Source: Streptomyces sp. S465
GTDB taxonomy: Bacteria > Actinomycetota > Actinomycetes > Streptomycetales > Streptomycetaceae
Reading direction: 5' to 3'
Length of the DNA stretch: 64,000 nucleotides
NCBI RefSeq assembly: GCF_026898115.1
Contig: NZ_CP114036.1
Location: 2,852,001 to 2,916,000, forward strand
The translations under genes were made by a program, and so were the position numbers. The notes under the pieces were generated by a model that did not search any database, was not told the origin of the DNA, and was given only the letters and a program-made list of their open reading frames with translations. Shown here piece after piece: positions 1 to 64,000 of this stretch; positions within the stretch are counted from its first letter, which is position 1; each line of letters begins with the position of its first letter.

Positions 1-16
1 CCTCGTGGCGGTGTAG

Positions 17-793
<777 letters not shown>

Positions 794-1433
794 CCCGCGC
801 CCCCGGCCCGCCCCGCCTGCCTGAGCCACGCCCCCGGCCCGCCCCCTTCCGCGCGCACTCCGACCCGAGTGCGCCCCGCCCGGAGTACGCCCTGGGCCCG
901 AGCGCGCGGCCGCGGGCACACGGCCGGGGGACCCGGCAGCCCCATCAGCCGCTGCCGGACAACGCCCCCACCGGCCCCGCACCGGAAGCCCCCCGGTGGC
1001 ACACCACGACGAACGCCGCCACGGCCGGGCCCGACCGGAAAACCCGGCAGCCACCAGAGGCCAGGGCGATGTACGGCACCCCAGTGCGAGTACGCCCCCG
1101 CCCGAGCGCACGACTGGAGGCGCCCAGCCGACCCATCGGCGACTGACGGACGCCGCCTCCGCCGGGGCCGGGGCAGCGGCCCTTCGGCCGGACCCGGCCA
1201 CCACCGAGGTCGGGGCGGAGAGCCCCCAACCGGACTCCGGCCACCACCGGAAACCGAGGCAACGGGCCCCCGGCCGGGCCCGGACGCCGCCGGACCCAGC
1301 CGCCGCCGGGGCCGGGCCGCCGCCGGGGCCAGGGCGGCGGCGGGTGGTGGCGGGCGTTTGGGGCTACGGCGGTCGGCGGCGTCGCCGGTCCCGGCTTCTG
1401 GGGGGCGGCGGGGGTCCGATTACCATCGCCCGC
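794..1433. other. Long GC-rich intergenic stretch without a supported gene
   Basis: About 640 bp of C-rich, proline/arginine-coding-like sequence with degenerate runs of cccggcccgccc type. Open frames exist on both strands but have no family resemblance, no start context and the low-complexity composition typical of spurious frames in 75 percent GC DNA. The promoter of the downstream amidase must lie near its 3' end. I see no other element. Confidence 0.5.
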
Positions 1434-2330
1434 GTGTCCAACGGCAGCTTTCCTCCTGCGTCCGGTCGCCGCGGCGGCACTCTCGCGATCGTCCTGGCGG
1501 CGCTGATACCAGCCTGTTGCGTCGCCTTCTGGCTGCTGTCGAGTTCCCCCGGCGGTTCGAAGGACGACGACGCGGACGGGGGCAGCGGGTCCACGGCCCC
1601 CTCCGCGCCCTCCTCCACGTCCTCTCCCTCGGCCACGTCCTCCCCGTCGTCCGGTAAGCCCCTCCGGGGCAAGGTCGTGGTCATCGACCCCGGCCACAAC
1701 CCACACAACCGCGACCACCCCTCGCAGATCGCCCGGCTCGTGGACATCGGCACTAACACGAAGGAATGCGACACCACCGGCACGGCCACCAACTCCGGCT
1801 ACCCCGAGGCGTCGTTCACCCTGGACGTGGCGCGCCGCGTCCGCTCCGTGCTCGAAGCGCGGGGCGCCACCGTGCGGTTCACCCAGGACGGTGACCGGCC
1901 GTACGGGCCGTGCGTGGACGAACGCGCGCAGATCGGGAACGAGGCGCACGCCGATGCCGTGGTCTCCGTCCACGCGGACGGCGCGGCCGCCGGGCAGCGC
2001 GGTGTCCATGTGATCCTGCCCGAGTCCGTGCGGGGCGGCGACGCGGACACCTCAGCCATCACCACCCCCTCCCGTCACCTCGGCGAGCGGCTGCTCGACC
2101 GGTTCGTCAAGGCCACCGGCAGCGAGCCCGCGCAGTACATCGGCGACGGCAGCGGACTGGACATCCGGGGCGATCTGGGCGGGCTCAACCTGTCCACCGT
2201 GCCCAAGGTGTTCATCGAGTGCGGCAATATGCGCGACGCCCAGGACGCCGCCCAACTGACCGATCCGGCATGGCGCGAGCGCGCGGGCCGCGGTATCGCA
2301 CAGGGCATTACGGACTTCTTGAACGAGTAG
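1434..2330 (+). CDS. Membrane-anchored N-acetylmuramoyl-L-alanine amidase (Amidase_3)
   Basis: Predicted zinc amidase cleaving the MurNAc-L-Ala bond of peptidoglycan, 298 residues. Seen: one N-terminal membrane segment (about residues 17-35), a Ser/Thr/Pro linker (about 45-75), then an Amidase_3 domain beginning KVVVIDPGHN. The zinc/catalytic set is visible: His in DPGHN, Glu in YPEASFTLD, His in VSVHADG and Glu in FIECGNMRD. The frame is open much further upstream, but the membrane segment and GTG at 1434 fix a sensible N-terminus; the extra upstream residues are low-complexity. The catalytic domain should face the wall. It is probably a remodelling or cell-separation enzyme; its exact role is inferred. 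Confidence 0.88.
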   Translation: MSNGSFPPASGRRGGTLAIVLAALIPACCVAFWLLSSSPGGSKDDDADGGSGSTAPSAPSSTSSPSATSSPSSGKPLRGKVVVIDPGHNPHNRDHPSQIARLVDIGTNTKECDTTGTATNSGYPEASFTLDVARRVRSVLEARGATVRFTQDGDRPYGPCVDERAQIGNEAHADAVVSVHADGAAAGQRGVHVILPESVRGGDADTSAITTPSRHLGERLLDRFVKATGSEPAQYIGDGSGLDIRGDLGGLNLSTVPKVFIECGNMRDAQDAAQLTDPAWRERAGRGIAQGITDFLNE

Positions 2331-2492
2331 CGCCGCCGCAACCGAACGGGAGGTCACGACCGTGAAACCGATGGGACACCCTCGGTCTCCGCCGGGAGAT
2401 TCCCCCGTACGATGGGGCCCACCCCCGACGCCTTCGCGCCACGCGCCTGGCGGCAGCGCTACGTACAGACAAAACCGACAAAGGACCTCACG

Positions 2493-3320
2493 TTGAACAT
2501 CCGCTCGCTCACTCGAGGCGACGGCGTGGTGATCGGAGCAGCGGTGCTGCTGTTCATCGCCTCCTTCCTCGACTTCTACACCATCGACTGCGGCAGCAGC
2601 AGCTTCTGCAAGGACGCCGGTGAGAACGGGTGGGAGTCCGACTTCTTCCCCGTACTGCCGTCGATCTTCCTCGCCGGTGTGATCGCCGCCGGGCTGATCG
2701 TCTTCGCGCGTTTCCAGCCCCCGGCCCGCAACCTGTTCGGGCTCTCGCTCGAGCAGTGGGGCTCGGCGCTCGCGGTCTTCGCGGCCTGGAGCTCGCTGTG
2801 GACGATCATTGGTGGCCCTGAGGGGGTCGACAAGGGCGTCGGGCAGATCCTCGGCCTGATCGCCACCCTGGCGATGGCCGCCGTCGCGCTGCTCAGCCAG
2901 CGCGTCCCGGCCCTGAAGGCCCCGCTGATGAACGCCAACGCCGGCGGCCCGGCCCCGTACGGTGCCCATGCCCCGCAGCCGGGTTACGGCTACCCGGGTC
3001 CGGGCGGTGCCCAGCCCGGCGCCCCCGCGCCGTACGGCACCCAGCCCGCCCAGCCCCAGGCCGGCCAGCCCTTCGGCGGCCAGCCGGCCCCGGCTCCGGC
3101 TCCGGCGTCCTCGGGCGGCGGCGACTTCTCCCCGTTCTGGTTCGCGGTTCCGGTGGCCCGTCCGCTGTACGCCGAGGACGGTTCGTCGAGCACCATCGCC
3201 GAACTGGCCCCCGGCACCTGGTACCTCGCGGTGGAGCAGCGCGGTCAGGCTCTGGTCGCCCAGACGCAGGACGGCCGCCGCGGTGTGCTTCAGGACACCA
3301 CGGGGATCCAGCGCGGCTGA
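2493..3320 (+). CDS. Four-helix membrane protein with Pro/Gly-rich linker (DUF5336-like)
   Basis: A 275-residue protein. Seen: four hydrophobic segments in the first ~145 residues, a Pro/Gly/Gln-rich linker containing PYG-type repeats (about 150-220), and a compact C-terminal region of ~50 residues ending GVLQDTTGIQRG that probably sits in the cytosol. TTG at 2493 is preferred because aagga lies 7-8 bases upstream; an in-frame ATG at 2412 has no good ribosome site and would add hydrophilic residues before helix 1. The layout resembles actinobacterial DUF5336-type proteins of unknown function. A strong hairpin follows the stop. Function unknown. Confidence 0.75.
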   Translation: MNIRSLTRGDGVVIGAAVLLFIASFLDFYTIDCGSSSFCKDAGENGWESDFFPVLPSIFLAGVIAAGLIVFARFQPPARNLFGLSLEQWGSALAVFAAWSSLWTIIGGPEGVDKGVGQILGLIATLAMAAVALLSQRVPALKAPLMNANAGGPAPYGAHAPQPGYGYPGPGGAQPGAPAPYGTQPAQPQAGQPFGGQPAPAPAPASSGGGDFSPFWFAVPVARPLYAEDGSSSTIAELAPGTWYLAVEQRGQALVAQTQDGRRGVLQDTTGIQRG

Positions 3321-3373
3321 CCCCACCGCACGCGTCCCCTGACGCGGCGCGTCCCCTGACGTGACGCGACTCC

Positions 3374-3409
3374 ACGGCCCCTCGCCCGAACCATCGGGCG
3401 AGGGGCCGT
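3374..3409 (+). terminator. Perfect 15-bp stem-loop terminator
   Basis: A perfect 15-bp inverted repeat with loop AACCAT lies 53 bases after the membrane-protein stop and before the next gene. There is only a short TT after the stem, as is usual for Streptomyces terminators. It separates the two co-directional genes. Confidence 0.8.
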
Positions 3410-3497
3410 TGCCATGTGCGCCCCGGGCCCGTACAGTCCGCCGGACCGACGGCGCGTCAGCCGCACCGTCGGTCCGGCGGACGGGGAAGGGGCTCGT

Positions 3498-4508
3498 ATG
3501 CGGCTCGGTCTGGCGCTCGGCTACTGGGGCCGTGGCCCCGACCCCCAGCACCTCGAACTCGCCCGGGAGGCGGAGCGGCTGGGCTACCACTCGGTGTGGA
3601 CCGCCGAGTCCTGGGGCTCGGACGCCTTCACCCCGCTCACCTGGCTCGCCGCGCACACCAGCCGGATCCGGCTCGGCACCGCGGTCGCGCAGATGGCCGC
3701 CCGTACCCCCACCGCCACCGCGATGCAGGCGCTCACCCTGGACCATCTCTCCGGCGGCCGGATGATGCTGGGCCTGGGGCTGTCCGGTCCGCAGGTGGTC
3801 GAGGGCTGGTACGGGCGCCCGTTCCCGAAGAGCCCGCTGACCGCGACCCGTGAGTATGTCGAGGTGATCCGGCAGGTGCTGGGCCGGGCGGCGCCGGTGC
3901 GGCTCGACGGGCGCTACCACGCGCATCCGTACACCGGCCCGGACGCCACCGGGCTCGGCAAACCCCTCAAGTCCATCGTCCATCCGCTGCGCGCCGACCT
4001 CCCGGTGCTGCTGGGGGCGGAGGGGCCCAAGAACATCGCGCAGACCGTGCGCATCGCCGACGGCTGGCTGCCGCTGTACTGGTCGCCGTCGCGTACGGAG
4101 CTGTACCGGGCCGCGCTGGCCGACGCCCGGGACGGCTTCATGGTGGCGCCGATGGCGCAGGCCCGGGTGTGCGCCGATGTCGCCGAGGGGCTGAAGCCGG
4201 TGAAGGCGATGCTCGGCTTCTACATCGGCGGTATGGGCCACGCGGCCCGTAACTTCCACGCCGATCTGATGGGCCGCTTCGGCTACGAGGCCGAGGCGCG
4301 CCGGGTGCAGGAGCTGTTCCTGGCGGGTCGGCGCGCCGAGGCGATCGACGCGGTGCCGGACGCCTTCGCCGATGAGATCTCGCTGGTCGGGCCGCGTGAG
4401 CGGATCGCGGAGCGGCTGGAGCTGTGGCGGCGGGGCCCGATCACGGATCTGCTCGTACTCGCCCCGGACCCGGAAACCCTGCGGGTACTGGCGGAGCTGA
4501 CGGGCTGA
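3498..4508 (+). CDS. LLM-class F420-dependent oxidoreductase
   Basis: A 336-residue luciferase-like monooxygenase fold protein, full length for the family. Seen: the N-terminal strand MRLGLALGYWG, the HSVWTAESWGSDAF motif, the LGTAVAQMAARTPT strand, SGGRMMLGLGLSGPQV, and the late PVLLGAEGPKN segment typical of actinobacterial F420-using members. ATG 3498 is preceded by ggggaagggg. Family knowledge suggests hydride transfer between F420H2 and an organic substrate in the cytosol; the substrate is unknown. It stands alone after a strong terminator. Confidence 0.87.
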   Translation: MRLGLALGYWGRGPDPQHLELAREAERLGYHSVWTAESWGSDAFTPLTWLAAHTSRIRLGTAVAQMAARTPTATAMQALTLDHLSGGRMMLGLGLSGPQVVEGWYGRPFPKSPLTATREYVEVIRQVLGRAAPVRLDGRYHAHPYTGPDATGLGKPLKSIVHPLRADLPVLLGAEGPKNIAQTVRIADGWLPLYWSPSRTELYRAALADARDGFMVAPMAQARVCADVAEGLKPVKAMLGFYIGGMGHAARNFHADLMGRFGYEAEARRVQELFLAGRRAEAIDAVPDAFADEISLVGPRERIAERLELWRRGPITDLLVLAPDPETLRVLAELTG

Positions 4509-4572
4509 ACGCCTCGTACGGGTGTGCGGCCGCGCCGGGTTTGGCTCCGCTTCGGGCGGCAACACGTGAGGC

Positions 4573-4866
4573 ATGTCACGAAGTTATCGCCACGGAAGCA
4601 ATCAGGCGGCGACCGTCGTGGCGGTCGTCGCGGACGTCATGGCCGTCATCCTCGGCCTCTGGATCCTGTTCGCCCTTCTCGACGCCAACCGCGCCAACGA
4701 CCTCGTGACGGTGGTCCACGACGCGGCGAGCTGGCTCGCGGGCTGGTCCCATGACCTGTTCACGATGGACACGGACTGGCTCCGCACCGTCCTCAACTAC
4801 GGCCTGCCGGCCGTGGTGTACCTCTTCGTCGGCCACGCCATCGCCGGGCGGCTCCGCCGCGGTTAG
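4573..4866 (+). CDS. Small two-helix membrane protein, function unknown
   Basis: A 97-residue protein with two clear hydrophobic segments (about residues 13-37 and 74-92) joined by an Asp/Trp-containing loop. The C-terminus ends in basic residues (GRLRRG), suggesting a cytosolic tail. It has no motif I recognise, but coding character and length are convincing. It is read in the same direction as the upstream oxidoreductase, 64 bases downstream, and may be co-transcribed. Confidence 0.7.
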   Translation: MSRSYRHGSNQAATVVAVVADVMAVILGLWILFALLDANRANDLVTVVHDAASWLAGWSHDLFTMDTDWLRTVLNYGLPAVVYLFVGHAIAGRLRRG

Positions 4867-4972
4867 CCCCGATGGCGGTGACTGCGGGGTGGGAGTGGGC
4901 AGCGGGCAGCGGACATGCCGTAGCGGCGGCCTCTCGCCGTAGCGGACCCAACCGCACCCCGGGCGTCCGGTC

Positions 4973-5112
4973 GCGGCACCAAGCGCACGGTCCCGATGCC
5001 AAGCGCACGATCGCGGCACCAAGCACACCGCCCTGACCTCAAGCACACGGTCGCGGCACCAAACACACGGCCCTGACCCCAAGCACACGGTCACGACGCC
5101 AAGCACACGGCC
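4973..5112. repeat. Seven-unit 20-bp tandem repeat between convergent genes
   Basis: Seven consecutive units of exactly 20 bp, each centred on ccaagcacacgg with small changes. Alternating first halves (gcggcacc / ctgacccc) give a weaker 40-bp super-period. The array ends 6 bp before the stop of the minus-strand gene at 5119 and fills most of the gap from the convergent plus-strand gene at 4866. It is a minisatellite, not coding. Confidence 0.85.
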
Positions 5113-5118
5113 GCGACG

Positions 5119-6219
5119 CTACGCGCAGCAGTCCGAGTCCAGCCCGCGCGGCAGGCCCTCGCCGCCGAAGACGGCCGTGGTCGCCTCGTCGCCGCCCAGC
5201 GCCGCCACGGCGAGCAGCAGCGACCCGGCCGTCCAGGTGGTCCGCTCCTCCGGCCAGACCGCGTCGTCCTCGAAGACGTAGCCCGTCCAGTACATCCCGT
5301 CCTCGGCCCGCAGCCGCGGCTGGATCCACCTGAGGATCTCCACCGCGCGGTCGGACTCCCCCATCGCCCAGAGTGCGAGCGCCAGTTCGCAGCTCTCGCC
5401 GCCGGTGACCCAGGGGTTGGGGGAGACACAGCGCACCCCGAGCCCCGGGACCACGAAGCGGTCCCAGCCGGCCTCGATGCGCTCCTTGGCGGCGGCGCCG
5501 GTGAGGGCGCCGCCGAGGACCGGGTAGTACCAGTCCATCGAGTAGCGGTGCTTGTCGAGGAACCGTTCGGGGTGGTGGCGTATGGCGTGGCCGAGCAGTC
5601 CCGCCGACAGCTCCCAGTCGGGCTGGGGCTCCTCGCGGTGCTCGGCGATGGCCAGGGCGCAGCGCAGCGCCTGGTAGACGGAGGAGGAGCCGGTCAGCAG
5701 GGCATCGGTGTCGACGGAGCCGTCGGCGCGGCGCCGCCAGCCGATCTGGCCGCCGCTCTGCTGGAGCGCGAGGACGAACTCGACGGCCGCGAAGACGGTG
5801 GGCCAGATGGTGTCGAGGAAGGCGTCGTCGCCGGTGGACAGGTAGTGGTGCCAGGCGCCGACCGCGACGTAGGCGCAGAAGTTGGACTCCCGGCCGCGGT
5901 CGGTGGGGTCGGTGGCGGCCACGCCGTCGGGGGTGTCGGGGTAGGCGGCGTACCAGGAGCCGTCGGGGTTCTGGTGCTCGGCCAGCCAGCGGTAGGCGGC
6001 CGCGGCGCGCTCGTGCTCGCCCGCCGCGTCCAGCGCCATCGCGGCCTCGGTGTGGTCCCAGGGGTCGAGGTGGTGGCCGCGGAACCACGGGATGGCGCCG
6101 TCCGCGCGCTGGACTGCGGCGATGCCCTCGACCGTGCGCACCACCTGCTCGGGGTCGAGCACCCCGGGCAGTGCGAGCCGTTCGGTACGGGGGCCGGGGC
6201 GCGGTCCGAGCGCCGTCAC
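5119..6219 (-). CDS. Alpha/alpha-barrel (prenyltransferase-repeat-like) protein of a GT4 operon
   Basis: A 366-residue cytosolic protein. Seen: several helical repeats of the terpenoid-cyclase/glycosidase type (LDPWDHTEAAMALDAAG, then AAYRWLAEHQNPDGSWYAAY with the QxxDGSW signature), Trp-rich segments (WVTGGESCELALALW) and a C-terminal pair of cysteines. Start GTG at 6219 overlaps the stop of the upstream methyltransferase by four bases (GTGA), so translation is coupled. Databases tend to call such proteins prenyltransferases, but the fold is shared with glycan-acting (alpha/alpha)6 enzymes. Given the linked glycosyltransferase and methyltransferase, I infer glycan or glycolipid metabolism. 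Exact activity unknown. Confidence 0.72.
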   Translation of the reverse strand: MTALGPRPGPRTERLALPGVLDPEQVVRTVEGIAAVQRADGAIPWFRGHHLDPWDHTEAAMALDAAGEHERAAAAYRWLAEHQNPDGSWYAAYPDTPDGVAATDPTDRGRESNFCAYVAVGAWHHYLSTGDDAFLDTIWPTVFAAVEFVLALQQSGGQIGWRRRADGSVDTDALLTGSSSVYQALRCALAIAEHREEPQPDWELSAGLLGHAIRHHPERFLDKHRYSMDWYYPVLGGALTGAAAKERIEAGWDRFVVPGLGVRCVSPNPWVTGGESCELALALWAMGESDRAVEILRWIQPRLRAEDGMYWTGYVFEDDAVWPEERTTWTAGSLLLAVAALGGDEATTAVFGGEGLPRGLDSDCCA

Positions 6220-6959
6220 GCCTGGCCCTCGCGCGGGGCGTGGGGCTTGGTGGCGTAGGCCACGAAGCTCTTGCCGATGACCGGGTTCAGCGCGCGTTCG
6301 GCGACCCGCGTGGCCAGCGGCTTCTTCATGATGTCCCACACCAGCAGCTTGTGGTAGGCGCGCACCGGCAGCGGCGCCTCGTCACCGTCCTTGTCCACTC
6401 CGAAAGCGCACTTGAGCCACCAGTAGGGGCTGTGCAGCGCGTGTGCGTGGTGGGTGCCGTACGGCCGCAGTCCGGCCTCGCGCATCTTCTCCAGCAGCTC
6501 ATCGGCGCGGTAGATGCGGATGTGGCCGCCCTCGACCTCGTGGTACGCGTCCGACAGCGCCCAGCAGACCTTCTCGGGGCCGTAGCGCGGCACGGTGACG
6601 GCGATCCGGCCGCCGGGCCTGAGCACCCGCACCATCTCGGCGAGCACGCCCTTGTCGTCCGGTATGTGCTCCATCACCTCGGAGATGATGACCACGTCGA
6701 AGCTGTCGTCGGGGAAGGGCAGGGCGAGGGCGTCGCCCTCCATGGCGGTGGCCGTGGCGCCCGCCGGGGCCTCCCCGGCCTCCTTCATGGCGGCGAACCA
6801 CTTGGCGACCTCGCGTATCTCGTCGCCGTTGCGGTCGAGCGCGACGACCTGGGCGCCGCGCCGGTAGCACTCGAAGGCGTGCCGGCCGGCACCACAGCCG
6901 AGGTCGAGGACGCGATCGCCGGCGGCGAGGGGGAAGCGGGAGAAATCGACGGTCAGCAC
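6216..6959 (-). CDS. Class I SAM-dependent methyltransferase
   Basis: A 247-residue methyltransferase of the Methyltransf_11 type. Seen: motif I VLDLGCGAGRHAFE near residue 20, an acidic ALDRNG strand for ribose binding, GDALALPFPDDSFDVV (motif II/III), and HIPDDKGVLAEMVRVLRPGG. GTG at 6959 is chosen because upstream sequence encodes only Pro/Arg-rich residues and a GGACG-type ribosome site precedes it. It is the middle gene of a three-gene minus-strand operon after a GT4 glycosyltransferase (107-base gap), overlapping the next gene by four bases. The substrate is inferred to be the glycan or lipid made by the neighbouring GT4. Confidence 0.8.
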   Translation of the reverse strand: MLTVDFSRFPLAAGDRVLDLGCGAGRHAFECYRRGAQVVALDRNGDEIREVAKWFAAMKEAGEAPAGATATAMEGDALALPFPDDSFDVVIISEVMEHIPDDKGVLAEMVRVLRPGGRIAVTVPRYGPEKVCWALSDAYHEVEGGHIRIYRADELLEKMREAGLRPYGTHHAHALHSPYWWLKCAFGVDKDGDEAPLPVRAYHKLLVWDIMKKPLATRVAERALNPVIGKSFVAYATKPHAPREGQA

Positions 6960-7066
6960 GGGGGTCTGCTTTCGTCCGGCGGGATCGTGGGGCGGGGGTA
7001 GGCGGAGTAGGGGGCAGGGGCCGGGGCGCGGGCGGCGGGGGCCGGGGCGCGGGTCCACGGCACGGG

Positions 7067-8404
7067 TCAGCGGCGGGCGGCCCGTGCGGACGCGCCGATG
7101 GCCTCGCGGTACCGCTCGACGGTGCCGCGGGCGGCCTGTTCCCAGGTGAAGCGCCGCAGCACCCGCTCACGGCCGGCCGCGCCCAGCCGGCGTCTGAGGT
7201 CGGCGTCACCGAGCAGCCGGGTCAGGGCCGTTGCGAGCGCGTCGGCGTCGCCGGGCGGCACGGCCAGGCAGGTCTCGCCGTCCGCCCCGGCGACCTCGGG
7301 TATCGCACCGCCGGTGGTGGCGACCAGGGGGGTGCCGGTGGCCATGGCCTCGGCGGCGGGCAGCGAGAACCCCTCGTACAGCGAGGGCACACAGGCGATC
7401 TGGGCGCCGCGCACCAGGTCCACCAGTTCGGCGTCGCTGATGCCCTTGACGAACTCGACGGCGCCCTCGAGCCCGTGGCGGGCCATGGCGGCGGCCACCG
7501 GCCCCTCCTGTGGCCGCTTGCCGACGACCACCAGATGGGCCTCGGGGGTGCCGGCGCGGACCTTCGCGAGCGCCTCGATCAGATACACCAGGCCCTTGAG
7601 CGGCACATCCGCGCTGGAGGTGGTGACGATGCGTCCGGGGATCACCGGGACGGCGGGGTCGGGCGAGAACAGTGCGGTGTCCGCGCCGATGTGCACCACA
7701 TGGATCCGGTCCGGCCGCACCCCGAGGTCCTCGACGATCTCCCGTCGGGAGGAGCCGGAGACGGTGAGCACCGAGGGCAGCCGCCGGGCCACCCTCTTCT
7801 GCATCCGGGTGAAGCCGTACCAGCGGCGCACCGACAGGCGCCGCTTGAAGCCATCGGCGGCGTCCAGCTCCAGCTGCCGGTCGACGGTGATCGGGTGGTG
7901 GATGGTGGTCACCAGCGGGAAGCCGATCCGCTCCAGGCCCAGCAGCCCGTATCCCAGGGTCTGGTTGTCGTGGACGACGTCGAACTGGCCGGGGCGCGCG
8001 GCGAGATGGCGGCGGGCGCGCAGGCTGAAGGTGAGCGGCTCGGGGAAGCCGCCGGTCCACATGGTGGAGACCTCCAGGGCGTCGATCCAGTCCCGGTACT
8101 CCTCGCGCCGGGGGGTGCGGAACGGATCGGGCTGGCGGTAGAGGTCGAGGCTGGGCAGCTCGGTGAGGGTGACGCCGTGTTCGGCGTCGAGCACCGGATA
8201 CGGCTGGGCGCCGATGACCTCGACGGTGTGGCCGAGCCGGGCGAGCTCCCGGGAGAGATGGCGCACATAGACGCCCTGGCCCCCGCAGAATGGATTCCCC
8301 TTGTAGCTGAGCAGCGCGATGCGCAGCGGACGTTCGTCGGGGGCGGTGGGGGGCACTGCTCGCAGCGGGTCGGCCCCGGTCTCCTGCGCGGCCTCTGCGG
8401 TCAC
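7067..8404 (-). CDS. GT4-family glycosyltransferase
   Basis: A 445-residue retaining glycosyltransferase with GT-B fold. Seen: the N-terminal Rossmann start with GGQGVYVRHLSRELARLGH (donor-side glycine loop), a central TVSGSSRREIVEDLG segment, RIVTTSSADVPLKGLVYLIEAL at the start of the second domain, and the EGFSLPAAEAMATG E-x7-E motif with GGAIPEV after it. It starts at GTG 8404 and is first in an operon with the methyltransferase and alpha-barrel protein. A KstR-type operator lies ~54 bp upstream, so the operon is probably repressed by the divergent TetR gene. Sugar donor and acceptor are not deducible. Confidence 0.87.
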   Translation of the reverse strand: MTAEAAQETGADPLRAVPPTAPDERPLRIALLSYKGNPFCGGQGVYVRHLSRELARLGHTVEVIGAQPYPVLDAEHGVTLTELPSLDLYRQPDPFRTPRREEYRDWIDALEVSTMWTGGFPEPLTFSLRARRHLAARPGQFDVVHDNQTLGYGLLGLERIGFPLVTTIHHPITVDRQLELDAADGFKRRLSVRRWYGFTRMQKRVARRLPSVLTVSGSSRREIVEDLGVRPDRIHVVHIGADTALFSPDPAVPVIPGRIVTTSSADVPLKGLVYLIEALAKVRAGTPEAHLVVVGKRPQEGPVAAAMARHGLEGAVEFVKGISDAELVDLVRGAQIACVPSLYEGFSLPAAEAMATGTPLVATTGGAIPEVAGADGETCLAVPPGDADALATALTRLLGDADLRRRLGAAGRERVLRRFTWEQAARGTVERYREAIGASARAARR

Positions 8405-8457
8405 TCGCGCCCCCTCCTTGGTGCAGTTCAGCGGGAGCGTATCCGCTTCCGTTCAGC

Positions 8458-8471
8458 TAGAACAAGTTTCA
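8458..8471. promoter_or_regulatory. KstR-type operator upstream of the GT4 operon
   Basis: TAGAACAAGTTTCA matches the mycobacterial KstR consensus TnnAACnnGTTnnA at all eight fixed positions. It is flanked by further symmetry (ctag on each side). It sits 54 bp before the GT4 start, in the divergent gap to the KstR-like gene. Confidence 0.72.
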
Positions 8472-8712
8472 CTAGCGCATCGCCTGAGGAGTCTCGAAGA
8501 TACCCGCCCCGGACGGTCTCTCCAGGACCGGGGCAGGTGATCCCTACCACTCGGTAGCCGGTGCGCCGGGGCGACGTTGACGACGGACGAGTCCACCGGG
8601 CCGACCGCCCACCGGCCCGGCCGCGCACACCGCGCGCACCGCGCACACCGCACGGCAGCAACCTGCCCCAACTGCGCGGACACGGGTGCTTCGGGCAGGT
8701 CCCGCGCTAGCC

Positions 8713-8726
8713 TAGAACGAGTTCCA
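8713..8726. promoter_or_regulatory. KstR-type operator upstream of the TetR gene
   Basis: TAGAACGAGTTCCA is a second exact match to TnnAACnnGTTnnA, about 90 bp before the ATG of the KstR-like gene, consistent with autoregulation. Confidence 0.74.
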
Positions 8727-8816
8727 GTGGCTCACAGGCCCGGTTCCGGTCCTGCCGCCATGCACGATGTCCGCTTGCCGCCGACCCGCAGACGCAATAC
8801 CTCCGAAGTGGGACAT

Positions 8817-9431
8817 ATGACCGCAGAAGTCAAGCCGGCCACCCTTCAGCTGACCGAGCGGCAGGAGGCGCGCCGCCGACGCATCCTGCACGCCAGCGCC
8901 CGGCTGGCCAGCCGGGGCGGCTTCGACGCGGTCCAGATGCGCGAGGTCGCCGAGAACTCCGGCGTGGCGCTCGGCACCCTCTACCGCTACTTCCCCTCCA
9001 AAGTGCATCTGCTGGTCGCGACGATGCAGGACCAGTTGCAGCACATGCACGAGACGCTGCGCAAGCGGCCGCCGACCGAGGACGAGCCGGCCGCCCGGGT
9101 CGCCCAGACCCTGATGCGCGCCTTCCGCGCCCTCCAGCGCGAACCCCATCTGGCCGACGCGATGGTGCGCGCCCTGACCTTCGCCGACCGGTCGGTCAGC
9201 CCGGAGGTGGACACGGTCTCCCGGCTCACCACCGCGATCATCCTCGACGCCATGGGCCTGCCGGACGCCCCGACGGCCGAGCAGCTCTCCGCGGTCCGGG
9301 TCATCGAGCACACCTGGCATTCGGCACTGATCACCTGGCTCTCGGGGCGCGCCTCGATCGCCCAGGTCAAGATCGATATTGAGACCGTCTGCCATCTGAT
9401 CGACCTCACGGCTCCCGCTCCGGCCCGCTAG
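8817..9431 (+). CDS. kstR: KstR-like TetR-family repressor
   Basis: A 204-residue TetR regulator. Seen: an N-terminal helix-turn-helix (about residues 17-63) with GGFDAVQMREVAENSGVALG and TLYRYFPSKVHLLVA. These are nearly the wording of KstR, the repressor of cholesterol catabolism in mycobacteria and rhodococci. The ligand-binding half also follows KstR (REPHLADAMVRALTFAD, then a late WHSALITWLSGRAS). ATG 8817 follows gtgggacat. Two KstR-type operators lie upstream and two more at the thiolase/CYP125 promoters near 25.6-25.75 kb. In KstR the inducer is a steroid-derived CoA thioester or acid; that the same holds here is inference. Confidence 0.82.
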   Translation: MTAEVKPATLQLTERQEARRRRILHASARLASRGGFDAVQMREVAENSGVALGTLYRYFPSKVHLLVATMQDQLQHMHETLRKRPPTEDEPAARVAQTLMRAFRALQREPHLADAMVRALTFADRSVSPEVDTVSRLTTAIILDAMGLPDAPTAEQLSAVRVIEHTWHSALITWLSGRASIAQVKIDIETVCHLIDLTAPAPAR

Positions 9432-9742
9432 CCGGGCGGATCGCGCACCGGCACGCACGGAACACCCACCGATCGCACACCCATCGCACACCCGTCACAC
9501 ACCGACCACGCACCGATCACACATAACTCGCGCACCCACCACACACGATGTGCACATAGGGGCGCACGGGCCAAACTCTGCGCCCCTTAAAGCCTCCGGG
9601 TGTGGTTTGTGCGCCCTTGCGCCCCCTCTTGGCTCAAATTCCGCGTTCACGCCCTGCCCAATCCCGGTATTCATGAACGGCGCGCGACAGAGCCACAACG
9701 GCGCGCAACAAGAGAACAGCATCGTGGGGGGTGGAGAAATTC
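9432..9742. other. Intergenic region upstream of the LuxR-type regulator
   Basis: About 310 bp. The first 110 bases carry degenerate cacaccgatcgcacaccc-type repeats. The rest is less GC-biased, consistent with a regulated promoter for the gene at 9743. No defined operator or hairpin was recognised. Confidence 0.45.
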
Positions 9743-10363
9743 GTGATCCGGTTACTTCTGGTACACGATTCAGGTCTATTACGGTCGGCCCTGGCCTCTT
9801 TACTAGGGACCGAACCGGACATCGAGGCGGCCGCGTGCTCCTGGCGCGACGCGCGTAGCAGAGCCCGTTCCTTACAACCGCATGTGTGCGTGGTGGACGC
9901 GGACTGCCCGGCCTCCGACCGGGCGGACCGAAAAGGCGAGTTGGGGAAGATCGTGGCCTCCGTCTCCGGGGAGGGCGGTGAGTGCGGACTGCTGGTGCTG
10001 GTCAACGCGGAGCGACCGGGTCCGCTGCGCCGCGCCCATGAGGCCCGCGCGCTCGGCTACGTCGACAAGGACGCCCCGCCACAGCGGCTGATCGAGGCGA
10101 TCCGGCAGGTGGCGAGGAAGGAGCGCTATGTCGACGAGGCCCTGGGCTACGGCTTCCTCCAGGCGGCCGAGATCCCGCTGACCGAACGCGAGCTGGGCGT
10201 GCTGTCCCTGGCCGCCGACGGCGCCTCCATCCCGGAAATCGCCCGCACGCTCCACCTGTCCACCGGGACGATACGCAACTACCTGGCCGCGATCACCCGT
10301 AAGACCGGTGCGCGCAACCGCGTGGACGCCATACGCATATCCCAGGTCGCGGGGTGGGTCTGA
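9743..10363 (+). CDS. Orphan LuxR-family response regulator with degenerate receiver
   Basis: A 206-residue protein. Seen: an N-terminal receiver-like domain beginning IRLLLVHDSGLLRSALASLLG and a possible phosphoacceptor in VCVVDAD (D52/D54), with GYVDKDAPP carrying the conserved Lys. The usual pair of acidic residues after strand 1 is reduced to HD, so phosphorylation may be weak or absent. The C-terminus has a NarL/LuxR helix-turn-helix (LTERELGVLSLAADGASIPEIA, then STGTIRNYLAAI). GTG 9743 is preferred over GTG 9731 because ggtggag lies six bases before it. No kinase gene is adjacent. Targets unknown. Confidence 0.82.
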   Translation: MIRLLLVHDSGLLRSALASLLGTEPDIEAAACSWRDARSRARSLQPHVCVVDADCPASDRADRKGELGKIVASVSGEGGECGLLVLVNAERPGPLRRAHEARALGYVDKDAPPQRLIEAIRQVARKERYVDEALGYGFLQAAEIPLTERELGVLSLAADGASIPEIARTLHLSTGTIRNYLAAITRKTGARNRVDAIRISQVAGWV

Positions 10364-11235
10364 CCGGGACCGGCGACGACCCGAGGACGCCGGTCGGGGT
10401 GGTGGTCATGGCGCCGGTCGGGGTGGCTGTCGGAGCGCCGGTCGCGGTGGCGGTCGGGGCGCTGCTCAGGGTGGCTCTCGGGGCGCCGGTCGGGGTGGCG
10501 GTCGGGGCGCTGCTCGGGGTGGCTGTCGGAGCGCCCGTCGCGGTGGCGGTCGGGACGCCGGCCAGGGTGCCCGTCGAGGCGGCGTCTTCGCGATGCCGGT
10601 CGGGGTGGCCATCGGGACGCCCGTCGAGGTGGGCTCTTCGCAACGCCGATCGCAGCGCCAGTCAGGGCGCCGATCGGGATGCCGGTCAGGGCGCCCGTCG
10701 GGGTGGCGCTCCTCGCAACGCCGATCGCAGCCCGACCGGGACACCGGCCAGGACACCCCGCCGGGGTGGCATCTTCACACAGCCGATCGCAGCGCCGATC
10801 GCGACGCCAGTCGCAGCCCGGCCGGGACACCGGATGGCGACCTTCGCAACGCCCATCGGAACACCGGCAGGGTGGCGGTCAGGACGCCCGTCGGGGCGGC
10901 GCTCCTCGCAACGCCGGGTCGCAGCCCGACCGGAACACCGGCCAGGACAACCCGCCAGGGTGGCATCTTCACACAGCCGATCGCGACGCCGATCGCGACG
11001 CCAGTCGCAGCCCGGCCGGAACACCAGACGGCGACCTTCGCAACGCCCATCGGAACACCGGCCAGGGTGGCGATCGGGACGCCCGAGGTGGGCTCTTCGC
11101 AGCGCCGGTCGCAGCCCGGCCGGGGCACCCGTCGTGGCGCCCGCCTGCGCGCCCGTCGCAGCGCCCGTCGTGGCGTCGGCCGGGGCGCCCGCCGGCGCAC
11201 CCGTCGCAACACCCACCGGCGCACCCCTCGTGGCG
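10364..11235. repeat. 870-bp imperfect repeat field with a 194-bp duplication
   Basis: The whole gap between two convergent genes is repetitive. The first ~250 bp consists of short degenerate cggtcggggtggc-type units of about 24 bp. From about 10683 a 194-bp unit containing ggcatcttcacacagccgatcg is present twice (the landmark gcagcccgac occurs at 10727 and 10921), with partial copies before and after. Long open frames run through it in several phases but encode only Arg/Gly/Pro/Ala low complexity and are not credible genes. Confidence 0.85.
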
Positions 11236-11469
11236 CTATTCGTCGGGGGGAAAGACTTGCTCACCCGTGTCCGCCAGCCGGATGGCGATTGCCTCGACCG
11301 GACAGCCCTCGGCCGCCGTCAGCACCGGCTCGGAGGCGTCGGCCTCCGGCTCGGTGGGATGCGCCTGCCGCGCCCCGTCGAGCCGGAAGGCGCCGGGGGC
11401 GGTGGCGGCGCACATCCCCGAGCCGATGCACACGCCGCGGTCCACCTCGATCCGCCAGCGGTCCCCCAT
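11236..11469 (-). CDS. 3Fe-4S-type ferredoxin
   Basis: A 77-residue ferredoxin. Seen: three cysteines in the single-cluster pattern (C14-x5-C20 in VCIGSGMCAA, and C56 followed by Pro), with the central cysteine of a 4Fe-4S motif missing, as in P450-linked actinobacterial ferredoxins. The start overlaps the stop of the aldehyde dehydrogenase by one base (TGATG), so the two are co-translated. It could carry electrons to a P450 such as CYP125 elsewhere; the direct partner is unproven. Confidence 0.88.
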   Translation of the reverse strand: MGDRWRIEVDRGVCIGSGMCAATAPGAFRLDGARQAHPTEPEADASEPVLTAAEGCPVEAIAIRLADTGEQVFPPDE

Positions 11470-12935
11470 CAGCCCGGCTCCCCGTCCCAGCCCTGGGGCA
11501 GGTGGATCATCTTGTGCTCCAGATAGGCGGAGAACCCCTCCGGGCCGAACTCCCTGCCCAGACCGGAGTTCTTGTAGCCGCCGAACGGCCCGAGCATGTC
11601 GAGGCTGAAGGTGTTGACGGAGTAGGTGCCGGTGCGGACGCGCCGCGCGAAGTCGATGCCGTGCCCGACGTCCGCCGTCCATACGGAGCCCGACAGACCG
11701 TAGTCGGAGTCATTGGCGATCCGGGCCGCCTCCTCCTCGTCGCCGTACGGCAGCAGACAGATGACCGGGCCGAAGATCTCCTCACGGGCGATCCGCATGC
11801 CGTTGCCGACGTCGCCGAAGAGCGTGGGCTCCACGTACCAGCCGGTCTCCGGGGCCCTTGGGCGGCCGCCGCCGGTCAGCACCTTGGCGCCCTCGCGCTG
11901 CCCCAGCGCGATGTAGTCCAGCGACCGCTTCTGCTGCCGCCGTGCCACCAGCGGCCCGACCTGGGTGGCCGGGTCCAGGGGGTCGCCGACGACCAGGGCG
12001 GAGGCGGCGGCCACCAGACGCGCGGCGATCTCGTCGTAGTGGGCGCGCGGCGCGAGGATACGGGTCTGGGCCACGCATGCCTGTCCGTTGTTCATCCAGG
12101 CGTTGGGCACGATCCCGGCGACGGCCGTCTCCAGGTCCGCGTCCGGAAGGATCACCGCGGCCGATTTGCCGCCCAGTTCCAGCGTGACCCGGGTCAGTTG
12201 GCGCGAGGCGACCTCCATCACTCGTTTGCCGGCCGCGACCGAGCCGGTGAACGACACCTTGTCCACGCCCGGGTGGCCCACCAGATACTCGCTGACCTCG
12301 CGGTCGGCCGGAAGGATCGACAGCACCCCCTCGGGCAGCCCCGCCTCGGCCACGATCTCCGCAAGGAGGTAGGAGTCCAGCGGCGTCTCGGGCGACGGTT
12401 TGAGGATCACCGAGCACCCCGCGAGCAGCGCGGGCGCCAGCTTCGCGGCGGCCACGAACTGCGGCACGTTCCACGGCACCACGGCCGCGACCACCCCGAC
12501 CGGCTCCCGCCGCACCAGCAGCGGGCCGAGCACCCCGGCCCGCCGCTCCTCGTAGACGAAGTCGCGGGCCACGGTGATGGCCGCATCCCACACCATCATC
12601 GCGCCCAGCGCCTGGGCCAGGACGCTCCAGGAGTACGGGGAGCCGTTCTGCGCGCTGATGACCCGGGCGATCTCCTCGTGGCGTACGGCGATGGCGTCCT
12701 TGATCCGGGTGACCACCGCGATCCGCTCGTCCAGGCTCGTCCGGGCCCAGGGCCCCTCGTCGAACGCCGTCCGCGCCACCGCGACCGCCCGGTCCACATC
12801 GGCCCGGGAGGCGTGCGGCACCCGGCCGATGACCTCCTCGGTGTGCGGCGAGACGACCTCGATCACGTCCGTACCGGCCGGATCGGCCAACGCGCCGCCG
12901 ATGAAGAGCTGTCCGTGCTCGATGAGGTCGCTCAT
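11469..12935 (-). CDS. NAD(P)-dependent aldehyde dehydrogenase
   Basis: A 488-residue, full-length aldehyde dehydrogenase. Seen: the cofactor-binding VVPWNVPQFVAAAKLAPAL segment, the general-base Glu in TLELGGKSA, the catalytic Cys in NNGQACVAQTR, and the C-terminal GPFGGYKNSGLGREFG motif. ATG 12935 is preceded by gggagg; a slightly longer in-frame start is less likely. It overlaps a ferredoxin gene by one base and diverges from an MBL-fold gene across a short palindrome. Family knowledge: oxidation of an aldehyde to an acid. Nearby KstR/CYP125 genes suggest steroid or lipid aldehydes, which is an inference. Confidence 0.88.
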   Translation of the reverse strand: MSDLIEHGQLFIGGALADPAGTDVIEVVSPHTEEVIGRVPHASRADVDRAVAVARTAFDEGPWARTSLDERIAVVTRIKDAIAVRHEEIARVISAQNGSPYSWSVLAQALGAMMVWDAAITVARDFVYEERRAGVLGPLLVRREPVGVVAAVVPWNVPQFVAAAKLAPALLAGCSVILKPSPETPLDSYLLAEIVAEAGLPEGVLSILPADREVSEYLVGHPGVDKVSFTGSVAAGKRVMEVASRQLTRVTLELGGKSAAVILPDADLETAVAGIVPNAWMNNGQACVAQTRILAPRAHYDEIAARLVAAASALVVGDPLDPATQVGPLVARRQQKRSLDYIALGQREGAKVLTGGGRPRAPETGWYVEPTLFGDVGNGMRIAREEIFGPVICLLPYGDEEEAARIANDSDYGLSGSVWTADVGHGIDFARRVRTGTYSVNTFSLDMLGPFGGYKNSGLGREFGPEGFSAYLEHKMIHLPQGWDGEPG

Positions 12936-12990
12936 CGTCGAGCCTCCCGCCACTCGCCCCGATCTGACGCCGAATCTGACGCAGCATCAG

Positions 12991-13004
12991 AACTGATACC
13001 AGTT
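12991..13004. promoter_or_regulatory. 14-bp palindrome in a divergent promoter region
   Basis: AACTGATACCAGTT is an inverted repeat (AACTG, four-base spacer, CAGTT) midway between the aldehyde dehydrogenase start (12935) and the MBL gene (13048). It does not match the KstR consensus, so a different dimeric regulator is expected. Confidence 0.55.
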
Positions 13005-13047
13005 GCGGTTATAGTGGGCAATGCTTGTGTCGAGGAGAGGGGCGCCG

Positions 13048-14124
13048 ATGGCGCGGGGGAGTCAGAGGACGCAGGTAGCGCGGGTGACGGAGCACGGCGG
13101 CGGGGTGTGGAGCATCCCGGTCCCGATCCCCGACAACCCGCTCGGGTACACCCTCGTCCACCTCCTCGACACCGACCGCGGCCCGGTCCTGATCGACACC
13201 GGCTGGGACGACCCCACCGCCTGGGACACCCTCACCGCCGGGCTCGCCGCGTGCGGCGCCTCCGTCTCCGACGTCCACGGCGTCCTCGTCACCCATCACC
13301 ACCCCGACCACCACGGGCTGTCCGGCCAGGTGCGGGAGGCGTCCGGTGCGTGGATCGCCATGCACGCCGCCGACGCCGAGGTCGTCCGCCGCACCCGCGA
13401 GGCCGAGCCCACCAGCTGGCTCGACTACCTCGCCGAGAAGCTCGCCGTCGTCGGCGCCCCCGAGGGCCACCTGGCCCCGCTGCGCGCGGCCCGCGCCTCG
13501 GGCCGCGCGGCCGCCCTCCCGCGCAGCCGCCCCGCCCAGCCCGACCGCGAGATCGTCCCCGGTGAACTCCTCGATCTGCCCGGCCGCCGGCTGCGCGCCA
13601 TCTGGACCCCCGGCCACACCCCCGGCCATGTCTGTCTGCACCTCGAAGAGACCCACCCGGCGGCCGGCGAGGGCACACCCGGCCACGGCCGGCTCTTCTC
13701 CGGCGACCATCTGCTGCCCGAGATCAGCCCGCACATCGGGCTGTACGAGGACCCCGACGACGCCACCGTCACCGACCCCCTCGGCGACTACCTCGACTCC
13801 CTCGAACGCGTCGCCGCCCTCGACCCGGCCGAGGTGCTCCCCGCCCACCAGTACGCCTTCACCGACGCCCCGGGCCGGGTGCGGGCCCTGCTGCGCCACC
13901 ACGAGGAGCGGCTGGCGGGGCTGCGTACCCTGCTGGTCGACGCGCCGCTGACGCCGTGGCAGCTGGCCGAGGCCATGGAGTGGAACCGCCCCTGGGCCCA
14001 GATCCCGCACGGCTCCCGCACCATCGCGGTCTCGGAGGCGGAGGCGCATGTGCGCCGGCTGGTGAAGCTGGGCAGGGCGGAAGCGGTGCCGGGCAGCAAT
14101 CCCGTGCGGTACCAGGCGATATGA
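13048..14124 (+). CDS. MBL-fold metallohydrolase with C-terminal winged helix
   Basis: A 358-residue metallo-beta-lactamase-fold hydrolase. Seen: VLIDTGWDDP, the HxHxDH motif as THHHPDHHG, a further metal His in WTPGHTPGH, an Asp ligand in LFSGDHLLP, and His in VLPAHQYAF. The C-terminal ~70 residues resemble the winged-helix tail of LACTB2-like hydrolases. ATG 13048 is preferred over ATG 13021 because gaggagagg lies 8 bases upstream. It diverges from the aldehyde dehydrogenase/ferredoxin pair. A thioester or lactone substrate is plausible but not shown. Confidence 0.85.
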   Translation: MARGSQRTQVARVTEHGGGVWSIPVPIPDNPLGYTLVHLLDTDRGPVLIDTGWDDPTAWDTLTAGLAACGASVSDVHGVLVTHHHPDHHGLSGQVREASGAWIAMHAADAEVVRRTREAEPTSWLDYLAEKLAVVGAPEGHLAPLRAARASGRAAALPRSRPAQPDREIVPGELLDLPGRRLRAIWTPGHTPGHVCLHLEETHPAAGEGTPGHGRLFSGDHLLPEISPHIGLYEDPDDATVTDPLGDYLDSLERVAALDPAEVLPAHQYAFTDAPGRVRALLRHHEERLAGLRTLLVDAPLTPWQLAEAMEWNRPWAQIPHGSRTIAVSEAEAHVRRLVKLGRAEAVPGSNPVRYQAI

Positions 14125-14163
14125 GTGACGCATGAGGGTGCCGGTCTTTCCGGCCGGGGACTA

Positions 14164-14215
14164 GGGTCCTTCTTCCGGATCTCCACGGCGTCGCGGAGCT
14201 CCGGAAGCAGGACCC
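14164..14215 (+). terminator. Interrupted long stem-loop after the MBL gene
   Basis: Three paired blocks, GGGTCCT/AGGACCC, CTTCCGGA/TCCGGAAG and CTCC/GGAG, form one hairpin between the MBL gene and the P450 gene. It most likely terminates the first transcript; an mRNA leader role for the P450 is possible. Confidence 0.6.
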
Positions 14216-14263
14216 CAGCCTTACCCGGCCTGGCCCACACACCCCGTACCAGCAGGAGCACGC

Positions 14264-15811
14264 GTGACGAGCCCCACCCGCGATTCCGCCCCCACTCCAG
14301 GTCCGGCAGCCGGCCCGACACCGCCCCCGGGCTGCCCCGCGCACTCCGGCCAGGCCCCGGCCGGGGGACGGCTCGAGTCGCTGCACGGCCCCGAGTTCGC
14401 CGCCGACCCGGCCGCCACCTACGCGCGGCTGCGGGAACACGGGACCATCGCCCCCGTGGAGCTGGCACCCGGCGTCACCGTCTCGCTCGTCACCGGCTAC
14501 CGGACCGCGCTGGACATCCTGCGCAGCCCCGAGACGTACTCCAAGGACGCGCGCCACTGGCAGGCCCTCTCCGACGGCACCATCCCCCTGGACAACCCCG
14601 TGGTGCCGATGATGATGTACCGGCCGAACGCGCTGTGCAGCGACGGCGAGGCGCATGGCCGGCTGCGGTCGGCGATCTCCGACACCCTCGATCGGCTGGA
14701 CATCCACGCGCTGCGCCGCTACGTGGAGCGGAGCGCCGACTTCCTCATCGACCTCTTCGGCCCCAAGGGCGAGGCGGATCTGCTCAAGGAGTACGCCGCC
14801 CGGCTCCCCCTGCTGGTCTTCAACCAGCTCTTCGGCTGTCCGCCGGAATTGAGCGACCGGCTCGTCAGGGCGCTCTCGGCGCTCTTCGAGATCACGGAGG
14901 ACTCCGAGCAGGCCAATACGCTGCTGGCGGAGACACTCTTCGAGCTCGTCGCCCGCAAACGGGCCGAGCCGGGACCGGACATGACGTCCTGGCTGATCGC
15001 CCATCCCGCTCAGCTCACCGACGAGGAGCTGGTCCACCAGATCGTCGTCCTCGTCGGCGCGGGTACCCAGCCCCAGCAGAACCTGATCTGCAACGGGCTG
15101 TTGCTGCTGCTGTCCGACGAACGGTTCGCGGGCGCTCTGACGGGCGGCACCATGCTGATCGAGGACGCGCTCAACGAGATGCTGTGGAAGGACCCGCCCC
15201 TGGCCAACTTCTGCGTCCACTACCCGCGCCGTGACGTGACGGTCGACGGACACCGGCTGCCCAAGGGCGAACCCGTCGTCATCAGCCTGACCGCCGCCAA
15301 CAATGACCCGTACCTGCTGGCGAACCGGCGCGGCAACCGGGCCCATCTGGCGTGGAGCGCGGGCCCGCACACCTGCCCCGCGAAGGACCCGGCCCAGGTC
15401 ATCGCCTCCGTCGCCATCGAGAAGCTCCTCGACCGCCTTCCCGACCTCGAACTGGCCGTGCCGGTCGAGCAGTTGGAGTGGCGGCCCGGCCCCTTCCACC
15501 GGGCCCTGGCCTCGCTGCCGGTGCGCTTCCCGCGGACCGCCGCCAAGTCCGATGAGGCGCTGGCCGAGATGGCCGCCGCGGCGAGCGCGATCGGCGCCGG
15601 GGCCGTGCTGGGCACGGCGCCCGCGGCCGCCACACCCGCCGACGGGGAGAACCCGCCGCAGGACGGTCCCGGTGAGACCGCGTCCGCGCCGGAACCGGAC
15701 ACGGCAGGCCCCGGCACGGCGGCCACCGGCACGGCAGCGGAACCCGGCGCCGGGCACGAGGCCCGGCGCCGCTGGTGGACGTCCCTGGCCCAGTGGTGGC
15801 GCCGCGGATAG
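14264..15811 (+). CDS. CYP157-type cytochrome P450 lacking the ExxR motif
   Basis: A 515-residue P450-fold protein, about 100 residues longer than usual. Seen: a heme-binding SAGPHTCPAKDP with Cys371, where most P450s have FGxGxHxCxG. At the K-helix position the ExxR triad is replaced by E305-M-L-W308. The I-helix reads VLVGAGTQPQQN without the acidic-Thr pair. These are hallmarks of the Streptomyces CYP157 family, usually linked to conservon operons; no conservon genes are seen here. The C-terminus carries an Ala/Pro/Gly-rich tail (about 425-500) ending in a Trp- and Arg-rich patch. Catalytic role uncertain. Confidence 0.83.
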   Translation: MTSPTRDSAPTPGPAAGPTPPPGCPAHSGQAPAGGRLESLHGPEFAADPAATYARLREHGTIAPVELAPGVTVSLVTGYRTALDILRSPETYSKDARHWQALSDGTIPLDNPVVPMMMYRPNALCSDGEAHGRLRSAISDTLDRLDIHALRRYVERSADFLIDLFGPKGEADLLKEYAARLPLLVFNQLFGCPPELSDRLVRALSALFEITEDSEQANTLLAETLFELVARKRAEPGPDMTSWLIAHPAQLTDEELVHQIVVLVGAGTQPQQNLICNGLLLLLSDERFAGALTGGTMLIEDALNEMLWKDPPLANFCVHYPRRDVTVDGHRLPKGEPVVISLTAANNDPYLLANRRGNRAHLAWSAGPHTCPAKDPAQVIASVAIEKLLDRLPDLELAVPVEQLEWRPGPFHRALASLPVRFPRTAAKSDEALAEMAAAASAIGAGAVLGTAPAAATPADGENPPQDGPGETASAPEPDTAGPGTAATGTAAEPGAGHEARRRWWTSLAQWWRRG

Positions 15812-15904
15812 CCGAGAGGCGGCCGATACGACTGCCGGCCGGCCCGTTCGGTCCCGGTCGGCCCGTTCGGTCCCGGCCGCTCCCGGTCGGTCCGGTCGGC
15901 CAGG

Positions 15905-16369
15905 TCAGCCCGGCTGAGCAGGCCCCTCGGCGTGGTGGGAGGGGTCGAAGCGGGTGACGAAGCGCCGCTGCCAGGGCGTCTCGACCGCGCGCCGTGAGTA
16001 GTGCTCGCGGACGTACGCCACCGCCTCCCGGCCGGGCACCCCGTCCAGCACCGCGAGACAGGCGAGCGCGGTGCCGGTGCGGCCCTGGCCGCCGCCGCAG
16101 GCCACCTCGACGCGCTCGGTCCCGGCCCGCTCCCATGCCTCGCGCAGCGCGCCGGCGGCGGCGAAACGGTCCGAGGGCAGCCGGAAGTCCGGCCAGCGCA
16201 CCCAGCGGTGCTCCCACTCCACCGCCGGTGGGCGGCGGCCCAGCAGATAGAGCGCGAAGGTGGGCAGCAGCCCCTCCGGAAGTGGATGGCGCAGCCCCCG
16301 CCCCCGGATGAGCCGGCCCGACGGCAGCCGCAGCACACCCGCCCCCGTGGGCTCCCAGGTATGGGTCAT
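15905..16369 (-). CDS. Dual-specificity/tyrosine phosphatase-like protein
   Basis: A 154-residue cytosolic protein with a C-x5-R phosphate-binding loop (ACGGGQGRTGTALACL), the signature of cysteine-dependent phosphatases. Upstream W-rich segments (VRWPDFRLPSD) resemble the WPD-type general-acid loop. ATG 16369 begins MTHTWEPTGAG. It is convergent with the CYP157 gene and separate from the following GNAT. Substrate unknown; protein tyrosine or a small phosphorylated metabolite are both possible. Confidence 0.78.
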   Translation of the reverse strand: MTHTWEPTGAGVLRLPSGRLIRGRGLRHPLPEGLLPTFALYLLGRRPPAVEWEHRWVRWPDFRLPSDRFAAAGALREAWERAGTERVEVACGGGQGRTGTALACLAVLDGVPGREAVAYVREHYSRRAVETPWQRRFVTRFDPSHHAEGPAQPG

Positions 16370-16494
16370 GGGGGCGAGGCTATCGAGAAGCCTTTCTTCC
16401 GTGTTCCGGATGCCGGAACCCGCGGCGCGGGCTGAGACGGCGTTATCGGTATCGGATTGCCGGGCCGGTGGGCGACCGCATAGCGTCGCGGCGC

Positions 16495-17067
16495 ATGACA
16501 CCGACGCTGCGCACCGCGCGCCTGCTGCTCGAGCCGTACCGGCCCGAGGACGAGGACGCCTTCGTGGCGCTGTTCCAGGACCGGCGGGTGTCCCGCTGGA
16601 TGGGGGACGGGAGGCCCGCCCCGGAAGCCGAGGACCGGGCGCTGTTCGGGCGGGTCTTCAGCAAGGTCTACGCCCGGCGGCTGTTCGACGTCCGGGCGGT
16701 CCGCGAGGACGGCCGGTACGTCGGCCACGCCGAGATCAAGCCGGCCGAGGCCGTCGGCGGCCACGAGATCGTCTACGCGCTGGTGCCGGAGGCGTGGGGG
16801 CGCGGCCTGGGAACGGAGCCGGCCGTGGCGGTCGTCGGCCACGGCTTCGGCGCGCTCGGGCTGAACGAGGTGCACGCCACGGTCACGGCGGCCAACGGCG
16901 CGTCGCTGGCGCTGCTCACCCGGCTCGGGTTCGCGCACAGCCGCGACATCGAGGAGGACGACGGCACCGTGACGCGCTGCCTCACCCTCGTCCGGGGCGA
17001 CCGGCAGCGGCGGGCCGGCGAGGGTGGCCGAGGGCGGTCGACAAGTCGCCGCATAAACTGTCCGTAA
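16495..17067 (+). CDS. GNAT N-acetyltransferase (RimJ/RimL type)
   Basis: A 190-residue acetyltransferase. Seen: TARLLLEPYRPEDEDAFVALF at the N-terminus, GHAEIKP, and the acetyl-CoA loop EAWGRGLGTEPAVAVV, then GLNEVHATVTAANGASLALLTRLGF, the classic RimL-type tail. ATG 16495 is used; a longer start at 16468 adds only nine residues. Its 3' end abuts a cobalamin riboswitch belonging to the next operon. Substrate unknown. Confidence 0.84.
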   Translation: MTPTLRTARLLLEPYRPEDEDAFVALFQDRRVSRWMGDGRPAPEAEDRALFGRVFSKVYARRLFDVRAVREDGRYVGHAEIKPAEAVGGHEIVYALVPEAWGRGLGTEPAVAVVGHGFGALGLNEVHATVTAANGASLALLTRLGFAHSRDIEEDDGTVTRCLTLVRGDRQRRAGEGGRGRSTSRRINCP

Positions 17068-17265
17068 ACTTCATACGCGTCCGATCGGGGGAAGCCGGTG
17101 CGATTCCGGCGCTGACCCGCAACCGTGAGCGCGCCCCGCGGGGCGTACGAGCCGGAACACCCGGGCGGGCGCGACGACGCAGGCTCCCGCCGCCGGAGGA
17201 CCGGCGGCGGCACCGTCGAGGTATGCGGAGCTGAGCCGGGTGCCAGCCGTGTCGCGGAGCGTTCC
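17065..17265 (+). ncRNA. Cobalamin (B12) riboswitch
   Basis: The core at 17087-17128 carries the conserved cobalamin-aptamer order: a gggaagccggtg block, a mirrored attccggc arm forming the short hairpin, then ctgacccgcaaccgtga. A later gagccgggtgccagccg block (17233-17249) fits the 3' closing segment of the aptamer. Between them lie the variable helices (17130-17225). The aptamer starts at the 3' end of the GNAT gene and ends ~65 bases before the first ATG. In this class, bound adenosylcobalamin turns off downstream expression; in actinobacteria control is often at translation start. Boundaries are approximate. Confidence 0.9.
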
Positions 17266-17329
17266 GCGGACGGATGGACGGCCGTGCGCGGCTGCGTACG
17301 CCCGTCCACCGACCGAGAGGCACCAAGCC

Positions 17330-18643
17330 ATGAACATACGCCGCAGCGTGGCGGCCCTTTCCCTGTGCGCCGCCCTGGGCGTGGCCGCCGCGCCTGCCGC
17401 CGTCGCCGACGACGGGTCGGCCGGGCGTCCCGAGGGGCTGTACGGCGCCAAGGACCCGACGTTCGACGGGGTGTGGCGGCAGTCGCTGGCGCTCCTCGCC
17501 CAGGACGCGGTGGGCGTCACCCCGGCGAAGTCGGCCATTGACTGGCTGGCCGGGCAGAGTTGCGCCGACGGCGGTTTCGCGGCGTACCGCGCGGACACCT
17601 CGAAGGCGTGCGACCCGAAGAAGGGCGAGTTCACGGACGCGACCTCGGCGGCGGTCCAGGCGCTGGCCGCGGTGGGCGGGCGCGCCGAGGTCGTGGAGAA
17701 GGGCATCGGCTGGCTGAAGCGCCACCAGAACGACGACGGCGGCTGGGGCATGAACCCGGGCGGCCCGAGCGACGCCAACTCCACCTCGGCCGCGATCGGC
17801 GCCCTGGCCGCCACCGGTCAGGACCCGGCGGAACTGACCTCGGGCTCGGGCGAGGACGGCAAGACCCCGTACGACGCACTGCTCGGCCTGCAACTGGACT
17901 GCTCGGCGAAGGCGGAGGAACGCGGGGCGTTCGCGTACACGGCGGCCAAGGGCAAGCCGGTCGCCAACGAGCTGGCCACCGCGAGCGCCGCACTGGCCGC
18001 CCAGGGGAAGGGCTTCGTCTTCGAGACCGTCGGCAAGGACAACGGCGCCGACCCCGAGCCGCTGAGCTGCACGAACGGAAAATCGGACGGAAAGACGGAC
18101 GGAGAGACGGACGGAAAGGGCAAGGCGGGTACGCCGAAGGCGGCCGCCGAGGCCGCGCTGGCCCATCTGTCCCGCGTCATGTCCGACACCGGCGCGCACC
18201 TGAAGTCCGCGCTGCCCGGCGCCGAGGACCAGCCCGACTTCAGCGGCACCGCCGACGCGATCGTGGCGCTCGCCGCCGGGGAGCACAGCGCGGTCGCGGG
18301 CAAGCCCCTCCAGTGGCTCCAGGGCAAGGACAGCGGCACGGCGGCCTGGGCCAAGGGCGATCCGGGCGCGCTCGCCAAACTGATCCTCGCGGCCCACGCG
18401 GCCGGAGCCGACCCACGCGACTTCGGCGGCGCCGACCTCGTACAGCAGCTGAACGCCACCGGGCCCAAGCCCGAAGCGACGGCCGCGGGCGCGGAGTCGG
18501 GCGCGGACGGGGACGGCAAGAGCGAGGAGAAGAAGGACGACAGCGGCGGGATCGGCGGCGTCTGGTGGACCGTAGGGGTCTGCGCGATCGCCGGTGTGGG
18601 CATCGGCTTCCTGCTCAGCGGCCGAAAGAAGCAGCAGCTTTGA
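17330..18643 (+). CDS. Exported alpha/alpha-barrel protein under B12 riboswitch control
   Basis: A 437-residue surface protein. Seen: a signal peptide (first ~29 residues, ending AAVADDG), a domain of squalene-cyclase/prenyltransferase-type helical repeats (FDGVWRQSLALL, IDWLAGQSCADGGFAAY, IGWLKRHQNDDGGWGMNPG, TSAAIGALAATGQ), a Lys/Gly/Asp-rich insert (~243-265), an acidic linker, one C-terminal membrane helix and basic KKQQL tail. The repeat type is shared with human intrinsic factor and transcobalamin. First gene after the B12 riboswitch, coupled to a second exported protein and an ECF transporter. I infer a cell-surface cobalamin-capture protein; binding is not shown. Confidence 0.83.
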   Translation: MNIRRSVAALSLCAALGVAAAPAAVADDGSAGRPEGLYGAKDPTFDGVWRQSLALLAQDAVGVTPAKSAIDWLAGQSCADGGFAAYRADTSKACDPKKGEFTDATSAAVQALAAVGGRAEVVEKGIGWLKRHQNDDGGWGMNPGGPSDANSTSAAIGALAATGQDPAELTSGSGEDGKTPYDALLGLQLDCSAKAEERGAFAYTAAKGKPVANELATASAALAAQGKGFVFETVGKDNGADPEPLSCTNGKSDGKTDGETDGKGKAGTPKAAAEAALAHLSRVMSDTGAHLKSALPGAEDQPDFSGTADAIVALAAGEHSAVAGKPLQWLQGKDSGTAAWAKGDPGALAKLILAAHAAGADPRDFGGADLVQQLNATGPKPEATAAGAESGADGDGKSEEKKDDSGGIGGVWWTVGVCAIAGVGIGFLLSGRKKQQL

Positions 18644-19353
18644 CCCCGCGCACATACCTGGCCCCGACCTCCCGCGCATACACGGCCTCGGCCCAGCGCA
18701 CCCGCGTGGCCCGGTTGCTGCTGCCCGTCCTCGTCCTGTGCGCGGTGCTCGGCGCCGCCCCGGCGCAGGCCGCCGACGGGTATCGCTACTGGTCGTTCTG
18801 GCAGCGGGGCGGGGACCGTGGCGGCTGGACCTATGCCGTCCAGGGGCCCTCGTCGGCGCGGCCCGCCGACGGCGACACGATCGGATTCCGGTTCGCGGTC
18901 AGCGAGGACTCCGACGACGCCACCCGGCCGCGCGGCACGGCCGACTTCGCCGCCGTCTGCGCCAGCACCCCGGCCAAGGGCGGTACCAAACGGGTCGCGG
19001 TGGTCCTCGACTTCGGCACGGCCGCCGACGCGCCGGACCACCGGACCCCGCCCGCGCCCCGTACGGAGTGCGCCCGGGTCGGCGAGGACGCGACCGCCGG
19101 GGAGGCGCTCGCGGCGGTCGCGAAGCCGCTGCGCTACGACTCCGCCGCACTGCTGTGCGCCATCGCCGGATATCCGGAGTCGGGTTGCGGTGAGAAGGTG
19201 AGCACCTCCGTGGACGCCCACGCCGTCCCGAAGGGCGACGGCGACACGGCGGACGGCGACTCGGGCCCCTCCGCCGGGCTGATCGGCGGGCTGGCCGCCG
19301 TCGTCCTGCTCGGCGCCGCGGCGGTGTGGCAGGCGCGCCGCCGTCGCGCATGA
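18640..19353 (+). CDS. Exported protein coupled to the B12-regulated ECF operon
   Basis: Up to 237 residues. Seen: a signal sequence (LLLPVLVLCAVLGAAPAQA), a compact extracellular domain with YRYWSFWQ and an acidic low-complexity segment, a C-terminal membrane helix and a basic RRRRA tail. TTG at 18640 overlaps the previous stop (TTGA) and gives coupling; GTG at 18706 would give a neater signal peptide and is the main alternative. Its domain has four cysteines, probably disulfide-bonded. I do not recognise the family. Conserved placement between the alpha-barrel protein and EcfT suggests an accessory role in substrate delivery. Confidence 0.75.
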   Translation: MTPRTYLAPTSRAYTASAQRTRVARLLLPVLVLCAVLGAAPAQAADGYRYWSFWQRGGDRGGWTYAVQGPSSARPADGDTIGFRFAVSEDSDDATRPRGTADFAAVCASTPAKGGTKRVAVVLDFGTAADAPDHRTPPAPRTECARVGEDATAGEALAAVAKPLRYDSAALLCAIAGYPESGCGEKVSTSVDAHAVPKGDGDTADGDSGPSAGLIGGLAAVVLLGAAAVWQARRRRA

Positions 19354-20822
19354 GGACCCGGATGAGCGCGCGGGTGAGTGCGCGGATGGGGCTGCGGGCG
19401 AGCGCGTGGTCGCGGAGGGGCACGCGGATGACCGCCACGCCACCGCGCACCGCCCACGAAACCGCCACGCCACGCCGCTCCGGTGCCCGTCCCGGTGCCC
19501 GCCCCGGCGCCCCGCGCAGCGGCGGCGCGCTGCACGCCGGGGCCTGGTGGCTGTGGGCGCTCGGGCTGGCCACGGCCGCGTCCCGGACCACCAATCCGCT
19601 GCTGCTCGGCCTGCTGATCGCGGTCGCGGGCTATGTGGTGGCCGTGCGCCGTACGGACGCCCCGTGGGCCCGCTCGTACACCGCGTTCCTCAAGCTCGGT
19701 CTCGTGGTGCTGGCCATCCGGCTGTTCTTCGCGGTCTTCTTCGGCTCGCCGATCCCCGGTACGCGGGTGCTCCTCACCCTTCCCGAAGTCCCGCTCCCCC
19801 ACTGGGCGCAGGGCGTGCGGATCGGCGGCCGGGTGTCGGCCGAGGGGCTGGTGTTCGCGCTGTACGACGGGCTGCGGCTGGCCGCCCTGCTGATCTGCGT
19901 CGGCGCCGCGAACGCGCTCGCCAGCCCGGCGCGGCTGCTCAAGTCGCTGCCCGGCGCGCTGTACGAGGCCGGGGTCGCGGTCGTGGTGGCGATGACCTTC
20001 GCCCCCCATCTGGTGGCGGACGTCCAGCGGTTGCGCTCCGCCCGCCGGCTGCGCGGCCGCCCCGACCGCGGGGTGAAGGCGCTGCTGCGGGTCGGGCTGC
20101 CGGTGCTGGAGGGCGCGCTGGAGCGGTCGGTGGCCCTGGCGGCGGCGATGGACGCGCGCGGCTACGGCCGTACCGCCCAGGTCCCGCCCGCCGTCGCCCG
20201 TACCACCACCGCGCTGACCCTGGGCGGGCTGCTCGGCGTCTGCTGCGGTACGTACGGCCTGCTCGCGGCCGAGGGCGCGGGCTACGGTCTGCCGCTGCTG
20301 CTGGCCGGGCTCGCCGCCGCGCTCGGCGGACTGTGGCTGGGCGGCCGCCGCACGGTGCGCAGCCGCTACCGCCCGGACCGCTGGGGCGTGCGGGCGTGGC
20401 TGGTGGCGGGGTCGGGGGCGGCGGTCGCGGCGCTGATGATCGCTGCCGCCTCGTACGCCCCCCAGGCCCTCCAGCCGTCCGTCGTCCCGCTCACCGCCCC
20501 GACGCTGCCGCTGTGGCCGGCGGCGGGCGTGCTGCTGGGGCTGCTCCCGGCGGTCGCGGCCCCGGCGCCGCCTCCGGCCCCAGGTTCGGCCCCGGCCCCG
20601 GCCCGCGAGCCGGTTCCGGCGGACGGCACCCCCACCGGACCGGCCAGGGGCCAGGGTCCATGGCGCCCGGAACACCCGGAACACCCGGCCCCCGGCCACC
20701 GCCTCATCGCCGAAACCCCGCCCGGCGGGACCGAGCGCGAGGACGGGCAAGAGCACGGGCCAAAAGACGAGCAGAAGAACGAGCGAGCCGAGGCGGGCTC
20801 CGAGGAGGAGGCCACGCAGTGA
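19350..20822 (+). CDS. ECF transporter transmembrane (T) component
   Basis: A 490-residue EcfT/CbiQ-family integral membrane protein. Seen: a basic N-terminus, several hydrophobic segments, and the two coupling motifs that contact the ATPases: SARRLRGRP and AAMDARGYGRT (the Ala-Arg-Gly signature). It also has extra membrane helices after residue ~290 and a hydrophilic Pro-rich then acidic/basic C-tail (last ~90 residues), longer than usual. ATG 19350 overlaps the previous stop as ATGA; its own stop overlaps the ATPase start as GTGA. With the riboswitch and next two genes it forms a complete importer. Confidence 0.87.
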   Translation: MRTRMSARVSARMGLRASAWSRRGTRMTATPPRTAHETATPRRSGARPGARPGAPRSGGALHAGAWWLWALGLATAASRTTNPLLLGLLIAVAGYVVAVRRTDAPWARSYTAFLKLGLVVLAIRLFFAVFFGSPIPGTRVLLTLPEVPLPHWAQGVRIGGRVSAEGLVFALYDGLRLAALLICVGAANALASPARLLKSLPGALYEAGVAVVVAMTFAPHLVADVQRLRSARRLRGRPDRGVKALLRVGLPVLEGALERSVALAAAMDARGYGRTAQVPPAVARTTTALTLGGLLGVCCGTYGLLAAEGAGYGLPLLLAGLAAALGGLWLGGRRTVRSRYRPDRWGVRAWLVAGSGAAVAALMIAAASYAPQALQPSVVPLTAPTLPLWPAAGVLLGLLPAVAAPAPPPAPGSAPAPAREPVPADGTPTGPARGQGPWRPEHPEHPAPGHRLIAETPPGGTEREDGQEHGPKDEQKNERAEAGSEEEATQ

Positions 20823-22441
20823 TCCGTTTCGAGCAGGTGTCGGTCCACTACGACGGTGCGGCGCGGCCCGCCCTGGCGGGGGTGGACCTGACCGTTCCCG
20901 AGGGCGAGCTGTGTCTGCTCGTCGGCCCGTCCGGGGTCGGCAAGTCGACCCTCCTGGGCGCCGTCTCCGGTCTCGTACCGCATTTCACCGGTGGCACCCT
21001 GCGGGGCCGGGTCACCGTCGCGGGCCGGGACACCCGTACCCACAAACCCCGCGAACTGGCCGATGTCGTCGGCACCGTGGGGCAGGATCCGCTTGCGCAC
21101 TTCGTCACCGACACCGTCGAGGACGAACTGGCCTACGGCATGGAGTCCCTCGGCGTCGCGCCCGACACCATGCGCCGCCGGGTCGAGGAGACGCTGGGCC
21201 TGCTGGGCCTGGCCGAGCTGCGGGACCGCCCCATCGCCACGCTCTCCGGCGGGCAGCGGCAGCGCGTGGCGATCGGCTCGGTGCTCACCACCCATCCCCG
21301 CGTCCTGGTCCTGGACGAACCGACCTCCGCGCTCGACCCGGCCGCGGCCGAGGAGGTGCTGGCCGTGTTGCAGCGGCTGGTGCACGACCTGGGCACCACC
21401 GTGCTGATGGCCGAGCACCGGCTGGAGCGGGTGGCGCAGTACGCGGACCAGATGATCCTGCTGCCCTCCCCCGGCGCCGCCCCGCTGACCGGCCCACCGG
21501 CCGAACTGCTGCCGGTGTCGCCGGTCCAGCCGCCCGTGGTGGCGCTGGGCGGCCTCGCGGGGTGGCCGTCGCCGGTGCCGCTGTCCGTGCGGGACGCGCG
21601 CCGCGGGGCGGGCCCGCTGCGGGAGCGGCTGGCACCGCTCGTCCCCCGGGCGGTGGCCGATCCGCCGCCGGGCGAGCCGGTGGGCGAGGTGGCGCGGCTG
21701 TCCGTCCGGCACGGCCGGGTCGAGGCGCTGCGCGGGGTGGACCTGGCGGTGCGTCCGGGCGAGACCGTGGCGTTGATGGGGCGCAACGGGGCGGGCAAGT
21801 CCACGCTGCTGGCGAGCCTGGTCGGACTGTGTGAACCGGCCTCGGGGTCGGTACGAGTCGGCCCTGGCCGGGTCGTACCGCACCGCACCCGCCCCGCCGA
21901 ACTGCTGCGCCAGGTGGGCCTGGTACCGCAGGAGCCGCGCGATCTGCTCTACGCGGACACGGTCGCCGCCGAATGCGCGGCGGCCGACCAGGACGCGGGC
22001 GCGGCCCCCGGCACCTGCCGTGAACTGGTGGACCGGCTGCTGCCGGAGGTGGCGGACACCGCCCATCCGCGCGATCTGTCGGAGGGGCAGCGGCTGGTGC
22101 TGGCCCTGTCCGTCATCCTCACCGCGCGTCCGCCGCTGCTGCTGCTCGACGAGCCGACGCGCGGCCTCGACTACGCGGCGAAGGCGCGCCTGGTGGAGGT
22201 GGTACGGGGGCTGGCGGCGGACGGCCACGCGATCGTGCTGGCCACCCACGACGTGGAACTGGCGGCCGAACTCGCGCACCGCGTCGTCATCCTGGCCGAG
22301 GGCGAGGTGGTCGCGGACGGGCCCACGGCGGAGGTCGTGGTGTCGTCCCCCGCCTTCGCCCCGCAGGTGGCCAAGGTCCTGGCGCCGCTGCCGTGGCTGA
22401 CGGTGCGGCAGGTGCGCGAGGCGCTGGAGGGGGCGCCGTGA
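20819..22441 (+). CDS. Fused ECF transporter ATPase (A-A' in one chain)
   Basis: A 540-residue protein with two ABC domains. First: Walker A GPSGVGKST, signature LSGGQRQR, Walker B VLVLDEPTSALDP, His switch in MAEHRLERV. Second: Walker A GRNGAGKST, a variant signature LSEGQRLVL, Walker B LLLLDEPTRGLDY, His switch in LATHDVELA. GTG 20819 overlaps the upstream stop by four bases. It powers the EcfT/EcfS pair from the cytosolic side. The variant second signature is common in EcfA' halves and is expected to be tolerated. Confidence 0.92.
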   Translation: MIRFEQVSVHYDGAARPALAGVDLTVPEGELCLLVGPSGVGKSTLLGAVSGLVPHFTGGTLRGRVTVAGRDTRTHKPRELADVVGTVGQDPLAHFVTDTVEDELAYGMESLGVAPDTMRRRVEETLGLLGLAELRDRPIATLSGGQRQRVAIGSVLTTHPRVLVLDEPTSALDPAAAEEVLAVLQRLVHDLGTTVLMAEHRLERVAQYADQMILLPSPGAAPLTGPPAELLPVSPVQPPVVALGGLAGWPSPVPLSVRDARRGAGPLRERLAPLVPRAVADPPPGEPVGEVARLSVRHGRVEALRGVDLAVRPGETVALMGRNGAGKSTLLASLVGLCEPASGSVRVGPGRVVPHRTRPAELLRQVGLVPQEPRDLLYADTVAAECAAADQDAGAAPGTCRELVDRLLPEVADTAHPRDLSEGQRLVLALSVILTARPPLLLLDEPTRGLDYAAKARLVEVVRGLAADGHAIVLATHDVELAAELAHRVVILAEGEVVADGPTAEVVVSSPAFAPQVAKVLAPLPWLTVRQVREALEGAP

Positions 22442-23463
22442 GCGGGACACCCCTCAGCGGGCCGCACCAACCCGAGAAGCGGTACGGCGACGAGGCAACG
22501 GCCGTACGGGAACAGGACGCACGGAAGCAGGGCGCACGGAAGCAGGGCGCACGGGAACAGGACGTACGGAAGCGAGCCGCACAGAAGCAGGACGCACCGA
22601 AACAGGCCGCACCGGAACAGGGTGCGCGGCAACAGGGTGCGCGCACGCGGGCGGCCGCACCCCTGCGAGCCGTACGTCTGGGCCCGCGCTCGGTCGCGGC
22701 GCTCGCCCTCGTCTCCGCGATCGGCGTCGTCGCCTTCGGCTGGCCACTGTTCGCACCGGGCGACTCCGGGATCACCACCCATGCCGCCGACGCCCCCTGG
22801 CTGTTCGCCGCGCTGCTTCCGCTGCTGCTGGCCGTGGTGGTGGCGACGATCGCGGACACCGGTCTGGACGCCAAGGCCGTCGCGATGCTCGGGGTGCTGG
22901 CGGCGGCGGGGGCGGCGCTGCGGCCGCTGGGCGCGGGGACGGCCGGGATCGAGCCGATGTTCTTCCTGATGGTGCTGTCGGGGCGGGTGCTGGGCCCGGG
23001 TTTCGGCTTCGTCCTCGGCGCCGTGTCGATGTTCGCGTCCGCGCTGCTCACCGGCGGCGTGGGGCCGTGGATGCCGTTCCAGATGCTGGCGATGGGCTGG
23101 GTGGCGATGGGCGCGGGGCTGCTGCCCGGCGCCGCGCGGCTGCGCGGCCGGGCGGAGTCGCTGCTGCTGGCCGGGTACGGGGCGGTGGCGTCCGTGGCCT
23201 ACGGAACGGCGATGAACCTCCAGGGCTGGGCCCTGATGCAGGGCATGGCCTCGGGGATCTCCTACGTCCCCGGCGGTCCGCTCGACGAGAACCTGGCCCG
23301 CTTCGTGGCGTACTGCCTGGCCACCTCGCTGGGCTGGGACCTGCCGCGCGCCGTGGTCACGATGGTGCTCACCCTCACCCTCGGCGGACCGGTGCTGCGA
23401 GCGCTGCGGCGTGCCACGCGCCGGGCCGCGTTCGAGGCGCCGGTGGCGTTCGAGGACAGGTGA
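22438..23463 (+). CDS. ECF transporter substrate-binding (S) component with repeat N-terminus
   Basis: A 341-residue membrane protein. Seen: a hydrophilic N-tail of ~75 residues holding nine pentapeptide repeats (consensus RKQGA), then about six hydrophobic segments typical of S-components, with a glycine-rich SGRVLGPGFGFVLGAVSMF and the conserved GGVGPWMPFQMLAMGW. GTG 22438 overlaps the ATPase stop (GTGA). The riboswitch upstream of the operon makes cobalamin or a corrinoid precursor (or cobalt) the likely substrate; sequence alone does not decide which. The charged repeat tail is unusual for this family. Confidence 0.85.
   Translation: MSGTPLSGPHQPEKRYGDEATAVREQDARKQGARKQGAREQDVRKRAAQKQDAPKQAAPEQGARQQGARTRAAAPLRAVRLGPRSVAALALVSAIGVVAFGWPLFAPGDSGITTHAADAPWLFAALLPLLLAVVVATIADTGLDAKAVAMLGVLAAAGAALRPLGAGTAGIEPMFFLMVLSGRVLGPGFGFVLGAVSMFASALLTGGVGPWMPFQMLAMGWVAMGAGLLPGAARLRGRAESLLLAGYGAVASVAYGTAMNLQGWALMQGMASGISYVPGGPLDENLARFVAYCLATSLGWDLPRAVVTMVLTLTLGGPVLRALRRATRRAAFEAPVAFEDR
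22507..22641 (+). repeat. 15-bp tandem repeat encoding nine RKQGA-like pentapeptides
   Basis: Nine in-frame 15-bp units, consensus cgg-aag-cag-ggc-gca, at residues 24-68 of the S-component. The second and third units encode the same pentapeptide; others vary (REQDV, QKQDA, PEQGA). Copy number can change without breaking the frame. Confidence 0.88.
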
Positions 23464-23464
23464 C

Positions 23465-23503
23465 CGGGCGGGCCCGGCGCGATGTCCGCGCCGGGCCCGC
23501 CCG
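23465..23503. terminator. Perfect 17-bp bidirectional terminator hairpin
   Basis: A 17-bp perfect stem (cgggcgggcccggcgcg and its complement) with loop ATGTC starts one base after the EcfS stop codon and 22 bases before the stop of the convergent secreted-protein gene. It probably terminates both transcripts. Confidence 0.88.
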
Positions 23504-23525
23504 TCCTGGGTCGTGGTGGTGGGCG

Positions 23526-24092
23526 TCAGTTCTGGTGGAAGATCCTCGCGTCCCACTGCGCGACCCACCTGCCGTCACCGAAGCTCAGGTTGGCCGTGCA
23601 CGTGTAGGTGTCGCCGTCACAGTTCAGGGCGGTCACCGGCACCGGGGCGGCGGCGTCCCGCGGAGCCTTGACCGTCTTCGCCGCCGCGGCCGGCACGGCA
23701 TTGGCCACGGCCTGGTGGAACACATTGGCGTTCGACTGGGCCACCCACCTGCCGTCCCCGAACTGCAGCCCGGCGGTGCACTTGTAGGTGTCTCCGTCAC
23801 AGGTGAGGGTGGTGACCGGGACCGGGGCGGCGGCGCTCAGCGGTGCGTCCGACGACCGGGTGGCCCGCTGATCGCTTGCCGCGCTCTGGTGGAACACGTT
23901 CACATTCCACTCCGCGACCCACCTGCCATCGCCGAAGCTCAGGTTGGCCGTACATGTGTAGGTGTTGCCGTCGCAGTTGAGGCTGGTCACGGGGACGGGC
24001 GCGGCGTTGGCCGCCGGGGCGACCGCCGTGGCGGCCAGGGCCAGGGCGCCCAGCCCCAGGAATGTACCGGTGAGCATTCGGTGAGCTGACAT
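23526..24092 (-). CDS. Secreted protein with three 39-residue repeat modules
   Basis: A 188-residue exported protein. Seen: a signal peptide (MSAHRMLTGTFLGLGALALA... ending AANA), then three near-identical modules at residues 31-69, 89-127 and 149-187. Each reads APVPVT-x-L-x-CDG-x-TY-x-CTA, then FGDGRWVA and FHQ. Each module has two cysteines seven apart, consistent with a small disulfide loop. Linkers are Ala/Ser-rich. ATG 24092 is preceded by gaagggaag. I do not recognise the module. Its repeat form suggests a ligand-binding or wall-associated surface protein; no enzymatic motif is visible. Confidence 0.83.
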   Translation of the reverse strand: MSAHRMLTGTFLGLGALALAATAVAPAANAAPVPVTSLNCDGNTYTCTANLSFGDGRWVAEWNVNVFHQSAASDQRATRSSDAPLSAAAPVPVTTLTCDGDTYKCTAGLQFGDGRWVAQSNANVFHQAVANAVPAAAAKTVKAPRDAAAPVPVTALNCDGDTYTCTANLSFGDGRWVAQWDARIFHQN

Positions 24093-24293
24093 GTCGTCGC
24101 TTCCCTTCGACTCCGGCCACGGAAGGTGTACTTCATCGAAAAACCACCTCAAGCGGCCATTCTGATGACATCCCAGAGATTAGCCGCCCTTAAATGCTTT
24201 TCATCCGCTCGTACTACATGAACTCATATACGACACAACCCCCGTTACGGCGAGGGCGGTCACCATGGATTGACAATCCGGGCATACGAAAAG

Positions 24294-24318
24294 GGCGGCG
24301 CCCCAAAGGGGCGCCGCC
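24294..24318. terminator. Perfect 11-bp stem-loop terminator
   Basis: GGCGGCGCCCC, loop AAA, and its exact complement, flanked by A-rich sequence. It lies 60 bases after the thiolase stop (minus strand) and would end that transcript before the secreted-repeat gene. Confidence 0.85.
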
Positions 24319-24379
24319 AAGGAATCGTTACCGCCGAAATCCAACCCCGGGATTCCGGTCAATCAGCGCTCGACTATTA

Positions 24380-25630
<1,251 letters not shown>

Positions 25631-25739
25631 TCAGTCTGCTGAGGCCCGGCCCGGCGGCGCAAGGGTCGTGCAGGGGTTGCGCGGACCGTGGGCGGCCCCG
25701 CCCCGCCGCAACAATGGCCGCCTTTTCTCTTGCGACTTG

Positions 25740-25753
25740 TAGAACCCGTTACT
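25740..25753. promoter_or_regulatory. KstR-type operator upstream of the CYP125-like gene
   Basis: TAGAACCCGTTACT matches seven of eight fixed positions of TnnAACnnGTTnnA. It lies 56 bp before the CYP125-like ATG, so each of the divergent genes has its own candidate site. Confidence 0.6.
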
Positions 25754-25808
25754 ACGTTGCGGACACTTCTGATAGGTCGTCAGATCCGTGAGATCCCTGG
25801 AGTGGCCG

Positions 25809-27047
25809 ATGTCCTGTCCAGCGCTCCCCGAAGGCTTTGACCTCACCGACCCCGACCTCCACCAGCATCGGGTGCCACTCCCGGAGCTCGCCCGGCTGCG
25901 GCGGACCGCCCCCGTGTGCTGGATACCCCAGCCGCACGGCGTCGCGGGCTTCGACGACGACGGGTACTGGGCCGTCACCCGCCACGCCGACGTCAAGGAG
26001 GTCTCCACCCGGCCGGAGATCTTCTCCTCCCACGCCAACACCGCGATCATCCGCTTCAACGAGCACATCCAGCGCGACCAGATCGACGTCCAGAAGCTGA
26101 TCATGCTCAATATGGACCCGCCCGAGCACACCCGGGTCCGCCAGATCGTCCAGCGCGGCTTCACCCCACGCGCCATCCGCGCCCTCGAGAACGCCCTGCG
26201 CGACCGCGCCGAACGCATCGTGGCCGGGGCCAGGGAGGGCGGCAGCGGGGACTTCGTCACCGATGTCGCCTGCGAACTGCCGCTCCAGGCGATCGCCGAG
26301 CTGATCGGCATCCCCCAGCAGGACCGGTCCAAGATCTTCGACTGGTCCAACAAGATGGTCGCGTACGACGATCCGGAGCTGGCCATCACCGAGGAGATCG
26401 GCGCCGAGTCGGCCATGGAACTGATCTCGTACGCGATGAACCTCGCCGCCGACCGCAAGGCGTGCCCGGCCAAGGACATCGTCAGCCGGCTGGTGGCCGC
26501 CGAGGACGAGGGCAACCTCGGCTCGGACGAGTTCGGCTTCTTCGTCCTGCTGCTCGCCGTCGCCGGCAACGAGACCACGCGCAACGCCATCAGCCACGGG
26601 ATGCACGCCTTCCTCACCCACCCCGGCCAGTGGGAGCTGTTCAAGGACGAGCGCCCCGCCACCACCGCCGACGAGATCGTGCGCTGGGCCACCCCCGTGA
26701 TGTCCTTCCAGCGCACCGCCACCCAGGACACCGAACTCGGCGGACAGCGCATCGAGGCGGGCCGGCGGGTCGGCGTCTTCTACTCCTCCGCCAACAACGA
26801 CCCCGAGGTCTTCGACCGACCGGAGGTCTTCGACATCACCCGCGACCCCAACCCCCATCTCGGCTTCGGGGGCGGCGGACCGCACTTCTGCCTCGGCAAG
26901 AGCCTGGCGGAGCTGGAGATCCGGCTGATCTTCGAGGCCATCGCGGACACCCTCCCGGACATCCGGCTCACCGGTGAGCCCCGGCGGCTGCGCTCGGCCT
27001 GGTTGAACGGGATCAAGGAGATGCGGGTGTCCTACACACCGTCCTGA
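25809..27047 (+). CDS. cyp125: CYP125-like steroid side-chain monooxygenase
   Basis: A 412-residue class I P450. Seen: the N-terminus MSCPALPEGFDLTDPDL, which starts exactly where mycobacterial CYP125 does; NTAIIRFNEHIQRDQID and LNMDPPEHTRVRQIVQRGF as in CYP125; I-helix AGNETT (252-257), ExxR E289-R292 and heme loop FGGGGPHFCLGK with Cys361. The start is ATG 25809; a GTG at 25788 is an alternative. CYP125 hydroxylates the terminal side-chain carbon of cholesterol or cholestenone. It lies divergent to a FadA5-like thiolase with KstR-type operators between. Electrons could come from the ferredoxin at 11236 or 43495; not determinable. Confidence 0.88.
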   Translation: MSCPALPEGFDLTDPDLHQHRVPLPELARLRRTAPVCWIPQPHGVAGFDDDGYWAVTRHADVKEVSTRPEIFSSHANTAIIRFNEHIQRDQIDVQKLIMLNMDPPEHTRVRQIVQRGFTPRAIRALENALRDRAERIVAGAREGGSGDFVTDVACELPLQAIAELIGIPQQDRSKIFDWSNKMVAYDDPELAITEEIGAESAMELISYAMNLAADRKACPAKDIVSRLVAAEDEGNLGSDEFGFFVLLLAVAGNETTRNAISHGMHAFLTHPGQWELFKDERPATTADEIVRWATPVMSFQRTATQDTELGGQRIEAGRRVGVFYSSANNDPEVFDRPEVFDITRDPNPHLGFGGGGPHFCLGKSLAELEIRLIFEAIADTLPDIRLTGEPRRLRSAWLNGIKEMRVSYTPS

Positions 27048-27082
27048 CCCCGCGACCACACCGTCCTGAGCCCGCGACGCCG

Positions 27083-27712
27083 CTACTTGAACGGCACGTT
27101 GACGCACGCCACCCGGGCGCCGGCCTCCCCGGCCTTGCCCGACGTGGTGCCCGTCGCATGCTTGTGGATCACCACCGAGCGGGCCTCCCCGGACCTGAAG
27201 TGCCACTTCACCCACGCCTTGGCGTAACCCTTGCCGGAGCCGTTGGTGGTGACGTCCAGCCACACCTCGTTGTGCGGATTGGCGTACTTCGGATTGGTCG
27301 AGGGCTGCTTGGGATCCTTCTTGTTCTGGTAGTGCGGCCCCGACGCGTCGGGCTTGGTGCCGCACGCCTTCGTATGGACATGGATCCCGAAGTGGTGGTC
27401 GGCCGCGACACCCCGCAGACTGAGGAAGACGAACGTGCCACTGTGCATCTTGTGGTGGCCGCCGTGCATGTTCTTCTCGTGCTGCTCCATGCCCTTGCCA
27501 CCCAGCCGCAGCTCCGCGACGAACGCCGTCGCGGTCGTCGGCACCAGCGCCTTGTCGTAGGTCACCGCACCGGCGCTCTTCGCCTGCGACGCCGGCTGGA
27601 AGTTGTCGTGGACGAAGACGAAGGGGCGCGGCGGCGCGGCGACCGCGGGGGTCGCGATGGCCATCGAGGCAGCCATCGCCACCGCCGCTGTTGCTGCCTT
27701 CACCAGGGACAT
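27083..27712 (-). CDS. Secreted Cu/Zn superoxide dismutase-like protein
   Basis: A 209-residue exported protein. Seen: a signal peptide (first ~25 residues), then the SodC-type metal motifs in order: FGIHVHTKACG (two His), DASGPHYQ (bridging-type His), PHNEVWLDV, and SVVIHKHATGTTSG (His) with the late Cys in ARVACVNV pairing with the early ACG cysteine. A Met/His-rich stretch (KNMHGGHHKMHSG) could bind copper. ATG 27712 follows gaggaggg. The usual active-site Arg region is not clear, so it may be a metal-binding relative rather than an active dismutase. Monocistronic. Confidence 0.82.
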   Translation of the reverse strand: MSLVKAATAAVAMAASMAIATPAVAAPPRPFVFVHDNFQPASQAKSAGAVTYDKALVPTTATAFVAELRLGGKGMEQHEKNMHGGHHKMHSGTFVFLSLRGVAADHHFGIHVHTKACGTKPDASGPHYQNKKDPKQPSTNPKYANPHNEVWLDVTTNGSGKGYAKAWVKWHFRSGEARSVVIHKHATGTTSGKAGEAGARVACVNVPFK

Positions 27713-27823
27713 CCTTGATCCCTCCTCGGTCGGGGCCCCCGCTCCCCGTCTCGATTCCCTAAATTCCCCCGTCTGAGCCGTTTCCGCCCCTTTTCACCAC
27801 GCTAGACCCGCCGGTCATGCCTC

Positions 27824-30034
27824 TCAACGCGAAGCGTCAGCCGACTCCGCGCCCGCCGTTTCCGCGCCCTCGACACGACCGTCCTTCGCACCCCGACCGT
27901 CCTCGGCGCGCCGGCCCTCCTCCGCGGGCTCGGCCTCGTCGTGCTGTCCGCCGCGCTGCCGTACCAGCCCCGGCACCAGCTCCCGGGCCCGGGTGACCGC
28001 GGCGCCCACCGCCGCCGACAGCGGCGGTGCCTCCTCGTGCGGGCGCTTGCCCACGCCGAGCAGCAGGTACTGGAGCCCGAACCCGGCCGAGACGATGGCC
28101 GCGCCGCCGATCGCGTCCAGCACATAGTGGTTCGCGGTGCCCACGATGACGGCCGTCGTCAGCAGCGGGTACAGGATGCCGAGCGCCTTCGCCCACACGT
28201 ACGGCGCCACGATCGCGATGACCACCCCGCACCACAGCGACCACCCCACATGCAGCGACGGCATGGCCGCGTACTGGTTGGACAGCTTGGTGAGCGCGCC
28301 GAAGTCCGGGTTGTTCAGGTCCTGCGGGCCGTGCGCGGTGTCCACGTACCCCAGGCCCATCAGCCGCGGCGGGGCCAGCGGGTAGAGCCAGAAGCCGACC
28401 AGGGCGAGCAGCGTGGCGAAGGCCAGCGGGGTACGGGCCCAGCGGTAGGTCGCCGGGCGGCGCAGATACAGCCAGGCCAGCAGGGACAGCGGAATCAGGA
28501 AGTGGAAGGTGCTGTAGTACCAGTTCATGAAGTGCTTGAGCCCCGAGGTGTCCGCCACGATGGCGTTGAACCAGTGCTCGATGTCGATGTGCAGCCAGCC
28601 CTCGAGGGTGAGCACCTGGTGGCCATGGCCCTCGGCCACGCTGCGCTCGTCCGGGGCGTGGCCGCGGATCCAGGAGTAGGCGAAGTAGCCGACGCGGATC
28701 AGCATCAGCTCGAGCATCAGATTCGGGCGGGACAGCGGCCGCTTGACGAACCTCAGCAACGGCACCCAGGCGAAGCGGCCCTTGGCCGGTTCGGCGACCG
28801 GGGTCGGCTCGGGGGCGTCCCAGTGCGGCGAGGTACGGGAGAGGAACGGCACCACACAGGCGGCGGCGAGCGCGGCCAGCAGCGGCGCGTTGTAGCCGAT
28901 ATGGCCGAGGATCTCGATGTCGGGCAGCAGGGCGGTGCGGCTGAGCGACATCGCCAGCACCACCAGCACCGGCCACACCAGCCGGTCCGAGGCGCGCCGG
29001 CCCACCCGGCCGACCACGGCCAGCAGGATCCACAGCTGCTGGTGCTGCCAGGAGGTGGGCGAGACCGCGAGCGCCACGCTGCCGGTGATGGCGGCGGCGA
29101 GCAGCGGCTGCCCGTCCCTCGCGTAGCGCACCGCGCGGCGCAGGCCGATCACGGCGACCGCGACCGCGAGCACGGCCAGCAGCACCAGCTCGGCCGGGCC
29201 CTCGAGACCGATGCGCAGCAGCAGCCCGTGCAGCGACTGGTTGGCCAGGCTGTCGGCGGGCGCGCCGAGCCCGGCGCCACCGATGTGGTGCAGCCAGTAC
29301 GCCCACGAGTCGTGCGGCATCGCCGCCCAGGCGAGCGCGGAGCACGCGGCGAAGGTCGCGCCCGCCAGGGCCGCGGCCCGGCGCCGTCCGATGCACCACA
29401 GCACGACGGCGAACAGCAGCAGCGCGGGCTGGAGCGCCGCGGCCACGCCGATGAGCACCCCGGTCTGCCGTCCGGAGGTCCTGGGCAGCACGGTGAGGAC
29501 GACCAGCAGTACCGGGATGATGCTGGTCTGGCCGAGGGTGAAGGTGTTGCGCACCGGAAGCGAGAGCACCAGCAGGCTGATGGCCAGGGGGGCGGCGATC
29601 AGCGAGGTGCGGCGGGAGACCGGACCGGGCAGCGCGCGGGCCACGACCAGCCCGAGGACCACGACCAGCAGCAGGGTGCCGAAGGTCCAGGCGACGCCGA
29701 GGCTCTGTTCGGCGGCCCGGGTCAGCGGCTTGAGGACGAGCCCGGAGAACGGGGTGCCGGTGAACGAGTCCCCGTCGTACAGCGACCCTCTGACGTGCAG
29801 CACGCCCTGGTCGCCGAGCCAGGTCTCCAGGTCGGTCAGCCGCTCGCCCGGCGGCCTCCGCAGCACCGCGGCCGCCTGACGGACGGCCAGCAGGCCCGCC
29901 AGGAGCCACAGGGCCGCGAGCCCCATTCTGGTCCGTGGCGTCCGCGCCCCGACCGCACCGGGGGCCGGCCCCGGGTCCGGGGTGCGCCGCAGTCCGCTCC
30001 GCTCCACGTTCGCCACGCCGTGCCGCTCCCCCAC
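27824..30034 (-). CDS. Bifunctional GT87 glycosyltransferase / PAP2 phosphatase
   Basis: A 736-residue membrane protein. The first ~400 residues form a GT87-type polyprenol-phosphate-mannose transferase core: many hydrophobic helices, an acidic first loop (ERLTDLETWLGDQG) and SPTSWQHQQLW. From ~430 onward lies a PAP2 domain: PPRLMGLGYVD, AAMPSLHVGWSLW and ANHYVLDAIGG, the P1-P3-like phosphatase motifs. The C-tail is hydrophilic and acidic. GTG 30034 is used; GTG 30016 also has a good ribosome site. Family knowledge: mannosylation using a lipid-linked sugar, with phosphatase recycling of the lipid carrier; acceptor unknown. Confidence 0.85.
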   Translation of the reverse strand: MGERHGVANVERSGLRRTPDPGPAPGAVGARTPRTRMGLAALWLLAGLLAVRQAAAVLRRPPGERLTDLETWLGDQGVLHVRGSLYDGDSFTGTPFSGLVLKPLTRAAEQSLGVAWTFGTLLLVVVLGLVVARALPGPVSRRTSLIAAPLAISLLVLSLPVRNTFTLGQTSIIPVLLVVLTVLPRTSGRQTGVLIGVAAALQPALLLFAVVLWCIGRRRAAALAGATFAACSALAWAAMPHDSWAYWLHHIGGAGLGAPADSLANQSLHGLLLRIGLEGPAELVLLAVLAVAVAVIGLRRAVRYARDGQPLLAAAITGSVALAVSPTSWQHQQLWILLAVVGRVGRRASDRLVWPVLVVLAMSLSRTALLPDIEILGHIGYNAPLLAALAAACVVPFLSRTSPHWDAPEPTPVAEPAKGRFAWVPLLRFVKRPLSRPNLMLELMLIRVGYFAYSWIRGHAPDERSVAEGHGHQVLTLEGWLHIDIEHWFNAIVADTSGLKHFMNWYYSTFHFLIPLSLLAWLYLRRPATYRWARTPLAFATLLALVGFWLYPLAPPRLMGLGYVDTAHGPQDLNNPDFGALTKLSNQYAAMPSLHVGWSLWCGVVIAIVAPYVWAKALGILYPLLTTAVIVGTANHYVLDAIGGAAIVSAGFGLQYLLLGVGKRPHEEAPPLSAAVGAAVTRARELVPGLVRQRGGQHDEAEPAEEGRRAEDGRGAKDGRVEGAETAGAESADASR

Positions 30035-30201
30035 TTGCCGTCTTCACCTGTCCCGGATGTCTGGAGACCCTACTGAGCCCACTACTCAGACGCCGCACAC
30101 CCCCACGTCACCTGACTGTCGTCGGCGGTTGTCCGAAAGATGTCAGGCTTTGGCGGGGTGCTTGCGCTCCGCGTGCGTCCGTACGGTCCGGGCCAATTTC
30201 A

Positions 30202-31146
30202 TCAGGGTCGCGGGGTGCGCCGCGAATCGGGACCGGCCGCGCGCTGGAACGCCCCCGGCGTCACCCCGAAGCACCGCACGAACCACCGGTGGAAATGGCT
30301 CTGGTCGGCGAACCCCGCCTGGGCCGCGGCCTCGGCCGCGCTACGGCCCGCGACCAGCAGCCCGCGCGCCCGGCGCAGCCGGAGCTGGCGCTGGACGTCG
30401 CTCGGCGCCATTCCGTACGTGGCGCGGAACGCCCGGTAGAGCGCGTACCGGCTGCATCCGGCGGCCTCCGCGAGCCGCGCCGCCGGGATCTCCTCCGCGT
30501 ACGCCTCCTCCAGCAGCGCGCGGGCACGCAGCGCGGCCCGCGCCTGCCCGCCGCCCCCGGCCGGAAGCGCTCGGGCGCGCAGCGGGCCGGTGGCCCCGCG
30601 CCGCACCATCGCCCCGACGGCGGCGGTCAGCCGCTCGTCCCGCACCAGCGGTCCGGCGCCGTCGACCAGGGCGGTGTGCAGCCGCAGCAGGGCGCGGGCC
30701 AGCACCGGATCGCTGACCACGGGCTGATCGAACAGCGGCAACGCCGCCCGGTGGTCCGCGACATCGGCCACATCGGCGAGAACGTTCCGCACCACATCGG
30801 GACCGATGTGGATGATCCGGTACTTGTACCCGAGCTCGGCGGCCGCCTCCCCGTCATGCGGATCGTCGGGGTTGAAGACCATCACCATCCCCGCCCCGCT
30901 GGTGCGCAGCGCACCCCGGCACCGGAAGCGCTGGGCGCCGATCTCGGTGACGGCGAAGGAGTAGGCGTCGTGGCTGTGCGGATGGAAGCGATGGCTGAAG
31001 AAGTGCGCGTGCATGGCCTCCACGGGCCGGTCGGGATCGCGCCAGTACCGGACCCAGTCCTCCTGGCCCCGCGCTCCCTCTCCGACCGCACCGACGGCAC
31101 CGACCGCTCGCACCGCTCCATTGTGCCGTCCCGCACCAGCGTTCAA
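30202..31146 (-). CDS. AraC-family transcriptional regulator
   Basis: A 314-residue regulator. Seen: an N-terminal AraC-type cupin sensing domain (HFFSHRFHPHSHDAYSFAV, then MVMVFNPDDPHDGEAA) and a C-terminal double helix-turn-helix (IPAARLAEAAGCSRYALYRAF and FADQSHFHRWFVRCFGVTPG). The first ~25 residues are Ala/Val/Gly repeats (AVGAVGAVG), so an internal start is possible. It is divergent from the DUF2000 gene with only 34 bases between, a common arrangement in actinobacteria; it probably controls that gene. Inducer unknown. Confidence 0.86.
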   Translation of the reverse strand: MNAGAGRHNGAVRAVGAVGAVGEGARGQEDWVRYWRDPDRPVEAMHAHFFSHRFHPHSHDAYSFAVTEIGAQRFRCRGALRTSGAGMVMVFNPDDPHDGEAAAELGYKYRIIHIGPDVVRNVLADVADVADHRAALPLFDQPVVSDPVLARALLRLHTALVDGAGPLVRDERLTAAVGAMVRRGATGPLRARALPAGGGGQARAALRARALLEEAYAEEIPAARLAEAAGCSRYALYRAFRATYGMAPSDVQRQLRLRRARGLLVAGRSAAEAAAQAGFADQSHFHRWFVRCFGVTPGAFQRAAGPDSRRTPRP

Positions 31147-31180
31147 GACCGCAGGTCACGACCGTGGCGAGGATGGGTCC

Positions 31181-31591
31181 ATGCGTTTCGACACCAAGAT
31201 CGCCGTCATCGTCCGCACCGACCTCGCCGACTGGCAGAAGCTGAACGTCACCGCCTTCCTCGCGAGCGGTCTGGCCCACGCCACGGACGAGATCGTCGGC
31301 AAGCCGTACGAGGACGCCTCGGGCAACGCCTACCTCCCGATGTTCCGCGAGCCGGTCCTCGTCTACGCCGCCGACGCCGCCGCCCTCACCCGCACCCACG
31401 CCCGAGCCCTCTCCCGCTCCCTGCCGACGGCCCTCTACACCGAAGAGCTGTTCGGCACCGACAACGAGGACGACAACCGCGCGACGGTCCGGGCCGTCGA
31501 GGCCGACGCGCTGAACCTGGTGGGCCTGGCCGTCTACGGACCGCGCGGCCAGGTGGACAAGGTGACCAAGGGCCTGAAACTGCACGGCTGA
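31181..31591 (+). CDS. DUF2000 family protein
   Basis: A 136-residue soluble protein. Seen: the DUF2000 start FDTKIAVIVRTDLADWQKLNVTAF, GKPYEDASGNAYLPMF, and GLAVYGPRGQVDKVTKGLKLHG at the end. ATG 31181 follows gcgaggatggg. It is paired with the AraC gene above. DUF2000 proteins adopt a PTH2-like fold with no settled function. Confidence 0.85.
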   Translation: MRFDTKIAVIVRTDLADWQKLNVTAFLASGLAHATDEIVGKPYEDASGNAYLPMFREPVLVYAADAAALTRTHARALSRSLPTALYTEELFGTDNEDDNRATVRAVEADALNLVGLAVYGPRGQVDKVTKGLKLHG

Positions 31592-31857
31592 GGGGTCGCC
31601 GGGCCGACGCCGGGTACGAGCCGCGGCGAAGTGAGCGCTGTACGGCTCCCGACCGCCGGGCGCGCAACACCAGTACGGGCCGCGCGACACCGCGGCGCCG
31701 CGCGCGGGCCGCCGCACAGGCCCGGACGCCCTCCGACAGGACCACGACAGCGGCACGACAGCGGTACGAGAGTGCCCTTCTGCAGGCTTGTCCCCAAGCG
31801 AACACCGAGCGATGCGCTCGACCGAGTGCACGCGGACGCCGGCAGAAGGGAAAACTC

Positions 31858-32181
31858 ATGCAACTGGTCAACGCGGTGAAGAGCCGGACGAGCGGACGGT
31901 GGAAGCGCGCGGTTCTTCCCGCCGCGGCGCTCGCCGCCATCGCGGCCTACGGCCCGTTCGCTCCCCAGGCTCAGGCCGCACCCGCCGTCAAAGACCCCTG
32001 CGGGTTCTACGAGACCTCCACCGACGCCTACTACAACCACTGCACGAGCGACGGCTCACATATCGTGATCGAGATCGACGACTGGTTCACCAACACTGAG
32101 ATGTGTGTGGGCCCAGGGGTGACCTGGATCGGGGCGGCCGGAGATGTCGACGGCGCCTGGTACACCGGGCGCACCTGCTGA
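31858..32181 (+). CDS. Small secreted protein (DUF6355-like)
   Basis: A 107-residue exported protein. Seen: a basic N-region and signal peptide (to about AQAAPA, residue 42), then a mature ~65-residue domain with four cysteines: DPCGFYET, YYNHCTSDG, MCVGPG and the last residue Cys in GAWYTGRTC. This pattern resembles the DUF6355 family annotated near natural-product genes; I recognise it only loosely. ATG 31858 is preceded by agaaggg. Disulfide-stabilised secreted peptide; role unknown. Confidence 0.75.
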   Translation: MQLVNAVKSRTSGRWKRAVLPAAALAAIAAYGPFAPQAQAAPAVKDPCGFYETSTDAYYNHCTSDGSHIVIEIDDWFTNTEMCVGPGVTWIGAAGDVDGAWYTGRTC

Positions 32182-32200
32182 TCCCCATTCCGGAGATCGA

Positions 32201-32230
32201 GATGCCGGCGGCCGTGGTGTCGCCGGCATC
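32201..32230 (+). terminator. Stem-loop after the small secreted protein
   Basis: GATGCCGGCG and its exact complement, ten bases apart, lie 20 bases after the stop codon. Moderate-strength hairpin; likely terminator. Confidence 0.65.
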
Positions 32231-32796
32231 GGCACGGCCTCACGCCGCTCGGACCGGCGCCGGCAAGGGTGCGGACACCCGCCGCCCAGGCATCGTCACC
32301 TGTCCGAAAATCAGTGGAACCGCACTCCCGTGCGCCGCTACCGTGCTCCCGCCCACCGTCACCCCGTCAAGGACGTGCCGATGTACACCACGTGAGACCC
32401 CCAAGCGCTGATCCGTCGCGCGTCGCACCTGTGCGCCGCGCCCCTTTCCGCTGCGGTCCTCTCACTGAAACCGGTGTATCTCTGTGTCCAAGAACTGGGT
32501 GGCCGTGCCCACCTGCCTACTGATCGTCCGCCACGACAACGACCCCGGCCCGGTCGCCGTACGGCGCCGCGCCGCGGGCCGCCCGATCCGAACCGAGCGG
32601 CCGGCCTGGCAGTCGCCCTACGGTCCGCCGCCGCGCCGGTCACACCGCGGCCGGTGGGTGCCTGTGCCGGGATGGGCCGGCTCTCGGCCCGCTATGCGGC
32701 ACGGATGCCTGGGCGGCCGGTGCGGCTGATCGGCCGCCGGACGGGCCCTGGCGTCGTAGTCCGCGGCCTTCCTGGTGATGCGGCAGGATGGTGGGC
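32231..32796. other. Intergenic stretch without a supported gene
   Basis: About 565 bp. Open frames on both strands are short and lack family motifs or good starts. The composition is mixed and less repeat-rich than other gaps in the window, which could reflect decayed coding sequence, but I cannot identify a parent gene. Confidence 0.4.
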
Positions 32797-33123
32797 ATGA
32801 GCATCGTCAAGATCAATGTGCTGACGGTCCCGGAGGAGCAGCGCGAGGTGCTGGAGAAGCGTTTCGCGTCGCGGGCCGGGACGGTCGAGAACTCCGACGG
32901 CTTCGAGTGGTTCGAGCTGCTGCGCCCGGTCGAGGGGACCGACCAGTACCTCGTCTATACGCGCTGGCGCAGCGAGGAGGACTTCCAGGCGTGGATGGAG
33001 GGCCCCATGAAGGCCGCCCACCAGCGCGGCGGCGAGGACGCCCCGCAGCACAAGCCCGCCGCGTCCGGCTCCACGCTGTGGTCCTTCGAGGTCGTCCAGC
33101 AGGCCGCACCCAAGCAAGGCTGA
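32797..33123 (+). CDS. Antibiotic-biosynthesis-monooxygenase (ABM) domain protein
   Basis: A 108-residue ferredoxin-like alpha/beta-barrel protein. Seen: MSIVKINVLTVPEEQREVLEKRF, the SDGFEWFELLRPVEGTDQYLVYTRW strand pair, and EDFQAWMEGP. The layout matches the small ABM/IsdG-like family, including heme-degrading MhuD-type enzymes; a heme-ligand His is not obvious, so either quinol oxidation or an uncharacterised role is possible. ATG 32797. A strong terminator follows. Confidence 0.8.
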   Translation: MSIVKINVLTVPEEQREVLEKRFASRAGTVENSDGFEWFELLRPVEGTDQYLVYTRWRSEEDFQAWMEGPMKAAHQRGGEDAPQHKPAASGSTLWSFEVVQQAAPKQG

Positions 33124-33142
33124 ATGAGCCCCTTGGAACCAT

Positions 33143-33178
33143 CGCTAGCCCCCCTGGCTTTGGTCAGGGGGGCTAGCG
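33143..33178 (+). terminator. 14-bp perfect stem terminator
   Basis: CGCTAGCCCCCCTG with an eight-base loop and its exact complement, followed by gtttcgtg. It starts 20 bases after the ABM stop. Confidence 0.88.
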
Positions 33179-33246
33179 GTTTCGTGTTGCGCCGGTTAGA
33201 CGGCTGCGAGCCCGCCTGCCCGTTGGCTGCACCGTCCCGGGGCGGC

Positions 33247-33810
33247 TCATGCACTGCGGGGATCGCGCCCGCTGACGGCTGAGGCGGCGGCTTCGAGGGC
33301 CAAGTGCCACGGATAGTTCTCCGGTCGACCCTGGCCCGGCTGGTTGGGTACGAATCCGCCTTCCCCATACAGCACACGCACCCCCATCGCGCGGAGCGTG
33401 GCAACGCTGGTGTCGAACTGGGTGTGCTGGACGTAGGCGGCGTTGACGCACGGCATCGTCACGGTGGGGATGCCCTTGCCGATGGCCTCGGCGACGAATC
33501 CGACGATGAACTTCTCGGTGATCCCCAGGGCCCACTGGTTGATCGTGTTGAAGGTGGCGGGTGCCAGGACCGCGACATCGGCCGGGGGCCAGGCGTCGGG
33601 CTCTTGAGGCAGCTTGTACTGGCTGCGCACCGGGTGTCCGGTCAGCTCCTCCAACCCTGGTAGCTCGTCGTCAAGCCAGCGCGCGGCCGTGGGGGTCAAT
33701 CCGAGGCAGACATCCCAGTCGGCCGCCTGCGCACGTTCGATCACGCCAGCGATGTTCAGCACCGGCGGGGCGGCGCTTCCGAACAGGTAGAGGACACGGT
33801 TCGCGGTCAT
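33247..33810 (-). CDS. Flavoprotein of the phosphopantothenoylcysteine decarboxylase-like family
   Basis: A 187-residue flavoprotein. Seen: RVLYLFGSAAPPVL at the N-terminus, DVAVLAPATFNTINQWALG (the FMN-binding loop), and PTVTMPCVNAAYVQH. It is shorter than true Dfp/CoaC and lacks the synthetase part. ATG 33810. It diverges from an XRE-type gene (now truncated), a pairing found repeatedly in Streptomyces. Redox or decarboxylase role possible; substrate unknown. Confidence 0.82.
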   Translation of the reverse strand: MTANRVLYLFGSAAPPVLNIAGVIERAQAADWDVCLGLTPTAARWLDDELPGLEELTGHPVRSQYKLPQEPDAWPPADVAVLAPATFNTINQWALGITEKFIVGFVAEAIGKGIPTVTMPCVNAAYVQHTQFDTSVATLRAMGVRVLYGEGGFVPNQPGQGRPENYPWHLALEAAASAVSGRDPRSA

Positions 33811-33944
33811 GCGGGCAGTCCACCGCCTGGCACCCCTCATCCGCAAACCCCCGCCCGCTCGGTGTTGAGAGCGCCGTTCGCCGTCTTCTGCCGTGGCCGA
33901 GCGGGTAGCGTCTCCGTTGAGTGAGTCACGAAAGGGAGGCACGC

Positions 33945-34535
33945 ATGCCGCTCCCCGACGACGAGCACACGGGCGCTCGGATCGCACATCACCGGAAACG
34001 GGCTGGGCTGACGCAGCGTGGGCTGACTCAGAAGATCCCCTACTCCTACAGCCTCCTGACCCAGGTTGAGTCCGGGCACAAGCCAGCCAGCCCCGACCTG
34101 GTGGCCGCTGTGGCGAAAGCGCTGTGCGTCGACGTCACGGCGCTGACCGGGCAGCCCTACGTGACCGAGCTACAGCAGGACCGGTTGGCCTCGCTGGTCC
34201 GCCCGATCCGTGAAGCCCTCGGCCTCTACGACCTGGGGGCCGATCCGGCGATCACACCGCGTCCCACTCCTCAGCTCGTCGCCGCTGCTCAGGCTTTGTG
34301 TCAGCAGGTCCGGGCCACGAAGCTCCATGACGCTGCTCTTGATCTCCCAGGAACGATGGCGGAGATCACCACAGCCGCGTATCGGACGCCGTCGCATGCC
34401 GTTGCCGGACAGCTTCACCTCGGGGCGAGCATCATCGCTGCCCGCGCCCATGACGAAGACGCGGTGAAGAAACACCTTGAAGAGGCCCGGTCCTACGCCA
34501 ACCGGACAGGCGAAGCAGCGAACGGCTCGGCATGA
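33945..34535 (+). pseudogene. XRE-family regulator, 3'-truncated
   Basis: Open for 196 residues from ATG 33945. Seen: an XRE helix-turn-helix (ARIAHHRKRAGLTQRGLTQKI, then SYSLLTQVESGHKPASPDLVAAVAKAL) and the start of a helical repeat region (HLGASIIAARAHDEDAVKKHLEEARSYANRTGEAANG). Family members normally continue for ~200 more residues from exactly this point; here the frame ends SA-stop after AANG. The missing half and the following foreign-looking genes mark a rearrangement boundary. A shortened protein may still bind DNA, but sensing is probably lost. Confidence 0.7.
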
Positions 34536-34581
34536 CCAGTTGGGAGTCCTGGCGCCGTCCTGCGCTGGACACACCCGGATG

Positions 34582-34941
34582 TCACTTGTCCACTCGTCGC
34601 TCGTCGTAGCGACAGCGGGCGGCTTCGACCGCATCGAGGTGATCGACGGCCCATTCCAGTACGGCGTACACAGGGGGCCGAAGGGTCCGGCCCAGGGGGG
34701 TGATGCGGTATTCGATCGCCACCGGATCCGTGGACACGACCACTCGCTCGACCATGCCGTTGCGCTCTAGTCGTCGCAGGCATGTGGTCAGTGACTTCGG
34801 GGTGACAGCGGGCATGTGTTGCCGGAGTTCGTTGAAGCGTCGGGGGCGGTCGCACAATGCGGCCAGTACCAGCAAGGACCACTTGTCGAAGAGTTGGTCG
34901 AGCAACTGCCGGCCGTTGCCGTTGAGCTTCACTTCGGGCAC
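34582..34941 (-). CDS. HxlR-family winged-helix regulator
   Basis: A 119-residue regulator, full length for the family. Seen: LLDQLFDKWSLLVLAALCDRPRRFNELRQHM, then VTPKSLTTCLRRLERNGMVERVV and YRITPLGRTL, the standard HxlR order. GTG 34941. It diverges from the enoyl-CoA hydratase gene and likely controls it through an AT-rich inverted repeat between them. The lower GC of this gap suggests acquisition. Confidence 0.88.
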   Translation of the reverse strand: MPEVKLNGNGRQLLDQLFDKWSLLVLAALCDRPRRFNELRQHMPAVTPKSLTTCLRRLERNGMVERVVVSTDPVAIEYRITPLGRTLRPPVYAVLEWAVDHLDAVEAARCRYDERRVDK

Positions 34942-34975
34942 GTCGGTCTCCCTCGCGATACCTGATTTCGTTGAA

Positions 34976-34999
34976 GTATATCCCTGCCACTAGATATAC
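34976..34999. promoter_or_regulatory. Candidate HxlR operator
   Basis: GTATAT and ATATAC separated by 12 bases form an AT-rich inverted repeat in the 92-bp gap between the divergent HxlR and enoyl-CoA hydratase genes. AT-rich sequence stands out strongly here. Assignment to HxlR is inferred from position. Confidence 0.55.
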
Positions 35000-35033
35000 A
35001 TCAGATACCTGGCCTGACGTCGAAACGGGAATC

Positions 35034-35873
35034 ATGACTGACGCATACTCGACCCTCAAGATCTCTTTCACCAGCGGCGTGGCGCACGTCGTGATCGACA
35101 ACCCTCCCATCAATCTGCTCGATGCCGCCCTGATGACGGACCTGGACCGGTTCGCGGACGCCATGTCCGGCGACCACGACATCCGGGTGATCGTTTTTGA
35201 CAGCGCGGACCCGGACTTCTTCGTCGCGCACGGCGACATGACGACCGCCGACGACCCCGCGGCATTCATTGCGCTCCCCATTGCGCCCGAACAGGACCAG
35301 TCCCTCAACCCGATGATGCGGCTCCACGAACGCATCCGGTCGCTGCCGCAGATCACCATCGCCAAGCTGCGCGGACTGGCACGCGGCGGCGGTGCGGAAC
35401 TGCTGTCCGCGATGGACATGCGGTTCGCATCGCTCGAGCGCGCCGGAATGGCCCAGATGGAGTGCCGCCTGGGAATCCTCCCGGGCGCGGGAGGCACTGC
35501 ATACCTGCCCGGTCTCGTGGGTCGCGCACGCGCCCTGGAGATCATCCTTGGCGGGCAGCTGATCGATGCCGCGACCGCGGAACGGATCGGCTGGGTGAAC
35601 CGGGCCGTGCCGGACACCGACCTTGACCACGTCGTCGACACCCTCGCCGCCCGCATCGCCGCTCTGCCGCCCGGCGTCGCCCGCGCCGCGACCGAAGCGG
35701 TCGACACCGCGGTCGAGTCGACCACTCACGGCCTGCGGAAGGCCAACGAGCTCCTCAGCGGACTCTTCAGTGAGCCCGCTGCAGCCCGTCTTGCCAAGGC
35801 TGCACTGGCCGCCGGCGTGCACACCCGCGACGGAGAGCGCCACCTTGAGGCTCTTGTCGACGACATCACCTGA
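35034..35873 (+). CDS. Enoyl-CoA hydratase/isomerase family protein
   Basis: A 279-residue crotonase-fold protein. Seen: VAHVVIDNPPINLLDAALM, the oxyanion-hole region LRGLARGGGAELLSAMDMRFAS, and GILPGAGGTAYLPGLVGRARALEIILGG with ERIGWVNRAVP. The catalytic Glu position of classic hydratases falls in MAQMECRLGILPGAGG (Glu present). ATG 35034. Divergent from HxlR. Its 3' end runs into a transposase fragment with opposite orientation. Substrate unknown. Confidence 0.86.
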   Translation: MTDAYSTLKISFTSGVAHVVIDNPPINLLDAALMTDLDRFADAMSGDHDIRVIVFDSADPDFFVAHGDMTTADDPAAFIALPIAPEQDQSLNPMMRLHERIRSLPQITIAKLRGLARGGGAELLSAMDMRFASLERAGMAQMECRLGILPGAGGTAYLPGLVGRARALEIILGGQLIDAATAERIGWVNRAVPDTDLDHVVDTLAARIAALPPGVARAATEAVDTAVESTTHGLRKANELLSGLFSEPAAARLAKAALAAGVHTRDGERHLEALVDDIT

Positions 35874-35945
35874 GAACTCCTACCGGGATGCCTTTCAGGC
35901 GTCGCCAGCAGATGAGTGCGCACCCGAGGGTGAGGAAGGCTTCGT
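35866..35945 (-). mobile_element. C-terminal fragment of an IS5-type transposase
   Basis: The minus strand encodes HEAFLTLGCALICWRRLKG, the typical C-terminus of IS5-family transposases (family form: IHEAFLxLxCxxICxRRL), ending 25 codons later. Only this end remains; it abuts a second fragment in the other orientation. Confidence 0.68.
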
Positions 35946-36118
35946 GCCTGCTGGCCCGACTCCGCGGTGCCAACGCCCTGGACTTCTCCCGCGCCGCAGT
36001 CGACGGCTCCCACATCCGGGCGTCAAAAGGGGGCCCAAGACCGGACGAAGTCCCGTCGACCGGGGCAGGACGGGCAGCAAGCACCATCTGTTCACCGACG
36101 CCACCGGTATCCCGCTAG
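35946..36118 (+). mobile_element. Frameshifted IS5-type transposase fragment
   Basis: Plus-strand frame one encodes GANALDFSRAAVDGSHIRASKGGP; after a shift in the aaaaggggg run near 36030, a second frame continues KTGRSPVDRGRTGSKHHLF and TDATGIPL. Together these are the central DDE-transposase segment (first Asp in AVDGSH). Both ends are missing, so it is inactive. Confidence 0.78.
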
Positions 36119-36194
36119 GCCGGGTTGCACCTTCCGTAGCGGCATGTGGTCCGGTGGACTTACGTCCCGATGCCTTGAGGAAAGGTCCCTGCTC

Positions 36195-37106
36195 ATGCAT
36201 TCGTCTTTCATGCCACCCCGTCAGGTCAAGATCGGTGACGCGGCGGCCTTCGTTGGCAGCACGCCACGGGCGATTCGCCATTACCACGAGATCGGCCTGC
36301 TCCCCGAGCCTGAGCGGGGCGGCGATGACCGCCGCCGCTACGGGTACGAGGACATGATCCGCTTGCTGTGGATTCGCAAGATGGCCGACGCCGGGATCGC
36401 CCTGGACGACATCCGTGACGCCTTTACCACCGGCACGGCTTCCGCCGGTGTGGACAGCGGAGAAGGTATCGCGGGCACCCTGGAGCGGTTGGAGGAAACC
36501 CTCGCCGAGCAGGAGGCGGAATTGCGGCGGCAACGGACCGCCGTGCGGCGGATGCGCACCGAAGGCAGCCGGATGGGCCTGCTCTCCGACGTCGTCACCG
36601 AACGCCTCAAGAGCCTGCCCGAGGGCTCCCTGCGTCAGGCGGACCTGGACAGTCTGCTGGTCACTGAGCGGATCTTCGGCCCGCTCGGCGCGGCCGTCCA
36701 GGCCACCCGCTTCGTCGTCCTGGCCACGCATCCCACTCTGCGGGAGGATTCCGACCGCATCGATGACGCCGAGGAGGCACTCGATGACAGTGTCGCCGTC
36801 GATGATCCACGGGTGGCTCAAGTGGCCGTCGAGCGGCATGCCTTCGAAAGCGCCCTGCAGGCCGTCATCGAGGAGTCCGGCCTGGGTAAAGACGACGATG
36901 CCCTCTTCGATGCTTGGGACACTTTGCACCCTGCCACCGCCGATGACGGCGAGGGCGAGGCCGACCTCGGCTCTGTCAGGCGGGAGGCTGACTCCATGAG
37001 CGTGTTCGAAGCCACCGGCAAGATGCCCTACGACTTCTCCCCAGCCCGCCTGCGCTGTATGGAACTGGCGGAAGAACTATCCGCCCAAGACTCACCCGCT
37101 ACCTAA
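36195..37106 (+). CDS. MerR-family transcriptional regulator
   Basis: A 303-residue regulator. Seen: an N-terminal MerR winged helix (VKIGDAAAFVGSTPRAIRHYHEIGLLPEP, then DRRRYGYEDMIRLLWIRKMADAGIALDDI), a long dimerisation coiled coil (LERLEETLAEQEAELRRQR), and a ~150-residue C-terminal effector region with no recognised metal ligands. ATG 36195 has GAGGAAAGG 9 bases upstream. It lies directly after IS remnants, so it may have arrived with them. Ligand unknown. Confidence 0.84.
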   Translation: MHSSFMPPRQVKIGDAAAFVGSTPRAIRHYHEIGLLPEPERGGDDRRRYGYEDMIRLLWIRKMADAGIALDDIRDAFTTGTASAGVDSGEGIAGTLERLEETLAEQEAELRRQRTAVRRMRTEGSRMGLLSDVVTERLKSLPEGSLRQADLDSLLVTERIFGPLGAAVQATRFVVLATHPTLREDSDRIDDAEEALDDSVAVDDPRVAQVAVERHAFESALQAVIEESGLGKDDDALFDAWDTLHPATADDGEGEADLGSVRREADSMSVFEATGKMPYDFSPARLRCMELAEELSAQDSPAT

Positions 37107-37224
37107 AACACGGCCCAGGCCGTCGGCCCCAGCCACAACGCCCCCGCCCCGGACGGCGGTGGGCGCCCGACGGGACCGGCGGCCACGCCGCAGCCCGGCG
37201 GGGCGGCCAAACCGCCCGGCGCGC

Positions 37225-37427
37225 CGCAAGGCGCGCCCGCGTGGCGGCCAGGTCGTGCCAGCCGTAGGTGAGGCGGCTGGTGATCAGGTGGTCGCCGCTG
37301 GGGTGAGTCTGGCGAGGTACGGGGCGAGGTGGTCGGGGTGGGTGGCGTTGTCGAAGACGAGGAGCCATCCGCGGTGGGTATCGAGCCAGGTCAGGGCCCA
37401 TTCGGCCAGGACTGCGCTGGACCGCCT
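37225..37427 (-). pseudogene. NB-ARC/TPR ATPase remnant (frameshifted)
   Basis: Minus-strand sequence encodes VLAEWALTWLDTHRGWLLVFDNATHP followed by LAPYLARLTP. In a shifted frame it continues GDHLITSR and GWHDLA. This is the Walker B-to-sensor part of an NB-ARC type ATPase (family form: WLLVFDNAxxPxxLxPYLP, HVLITSR). The P-loop and TPR parts are absent and a frameshift lies near 37287, so it is a decayed fragment. Confidence 0.7.
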
Positions 37428-37431
37428 CGCC

Positions 37432-37674
37432 GTGCAGCGGGCCGCCCCCACACGGCTCGCCCAATGCCTCCTGGACGTCCATGCCCGGCGCGACGCGGAA
37501 GACATCGTCAGGTCCCTGGTCACCGCCGTACCCGGAATCGCGTCGGGGCGGACGCTCCGCCTCATCGGTCAGGTCGCCCAGCAGCGCGAAAGGCTGGCCG
37601 GTGCACCGTCAAGCCTTACGGATACTCTGGAGCACCTGGCAGAACGGCTCGATGAGGATCCCTTCAGGCTATGA
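37432..37674 (+). pseudogene. Possible C-terminal fragment of an unknown helical protein
   Basis: A plus-strand frame of 80 residues from GTG 37432, encoding a charged, all-helical segment (LAQCLLDVHARRDAEDIVRSL, then TLEHLAERLDEDPFRL). Its stop overlaps the next gene's ATG (ATGA). Its 5' end meets the NB-ARC remnant, so the original start is probably lost. Family not recognised. Confidence 0.4.
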
Positions 37675-38066
37675 TCACGTCTTCCCGTTTGACCACAGAC
37701 GGCTGGGTCTTCGTCGCCGCCGTCACCACCGTCATCTACATGGTCGCGATGCGCTGGTGCATGCCGACGCCGAAGGCACAGCGGCGCACGTTCCTCGCCC
37801 CGCTGGCCGGCTGCGTCTTTCTGGTGCCCAGCGCCGCGGTAAAAGGCTACTCCGTCTCCTTCACCCTGTATTTGTACAGTTGCGGCCTGTTGATGATGGT
37901 CATCATGCTGGCGCCGGTCAGGAAAAGGGTCGCGGCCGACATCGCGGAACAGGAACAGAAGCCCTGGACCAAGGTGCCGCTCAATACCTTTTCCCTGTAC
38001 TGGCTCACAGCGTCGGCCACGGGGTGCATCGCGGCGATGGTCCTGCTCTGGCCGCACGTCGGCTAG
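37671..38066 (+). CDS. Four-helix integral membrane protein, unknown function
   Basis: A 131-residue protein with four hydrophobic segments (about residues 11-26, 41-58, 64-80, 108-127) and a charged cytosolic loop with EQEQKPW. ATG 37671 overlaps the upstream stop by four bases (ATGA), implying it was the second gene of a pair whose first member is now a fragment. No family recognised. Confidence 0.66.
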   Translation: MITSSRLTTDGWVFVAAVTTVIYMVAMRWCMPTPKAQRRTFLAPLAGCVFLVPSAAVKGYSVSFTLYLYSCGLLMMVIMLAPVRKRVAADIAEQEQKPWTKVPLNTFSLYWLTASATGCIAAMVLLWPHVG

Positions 38067-38216
38067 CGCACGGAGCGCGGCACACCTCCGACGCCGAGGC
38101 GGTGGAATCCTTCCTGGCGAGAATCAGAGGTTTCTCGGCATTTTCGCCGCTGTTGGCTCGGTGACGCCCTTCATAGTCTCGTGGCACCAACCGCCGACCA
38201 CGAGAAGGCTCTCCAC

Positions 38217-38999
38217 ATGTTTGACAAGAGCAAGGGCACGAAGAAGGTCACCCGGCGCACGGTGCTGCAACGTGGTGCCGGCGTCGCCGCCGCGTCCGCG
38301 TTCGCCGCCGCCGTCTCCCATCCGCCCGCTGCCGCGGCGCCGAGGCCGCGTGCCGATGCCCTGCCCACGGCGGTGGCCGGTGTCCGCATTCCCGACAGTG
38401 GCCTGGCCCGGGAGGCCGCGGCGTTCGCACGAGGCGCGTCCACCGAGACGCTTTTCAACCATGTCATGCGGACGTACCTCTTCGGCTGTCTGATGTTCGA
38501 CCAGCAGGGCGTTCGCTACGACCGCGAGCTGGTCTTCGTCGCCTCGGTCCTGCATGACCTCGGGCTGGTCGAGGCGTACCGGACGCCGAATGAGCGCTTC
38601 GAGGTCGACGGTGCCGACGCCGCACAGCGGTTCCTCCGGGAACAGCGGATGTCGGCCGACCGGGTGGCGGTGGTCTGGGACGCGATCGCCCTGCACACCA
38701 CCGCCGGTATCGCGGCTCGGAAGCGACCGGAGATCGCCATGATCGCCGTCGGTTCGGGTATGGATTTCTCCGGGAACGGCCTTCAGAAATTGCCGTCCGA
38801 CGCTCTTGATGACGTGCTGACCGCGTTTCCCCGGAAGGGATTCAAGCAAGAGGCGATCGACACCATAGTGTCGCTGTGCCGCACCAAGCCCATGGGGGAA
38901 CTCATGCATCCCTTCGCCGAGGTCGGCCGCCGCCACATCGCCGACTTCTCGGTGCCCACCGTGGAGGACCTGCTGCTCGCCGCGCCCTTCGAGGATTGA
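38217..38999 (+). CDS. Tat-exported HD-domain hydrolase-like protein
   Basis: A 260-residue protein. Seen: a twin-arginine signal (TRRTVLQRGAGVAAASAF) at the N-terminus, then an HD-type metal site: His in ETLFNHVMRTYLF, the HD pair in SVLHDLGL, and His in IALHTTAGI. This is the order of the HD superfamily, closest in layout to cyanamide-hydratase-like members. ATG 38217 is used; an upstream GTG would lengthen the N-region. Export of an HD enzyme with a pre-folded metal site fits the Tat route. Substrate unknown. Confidence 0.82.
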   Translation: MFDKSKGTKKVTRRTVLQRGAGVAAASAFAAAVSHPPAAAAPRPRADALPTAVAGVRIPDSGLAREAAAFARGASTETLFNHVMRTYLFGCLMFDQQGVRYDRELVFVASVLHDLGLVEAYRTPNERFEVDGADAAQRFLREQRMSADRVAVVWDAIALHTTAGIAARKRPEIAMIAVGSGMDFSGNGLQKLPSDALDDVLTAFPRKGFKQEAIDTIVSLCRTKPMGELMHPFAEVGRRHIADFSVPTVEDLLLAAPFED

Positions 39000-39034
39000 C
39001 GCCACACCCCAAGGCCGCAATACCGCCGGCCGGG

Positions 39035-40333
39035 TCACGCGTCATTCGTTGCGTAATACAGCCGGCACACGCCCCCGTCGTAGTCGGTCGCGGCCTCCAG
39101 CACCTCGCTGCCGTCGGCTGAAGGCAGCAGGCTGGAGCTGTAGTTGGGGCAGAAGTCCACCTTGTCGGACGTCACGGCGACGGGGGCCGGGATCTCGCGC
39201 CAGGCGCCTTGGCCGCCCTTGCTGTTGGTCCAGATCGTGCGCCCGCTGCCCTGGGCCTTGCTGCCGTCCGCGTTGTACATCGCCTGCCCGACCAGCAGCA
39301 GCTTGCCCTGCGGGTTCCCTTCCTCCGGTGCCCAGGCCAGGTTGGGCGCGTGCTTGAAGTACTTGCCGTCCGCCGTCTCGGGCCGGATACCGAGGTTGGC
39401 GGGGTCGCCCCAGTCCCATCCGTCGGGAGAGGTGCGGTAGTGCACCACGCATGAGTACTGGGCGTCGTCGGAGCAGATCTCGTAGGTCATGATGTACGTG
39501 CCGGTCGGCAGCTTGCGCACGACCGCCATTCCGGGGCGGTCGGAGACCGGGGCGCTCGCGACGGTGTCGTGGAGACCGCTCCAGGAGACGCCGTCCCGGG
39601 AGCGCACGGCGACGAGCTTCTGGCTGTGGCGCGGATCGGTTTCGTCGGAGTAGTGGCAGACCAGGTTTCCCTCGGCGTCGATGGAGAACTCCGGCTCCCA
39701 CAGCCCCTTGGCGTCGGTGGCGGCGGCGACCGTGGACAGGTAGGTCCAATGACGGCCCACGTCGGTGCTCTTGAACACCCGTATCGACATCCGGCGGTCG
39801 GACTCGTCCTGGCCGAAGGAGGCGGCCCACAGCAGGGTGCCGGCCGGCATGTCCCCGATCTGTCGCGGCAGTTCGAAGAGGGTCGCGCAGCACAGCCCGC
39901 GGCCGTCGGCGGACTTGGGGTCGGCGATGGTGCCCACTTGGCGAAAGCTCGCTCCGTCGTCGGTGCTCTCCTGGATGGTGCCGACGCCGTCGCCGCCGTC
40001 GTGGACGACGGACGAGGCGAGCACGCGTCCGTTGCGGTCGCCGCTGTGCTCCAGCCGGATCGCCCGGGGGTAGAGGGCCGCGCCGTCGCGCAGCGGAGTG
40101 ACGGTCTTCTTCCGCAGGGACTCCGCGGCGCCCGATCCGCTCTTCGCGGAGCCGGCGGCGGAACGGGGGTCCTGGGAGCCGGAGTCGTGCGAGCCGGAGG
40201 CGGCGGAGGACTCGGCTCCCGCGGCGTCGTTCCCGGTGTCCTGGCAGGCGGTCAGCCCGAAGGCGGCGGCGGCGACCACCGCGGCGGCGGCGACGGCCTT
40301 GCGGGTGTGGTGACGTGCGGTGCGATAGGGCAT
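39035..40333 (-). CDS. Lipoprotein with sialidase-type beta-propeller
   Basis: A 432-residue exported lipoprotein. Seen: a signal with lipobox FGLTAC, a Ser/Gly/Ala linker (~35-75), then a six-bladed propeller with repeated Asp-box motifs (STDDGASFRQV, KSTDVGRHWTYLS, SRDGVSWSGL, TSPDGWDWGDP). An N-terminal LYPRAIRL fits the FRIP-like Arg region of sialidases. ATG 40333 follows gggggg. Could be an exo-sialidase or another glycosidase of this fold; the catalytic Tyr-Glu pair was not confirmed by eye. Convergent with the HD gene. Confidence 0.82.
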   Translation of the reverse strand: MPYRTARHHTRKAVAAAAVVAAAAFGLTACQDTGNDAAGAESSAASGSHDSGSQDPRSAAGSAKSGSGAAESLRKKTVTPLRDGAALYPRAIRLEHSGDRNGRVLASSVVHDGGDGVGTIQESTDDGASFRQVGTIADPKSADGRGLCCATLFELPRQIGDMPAGTLLWAASFGQDESDRRMSIRVFKSTDVGRHWTYLSTVAAATDAKGLWEPEFSIDAEGNLVCHYSDETDPRHSQKLVAVRSRDGVSWSGLHDTVASAPVSDRPGMAVVRKLPTGTYIMTYEICSDDAQYSCVVHYRTSPDGWDWGDPANLGIRPETADGKYFKHAPNLAWAPEEGNPQGKLLLVGQAMYNADGSKAQGSGRTIWTNSKGGQGAWREIPAPVAVTSDKVDFCPNYSSSLLPSADGSEVLEAATDYDGGVCRLYYATNDA

Positions 40334-40551
40334 GTGTCCCCCCGTGTCGTGGGTTCTGTCGTGGCCTGCCCCGTCCTTCGGGCTCGTGGCGACCACACTG
40401 TCCGCCGCCGCTGACGGACTCCTGCCGATCCGCTAACAGGCCGCTAACCTCTCGTTCTCGCGTTCAATGACGGTGGCGAACTGTCCGGATCCCATCGCTC
40501 ACGATCAGGGTCCTGGTGCCCCGGAACGGTCGGTTCACGTAGTGTCATGGC

Positions 40552-41295
40552 GTGTACGGGAGTGTCAGCGAAAAGCCCGAGAAGCCAGCACCCGCCCGTG
40601 GCGGCGGGCAGCACATCCTGGTCGTCGACGACGAAACGAGAATCGCCGAACTGCTGGCGACCACCCTGGAGCTGGCCGGTTACCGGGTCGGCACCGCGGC
40701 CACCGGCGGGGAGGCGCTCGACCGGGTCGGGCGGGAGCGGCCCGACCTGGTGATCCTCGATGTGATGCTGCCGGACATGGACGGCTTCACGGTGTGCCGG
40801 CGTCTGGTCGCGGCCGATGAGGACCATCCGCCGGTGCTCTTCCTCACCGCCCGCGACTCGCTGGACTCGCTGGTCACCGGCCTCGGCATCGGCGGGAACG
40901 ACTACGTCACCAAGCCGTTCCGGATCGCCGAGGTGCTGGCCCGGGTGCAGGCGCAGCTGCGCACCCGGAGCCGGCGGCGGGAGGAGCCGTCGCCGCGCTA
41001 CGCGGATCTGGTGCTGGACGATACGACCCGTCAGGCGCGGCGTGGGCAGCGGACGCTGGCGCTGACCCCGGGGGAGTTCCGGCTGCTGCGCTATCTGCTG
41101 GTCAACGCGGGCCAGGTGCTGTCCAAGGAGCAGATCGGCGAGCATCTGTGGCTGGCGGAGCACAGGCGTTACGGGGACAACGCCATCGAGAAGCTGGTCT
41201 CCCGCCTCCGCCACAAGGTCGACGGGGCCGGGCCCGCCCTGATCCACACCCGCCGTGGCTTCGGCTACTGGCTCGGCCGCCTCGCGCAGATATGA
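40552..41295 (+). CDS. OmpR-family response regulator
   Basis: A 247-residue regulator. Seen: receiver acidic pair in VVDDETR, phosphoacceptor D70 in LVILDVMLPDMDGF, conserved Thr/Lys (FLTARD, YVTKPF), and a winged-helix output domain (LTPGEFRLLRYLLVNAGQVLSKEQI ... NAIEKLVSRLRHKVD, RGFGYWL). The GTG start lacks a ribosome site but has a TAGTGT -10-like box six bases upstream, so a leaderless mRNA is likely. Coupled to a kinase by ATGA overlap. Confidence 0.9.
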   Translation: MYGSVSEKPEKPAPARGGGQHILVVDDETRIAELLATTLELAGYRVGTAATGGEALDRVGRERPDLVILDVMLPDMDGFTVCRRLVAADEDHPPVLFLTARDSLDSLVTGLGIGGNDYVTKPFRIAEVLARVQAQLRTRSRRREEPSPRYADLVLDDTTRQARRGQRTLALTPGEFRLLRYLLVNAGQVLSKEQIGEHLWLAEHRRYGDNAIEKLVSRLRHKVDGAGPALIHTRRGFGYWLGRLAQI

Positions 41296-42011
41296 GCGCG
41301 CACGGGGAGGAGGCGGACGAGCGCCAGCAGCGGCTGGAGGTGCTGCTGCACGAGCTGCGCACCTCCCTGACCACCATCCGGGGCTGGGCCGAACTCCCGC
41401 TCCAGGGGCTCAGCGACGACCCCGAGCTGATGGTGCGCGCCCTGCGCCGGATCCAGGACGAGGCCGACCGTATGCACCAGGCGGTCCAGCAGGTGTTTCC
41501 CCGTGCGGACGCCTCCTGGGTACCGGTGCCGGACCGGGAGCCGGTGTGTCTGCGGGACGTGGCGGACGAGGCGGTGGCGGATCTGGGGGTGCTCGACCCC
41601 GAACGCCCCATCGCACGGGAGGACTCCGGCCGGGTGGCCCTCGTCGCCGACGGCCGCCTGCTGCGGCACGCCGTCCGCAATCTGCTGGTCAACGCGTTGC
41701 GGCACACCCCCGCCGGGTCCCCGGTGACCGTGGCGGTGCGCGGTCCGGTGGCCGGGCCCGGCGGGCAGCCGCGGGCCGAGCTGTCGGTCAGCGACCAGGG
41801 GCCGGGCATGAGCCCGTACGACATCGCCCGGCTCACCGACGCTCGCTCCGCCGAGGACGGCCGGAGCGAGCTGGGCGGCGGGCTCGGCCTCACCATCGTG
41901 CGGCGGGTGGTCGAGCGGCACGGCGGCGAGGTGACCGTGCGCAGCGCACCGGGCCGCGGCACCACGGTCACGCTGGCCTTTCCCGCTGTCAGCGATTCGT
42001 CAGGAAACTGA
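41292..42011 (+). CDS. Soluble sensor histidine kinase without an input domain
   Basis: A 239-residue kinase. Seen: HisKA box LLHELRTSLTTIRGWAE with His20, N-box HAVRNLLVNALRHTP, G1 DQGPGM, and GGGLGLTIVRRVVERHGG. There is no membrane segment or sensing domain before the H-box, so it is cytosolic and only half the size of typical partners. ATG 41292 overlaps the regulator stop. It may sense through a protein partner. Confidence 0.88.
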   Translation: MSAHGEEADERQQRLEVLLHELRTSLTTIRGWAELPLQGLSDDPELMVRALRRIQDEADRMHQAVQQVFPRADASWVPVPDREPVCLRDVADEAVADLGVLDPERPIAREDSGRVALVADGRLLRHAVRNLLVNALRHTPAGSPVTVAVRGPVAGPGGQPRAELSVSDQGPGMSPYDIARLTDARSAEDGRSELGGGLGLTIVRRVVERHGGEVTVRSAPGRGTTVTLAFPAVSDSSGN

Positions 42012-42048
42012 CCGGGGGACGTCAGGTGGAGGGGGTTCGCTGGTCACC

Positions 42049-42197
42049 ACGTCCCCGACGCGAAGGATCGGTCCCCTGAGACGAAGGAGCACATCCCCGA
42101 CGCGAAGGATCGGTCCGACGCGAAGGAGCACGTCCCCGTATCGCGAAGGAGCACGTCCCCGTATCGCGAAGGGTCACGTCCCCGTATCGCGAAGGTT
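42049..42197. repeat. 23-bp direct repeats upstream of the CYP105 gene
   Basis: Three exact-length 23-bp units at 42129-42151, 42152-42174 and 42175-42197, each starting cacgtccccgtatcgcgaag and differing only in the last three bases. Before them are degenerate copies (ccccgacgcgaaggatcggtc, twice). The array ends 40 bases before the P450 ATG. Confidence 0.88.
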
Positions 42198-42236
42198 CAC
42201 GCTCCGCTCATCGGAATCCCCCACCCGAGGAGAGAC

Positions 42237-43475
42237 ATGACCGAGACGCTGGCAGAGACCACGGCCGAGGCGGAAGAGCCGCTTGCGGAGTTTCCGATGC
42301 CGCGTGCGGCCGGCTGCCCCTTCGACCCGCCCCCGGCCACCCGGGTTCTCCAGAACGAGCGGCCGATCGCGAAGGTGCGGCTGTGGGACGGCAGCACCCC
42401 GTGGCTGGTGACCCGGCACGCCGACCAGCGCGCGCTGCTCGGCGACCCGCGGGTCAGCTCGGACCCCCTGGTGCCCGGTTTCCCGCATCCGAACGAAGGC
42501 TTCCGCGAGAACTCCAAGCGGCGGCGGACGTTCCTCGGCATGGACGACCCCGAGCACGCCCGGATCCGCCGGATGGTCACCGCACCGTTCGCGATCAAGC
42601 GGGTCGAGGCGTTGCGGCCCGACATCCAGAAGATCACCGACGATCTGATCGACGCCATGCTGGCCGGGCCGACCCCGGTCGACCTGGTGCGCGCGTTCGC
42701 GCTGCCGCTGCCGTCGCTGGTGATCTGCCGGCTGCTCGGGGTGCCGTACGAGGACCACGACTTCTTCCAGAAGAACAGCTCGGTGCTGATCAACATGGCG
42801 TCGTCGGTCGAGGACGTGGTCCGCGCCAACGAGGCGCTGACCGACTATCTGGACAACCTGGTCGCCGCCAAACTCGCCGACCCCGCCGACGACATGCTCT
42901 CCGAGCTGGCCGCCCGGGTCAGGGCCGGTGAGCTGACCCAGCGCGAGGCCGCCAACATGGGCGTGCTGCTGCTGATCGCCGGTCATGAGACCACCGCCAA
43001 CATGATCGCCCTCGGCACCGTCGCGCTGCTGGAACACCCCGACCAGCTCGCCGTCCTGCGGGAGACCGACGATCCCAAGGCGGTGGCCAGGGCGGTCGAG
43101 GAACTGCTGCGCTACCTGTCCATCGTGCACAACGGCCGGCGCCGGGTCGCGCTGGAGGACATCGAGGTCGGCGGCGAGACCATCCGCGCCGGGGACGGGA
43201 TCATCCTCCACACCGGCACCGGCAACTGGGACGCGGAGGTCTTCCCCGAGCCCGAGCGGCTGGACATCAGCCGCGACGCCCGCCGCCACATGGCGTTCGG
43301 CTTCGGCGTCCACCAGTGCCTGGGCCAGCCGCTCGCCCGGCTGGAGCTCCAGGTCGTCTACAGCACGCTCTACCGCCGGATTCCCACTTTGCGGCTGGCG
43401 ACCGGCCTCGACCAACTACCGTTCAAACACGACGGTGCCGTCTACGGCGTCTACGAACTGCCCGTCACCTGGTAA
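42237..43475 (+). CDS. CYP105-family cytochrome P450
   Basis: A 412-residue P450. Seen: FPMPRAAGCPFDPPP at the N-terminus as in CYP105, DDPEHARIRRMV, I-helix AGHETT (248-253), E289-x-x-R292, and FGFGVHQCLGQPLARLEL with Cys361. ATG 42237 has cgaggagag upstream. It is followed by its own ferredoxin (20-base gap) and a ferredoxin reductase (4-base overlap), making a complete three-part monooxygenase. CYP105 enzymes oxidise varied xenobiotics and natural products; the substrate here is unknown. The direct-repeat array directly upstream may hold its operators. Confidence 0.9.
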   Translation: MTETLAETTAEAEEPLAEFPMPRAAGCPFDPPPATRVLQNERPIAKVRLWDGSTPWLVTRHADQRALLGDPRVSSDPLVPGFPHPNEGFRENSKRRRTFLGMDDPEHARIRRMVTAPFAIKRVEALRPDIQKITDDLIDAMLAGPTPVDLVRAFALPLPSLVICRLLGVPYEDHDFFQKNSSVLINMASSVEDVVRANEALTDYLDNLVAAKLADPADDMLSELAARVRAGELTQREAANMGVLLLIAGHETTANMIALGTVALLEHPDQLAVLRETDDPKAVARAVEELLRYLSIVHNGRRRVALEDIEVGGETIRAGDGIILHTGTGNWDAEVFPEPERLDISRDARRHMAFGFGVHQCLGQPLARLELQVVYSTLYRRIPTLRLATGLDQLPFKHDGAVYGVYELPVTW

Positions 43476-43494
43476 CGAGGAGTACGAGTCAGCC

Positions 43495-43692
43495 ATGCGT
43501 GTGGAAGTCGATGTGCCCAAGTGTGTGGGGTCAGGTCAGTGCGTGATGATCGCCCCTGATGTGTTCGACCAGCGGGAGGAGGACGGCATCGTGGTCCTGC
43601 TGAACGACAGGCCCCCGGCCGAACTCCACGCCGATGTGGAGGAGTCCGCGGTGGTCTGCCCGGCGGCGGCGATACGGGTGGTCGAGAAGTGA
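43495..43692 (+). CDS. 3Fe-4S ferredoxin partner of the CYP105
   Basis: A 65-residue ferredoxin with C10-x5-C16 (PKCVGSGQCVMIAPD) and C55 before Pro, the three-cysteine single-cluster type. ATG 43495 lies after aacgaggag. It lies between the P450 and the reductase, whose start overlaps its stop by four bases. Confidence 0.92.
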   Translation: MRVEVDVPKCVGSGQCVMIAPDVFDQREEDGIVVLLNDRPPAELHADVEESAVVCPAAAIRVVEK

Positions 43693-44879
43693 AGCAGGTC
43701 GTGGTGGTCGGTGCCTCCGCCGCCGGTCTCGCGGCGGCGGAGACGCTGCGCCGGGAGGGCTACGAGGGCACGATCACGCTCATCGGCGATGAGCCGTACC
43801 ACCCGTACGACCGGCCACCGCTGTCCAAGCAGATCCTCGGCCGGCAGTGGGAGGCCGACCGGGTGCCGCTGCGCGCGCCCGCCGACCTGTACGGGCTCGG
43901 CCTCGATCTGCGCCTCGGGACCGCCGCGACCGGGCTCGACCTCGCCGGCCGTACGGTCGCGCTGGCCGACGGGGCGCGGGTGCCGTACGACGGCCTGGTC
44001 ATCGCCACCGGCGTCCGCCCGCGCCGGCTGCCCGGCGACGGCGGGGAGCGCGCGCATGTGCTGCGCACCCTGGACGACGCCCTGGCCCTGCGGGACCGGC
44101 TGGTCCCGGGGCGGCGGCTGGTGGTGGTCGGCGCCGGATTCCTCGGCGCCGAGGCGGCCGCCGTGGCCCGGGGGCTCGGCGTGGAGGTGACCCTGCTGGA
44201 GCCGACCCCGGTGCCGCTGGCCCCGGCGGTCGGCGAGCGGGTCGGACGGATGCTCGCCGAGGCCCACCACGACCACGGCGTCGATCTGCGCACCGGGGTC
44301 ACGGTGGCCGAGGTGGCCGACGGCGGGGTGCGGCTGGCGGACGGCACCCTGGTCGAGGCCGACGAGGTGCTGGTCGCGATCGGCTCGGTGCCCAACACCG
44401 ACTGGCTGGAGGGCAGCGGCCTCACCCTGGGCAACGGCCTGGAGTGCGACGAGTACAGTGCCGCCGCGCCGGGGGTGTACGGCGCGGGGGACGTGGCCCG
44501 CTGGCACAACCCGCTGTTCGGTACCGCGATGCGGATCGAGCACCGGACCAACGCCACCGAGCAGGGCATGGCCGTGGCCCGCAACCTCCTGCGCCCGGAC
44601 GCGCGCAAGCCGTTCGCCCCGGTGCCGTACTTCTGGTCGGACCAGTACGACTTCCGCATCCAGGCCTATGGACTGCTGCGCGGCCATGAGGAGGTCGCGG
44701 TCGTCGAGGGCGCCCTGGAGGAACGGAAGTTCCTGGCCGTCTACCGCGCCGGGGACCGGGTGGCCGGTGTGCTGGCCGTCGGGATGCCGCCCAAGGCACT
44801 GCGCACATGGCGGCAGGCGGTCGCCACGCGGGCCGCGTGGCGGGACGCGGTGGGGGAGCTGGTCCCGGAAGGGGCGTAG
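43689..44879 (+). CDS. FAD-dependent ferredoxin reductase
   Basis: A 396-residue oxidoreductase of the putidaredoxin-reductase type. Seen: FAD-binding VVVGASAAGLAAAETL, the PYDRPPLSK motif, the second dinucleotide fold LVVVGAGFLGAEAAAVARGLG for NAD(P)H, and VYGAGDVARW before the C-terminal reductase domain (YFWSDQYDFRIQAYG). GTG 43689 overlaps the ferredoxin stop (GTGA). It passes electrons from NAD(P)H to the ferredoxin and on to the CYP105. Confidence 0.92.
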   Translation: MKQVVVVGASAAGLAAAETLRREGYEGTITLIGDEPYHPYDRPPLSKQILGRQWEADRVPLRAPADLYGLGLDLRLGTAATGLDLAGRTVALADGARVPYDGLVIATGVRPRRLPGDGGERAHVLRTLDDALALRDRLVPGRRLVVVGAGFLGAEAAAVARGLGVEVTLLEPTPVPLAPAVGERVGRMLAEAHHDHGVDLRTGVTVAEVADGGVRLADGTLVEADEVLVAIGSVPNTDWLEGSGLTLGNGLECDEYSAAAPGVYGAGDVARWHNPLFGTAMRIEHRTNATEQGMAVARNLLRPDARKPFAPVPYFWSDQYDFRIQAYGLLRGHEEVAVVEGALEERKFLAVYRAGDRVAGVLAVGMPPKALRTWRQAVATRAAWRDAVGELVPEGA

Positions 44880-44900
44880 CGACCCAACCCAAGCGACAAA

Positions 44901-44928
44901 AGCCCGGCCGGACCACCCCGGCCGGGCT
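44901..44928 (+). terminator. 11-bp stem-loop after the P450 operon
   Basis: AGCCCGGCCGG, a six-base loop and its exact complement lie 22 bases after the reductase stop. Confidence 0.82.
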
Positions 44929-44929
44929 C

Positions 44930-45449
44930 CGGCCCATCGTGCCCAGCCGTCCCGGCCCGTCGGCCCCAGCCGGACGGGCGGCCCCGGCCGCCGGCCCCGG
45001 CCGGACGGGCCCGGCACGTCGAGCCCGGCCGTCGGCCCAGGCACGTCGTGCCCCGGTCCGGCCCCGGCGCGTTGCCCAGTCGGTCGCGGCACGTCGGCCC
45101 GGCGCACCCGGTGACGGCCCTGGCGCGTCGCCTCGCCCGTCCCGGCCCGCCGCCCCCTGGCCCATCACGCCCGGCCGTCGGCCCAGGCACGTCGCCTCGC
45201 CGCCCACGGCACGTCGGTCCGGCGCGCCCGGTGCTGGTCCCAACCCGTCGCCGCGCCCGCCCCGGCCCGCCGCCTCATGAGCCCCGGCACACCGCCTCAC
45301 CAGCCCCGACCCGCCAGTCCGGCGCGCCCGGCCGTCGGCTCCGGCCCGTCGACTCGCCGGCCCCGTAGTCGGCCCCTGCCGGACGGGCGGGTCCGGCGAT
45401 CGGCGGGCCCGGCCGTCCGGCGTCGCGGTTGTCGGCGTTATCGCGGTTG
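44930..45449. repeat. 520-bp degenerate repeat field with 120-bp period
   Basis: The gap between convergent genes consists of short gcacgtcggcccggc-like units. A larger unit beginning gcacgtcgg and running through cccggcccgccgcc occurs at 45089 and again at 45209, a 120-bp period, with decayed copies on both sides. No coding evidence. Confidence 0.78.
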
Positions 45450-47095
<1,646 letters not shown>

Positions 47096-47195
47096 ATGGA
47101 TATGTCACCTTCCCAGTCGGCATGGCTTCGCGTCGAGGCTCGACGGCCGCTCGGGGAAGGGTCACTTTTCCGCGTTACCGAGTGCGCACAGCGGT

Positions 47196-47211
47196 GTTTC
47201 CTGCGTGTTTC
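47196..47211. promoter_or_regulatory. Candidate GlnR-type box upstream of amtB
   Basis: Two GTTTC elements six bases apart (minus strand GAAAC-n6-GAAAC), about 100 bp before the amtB start, with GTTAC and GTCAC elements nearby at 47174 and 47161. GlnR boxes are gTnAC-n6-GaAAC; one half-site matches well and the other only partly. Confidence 0.4.
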
Positions 47212-47368
47212 GTGTTGCCTGCACGTTTCCGGTGCGCGTTCGCGATGCGCGGGTTCCGGTGCGCTTGCGCCGTTCCGGTGCGCGTTTCCGGTGGCCGGTG
47301 GCGCAGGCCGCTGCCGCACGCGGAAAACCGGCGGCGGCCCCGGCCCGACCGCTGCTACCGTCATCCGC

Positions 47369-47419
47369 ATGAAGCGCGCTGCCATGACGACGACGCCGGA
47401 GAGTGTCCCGGCGCGCTGA
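47369..47419 (+). CDS. Candidate leader peptide MKRAAMTTTPESVPAR with three Thr codons
   Basis: A 16-codon frame, MKRAAMTTTPESVPAR, ending 16 bases before a strong terminator hairpin that precedes the short ThrRS gene. Three consecutive acg (Thr) codons are the classic sign of a ribosome-mediated attenuator. There is no clear ribosome site, but TACCGT eight bases upstream could be a -10 box giving a leaderless transcript, common for Streptomyces leader peptides. Confidence 0.62.
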   Translation: MKRAAMTTTPESVPAR

Positions 47420-47435
47420 TCGACGTTCTGATCCC

Positions 47436-47463
47436 AAGCCCCGGGGCGAGTGCCCCGGGGCTT
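47436..47463 (+). terminator. Attenuator-type hairpin before the ThrRS gene
   Basis: AAGCCCCGGGGC, loop GAGT, and its exact complement ending CTTT: a 12-bp perfect stem. It lies in the leader of the ThrRS gene, just after the Thr-rich mini-ORF, so it is placed to stop transcription when Thr-tRNA is plentiful. Confidence 0.8.
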
Positions 47464-47524
47464 TGCCGTGCGGTCACTCGCCCGATGTCCACCGACATCC
47501 ACCGACCTCCCCGAGGAGACCGCG

Positions 47525-48757
47525 ATGCCCGACCACCGCAAGCTCGGCCGTGAGCTGGACCTGTTCGACACCGACCCGCTGATCGGCGCCGGCTTGCCGT
47601 ACTGGCTGCCGGACGGCGCGACCATACGGCACACCCTGGAGGAGTACATCCGCGACGCCGAGCGCCGGGCGGGTTACCGGCATGTGTACTCGCCGGTGCT
47701 CGGCAAGCGGGAGCTGTACGAGCTGTCGGGGCACTGGTCGCACTACAGCGACGACATGTTTCCCCCGATGGAACTGGGCGCGCAGCCGGGCGGGGAGCAG
47801 GTCGTCCTGCGCCCGAGCCTGTGTCCGCACCATGCGGTGATCTACCGCTCCCGCGCCCACAGCTACCGCGAGTTGCCACTGCGGATGGCCGAGCTGGGCG
47901 GGATGTACCGCTCGGAGCTGTCGGGCGTGCTCGGCGGACTGACCCGGGTCCGGGCCATCCAGCTGAACGACGCCCATATCTTCTGCACCCTGGACCAGGT
48001 CGCCGACGAGGCGGGGGCGGCCCTGGAGATGATCCGCCGGGCGTACCAGGCGCTGGGCATCGCCCCGGCCCGCTACCGGCTCTCCCTTCCGGGCCCGGGA
48101 GGGAAGTATGTCGCCGCCCCCGAGCTGTGGCGGCGGTCGACCGCCCTGCTGACCGACGTCCTGGACCGCTCCGGCCTGCCGTACGAGGCGGTGGAGGGCG
48201 AGGCGGCGTTCTACGGCCCCAAGATCGATGTGCAGGTGGCGGACGGCGCCGGCCGGGAGTCCACCCTGTCCACCGTCCAGGTCGACTTCCACCAGCCCGA
48301 GCGGTTCGACCTGCACTACATCGGCCCGGACGGCGCCCGGCACCGTCCGGTCATGGTCCACCGCAGCATCATCGGGAGCGTGGAGCGGGCCGTCGCGCAT
48401 CTCATCGAGGTGCACGGCGGGGCCTTCCCCGCCTGGCTCGCCCCCACCCAGCTGGTGGTCCTCCCGGTCTCCGAGGCCGAGCTGCCGCAGGCCGAGGCGC
48501 TCGTCCGGCGGTGCGCGGACCTCGGGCTGCGGGCGGAGCCGGCCGGACCGGAACGCGGCAGCCTGGGCGCCCGGATCCGGGCCGCCCGCCTCGTCCCCTA
48601 CCAGGCCGTGGTAGGCGCCAGGGAGGCCGCTGACGGCCGGGTGGCCCTCCGTCTACGCGACGGCCGCCGACCGGCCCCGCAGGCGGCCGACGACACCCTG
48701 GCCCGGATCGCCGCGCTGGTCGCGGCGCACAGCACCGACCTGTGGGACGAGGCATGA
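47525..48757 (+). CDS. thrS: Short threonyl-tRNA synthetase lacking TGS and editing domains
   Basis: A 410-residue class II synthetase; a normal ThrRS has ~640-660. Seen: the catalytic core with all three zinc ligands (C100 in LRPSLCPHH, H151 in NDAHIFC, H279 in PVMVHRSIIG), motif 2 (MAELGGMYRSELSGVLGGLTRVR) and the anticodon-binding domain (LAPTQLVVLPVSE onward). The N-terminal TGS and editing domains are absent; the chain begins just before the core. ATG 47525 follows ccccgaggagaccgcg. It is probably a second ThrRS, induced by low Thr-tRNA and possibly insensitive to an inhibitor. Lack of editing would permit Ser mischarging unless cleared in trans. Confidence 0.9.
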   Translation: MPDHRKLGRELDLFDTDPLIGAGLPYWLPDGATIRHTLEEYIRDAERRAGYRHVYSPVLGKRELYELSGHWSHYSDDMFPPMELGAQPGGEQVVLRPSLCPHHAVIYRSRAHSYRELPLRMAELGGMYRSELSGVLGGLTRVRAIQLNDAHIFCTLDQVADEAGAALEMIRRAYQALGIAPARYRLSLPGPGGKYVAAPELWRRSTALLTDVLDRSGLPYEAVEGEAAFYGPKIDVQVADGAGRESTLSTVQVDFHQPERFDLHYIGPDGARHRPVMVHRSIIGSVERAVAHLIEVHGGAFPAWLAPTQLVVLPVSEAELPQAEALVRRCADLGLRAEPAGPERGSLGARIRAARLVPYQAVVGAREAADGRVALRLRDGRRPAPQAADDTLARIAALVAAHSTDLWDEA

Positions 48758-48775
48758 CGCCGCCGTACCGCCGGG

Positions 48776-48922
48776 CTACGGGACAGCCGCCCACCACCGA
48801 GGCTGTAGCCCCGCCGCCTGGGAGCTAAGGGCCCGCCGCCCACCGCCAGGGCCGCGGACCCGCGCGAACGCGTCGGCGACGCCCCCGAATCCTTCGTCGA
48901 CCCATCCGCTGTACTGCTCCAC
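48776..48922 (-). pseudogene. N-terminal remnant of a serine hydrolase (beta-lactamase class C type)
   Basis: From GTG 48922, with a good ggggag ribosome site, the frame reads VEQYSGWVDEGFGGVADAFARV, closely like the start of Streptomyces EstB/beta-lactamase-type serine hydrolases. It then degenerates to Gly/Arg-rich sequence and stops after 48 residues, before the SxxK active site. Likely a deletion remnant. Confidence 0.5.
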
Positions 48923-49022
48923 GGCTCCCCCGCCTTTCCTCGACCCCGCTGGTCCCTGCTGGTGGTCCCCGCTGATGACAACCGCGCCACCCTGGACCGG
49001 GGTCACCACTCCCACGACCGAT

Positions 49023-49577
49023 TTACGCTCCGGCCGGGGCCACCGGCGTATCGAGGTGTTTGTAGTAGAAGCTGGAGTCCTCCAGGGAGCCGTCCGGGTC
49101 GGTGGCGTAGCCGGGGACGACGCCGAAGCGGGTCCAGCCGTCGGCGGCGTAGACCCGCTCGGCGGTGCTGCCGGTGCGGGTGTCCAGGAGCAGGAGGGTG
49201 ACCCCGGCGGCGGTGGCGGCCGCTTCGGCGGTGGCCAGCAGGGCGCGGGCGATGCCCTGGCCCCGGGCGTCGCGGTGGACCATCAGCTTGAGGATCTCGG
49301 CCCGGTGCCGGCCGTTGGGCTTACCGGAGAAGGCCAGGCTGACGGTGCCGTTGATGCCGGTCATACCGTCGCGGGAGACCCAGACGGCGAGGGTACCGTC
49401 GGCCACCACCGGGGCCTGGGTCCGCCACCAGGACGCGGCGGCCTCATGGTCGAAGGGGGCCAGGAAGCCCAGCGAGGCGCCGTCGTCGACGACGTCGACC
49501 AGGAGCTCGGCCAGTCCCTTGACCGCGTCGGGGAAGTCGGCGGCGGTCAGGCGGTCGATGCGGTGGGGTGAGGGCAC
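49023..49577 (-). CDS. GNAT N-acetyltransferase
   Basis: A 184-residue GNAT. Seen: GTVSLAFSGKPNGRHRAEILKLMVHRDARGQGIARALLATAE containing the Q/RxxGxA acetyl-CoA loop (ARGQGIA), followed by LLLLDTRTGSTAERVYAADGW. ATG 49577. The N-terminal ~60 residues contain the helix pair typical of the family. Monocistronic; substrate unknown. Confidence 0.85.
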   Translation of the reverse strand: MPSPHRIDRLTAADFPDAVKGLAELLVDVVDDGASLGFLAPFDHEAAASWWRTQAPVVADGTLAVWVSRDGMTGINGTVSLAFSGKPNGRHRAEILKLMVHRDARGQGIARALLATAEAAATAAGVTLLLLDTRTGSTAERVYAADGWTRFGVVPGYATDPDGSLEDSSFYYKHLDTPVAPAGA

Positions 49578-49647
49578 GGCGGTTTCTCCTTCTGCGGGGT
49601 CTGACGGGCTGGTGCCTGACGGGCTGTCGTCCGGCGGTCTGGCGGTG

Positions 49648-50223
49648 TTACGGGAGGACGACCATCAGGGCGTAGCGCACCGGTGCGGAGCCCACACAGC
49701 GGAACCGCGAGCTTCCCCACAGCCGGAACCGCAGACAGTCCCCCGCCGCGAGCTCGTGCACATGGCCGTTGGCCGTGATCTCCACCGCGCCCTCCAGAAC
49801 CCAGATGTGCTGCTCGACGCCGGGGACCGGTGGCCCGTCGTAGGCGATGTCCGCGCCCGGACGCAGCGTGCCCTCGATCACCTCACCGCGCAGCCCCGGA
49901 TGCGGCGGGGACACCGAGCGGCGGGTGAACCCCGATGTCCGGTCCCGCCACATGGACTGCGCGGCGGCGCGCACCACCTGCGGCGGCTCCGACTCCACCT
50001 CGGCCAGCAGCCGCGACATCGTGCGCTCGTAGACCGTGCACAACTTATTGAGCAGGGCGGCGGTGGGGCTGATCTCGCCGCGTTCGAGACGCGACAGCGT
50101 CGAGCGGCTGATGCCCGCCCGCCGCGCCAACTCGTCCAGCGACCAGCCCCGTTCCATGCGCAGATCGCCGAGCCGGGCGGCCAGCCGGGCCTCCAGGGGT
50201 TCGACGCACTCCAGCTCTCCCAT
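49648..50223 (-). CDS. XRE-cupin transcriptional regulator
   Basis: A 191-residue regulator. Seen: an N-terminal XRE HTH (LGDLRMERGWSLDELARRAGISRSTLSRLERGEISPTAALLNKL) and a C-terminal cupin sensor domain (GVEQHIWVLEGAVEIT, then HELAAGDCLRF). ATG 50223. Cupin-XRE proteins sense small metabolites and often control the gene beside them; here the following GNAT (49577) is 70 bases downstream and probably co-transcribed. Confidence 0.88.
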   Translation of the reverse strand: MGELECVEPLEARLAARLGDLRMERGWSLDELARRAGISRSTLSRLERGEISPTAALLNKLCTVYERTMSRLLAEVESEPPQVVRAAAQSMWRDRTSGFTRRSVSPPHPGLRGEVIEGTLRPGADIAYDGPPVPGVEQHIWVLEGAVEITANGHVHELAAGDCLRFRLWGSSRFRCVGSAPVRYALMVVLP

Positions 50224-50360
50224 ATACGAGAGGTTATCCCATATCCGGGAAGCCTCCCCCGCCCCAGGGCATGAGCATGGCCGCCGCCCGGAGGGGGAAG
50301 CCGGGCGGCGGCCAGGTGGATGGTCGCGGACGGTCGGATACGTCAGGCTCTTCGGGCACG

Positions 50361-50963
50361 TCAGATACTGATGAGACGCTCCAGCACATTGCGGTAACCC
50401 CGCATCGCCAGCCGCAGCTCTTCCGTCTCCGAGATGACCGCGTCATCCTCGTGCCAGGCGGCACGCAGCGTGCCGCGGCGTTCGGCCAGGAGATCGGCGA
50501 GCCGGGTGGCCACCTCCTCGAGCAGGGCATCGGCCTCCTCGACGGCGCCGCGCGGGGAGTCCACGAAGCCGCTGATCGCGAACCGCAGCCGCTGGGCCAG
50601 CTCGTCGTGCTCGCTCGTCGGCAGCACGGGGAAGCTGGGACCGTTCGGGGTGCTCGACAAACCGGCGGAGGGCTGCTCGGACGGCCAGGACAGCTCGGAC
50701 GGTGCGGGCGGCGCGGACGGCGCGGACGGCTGCCATGGCGTCGTGGGCCTGGTCCCGTTTCCGTACCCGCGTCCGTTTCCGGTTCCGTGTCCGTTTCCGG
50801 TTCCGTGTCCGTTTCCGGTTCCGTGTCCGTTCGTCGGCATCGTCGAGGCTGTCTCCGGCATGCCCATCGACGGGGGCGGCGCCTGGTGTCGTCGGCCCTG
50901 GTTTCCCGTCGGGTCGCCGGTCGGTTCCGTCGGGTCGCCGGTCGGGTCCGTCGGGTCCGTCAC
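50361..50963 (-). CDS. Low-complexity N-terminal protein with helical C-domain
   Basis: A 200-residue soluble protein. Seen: a DPTGDPT-rich start, three GTGNGH hexapeptide repeats (about residues 45-66), a Pro/Ser/Ala linker, and a helical domain (EHDELAQRLRFAISGFVDSPRGAVEEADALLEEVATRLADLL). GTG 50963 overlaps the upstream stop (GTGA). Its helical domain resembles that of the upstream gene product (SPERAVAGADQLLARLA), so the two may associate. Function unknown. Confidence 0.72.
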   Translation of the reverse strand: MTDPTDPTGDPTEPTGDPTGNQGRRHQAPPPSMGMPETASTMPTNGHGTGNGHGTGNGHGTGNGRGYGNGTRPTTPWQPSAPSAPPAPSELSWPSEQPSAGLSSTPNGPSFPVLPTSEHDELAQRLRFAISGFVDSPRGAVEEADALLEEVATRLADLLAERRGTLRAAWHEDDAVISETEELRLAMRGYRNVLERLISI

Positions 50964-51655
50964 CACGCGCCGCCCTTCCTCGTGTGGCCGAGCCGGGTGT
51001 GACCCGCCCCCGGCCCCGTCCCGGTGCCCGGCAGCCACCGGTGGAGTCGGCTGTGCTGCCGCCCGCCGTGATACTGCCGCGTGGTCTCGGGGCGGGCGGT
51101 GGCGCTGTGGTGCGGGGGCCTGACCAGCGCCTCGAAGAACGGCCGGGCGTGCACCACGGCCTCGCGCAGCTCCTCGGTGTCCGCCTGCCCCTGGCCGGCG
51201 CGTACGGCCGCGTCATGGATCTGCCGGTAGCCCTGGACGTGGTCGGCGTGGTGCACGGACAGCGCCGCCACCTGCTCCTCGTAACCGTCCGACGGATAGC
51301 CCCGGTCGCGGGCGAGCCGGGCCAGCAGCTGATCGGCGCCGGCCACCGCGCGTTCCGGGGACTCGATGAACATCTCCTGCGCACCGGCCCATTCGGCCAC
51401 GTACCGCTCACGCAGCTCACCGGACAGGGGCTGGGTCTTCACATCGCCGTACATCCGCAGCCGTTCGTCCAGCTCGCGCTGCGCCGCCTTGGCGTCACCC
51501 GCGTGCTGGGCGACGGTGAGTTCGTACTCGGGTCCGAAGCGGCGTCGCAGAGCGCGTTCCTTACGGCTGGCGCCCGCGCGGACGACGCGGATGACGAGCG
51601 CGGCCGCGAGGACGACCGCGACGACAACCACGATGCTGATCGCACCAGTTGACAT
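50960..51655 (-). CDS. Single-helix membrane protein with cytosolic helical domain
   Basis: A 231-residue protein. Seen: an N-terminal membrane helix (ISIVVVVAVVLAAALVIRVV), then a charged helical domain (YELTVAQHAGDAKAAQRELDERLRMYGDVKT, ESPERAVAGADQLLARLARDRG, YEEQVAALSVHHADHVQGYRQIHDAA) and a Gly/His-rich tail. ATG 51655. It is coupled to the downstream gene by GTGA. The family is widespread in Streptomyces without a known role. Confidence 0.75.
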   Translation of the reverse strand: MSTGAISIVVVVAVVLAAALVIRVVRAGASRKERALRRRFGPEYELTVAQHAGDAKAAQRELDERLRMYGDVKTQPLSGELRERYVAEWAGAQEMFIESPERAVAGADQLLARLARDRGYPSDGYEEQVAALSVHHADHVQGYRQIHDAAVRAGQGQADTEELREAVVHARPFFEALVRPPHHSATARPETTRQYHGGRQHSRLHRWLPGTGTGPGAGHTRLGHTRKGGAW

Positions 51656-51780
51656 GGTCTGCTTCTGCCTTCCCGCTGGCTTCCCCCTCGGCGTTCGGGG
51701 GCTCCTTCCATCGGGTAGCCCGGTCTTGGGCCCTCAAACTGCGGTGCGTTCAAGGGAAAAGCGGTGCCAGGATGCCGGAC

Positions 51781-52320
51781 ATGACGAGTACGCCCCGCTC
51801 CCCCGCCGGTTCGCGCGTCCCGGCCGCCCGCGCCTGGACGGTCGCCGCAGGGCCCGTCGACGACCCCGTCTCGGCCATGCTGCTGCGCGAGTACCTCGTC
51901 GATGTCGCCGACCGCTACTACCGGCTCCACGAGGCGCGGGACTCGACCCCCGAGGAGATCGAGCGGGCGCTCGCGGAGATGCCCAGCGACGACCTCGCCC
52001 CGCCGCGCGGGGTCTTCCTGCTGGCGCGCCACGCGGGTGAGCTCGCCGGATGTGCGGGACTGCGGCTGCTGGACGGGCGTACGGCGGAGCTGAAGCGGGT
52101 GTTCGTACGGCCCGCCAAGCGGGGGCTGGGCGGGGGCGCCGCGCTGCTCACGGCCGCCGAGGCGGCGGCACGGGAGCTGGGCGCCGAGCGGATCGCGCTC
52201 GACACCCGCCTCGATCTGGTGGAGGCCCGTGCGCTGTACGCGCGGCACGGCTACCGGGAGGTCGCGCCGTTCACGCAGGGGCCGTACGCCGAGGTCTGGC
52301 TGGCCAAGGAGCTGGGCTGA
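51781..52320 (+). CDS. GNAT N-acetyltransferase
   Basis: A 179-residue GNAT. Seen: CAGLRLLDGRTAELKRVFVRPAKRGLGGGAALLTAAEAAA with the GLGGGA acetyl-CoA loop, then ALDTRLDLVEARALYARHGYREV, a typical small-molecule acetyltransferase tail. ATG 51781 is chosen because AGGA lies eight bases upstream; ATG 51772 is an alternative. It is divergent from the membrane protein at 51655. Confidence 0.86.
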   Translation: MTSTPRSPAGSRVPAARAWTVAAGPVDDPVSAMLLREYLVDVADRYYRLHEARDSTPEEIERALAEMPSDDLAPPRGVFLLARHAGELAGCAGLRLLDGRTAELKRVFVRPAKRGLGGGAALLTAAEAAARELGAERIALDTRLDLVEARALYARHGYREVAPFTQGPYAEVWLAKELG

Positions 52321-52324
52321 AACG

Positions 52325-52480
52325 GTGCGTGGCCCCTGGGCCGCTGAGCCAGGGCAGGTCCCGTGCCCCGCCCTGGCCCCCTGGACCGAGACACGACCCG
52401 TCGGCCCCTGGGCCAAGGCAACTCCCGTCAGTCCCAGCCCCCTGGACCACAACACGACCCGCGGTCCCTGGGCCGCGAGG
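52325..52480. repeat. Repeat-rich spacer between convergent genes
   Basis: A 61-bp unit starting cccctggacc and containing acacgacccg and cctgggcc occurs at 52377 and 52438, with a partial copy (cccctgggcc) at 52333. It fills the gap between convergent genes. Confidence 0.75.
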
Positions 52481-54574
52481 TCAGGGTTCTCGCCACCGTG
52501 GCGGGCAGCGGTGGTCGGGGAGCGGGGCGGCGCCTCGCGGCTGTTCCGCGTCGGAGCCGCACAGCTCGCGCGTCAGCTCGTCCACCAGCGCGCTCAGGTC
52601 GGTCGGGCGGTCGGGTGACCACCAGTCGCCCAGGAGTTCCGCGAGGGACGCCTCGCGCGCCCGGAAGAGCCTCGCGGCGGCCTCACGGCCGTCCTCCGTG
52701 AGGGTCAGTTCCAGCCCGTAGCGGCGGCCCAGACCGCGCTCCTCGATCTGCCGGGCCGCCTCGGTGACGACCCGCAGCGGCAGGGGCGTGCGCTCGGCGA
52801 GCACCGCGGGTTCGACCGAGCCGTAGTGGTGGATGCGCAGCAGCATCCAGCTCGCGGCCGGTCCGAGGTCGAGCCCGGCGCGTCGGGTGATGTCCACGTA
52901 GATCTCCCGGCGGCCCTCCCGGCTGCCGAGCAGGGACAGCGCGCGGGCGCACTCGTCGCGCGAGGAGCGTTCCACGGGGTTGCTGGCGAATATCTCGGTG
53001 CCGTCCGGTGCGGTGACGCTGCCACGCAGCGGCTCCTCGCGGAGGTACCAGGCGAGGAGGAAGGCGAGCAGTACGACCGGCACCGCGTACAGGAAGACAT
53101 CGGTGATGGAGACGGCGAACGCGTGCCGCACCGCCGCCCGCTCCACCGCCGGCAGCCGGCCGATGGCCCGGGGGTCGGAGCTGAGGCCGGCGGGGGTGAC
53201 GCCGGGGGGCAGGCGCCGCCCGGCGAGGGCGTCGGCGAGGTGCGGACCGAGGTTGTTGGCGAAGATCGCGCCGAAGACGGAGACGCCGAACGAGGCGCCG
53301 ATCGAGCGGAAGAAGGTCGCACCCGAGGTGGCGACGCCCAGGTCCCGGTAGCCGACCGAGTTCTGCACGATCAGCACCAGCACCTGGATGACCAGGCCGA
53401 GACCGCAGCCGAAGACGAAGAGATACGCGCTCATCTCCACCACCCCGCTGGACTCCCGCAACTGGTGCAGGAACAGCAGGCCGACGGCGGTGATCGCGGT
53501 GCCCAGGACCGGGAAGACCTTGTACCGGCCGGTGCGGCTGACCAGCTGGCCGGAGAGGGTGGAGCAGACCAGCGTGCCGAGGACCAGCGGCAGCAGGTGG
53601 AGGCCGGACGCGGTCGGTGAGACGCCCTGCACGATCTGGAGGAAGGTCGGCAGAAACGTCATGCTGCCGAACATCGCGAAGCCGATGATGAAGCTGATGA
53701 CCGCGCAGAGCGTGAAAGTGCGGCTGCGGAAGAGCGCCAGTGGCAGCACCGGCTCGGCCGCGCGGGACTCCACTCGTACGAAGGCCGCCAGCAGCACCAG
53801 GCCGGCCACCGCGAGCCCGATGATCTGCCAGGACCCCCAGCCGTAGCTGACCCCGCCGAGGGAGGTCATCAGCACCAGGGCGGCGGCGACCAGGGCGATC
53901 AGGAAGGTGCCGAGGTAGTCGATGGTGTGCGGGGTGCGGCGCACCGGGATGTGCAGCACGGAGGCGACGACGAGGAGGGCGACGATGCCGACGGGCAGGT
54001 TGACGTAGAAGACCCAGCGCCAGCTGAGACGGTCGACGAAGACCCCGCCCAGCAGCGGCCCCAGCACACTGGTGGCGCTGAAGACGGCGCCGAAGAGCCC
54101 CTGGTAGCGGCCTCGGTCACGGGGCGGGACGATATCGCCGACGATGGCCATCGACAGCACCATGAGGCCACCGCCGCCCAGCCCCTGGAGCGCTCGGAAG
54201 GCGATGAGTTCGGCCATGTTCTGGGCGACGCCGCACAGCACGGAGCCGATCAGGAAGATGACGATCGCGGCCTGGAAGAGCTTCTTGCGCCCGTACTGGT
54301 CGCCCAGCTTGCCCCACAGCGGGGTGGCGGCGGTCGAGGCGAGGAGATACGCGGTGACGACCCAGGACAGATGCTCCAGGCCGCCGAGGTCGCTGACGAT
54401 CGTGGGCAGCGCGGTGGAGACGATCGTCTGATCGAGCGCGGCGAGCAGCATGCCGAGCAGCAGCGCGCCGATGGCCACCAGAACCGTGCGCCGCGACCGG
54501 CCCTCACCCGGGCCGGGGGCCACGGCGCCGGAGGCTCCCGGGGCCGGAGCCGGGCTGCCGGCGTCCCACGCCAT
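52481..54574 (-). CDS. DHA2 MFS drug exporter fused to a C-terminal MarR-like domain
   Basis: A 697-residue protein. Residues ~30-530 form a 14-helix EmrB/QacA-type drug:H+ antiporter: LLAALDQTIVSTALPTIVSDLGG (motif D1), WGKLGDQYGRKKLF (motif A) and GGVFVDRLSWRWVFYVNLPVG (motif C region). The last ~150 residues are hydrophilic and have a winged-helix pattern (DITRRAGLDLGPAASWMLLRIH, RQIEERGLGRRYGLELTLTEDGREAAARLF) like MarR regulators. ATG 54574 is used. The fused domain may sense substrate on the cytosolic side; DNA binding by a membrane-tethered domain is speculative. Confidence 0.88.
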   Translation of the reverse strand: MAWDAGSPAPAPGASGAVAPGPGEGRSRRTVLVAIGALLLGMLLAALDQTIVSTALPTIVSDLGGLEHLSWVVTAYLLASTAATPLWGKLGDQYGRKKLFQAAIVIFLIGSVLCGVAQNMAELIAFRALQGLGGGGLMVLSMAIVGDIVPPRDRGRYQGLFGAVFSATSVLGPLLGGVFVDRLSWRWVFYVNLPVGIVALLVVASVLHIPVRRTPHTIDYLGTFLIALVAAALVLMTSLGGVSYGWGSWQIIGLAVAGLVLLAAFVRVESRAAEPVLPLALFRSRTFTLCAVISFIIGFAMFGSMTFLPTFLQIVQGVSPTASGLHLLPLVLGTLVCSTLSGQLVSRTGRYKVFPVLGTAITAVGLLFLHQLRESSGVVEMSAYLFVFGCGLGLVIQVLVLIVQNSVGYRDLGVATSGATFFRSIGASFGVSVFGAIFANNLGPHLADALAGRRLPPGVTPAGLSSDPRAIGRLPAVERAAVRHAFAVSITDVFLYAVPVVLLAFLLAWYLREEPLRGSVTAPDGTEIFASNPVERSSRDECARALSLLGSREGRREIYVDITRRAGLDLGPAASWMLLRIHHYGSVEPAVLAERTPLPLRVVTEAARQIEERGLGRRYGLELTLTEDGREAAARLFRAREASLAELLGDWWSPDRPTDLSALVDELTRELCGSDAEQPRGAAPLPDHRCPPRWREP

Positions 54575-54749
54575 GGCGACTCCTCGACCGCTCGATCCGC
54601 CCTCCCCCTTCGTCCTCACCCATCCTCACCCCATCCTCGCCCTTATGCCCTGTTACGGCCCGCCGGGTCCGTCCGCGCAGCGGGCGAACGCCTGCGCGGA
54701 AGGGGATCGGATGCGCATAATCGCTGCGACTCCAGGGAGGGAAGGTTCC

Positions 54750-55781
54750 GTGACGGCAGAGTCCTGCCCGCACTGCTTCGCACCGGCGCGCGCCAACGGC
54801 CGGCCCGGCTGTACGTGTGCCGCACGCGCCGCCGCGTCCGCCGCGTCCGCCGCGACGGCAGGCGAGACCGATGACCAGACCCATCTGCGTCCGTATGTGA
54901 CGCTCTCGGAGGAGAGCGCGGGCGGGCCGGATCCACGTGATCTGCGGCTGTTCGACGAGCCGCAGAAGCCGGAGAAGCCGGAGAGGCCGGGGAAGGGGGA
55001 CGCCGAGGAGACGCGGGTGCTGGACCGCGTCGAGGAGAGACGCGGCGGGGACGAGGCGGCACAGTCCTCCGACGCGGCACTGTCCGACGCGGCGGGCAGT
55101 GCCGCCCCGGACGCCGACGAGTACGACGCCCCCGGCCCCAGCCCCGTCCGCCACCGCAGGAGCAGGCGCAAGACCGTGGCGACCGTGCTCGCGGGAGCGG
55201 CCGCCGTGGCGGTGGCCGGTTCGCTGGCGATCGGCACCGGCTTACTCGGCGGGGACCACCAGGACGACGGCGGCGGCTCGGACGACCGCGCGCTGGCCGA
55301 CATCCGCACCAGCGCCCCGGCCGACGACACTCCGGCCGACGAGGGGAGCGCGTCCGGCACCCCCTCGCCGAGCGCGACGGCCCACCCCTCCGCGTCCGGC
55401 TCCGCGCGGGCGAGCGCGACCCCGAGCGAGACCGCCGCACCGGCCACCGCCCACCCCTCGGCATCGGCCTCCGCGCCCCGCTCGACGGCCCAGCCCGAGC
55501 CGACCGCCTCCGGCGAGCCGACGGCCGACCCGTCCGACACCCCCGGGCCCACCGGTCCGCCGGTGCTGAGCGAGGGGGACAGCGGGGCCGAGGTGGTCGA
55601 GCTACAGAAGCGGCTGGCCCAGCTGCTGCTCTACATAGGCGTGGCGGACGGGGAGTACGACGCCGGGGTGCGCAACGCGGTCTCCAGCTACCAGGGCCAG
55701 CACGACATCACGGGCGATCCGGACGGCGTCTACGGCGAGAACACCCGCCACGACCTCGAATCCAGAACCGACGAGCCCTAG
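54750..55781 (+). CDS. Membrane protein with N-terminal Cys cluster and C-terminal peptidoglycan-binding domain
   Basis: A 343-residue protein. Seen: an N-terminal zinc-ribbon-like cluster (SCPHCFAP ... GCTCAAR), an acidic/Pro-rich cytosolic region, one membrane helix (ATVLAGAAAVAVAGSLAIG), a Ser/Ala/Pro/Thr-rich stalk (~80 residues), and a PG_binding_1 domain (VLSEGDSGAEVVELQKRLAQLL, then GVYGENTRHDLES). GTG 54750 has gggaggga upstream. Topology places the PG-binding domain in the wall and the Cys cluster in the cytosol. Confidence 0.84.
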   Translation: MTAESCPHCFAPARANGRPGCTCAARAAASAASAATAGETDDQTHLRPYVTLSEESAGGPDPRDLRLFDEPQKPEKPERPGKGDAEETRVLDRVEERRGGDEAAQSSDAALSDAAGSAAPDADEYDAPGPSPVRHRRSRRKTVATVLAGAAAVAVAGSLAIGTGLLGGDHQDDGGGSDDRALADIRTSAPADDTPADEGSASGTPSPSATAHPSASGSARASATPSETAAPATAHPSASASAPRSTAQPEPTASGEPTADPSDTPGPTGPPVLSEGDSGAEVVELQKRLAQLLLYIGVADGEYDAGVRNAVSSYQGQHDITGDPDGVYGENTRHDLESRTDEP

Positions 55782-55957
55782 TAGACCTGCCCTGGGCCAG
55801 GCCGCCCTCCGGCGCCGAACCGAACCCCGAGGGCCCACCCCCCTGGCGCAGCACGGTCGCGCTTTGTATCGTGAAGGAACAAAGTGGCTCCGCCCGCTCT
55901 CCCTGACCGGCGGGCGGGGCCGCTTGTCTCTTTCCGCGCTCCCGCCCAGGAGTCCCG

Positions 55958-56608
55958 ATGTCCCTCACCGCCCGCGCACTGCTCCTCGACATGGACGGCA
56001 CCCTGGTCAACTCCGACGCCGTGGTCGAGCGCTGCTGGCGGCGGTGGGCGGCGGAGCAGGGGCTGGACGCCGAGCGCGTACTCGGGATCGTCCACGGGCG
56101 GCAGGGCCACGCGACGATGGCGGTGCTCCTGCCCGACCGTCCGGTCGAGCGGAACCTGGCGGACAACCAGCGGATGCTGGAGTGGGAGACCAACGATCTC
56201 GACGGCGTCGTTCCGGTGCCCGGCGCGCCCGCCTTCGTGGCCTCGCTGGCCGGTCTTCCGCACGCCCTGGTGACCTCCGCCGACAAGGCGCTCGCCACCG
56301 CCCGGATGGGCGCCGCCGAGCTGCCGATGCCGCGGGTGCGGATCACCGCCGAGTGCGTCGGCGCGAGCAAGCCGGACCCGGAGGGCTTCCTCAAGGGCGC
56401 CGCCGAGCTGGGCTTCGCCCCCGCCGACTGTGTGGTCTTCGAGGACTCGGAGGTCGGCATCGCGGCGGGCCGGGCGGCCGGGATGCGGGTGGTCGGAGTG
56501 GGGGCGCGCGCCGCGGCGCACGCCCCGGACGCCCATGTGCGGGACCTGGAGCAGGTACGGGTCGAGGCGCTGCCCGACGGCACCCTGCGACTGAACTTCA
56601 CGGACTGA
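55958..56608 (+). CDS. HAD-superfamily phosphatase
   Basis: A 216-residue HAD hydrolase. Seen: motif I LLLDMDGTLVNSD, motif II HALVTSADKALA, Lys of motif III in GASKPDPEGFLKGA, and motif IV VVFEDSEVGIAAG. The cap is of the small helical phosphoglycolate/sugar-phosphate phosphatase type. ATG 55958. Likely dephosphorylates a sugar phosphate. Confidence 0.9.
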   Translation: MSLTARALLLDMDGTLVNSDAVVERCWRRWAAEQGLDAERVLGIVHGRQGHATMAVLLPDRPVERNLADNQRMLEWETNDLDGVVPVPGAPAFVASLAGLPHALVTSADKALATARMGAAELPMPRVRITAECVGASKPDPEGFLKGAAELGFAPADCVVFEDSEVGIAAGRAAGMRVVGVGARAAAHAPDAHVRDLEQVRVEALPDGTLRLNFTD

Positions 56609-56624
56609 GCACCACCGCCACGCG

Positions 56625-57210
56625 CCGCGCCCCACCCAGGGCCGAGCACCGCAACCCAGGTCTGAGCACCGCGCCCCAGAGCCGAGCGCCACGGCCCGGG
56701 ACTGATAGCGCGCTCCCGAGCAACCGATCCCACGCCCCCGAGCCGAGCACCACGACCCGGGACTGAGCGCCACAGCCCAGGACCGATCCGGCGCCCCAGG
56801 GCCGAGCGCCACGCCCCCAGGACCGACCCGCGGCCAGGACCGACCCGCGGCCAGGACCGAGCCGCGGCCAGGACCGAGCGCCGCAACCCAGGGCTGGCGC
56901 CACGACCCGCCCCCCAGCCGCAGCCCCACTCCCCACCCGGGGCGCGGGTAGGGGCGCGACGCTGTCTGGGGCCGCAGCCCGGGTGGGCCCACGGCGACGA
57001 GTGGGGCGGGCGGCCCGAGTGGGGGCGCAGCCCGGATGCGGCGCGGCGAGGGTGGGCCGCAACCCGGGAGGGACCGCAGCCCAGGTGGGCCCACGGCGAG
57101 GAGTGGGGCCGCGGCCCAGATAGGACCGCAACCCAGGAGGGGCCGCAGCCCGGGTAGGGCCGCAGCCCGAGCGGGGCCGCAGCCCGAGCGGGGCCGCAGC
57201 CAGGGAGGGG
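56625..57210. repeat. 590-bp two-part repeat field between convergent genes
   Basis: Part one (56625-56900) repeats a gccgagcgccacgacccgggactga-like unit of about 20-24 bp. Part two (56980-57210) repeats gggccgcagcccgggt-like units of ~18 bp, with a longer ~101-bp unit starting gtgggcccacggcga at 56983 and 57084. No credible gene in either strand. Confidence 0.8.
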
Positions 57211-57214
57211 CCGC

Positions 57215-57796
57215 TCAGCTCGTGATGGCCTCGTACAGGCTGAACCCGCCCAGCGCCAGCATCACCAGCGCCGCGACCTTGGTGATCAGCCGCAGCGGTA
57301 CGAACCGCATGAGGGTGCGGCCGCCCACGATGCCCAGCCCCGCGACGGCCCACAGCGCCAGCACCGCGCCCACGCCCACCGACAGCGGGTCGTCGTAGCG
57401 GGCGGCGAGGTTCGCGGTCATGATCTGGGTCAGATCGCCGAACTCGGCGACCAGGATCAGCATGAAGCCCGCCCCGGAGACCTTCCAGAAGCTCTGGTCG
57501 GCGGGTTTGCGGATCTCCTCCTCCTCGTCGTCCTTCTTCAGGAGCAGCATCGCCGCTCCGCCGAGGAAGAGCACGCCCACGATCGCCTGGAGCAGCCGGT
57601 GCGGCAGCAGGGTGAGCACGCTGCCCGCCGCGATCGCGAGCAGCACGTGGAGGGCGAAGGCCGCGGCCACGCCGACGAAGACGTACGACGCCCGGTAGCG
57701 GGTGCCGAGCATCAGCCCGGCCAGGGCGGTCTTGTCGGGAAGTTCGGCGAGGAAGACGACGCCGAAGACCACGGCGGCGACGGTGATGCTGAACAC
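57215..57796 (-). CDS. TMEM165/GDT1-family cation transporter (UPF0016)
   Basis: A 193-residue membrane protein with six hydrophobic segments in two homologous halves. Seen: the two family motifs, VFLAELPDKTALAG and LVAEFGDLTQIMT (the E-x-G/P-D-K/L-T signature), with a cytosolic acidic loop (KKDDEEEEIRKP) between them. GTG 57796 follows a gagg sequence at about 10 bases. Family members move Mn2+/Ca2+ against H+; a Mn2+ role is likely. Confidence 0.88.
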   Translation of the reverse strand: MFSITVAAVVFGVVFLAELPDKTALAGLMLGTRYRASYVFVGVAAAFALHVLLAIAAGSVLTLLPHRLLQAIVGVLFLGGAAMLLLKKDDEEEEIRKPADQSFWKVSGAGFMLILVAEFGDLTQIMTANLAARYDDPLSVGVGAVLALWAVAGLGIVGGRTLMRFVPLRLITKVAALVMLALGGFSLYEAITS

Positions 57797-57987
57797 GGGA
57801 CGGATTACCTCATAGGTCGGGCCGCGCCAAGGGCCCCGGGGAGGGATCGCTTCGGCACGGCAGCGTCGGACACTGCGGCCGAAGGTCTCGCTGGCGCACG
57901 GCCCCGCGCTCCGCGGTGGTTCCGTACGCTCCGGGCGCCGGCCCGCACCTCGAGGGGCGGGCAGTATGTCGACGGTCCGGCGAGGAG

Positions 57988-58803
57988 CTACTCCCCTTCT
58001 GCTGCCGACAAGGATACGGGAACCCTCCGGTGCAGCCGCCCCACGGCCACCAGCTCCAGCACCACCGCGACCGCCACCGCTTGCACCGCCATCAGCGCGA
58101 CCAGCACGAACAGCTGCACCGCGCCCGCCAGTACGGGCGAGGCGCCGCCCAGCAGCATGCCGACGAACGCGCCGGGAAGTGTGACAAGCCCCACAGTCCG
58201 GGTCTGGTCGAGCCCCGGCAGCAGTGCGTCCGAGGCCGCCGGGCGGGCGATCTCCAGCCGCGCGTCCCGGTCCAAGAGCCCGAGCGCGAGCCCCGCCTCC
58301 ACCTCGCCGTGGCGCGCGGTCAGCTCGTCCAGCGCCCGCCGTCCGCCGAGCACGGTGGCGGTGAGCGCGCCCCCGATGAGGATGCCGGTGACGGGGATCA
58401 GCGCGACACCCTTGAGCGGCACCAGCCCGGTCAGCAGCAAGGCGGCCACCACCGGCGCCACCCCGGCGGCGATCGGCACCGCCGCCCACCACCAGGTGGC
58501 GTTGGGCGTGATCCGGCGGCCCGCGGTCCGTACGGCGACGGCGAACATCAGGGCCACGAAGGCCAGCAGCAGCGGTACGGACCGGACCACCCAGCCGATG
58601 GCGTAGGAGACGGCGGCCAGTTGGGCGGCCGCCCGCGCGCCGGCGAGCGCCATGGCGCGCGCGTACCCGCGCTCACGGCTGTCCGCGAGCCGCGCTCGAG
58701 CGGCGACGGTGACGGCGGCCAGCAGCAGCGCGCCGAGCACCACCCCGAGTGTGACGTTGACCGGCAGCAATGCCGCGGCCGCGAGGGAGGGGGCGCTGAG
58801 CAC
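57988..58803 (-). CDS. FetB/UPF0014-family ABC permease
   Basis: A 271-residue membrane protein with about seven helices. Seen: RAAAQLAAVSYAIGWVV, GRRITPNATWWWAA, GRRALDELTARHGEVEAGLALG, and the family motif TRTVGLVTLPGAFVGMLLGGASP. Start GTG 58803. In E. coli FetAB exports iron; no FetA ATPase is adjacent here. Confidence 0.85.
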   Translation of the reverse strand: MLSAPSLAAAALLPVNVTLGVVLGALLLAAVTVAARARLADSRERGYARAMALAGARAAAQLAAVSYAIGWVVRSVPLLLAFVALMFAVAVRTAGRRITPNATWWWAAVPIAAGVAPVVAALLLTGLVPLKGVALIPVTGILIGGALTATVLGGRRALDELTARHGEVEAGLALGLLDRDARLEIARPAASDALLPGLDQTRTVGLVTLPGAFVGMLLGGASPVLAGAVQLFVLVALMAVQAVAVAVVLELVAVGRLHRRVPVSLSAAEGE

Positions 58804-58991
58804 ACGGCCACCTTACGGCGCGCGACGGCGGCGCCGGATCGCTCACGCGGCATCAACCGCCTCTCGAACCCCCTTGCGTTGACATGACCGCGTCGTCACT
58901 CTGTTACCTGGCGCCCACCCCGTGGAAACCCGGCGTCGCCACCATGGCCGGGCACCAGCGGCCAACACCCCCCACCCTCAAGGGAGTTCGC

Positions 58992-59660
58992 ATGTCGGAC
59001 ATGCACCGTCGTTCTGCTCGTCGTCACGTCTACGCGCGTCGCGCGTCCGTCTTCGGCGGGTTCGCCGCCCTGCTGGGCACGCTCGTCCTCAACGGGCCCG
59101 CCGCCCAGGCTTCCCCGCCCACCCCGCCCAGCGCCGCCACCGCCCGCACCCAACTGGCCTCGCTGACCGTCAAGGCCGAGGGCTCGTCCGACGGTTACAG
59201 CCGCGACAAGTTCCCGCACTGGATCACCCAGAGCGGGACCTGCAACACCCGTGAGGAAGTCCTCAAGCGCGACGGCGAGAACGTCCAGACCGACTCCAGC
59301 TGCGCGGCCACCAGCGGCACGTGGTACTCCGAGTACGACGGCGAGACCTGGTCCGCCTCCTCCGACGTGGACATCGACCACGTCGTACCGCTCTCCGAGG
59401 CGTGGAAGTCCGGCGCGAGCAGCTGGACCACCGCCCAGCGCCAGGCCTTCGCCAACGACCTGACCCACTCCCAGCTCATCGCCGTGACGGACAACGTCAA
59501 CCAGTCCAAGGGCGACCAGGACCCCGCCGAGTGGCTGCCGCCCCGGACCGCGTACCACTGCATGTACGCGCGGATGTGGGTCTCGGTGAAGTACACCTAC
59601 AAGCTCAACCTCGACTCGGCCGAGAAGTCGGCGCTCAGCGACATCCTCAACGGCTGCTGA
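58992..59660 (+). CDS. Secreted HNH-type nuclease (DUF1524/GmrSD C-terminal family)
   Basis: A 222-residue exported protein. Seen: a long twin-Arg-rich N-region with signal peptide (to about AAQASP), then the HNH-like core DVDIDHVVPLSEAWKSGAS, and NVNQSKGDQDPAEWLPP with the conserved His, Asn, Lys and Trp. ATG 58992 has aaggga upstream. Two cysteine pairs suggest disulfides. Probably an extracellular DNA-degrading enzyme, for nutrient scavenging or competition. Confidence 0.87.
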   Translation: MSDMHRRSARRHVYARRASVFGGFAALLGTLVLNGPAAQASPPTPPSAATARTQLASLTVKAEGSSDGYSRDKFPHWITQSGTCNTREEVLKRDGENVQTDSSCAATSGTWYSEYDGETWSASSDVDIDHVVPLSEAWKSGASSWTTAQRQAFANDLTHSQLIAVTDNVNQSKGDQDPAEWLPPRTAYHCMYARMWVSVKYTYKLNLDSAEKSALSDILNGC

Positions 59661-59776
59661 CCGGCTCCAACGGCTGCTGACCGGCTCCACCGCCGGGTGG
59701 AACCCCGCACCCTCCTCCGTCGTTCCGTACCGTACGCATGGACCGAGCACATCAGCGAACGACGGAGGAGGGCCGC

Positions 59777-61531
59777 ATGGCCGGGCTGCGCCTGGGACCA
59801 CTGCTGCGCCATGTCGACTGGGAGACCGGAACCGGCGCGACCGTCTGGGTCGAGGCCGACCGGCCCTGTGAGGCCGAGGTGCGGTGCGCCGACGGCGCCG
59901 GCGGCACGGCCCGCACCTGGCAGATCGCCGGCCACCACTACGCCGTGATCCCGGTCACCGGGCTGCGGCCGGGCGGGGAGACCGTCTACCGGGTGCTGCT
60001 CGACGGTGAGCAGGTCTGGCCGCTGCCCGGCTCCCCCTTCCCCGACAGCACCATCCGCACCCCCGAGCCGGGGGCGGACGCCGCGCCGGTGCGCGTGGCG
60101 TTCGGCTCCTGCCGGTGGGCCGCGCCGCCCTCCGACGCCTCGCACGACCCCGTGGGGCCCGACGCACTCGACGCCCTCGCACAGACCCTGGCCCGCGCCC
60201 CGGAGCGCCCGCGCCCCGATGTGCTGATCCTGCTGGGCGACCAGGTCTACGCGGACGAGACCTCCGCCGAGACCCGCCGCTGGCTCGCCACCCGCCGCGA
60301 TCTGAGCGAACCGCCGGGCGAACAGGTCGCGGACTACGAGGAGTACACCCGGCTGTACTACGAGTCCTGGCTGGACCCCGAGGTGCGCTGGCTGCTCTCC
60401 ACCGTGCCCAGCTGCATGATCTTCGACGACCACGACGTCATCGACGACTGGAACACCAGCGCGGCGTGGCAGCGCCGGATGCGCGCCACCCCGTGGTGGC
60501 GGGAGCGGATACTGAGCGGGCTGATGTCCTACTGGGTCCATCAGCACCTGGGCAACCTCTCCCCCGCCGAACTGGCCGCCGACCCGCTCTACGCACAGGT
60601 GCGCGCGGCCGCCGACGGCACCGAGGCGCTGCGGGAGTTCGCCGCCCGCGCCGACGCCGATCCGGCCTGCACCCGCTGGAGCTACCGCCGCGACTTCGGG
60701 CGGACCCGGCTGCTGATGGTGGACACCCGCGCGGCGCGGGTGCTGGACGAGGGCCGGCGGGCGATGCTGCACGACAAGGAGCTCGCCTGGGTGCGCGAGC
60801 AGGCCCTGGCCGGCATGGACGGCGCCCCGGACACCCAGCGGCCCGGGACCTCGGCCACGACGGGCCCGGGGGCCTCGGACACGGCGGGCCCGGGGACATC
60901 GGGCGGCTATGACCATCTGCTGCTGGGCACCTCGCTGCCCTGGCTGCTGCCGCATTTCGTGCATGACGTGGAGACGTGGAACGCCTCGGTGTGCGGCGGC
61001 AGACGCGGTGCCCGCTGGGCGCGGATCGCCGAGAACCTGCGGCAGCGCGGCGACTTGGAGCACTGGGCCGCGTTCCCCGAGTCCTTCGACGCGCTCACCG
61101 ACACCATCGCCGAGGTGGGCGGCGCGGCCGGGGCGCCCGCCACGATCAGCGTGCTCTCGGGTGATGTGCACCACGCCTATGTGGCCGCCCCGGACTGGTC
61201 GCGGTGGTCGTCGCGGCCGCCGCGGAGCCAGGTGCGGCAGTTGACCTGCTCTCCGGTCCACAACAGCATCCACGCGTCGATCCGGCTCGGCTTCCGCTTC
61301 GGCTGGAGCGGGGCGGGCCGCGCCCTGGGCCGGCTCTTCCGGCGCCATGGGCGGGTGGCGCGCTCCGGCCTGCGCTGGCGCAAGACGGGCGGGCCGTGGT
61401 TCGGCAACCAGCTGATGACGCTGACCCTCCGGGGCCGTACCGCCCATCTGCGGCTGGACCAGGCCCAGTCGGACCCGTCGGGTGCCGGGGCCCGGCTGGT
61501 GACGGCGCTGGAGGCGGAGTGGGCGGGATGA
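59777..61531 (+). CDS. PhoD-like alkaline phosphatase
   Basis: A 584-residue protein. Seen: an N-terminal Ig-like domain (HVDWETGTGATVWVEAD), then a metallophosphatase core: FGSCRWA, LGDQVYADE, IFDDHDVIDDWN and LSGDVHHAYVA, which carry the metal ligands. No signal peptide is visible, unlike secreted PhoD, so it may be cytosolic. ATG 59777 follows gaggaggg. The insert rich in Pro/Thr/Gly (GTSATTGPGASDTAGPGTSG) around residue 375 is unusual and repeat-like. Confidence 0.88.
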   Translation: MAGLRLGPLLRHVDWETGTGATVWVEADRPCEAEVRCADGAGGTARTWQIAGHHYAVIPVTGLRPGGETVYRVLLDGEQVWPLPGSPFPDSTIRTPEPGADAAPVRVAFGSCRWAAPPSDASHDPVGPDALDALAQTLARAPERPRPDVLILLGDQVYADETSAETRRWLATRRDLSEPPGEQVADYEEYTRLYYESWLDPEVRWLLSTVPSCMIFDDHDVIDDWNTSAAWQRRMRATPWWRERILSGLMSYWVHQHLGNLSPAELAADPLYAQVRAAADGTEALREFAARADADPACTRWSYRRDFGRTRLLMVDTRAARVLDEGRRAMLHDKELAWVREQALAGMDGAPDTQRPGTSATTGPGASDTAGPGTSGGYDHLLLGTSLPWLLPHFVHDVETWNASVCGGRRGARWARIAENLRQRGDLEHWAAFPESFDALTDTIAEVGGAAGAPATISVLSGDVHHAYVAAPDWSRWSSRPPRSQVRQLTCSPVHNSIHASIRLGFRFGWSGAGRALGRLFRRHGRVARSGLRWRKTGGPWFGNQLMTLTLRGRTAHLRLDQAQSDPSGAGARLVTALEAEWAG

Positions 61532-61918
61532 TCACCCCTGATCCCCTTGATCACCCCCGCCCCGTTCACCCCGGCACGCTTCAGGCGTCACTTTTTGGCC
61601 ACCGGGCACGACAGCCCTGAAGAGGCCACCGTGCTCGCGGAGTACGGCGTTCCGGTGGCGCGGCCCCGATCCCGGACGCGGTGCCCCGGCCTTCCGCGGA
61701 CGCCGTTTCACAGGGTGTGCGTGACCGGGCGGCCATTTCGTCACCCTCCGCGACACGGAGCGATACCACGGCCGGCGCCGCGCGTGGTGCCCCCTGGGGA
61801 GTCCTGACAGAAAGGTGCCCCGATGTGCGCGGTGGGGCTCTGAGGAGCGGGTTTCGGGCGTGACCGGAGGGGTCCGTGACACTCACCATTGGCAGGAACT
61901 TGAACTTGCAACAAAATA
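61532..61918. other. Intergenic region upstream of the DoxX gene
   Basis: About 390 bp. Small open frames exist on both strands but none has family support. Its last 60 bases are AT-richer and include a candidate iron box (listed separately), suggesting the DoxX promoter lies here. Confidence 0.45.
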
Positions 61919-61937
61919 TGAGGCGACCCTAACCTGG
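61919..61937. promoter_or_regulatory. Candidate iron box (DmdR/IdeR type)
   Basis: Read on the minus strand, CCAGGTTAGGGTCGCCTCA matches 14 of 19 positions of the Streptomyces iron box TTAGGTTAGGCTCACCTAA, including an intact AGGTTAGG half. It lies 46 bp before the DoxX ATG. Confidence 0.42.
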
Positions 61938-61982
61938 GCGGGCCGTTGTTTCCCGTCCCCGGAACAAGGAGCTTCTCCTCTC

Positions 61983-62465
61983 ATGTCTGCATCCCCCACA
62001 CCACGCAACCTCGGTGAGACGCTCGACAGCACCAAACCGTACGTTTTGTCGCTTTTCCGTATCGTCGTCGGACTGCTGTTCTTCTGCCACGGCGCCGCCT
62101 CGCTGTTCGGCTGGTTCGGCGGCATGGGCGGCACCGGGGCCACCGTCGAGGCCGGCACCTGGCCGGGCTGGTACGCGGCGGTGATCCAGCTCGTCGGCGG
62201 TGCCCTCGTGCTGCTCGGTGTCGGCAGCCGCAGCGCGGCGTTCATCTCCTCGGGCTCGATGGCCTACGCGTACTTCCACGAGCACCAGCCGGAGAAGCTG
62301 TGGCCCATTCAGAACGGCGGTGAGGCCGCCGCGATGTTCTGCTGGGCCCTGCTGCTGATCGTCTTCACCGGCCCCGGCCCCTGGGCCCTGGACCGGCTCT
62401 TCGGCTCGGCCCGTACGAGCGAGTCGGCGCCCGAGACGCGGCGTCAGCCGACCGCGGTCCGATAG
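61983..62465 (+). CDS. DoxX-family membrane protein
   Basis: A 160-residue four-helix membrane protein. Seen: VLSLFRIVVGLLFFCHGAASLFGWFGG (the DoxX signature), AVIQLVGGALVLLGVGSRSAAFISSGSMAYAYF and WPIQNGGEAAAMFCWALLLIVFTGPG. ATG 61983. DoxX-type proteins link to thiol/oxidative stress in actinobacteria (with SodA and SseA in mycobacteria). A candidate iron box precedes it. Confidence 0.9.
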   Translation: MSASPTPRNLGETLDSTKPYVLSLFRIVVGLLFFCHGAASLFGWFGGMGGTGATVEAGTWPGWYAAVIQLVGGALVLLGVGSRSAAFISSGSMAYAYFHEHQPEKLWPIQNGGEAAAMFCWALLLIVFTGPGPWALDRLFGSARTSESAPETRRQPTAVR

Positions 62466-62708
62466 ACATCAGCCGCACTCGGCACACAGCACACTCAGCA
62501 CCCATCAGCGCATAGCCGCACGGACGCCCCATCACGCACCACGTCATGCGGGGCCGAGCGCCCCGCATGACGTTATTTCGAACGCGATCGTTACCCCCTT
62601 ACCGTTATCCTCAGCAGTCACAGGCGTACGCTGTATGGCTGTACAGGCTGGCGCCTGCCGCTTCCCGGCGACATGCGCAGCGGGGGGAACGGGATCGGGA
62701 GAAGAACG

Positions 62709-63407
62709 TTGTTGGAACATTTGGGGTCGCTGACCAACACCCCATGGATCTACGCGGTCATCGCGGCGTCCGTCCTGCTCGACGTCTTCCTGCCCGTTCT
62801 GCCCAGCGGAGTCCTGGTCATCACCGCCGCCACCGCGGCCGCCGGCACCACCGTCGACCCCGTCGGTGTGGTGCGCCAGGCCGACGCGGCCGACTTCCCC
62901 GCCATGTTCGGGCTGATGCTGTGCGCCGCGACCGCCTCCGTCCTCGGGGACATGGTCGCCTACCGGCTGGCCTGGCGCGGCAGCGACCGGCTCGACCGCG
63001 CGATCGCCCGCTCCCGCCGGCTCACCTCCGCCCAGGAGAAGTTGGGCACCGCGCTGGTGCGCGGCGGCGGTCCGCTCGTGGTGATAGCCCGCTTCGCACC
63101 CGCGGGACGCTCGGTCGTCAGCCTGAGCGCGGGCGCGGCCCACCGGAGGGTGAAGGAATTCCTGCCGTGGTCCGTGGTGGCCGGGCTCGCCTGGGCGGCG
63201 TACAGCGTGGCCCTCGGCTATGTCGGCGGCCAGTGGCTCGGCGCGTCCTGGCTCGGCACGGCGGTCTCGGTGCTCGCCCTGTTCGCGGCGGGCGCGGGCG
63301 CGGCGTATGTGATGAAGCGGCCCGGTGAGGAGGAGACCGGCCCGCTGGCCGCGGCCCCCGCGGGCCAGCCGATCCCCCCGGTCCCCCCGGTCCATCAGGC
63401 GTCGTAG
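62709..63407 (+). CDS. DedA-family (VTT domain) membrane protein
   Basis: A 232-residue membrane protein. Seen: VLLDVFLPVLPSGVLVITAA, a loop with the arginine and glycine pattern of the family (VIARFAPAGRSVVSLSAGAAH) and FLPWSVVAGLAWAAYSVALGYVGG. TTG 62709 is preferred because gggagaag lies five bases upstream; ATG 62673 is a longer alternative without a ribosome site. DedA proteins flip or scramble lipid carriers such as undecaprenyl phosphate. The tail is Pro-rich. Confidence 0.87.
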   Translation: MLEHLGSLTNTPWIYAVIAASVLLDVFLPVLPSGVLVITAATAAAGTTVDPVGVVRQADAADFPAMFGLMLCAATASVLGDMVAYRLAWRGSDRLDRAIARSRRLTSAQEKLGTALVRGGGPLVVIARFAPAGRSVVSLSAGAAHRRVKEFLPWSVVAGLAWAAYSVALGYVGGQWLGASWLGTAVSVLALFAAGAGAAYVMKRPGEEETGPLAAAPAGQPIPPVPPVHQAS

Positions 63408-63491
63408 CTCCGTGTCGGCAGCCGATTACGGATCGGCCGACGAGACCGGCTACGGTCCCTGCATGCGTAACCCCTCCGTGCCGGTTCCGGC

Positions 63492-64000
63492 ATGCTGACC
63501 CGCGCCGCCGGGCTGGTCGCGGCGTTCATCGCCGGCCTCGCGCTGGTTGTCGCCGCGGTCCTCGTCGTACGGCATCTCACCGCACCCTCGAAGCCCGAGC
63601 TGCCGGTGATCCCCGAGAGCCGGCGCCCCGCCCTGGAGGCGGCGGCCCGCGTCTGTGCCCCGCTCAGCGTTCCGCTGCTGGCTGCCCAGATCGACGCGGA
63701 GAGCGGCTGGCGCCCGCACGCGGACTCCGGACATGCCCAGGGCATCTCGCAGTTCGCGCCGGTCACCTGGAAGGAGTGGGGCCAGGACGGCGACGGCGAC
63801 GGCAAGGCCGACGTCTGGGAGCCCCGCGACGCCATCCCCTCCCAGGCCCGCTACATGTGCCATCTGTACGACGTGGTCAAGGCGGTCCCGGGCAGCGAGA
63901 CCAGCGTCGGGGCGACCCGGCTCGCGCTCGCGGCGTACAACGCCGGGCCGAACGCGGTGCTCCGGGCGCGCGGCATCCCGAAGATCCTCGAAACCGAGGA
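63492..64000 (+). CDS. Lytic transglycosylase (SLT), partial at window end
   Basis: At least 169 residues, running off the window. Seen: an N-terminal membrane/signal segment (AGLVAAFIAGLALVVAAVLVV), then an SLT-type lysozyme-like domain: PLLAAQIDAESGWRPHADSG with the catalytic Glu, AQGISQFAPVTWKEWG, and LALAAYNAGPNAVLR. It cleaves the glycan strand of peptidoglycan. ATG 63492; no strong ribosome site, so a leaderless start is possible. Confidence 0.87.
   Translation, partial: MLTRAAGLVAAFIAGLALVVAAVLVVRHLTAPSKPELPVIPESRRPALEAAARVCAPLSVPLLAAQIDAESGWRPHADSGHAQGISQFAPVTWKEWGQDGDGDGKADVWEPRDAIPSQARYMCHLYDVVKAVPGSETSVGATRLALAAYNAGPNAVLRARGIPKILETE

Follow-up and report, generated by a model that had tools for sequence, protein, structure and literature searches.

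An orphan cytochrome P450 gene of Streptomyces sp. S465, related to the P450 genes (cvnE) that accompany conservons and encoded away from them, was analysed within a 64-kb window (the whole stretch of DNA under study; positions below are those of the window). In the reading we prefer, to which we give about an even chance, the product would be a CvnE-derived regulatory subunit of the heme-thiolate type, anchored through its tail and acting away from the operon. Its P450 core would do the sensing, in response to heme or a ligand, and the C-terminal Trp/Arg helix, joined to it by a flexible linker, would dock the protein to the membrane, to the sensor kinase of a conservon (in trans) or to some new partner. 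The sequence anatomy of the gene, its conservation, its common descent with conservon-linked P450s and its position in the genome are what the data show.

Gene and protein anatomy

The gene was read from a GTG start codon to a TAG stop codon. The features of the gene and its product are as follows.

14264-15811, + strand: CYP157-type, probably CvnE-derived, P450 gene, 515 aa (from profile, PDB match, tree and fold)
14254-14258, + strand: candidate ribosome-binding site AGGAG, 5 nt before the GTG, read in the sequence
14330-14344, + strand: CPxH motif G23-C24-P25-A26-H27, in an N-terminus predicted to be disordered
15059-15079, + strand: helix I, A266-Q272 (AGTQPQQ), with Q-P in the place of the acid-alcohol pair E-T (from alignment)
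15176-15187, + strand: K-helix E305-M-L-W308 where ExxR is expected (from alignment)
15344-15394, + strand: heme loop HLAWSAGPHTCPAKDPA, with Cys371 at 15374-15376
15536-15757, + strand: low-complexity linker, residues 425-498
15758-15808, + strand: C-terminal Trp/Arg helix (predicted), residues 499-515

The window protein belongs to the cytochrome P450 superfamily by its P450 fold and proximal Cys. It scored 29.6 bits against the Pfam P450 profile (PF00067; cut-off 22.8), a PDB sequence search returned PikC as the best match (1.4e-47) and also CYP154C1 (1.9e-37), and the fold predicted by AlphaFold2 (mean pLDDT 75.1, pTM 0.71) matched CYP154C5 best when compared with the PDB using Foldseek (E 7e-18). 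Among the structure matches listed, those to PikC (CYP107L1) and CYP154C5 had TM scores of 0.56-0.62 by query and 0.72-0.79 by target. PikC and CYP154C5 are oxygenases; in the alignment PikC has both ExxR and the acid-Thr pair, whereas the window protein has neither. P450 folds also serve as non-enzymatic partners, as in the TIGR04515 glycosyltransferase activators. Membership of that family was ruled out (86.8 bits against a cut-off of 343), and the window protein, set against it, keeps the heme Cys.

The heme loop runs H361-LAWSAGPHTCPAK and includes AWSAGPHTCPA and Cys371. Residues 425-515 make up a 91-residue Ala/Pro/Gly-rich tail ending in RRRWWTSLAQWWRRG, in agreement with the preliminary description of this DNA, which had given a tail of ~90 residues with a Trp/Arg end; the EMLW in place of ExxR, the atypical helix I and the modified heme loop that it listed are likewise present in the sequence. 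Within the linker a helix was predicted by AlphaFold2 for residues 430-447, and the rest is mostly of low pLDDT. An antisense 632-aa ORF (13859-15757) was taken as the usual shadow frame of high-GC DNA.

Core motifs across the family

Motifs were compared across 114 aligned P450 rows, comprising 11 from orphan loci (the window included), 89 conservon-linked ones, whose loci carry two or more cvn genes, and 14 that were neither. The alignment was made without L001, L010, L019 and L020; L090, L091 and L099 were cut at an in-frame stop, and the row pairs L025/L078 and L024/L086 look identical, the same genome having been drawn from two collections. Nine P450s of the same genome (L009 and L011-L018, from 35 genome matches) were used as canonical controls.

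Trp308 was found in all 11 orphan and all 89 conservon rows, and the corresponding residue is Arg in 9/9 canonical P450s. A sequencing error at the K-helix, which the preliminary description had named as a possible source of the Trp, was ruled out because Trp stands in 100/100 aligned rows. Within EMLW, Met is the residue nearly confined to this protein: EVLW or EALW stands in each of the ten remaining orphan rows, Met occupies this position in one of the 89 conservon rows, and EMLW recurs in one other genome of this species. Forms of this K-helix are known from the accessible text of PMC3599690, which, citing Rupasinghe 2006, describes CYP157 proteins with EVLW (CYP157A) and EQSLW-type (CYP157C) motifs in place of ExxR. 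The window protein shares their ExLW-type K-helix; it differs in that the CYP157 genes of that paper, as far as this text covers them, are conservon-linked and the window gene is not, and in that its helix-I acid is Gln. The CYP157-type assignment proposed earlier is thus upheld by E305-M-L-W308 and by relatives that are mostly EVLW, and is set by motif and relatives rather than by named CYP157 sequences; identity to the 43 relatives of alignment A1, which carry no CYP names, is 55-87%.

In helix I, Thr is replaced by Pro at position 270 in 11/11 orphan and 86/89 conservon rows (97/100). Position 269 holds the acid, as Glu or Asp, in 87 of the 89 conservon rows (one Asn and one Gln in the others). 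Among the orphan rows it holds Gln in 9/11, Glu being kept in the S. sparsogenes-type L046 and L047; Gln was also found in 8/8 orthologues from a further search, some of which may be of the same species. The window protein, with Q269-P270, therefore lacks the acid-alcohol pair, which in the canonical controls is E-T (8/9) or E-N (1/9). In the heme loop the CxG glycine is replaced by Ala (10/11 orphan, 87/89 conservon rows), and the strand Arg present in 8/9 canonical rows is replaced by His (11/11 and 77/89, respectively). His131, Arg135, His369 and Cys371, which we take from general P450 knowledge to be heme contacts, are found in 100/100 orphan and conservon rows.

By these comparisons most of the odd motifs of the window protein belong to the family and are nearly family-wide, so neither the loss of ExxR nor helix I nor the heme loop stands as the peculiarity that it was first taken for (ExxR loss being published, as described in the text available from PMC3599690). 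Loss of the helix-I acid, as aligned here, marks most orphan copies and is a new observation. Some P450s are active without the helix-I Thr, and the helix-I changes are by themselves no proof of oxygenase loss; CYP157C1 reportedly has normal P450 spectra.

Descent from conservon-linked P450s

From the alignment of 114 rows, 52 core sequences were taken for a maximum-likelihood tree, rooted at the midpoint, which falls on the long branch of L005. The 11 orphan rows formed one clade (99/99, present in all 200 bootstrap trees), nested in a 24-row clade (96/85) whose other members are conservon-type rows; the fork between the orphan clade and its nearest sister received 80/70 only. Common descent of the window gene with the conservon-linked P450s (CvnE) is well supported by these sequence relationships, and a single exit from the operon is the most economical history. 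In it, a conservon accessory P450 gene would, apparently on one occasion, have been copied or relocated to a conserved Streptomyces locus behind the MBL-hydrolase gene, in the ancestry of the S. violaceusniger/S. sparsogenes group. The window protein is 55-66% identical to the conservon-linked A1 rows and has the same K-helix and heme loop as CvnE and mostly the same terminal motifs, but its gene has no cvnA-D neighbours.

A close orthologue (E<=1e-195) was found in 9 of 392 genomes of the genus, the window's genome included, and in seven of the eight others the MBL gene lies upstream (L189 does not show it). S. violaceusniger carries the orphan L039 and a second copy, L096, on one contig, L096 standing beside cvnA-D; S. 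sparsogenes carries the orphan L047 and a second copy, L101, which lies near a contig end and shows cvnD. At L174 and L175 conservon-type P450s were seen without a cvn gene within 1.5 kb flanks; these are possible further orphans.

Locus and neighbouring genes

The neighbours referred to are as follows.

13021-14124, + strand: MBL-fold hydrolase gene (NF053820), upstream neighbour, in the conservon's place
11469-12953, - strand: aldehyde dehydrogenase gene, a neighbour of the MBL gene with or without the P450
11236-11469, - strand: ferredoxin gene, 77 aa, possible electron donor

No homologue of cvnA-D was found in the 64-kb window by tblastn with cvnA-D proteins at E<=1e-8, and the closest DUF742 gene in the genome lies ~194 kb away. 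The window P450 is not encoded beside cvnA-D and the genome's conservons lie elsewhere, as the preliminary description had stated in saying that no conservon is here. The genome-wide search for conservon partners that it proposed returned 10 DUF742 places, with some P450 paralogues beside conservons and none of these partners near the window gene. Since no cvn gene is near, a partner of the orphan must act in trans or be new.

At nine of the ten orphan loci L038-L047 the MBL gene lies upstream, the contig of L040 beginning at the P450. A search of 246 genomes from the genus gave matches to the MBL family itself, at E<=1e-100, in 159. Thirty of these MBL loci were fetched, of which one has the P450 (L153, 86%) and 29 have none within ~1.5 kb; aldehyde dehydrogenase is present in 28 of these 29, and a squalene-cyclase-like gene, which is downstream in the window too, comes next in 20. 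The MBL landing site is old and, among the loci fetched, usually without a P450.

The same neighbours could instead make the protein a working monooxygenase for a small molecule, fed by the ferredoxin within a small catabolic pathway that includes the aldehyde dehydrogenase and the MBL hydrolase. This would agree with the retained heme contacts and with the presence of the ferredoxin, aldehyde dehydrogenase and MBL genes at 9/10 orphan loci (L038-L047, L040 starting at the P450). However, the aldehyde dehydrogenase/MBL pair is independent of the P450, given its occurrence at 28/29 P450-less loci (the ferredoxin place lies beyond those flanks), the ferredoxin gene is on the opposite strand, 2.8 kb from the P450 gene, and the helix-I acid and Thr are both lost. 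The helix-I losses and the pairing without a P450 weaken the oxygenase explanation, and the nearby ferredoxin keeps it alive; we regard it as unlikely. As a separate observation, window positions 10308-11526, from a LuxR-type gene to the ferredoxin gene, are repeat-like in translation and open in several frames.

C-terminal tail

Tryptophan makes up 1.4% of core residues. At least two Trp were counted in the final 15 residues of 10/10 orphan proteins and 75/84 conservon proteins with a complete end (75/84 or 78/87, depending on how stops were handled) and of 0/9 canonical P450s of the same genome. Of the 9/84 conservon relatives with fewer than two Trp at the end, four also have fewer than two Trp/Phe. 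In a sample collected with the core alone, the tail not being used in the search, 14/29 proteins have at least two terminal Trp and 15/29 have fewer; several have Trp-Phe versions of the tail (e.g. WSSFLDVFR) and several have no tail. Most close homologues share the tail, and by the refuting rule set in the preliminary description it can no longer be called peculiar to the window protein.

Values of dN/dS for the orthologues of eight species, pooled over pairs and carrying no error estimate (L041, whose contig ends inside the gene, was left out), were 0.31 for the core, 0.88 for the linker (residues 447-496) and 0.19 for the last 15 residues. A frameshift artefact as the origin of the tail was ruled out by its maintenance at a pooled dN/dS of 0.19 in eight species. 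These values also bear on whether the orphan is a decaying duplicate of a conservon P450 whose function is gone. Its place away from the operon, the lost helix-I acid and the near-neutral linker would suit such a duplicate, but the core and tail values indicate purifying selection, and the orthologue frames are open to a proper stop wherever the contig does not end inside the gene; we hold decay to be very improbable.

A helix was predicted for residues 497-513 by AlphaFold2, at low pLDDT, with Trp504, Trp505, Leu508, Trp511 and Trp512 spaced onto one face and a net charge of +5. The hydrophobic moment was reached in 5.2% of shuffles for the window tail, which is marginal, and in 2.6% for L038; of the 11 tails tested, it was reached in <=6% of shuffles for four and in more for seven. 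By comparison of sequences, the Trp/Arg tail is common to most relatives and seems to be under selection. A function is made more likely by its retention in different genera and by its low dN/dS, and contact with a membrane or partner therefore stays plausible; the tail could hold the protein at the membrane (the site of CvnA) or on a partner.

N-terminal CPxH motif

CPxH was found on the N-terminal side of the domain in 11/11 orphan, 84/89 conservon and 17/29 core-only proteins and in 0/9 canonical P450s of the same genome. The scan covered the first 12 residues of the match and, reading upstream as far as the last stop, at most 60 residues before it, so that in some rows the motif may lie before the true start. 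In the core-only sample 16 proteins have CPxH and an aromatic-basic tail, one has CPxH only, four have the tail only and eight have neither (Fisher p 0.0009, shared descent ignored; one tail in this count, L178, is an ordinary P450 domain end). Heme-binding Cys-Pro motifs exist in other proteins, and CPxH, as a sequence, resembles a heme-regulatory or redox Cys-Pro motif. No report of either terminal motif was found among the literature matches listed, which is not proof of their being unpublished, and a term search of the text available from PMC13343842 found neither 'tryptophan' nor 'C-terminal'.

Known systems and proposed role

According to the accessible portions of these papers, CYP157 is present in all 48 Streptomyces species examined in PMC6408508, and S. 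coelicolor conservons 9 to 12 carry P450 genes (PMC8510531). In the portion available from PMC13343842, cvnE (P450) and cvnF (GAF) are said to accompany CvnA kinases without a sensor domain; CvnF8 is a binding partner of CvnA8 and stimulates both the ATPase and the autophosphorylation of that kinase, CvnE11 was placed on CvnA11 by AlphaFold2, and there is stated to be no prior biochemistry on either accessory type, CvnF having been tested there and not CvnE. The role proposed here is comparable to that of CvnF8 as an accessory modulator of a CvnA kinase (described in the same portion); CvnF8 is a GAF domain and the window protein a P450, and the two are likened by role, not by sequence.

With Cys371, His131, Arg135 and His369 kept, the window protein most likely still folds around a heme-thiolate, and with the helix-I Thr changed to Pro and the acid to Gln it would be poorly equipped for oxygen activation. 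A subunit that responds to a ligand or to heme would be consistent with a protein whose heme contacts are retained and whose oxygen-activating pair is lost. We thus infer for the window protein heme binding, oxygenase loss, sensing and docking. More tentatively, and as something we would sooner doubt than assert, the protein may be a P450 signalling subunit with CPxH and a Trp/Arg docking helix that left its G-protein operon in one Streptomyces group, gave up the remaining catalytic acid and now signals by way of a partner that is new or acts in trans.

ExLW in place of ExxR is already known as a published hallmark of CYP157; new are the position of a single orphan clade behind the MBL gene, the two terminal motifs and the loss of the acid that the majority of orphan copies show. 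The conserved end motifs suggest a role in signalling and not as an enzyme. A natural operon-free copy that has lost the acid too reveals which parts persist where catalysis is least to be expected. The two terminal motifs are direct handles on localisation, partners and heme.

Paralogues and the 6.98 Mb conservon

Paralogues L002 (61%), L003 (57%) and L005 (41%) adjoin conservons in the window's genome; L004 (50%) and L006 (39%) lie away from conservons. In the conservon of the closest paralogue, L002 (L119:5311-5857, G000:C1 ~6.983 Mb), the cvnD GTPase gene is mostly lost: a short remnant sits between cvnC and the P450 gene in G000 and in G601 (L194), which are of the same species, and cvnD is kept in five relatives (L096 and L195-L198). 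The orphan might accordingly be a spare CvnE serving in trans a diverged or damaged 6.98 Mb conservon. This would account for the cvnA-B-C-P450 arrangement with a cvnD remnant in G000 and G601, set against five relatives with cvnD, and for an orphan tail typical of conservon copies. However, the orphan is also kept where cvnD is intact (L039 with L096; G079, G120, G189 and G624), and the 6.98 Mb conservon still has its own P450, and we consider such a spare improbable.

Two relatives in the same genome, at L121:6874-8343 (50%) and L122:7445-8776 (39%), stand among other genes, away from conservons. A further P450 relative of 34% identity (L008, G000:C1 8058592) has RVHI aligned where ExxR would stand; its C-terminus is short and basic-aromatic, and its flanks hold no cvn gene.
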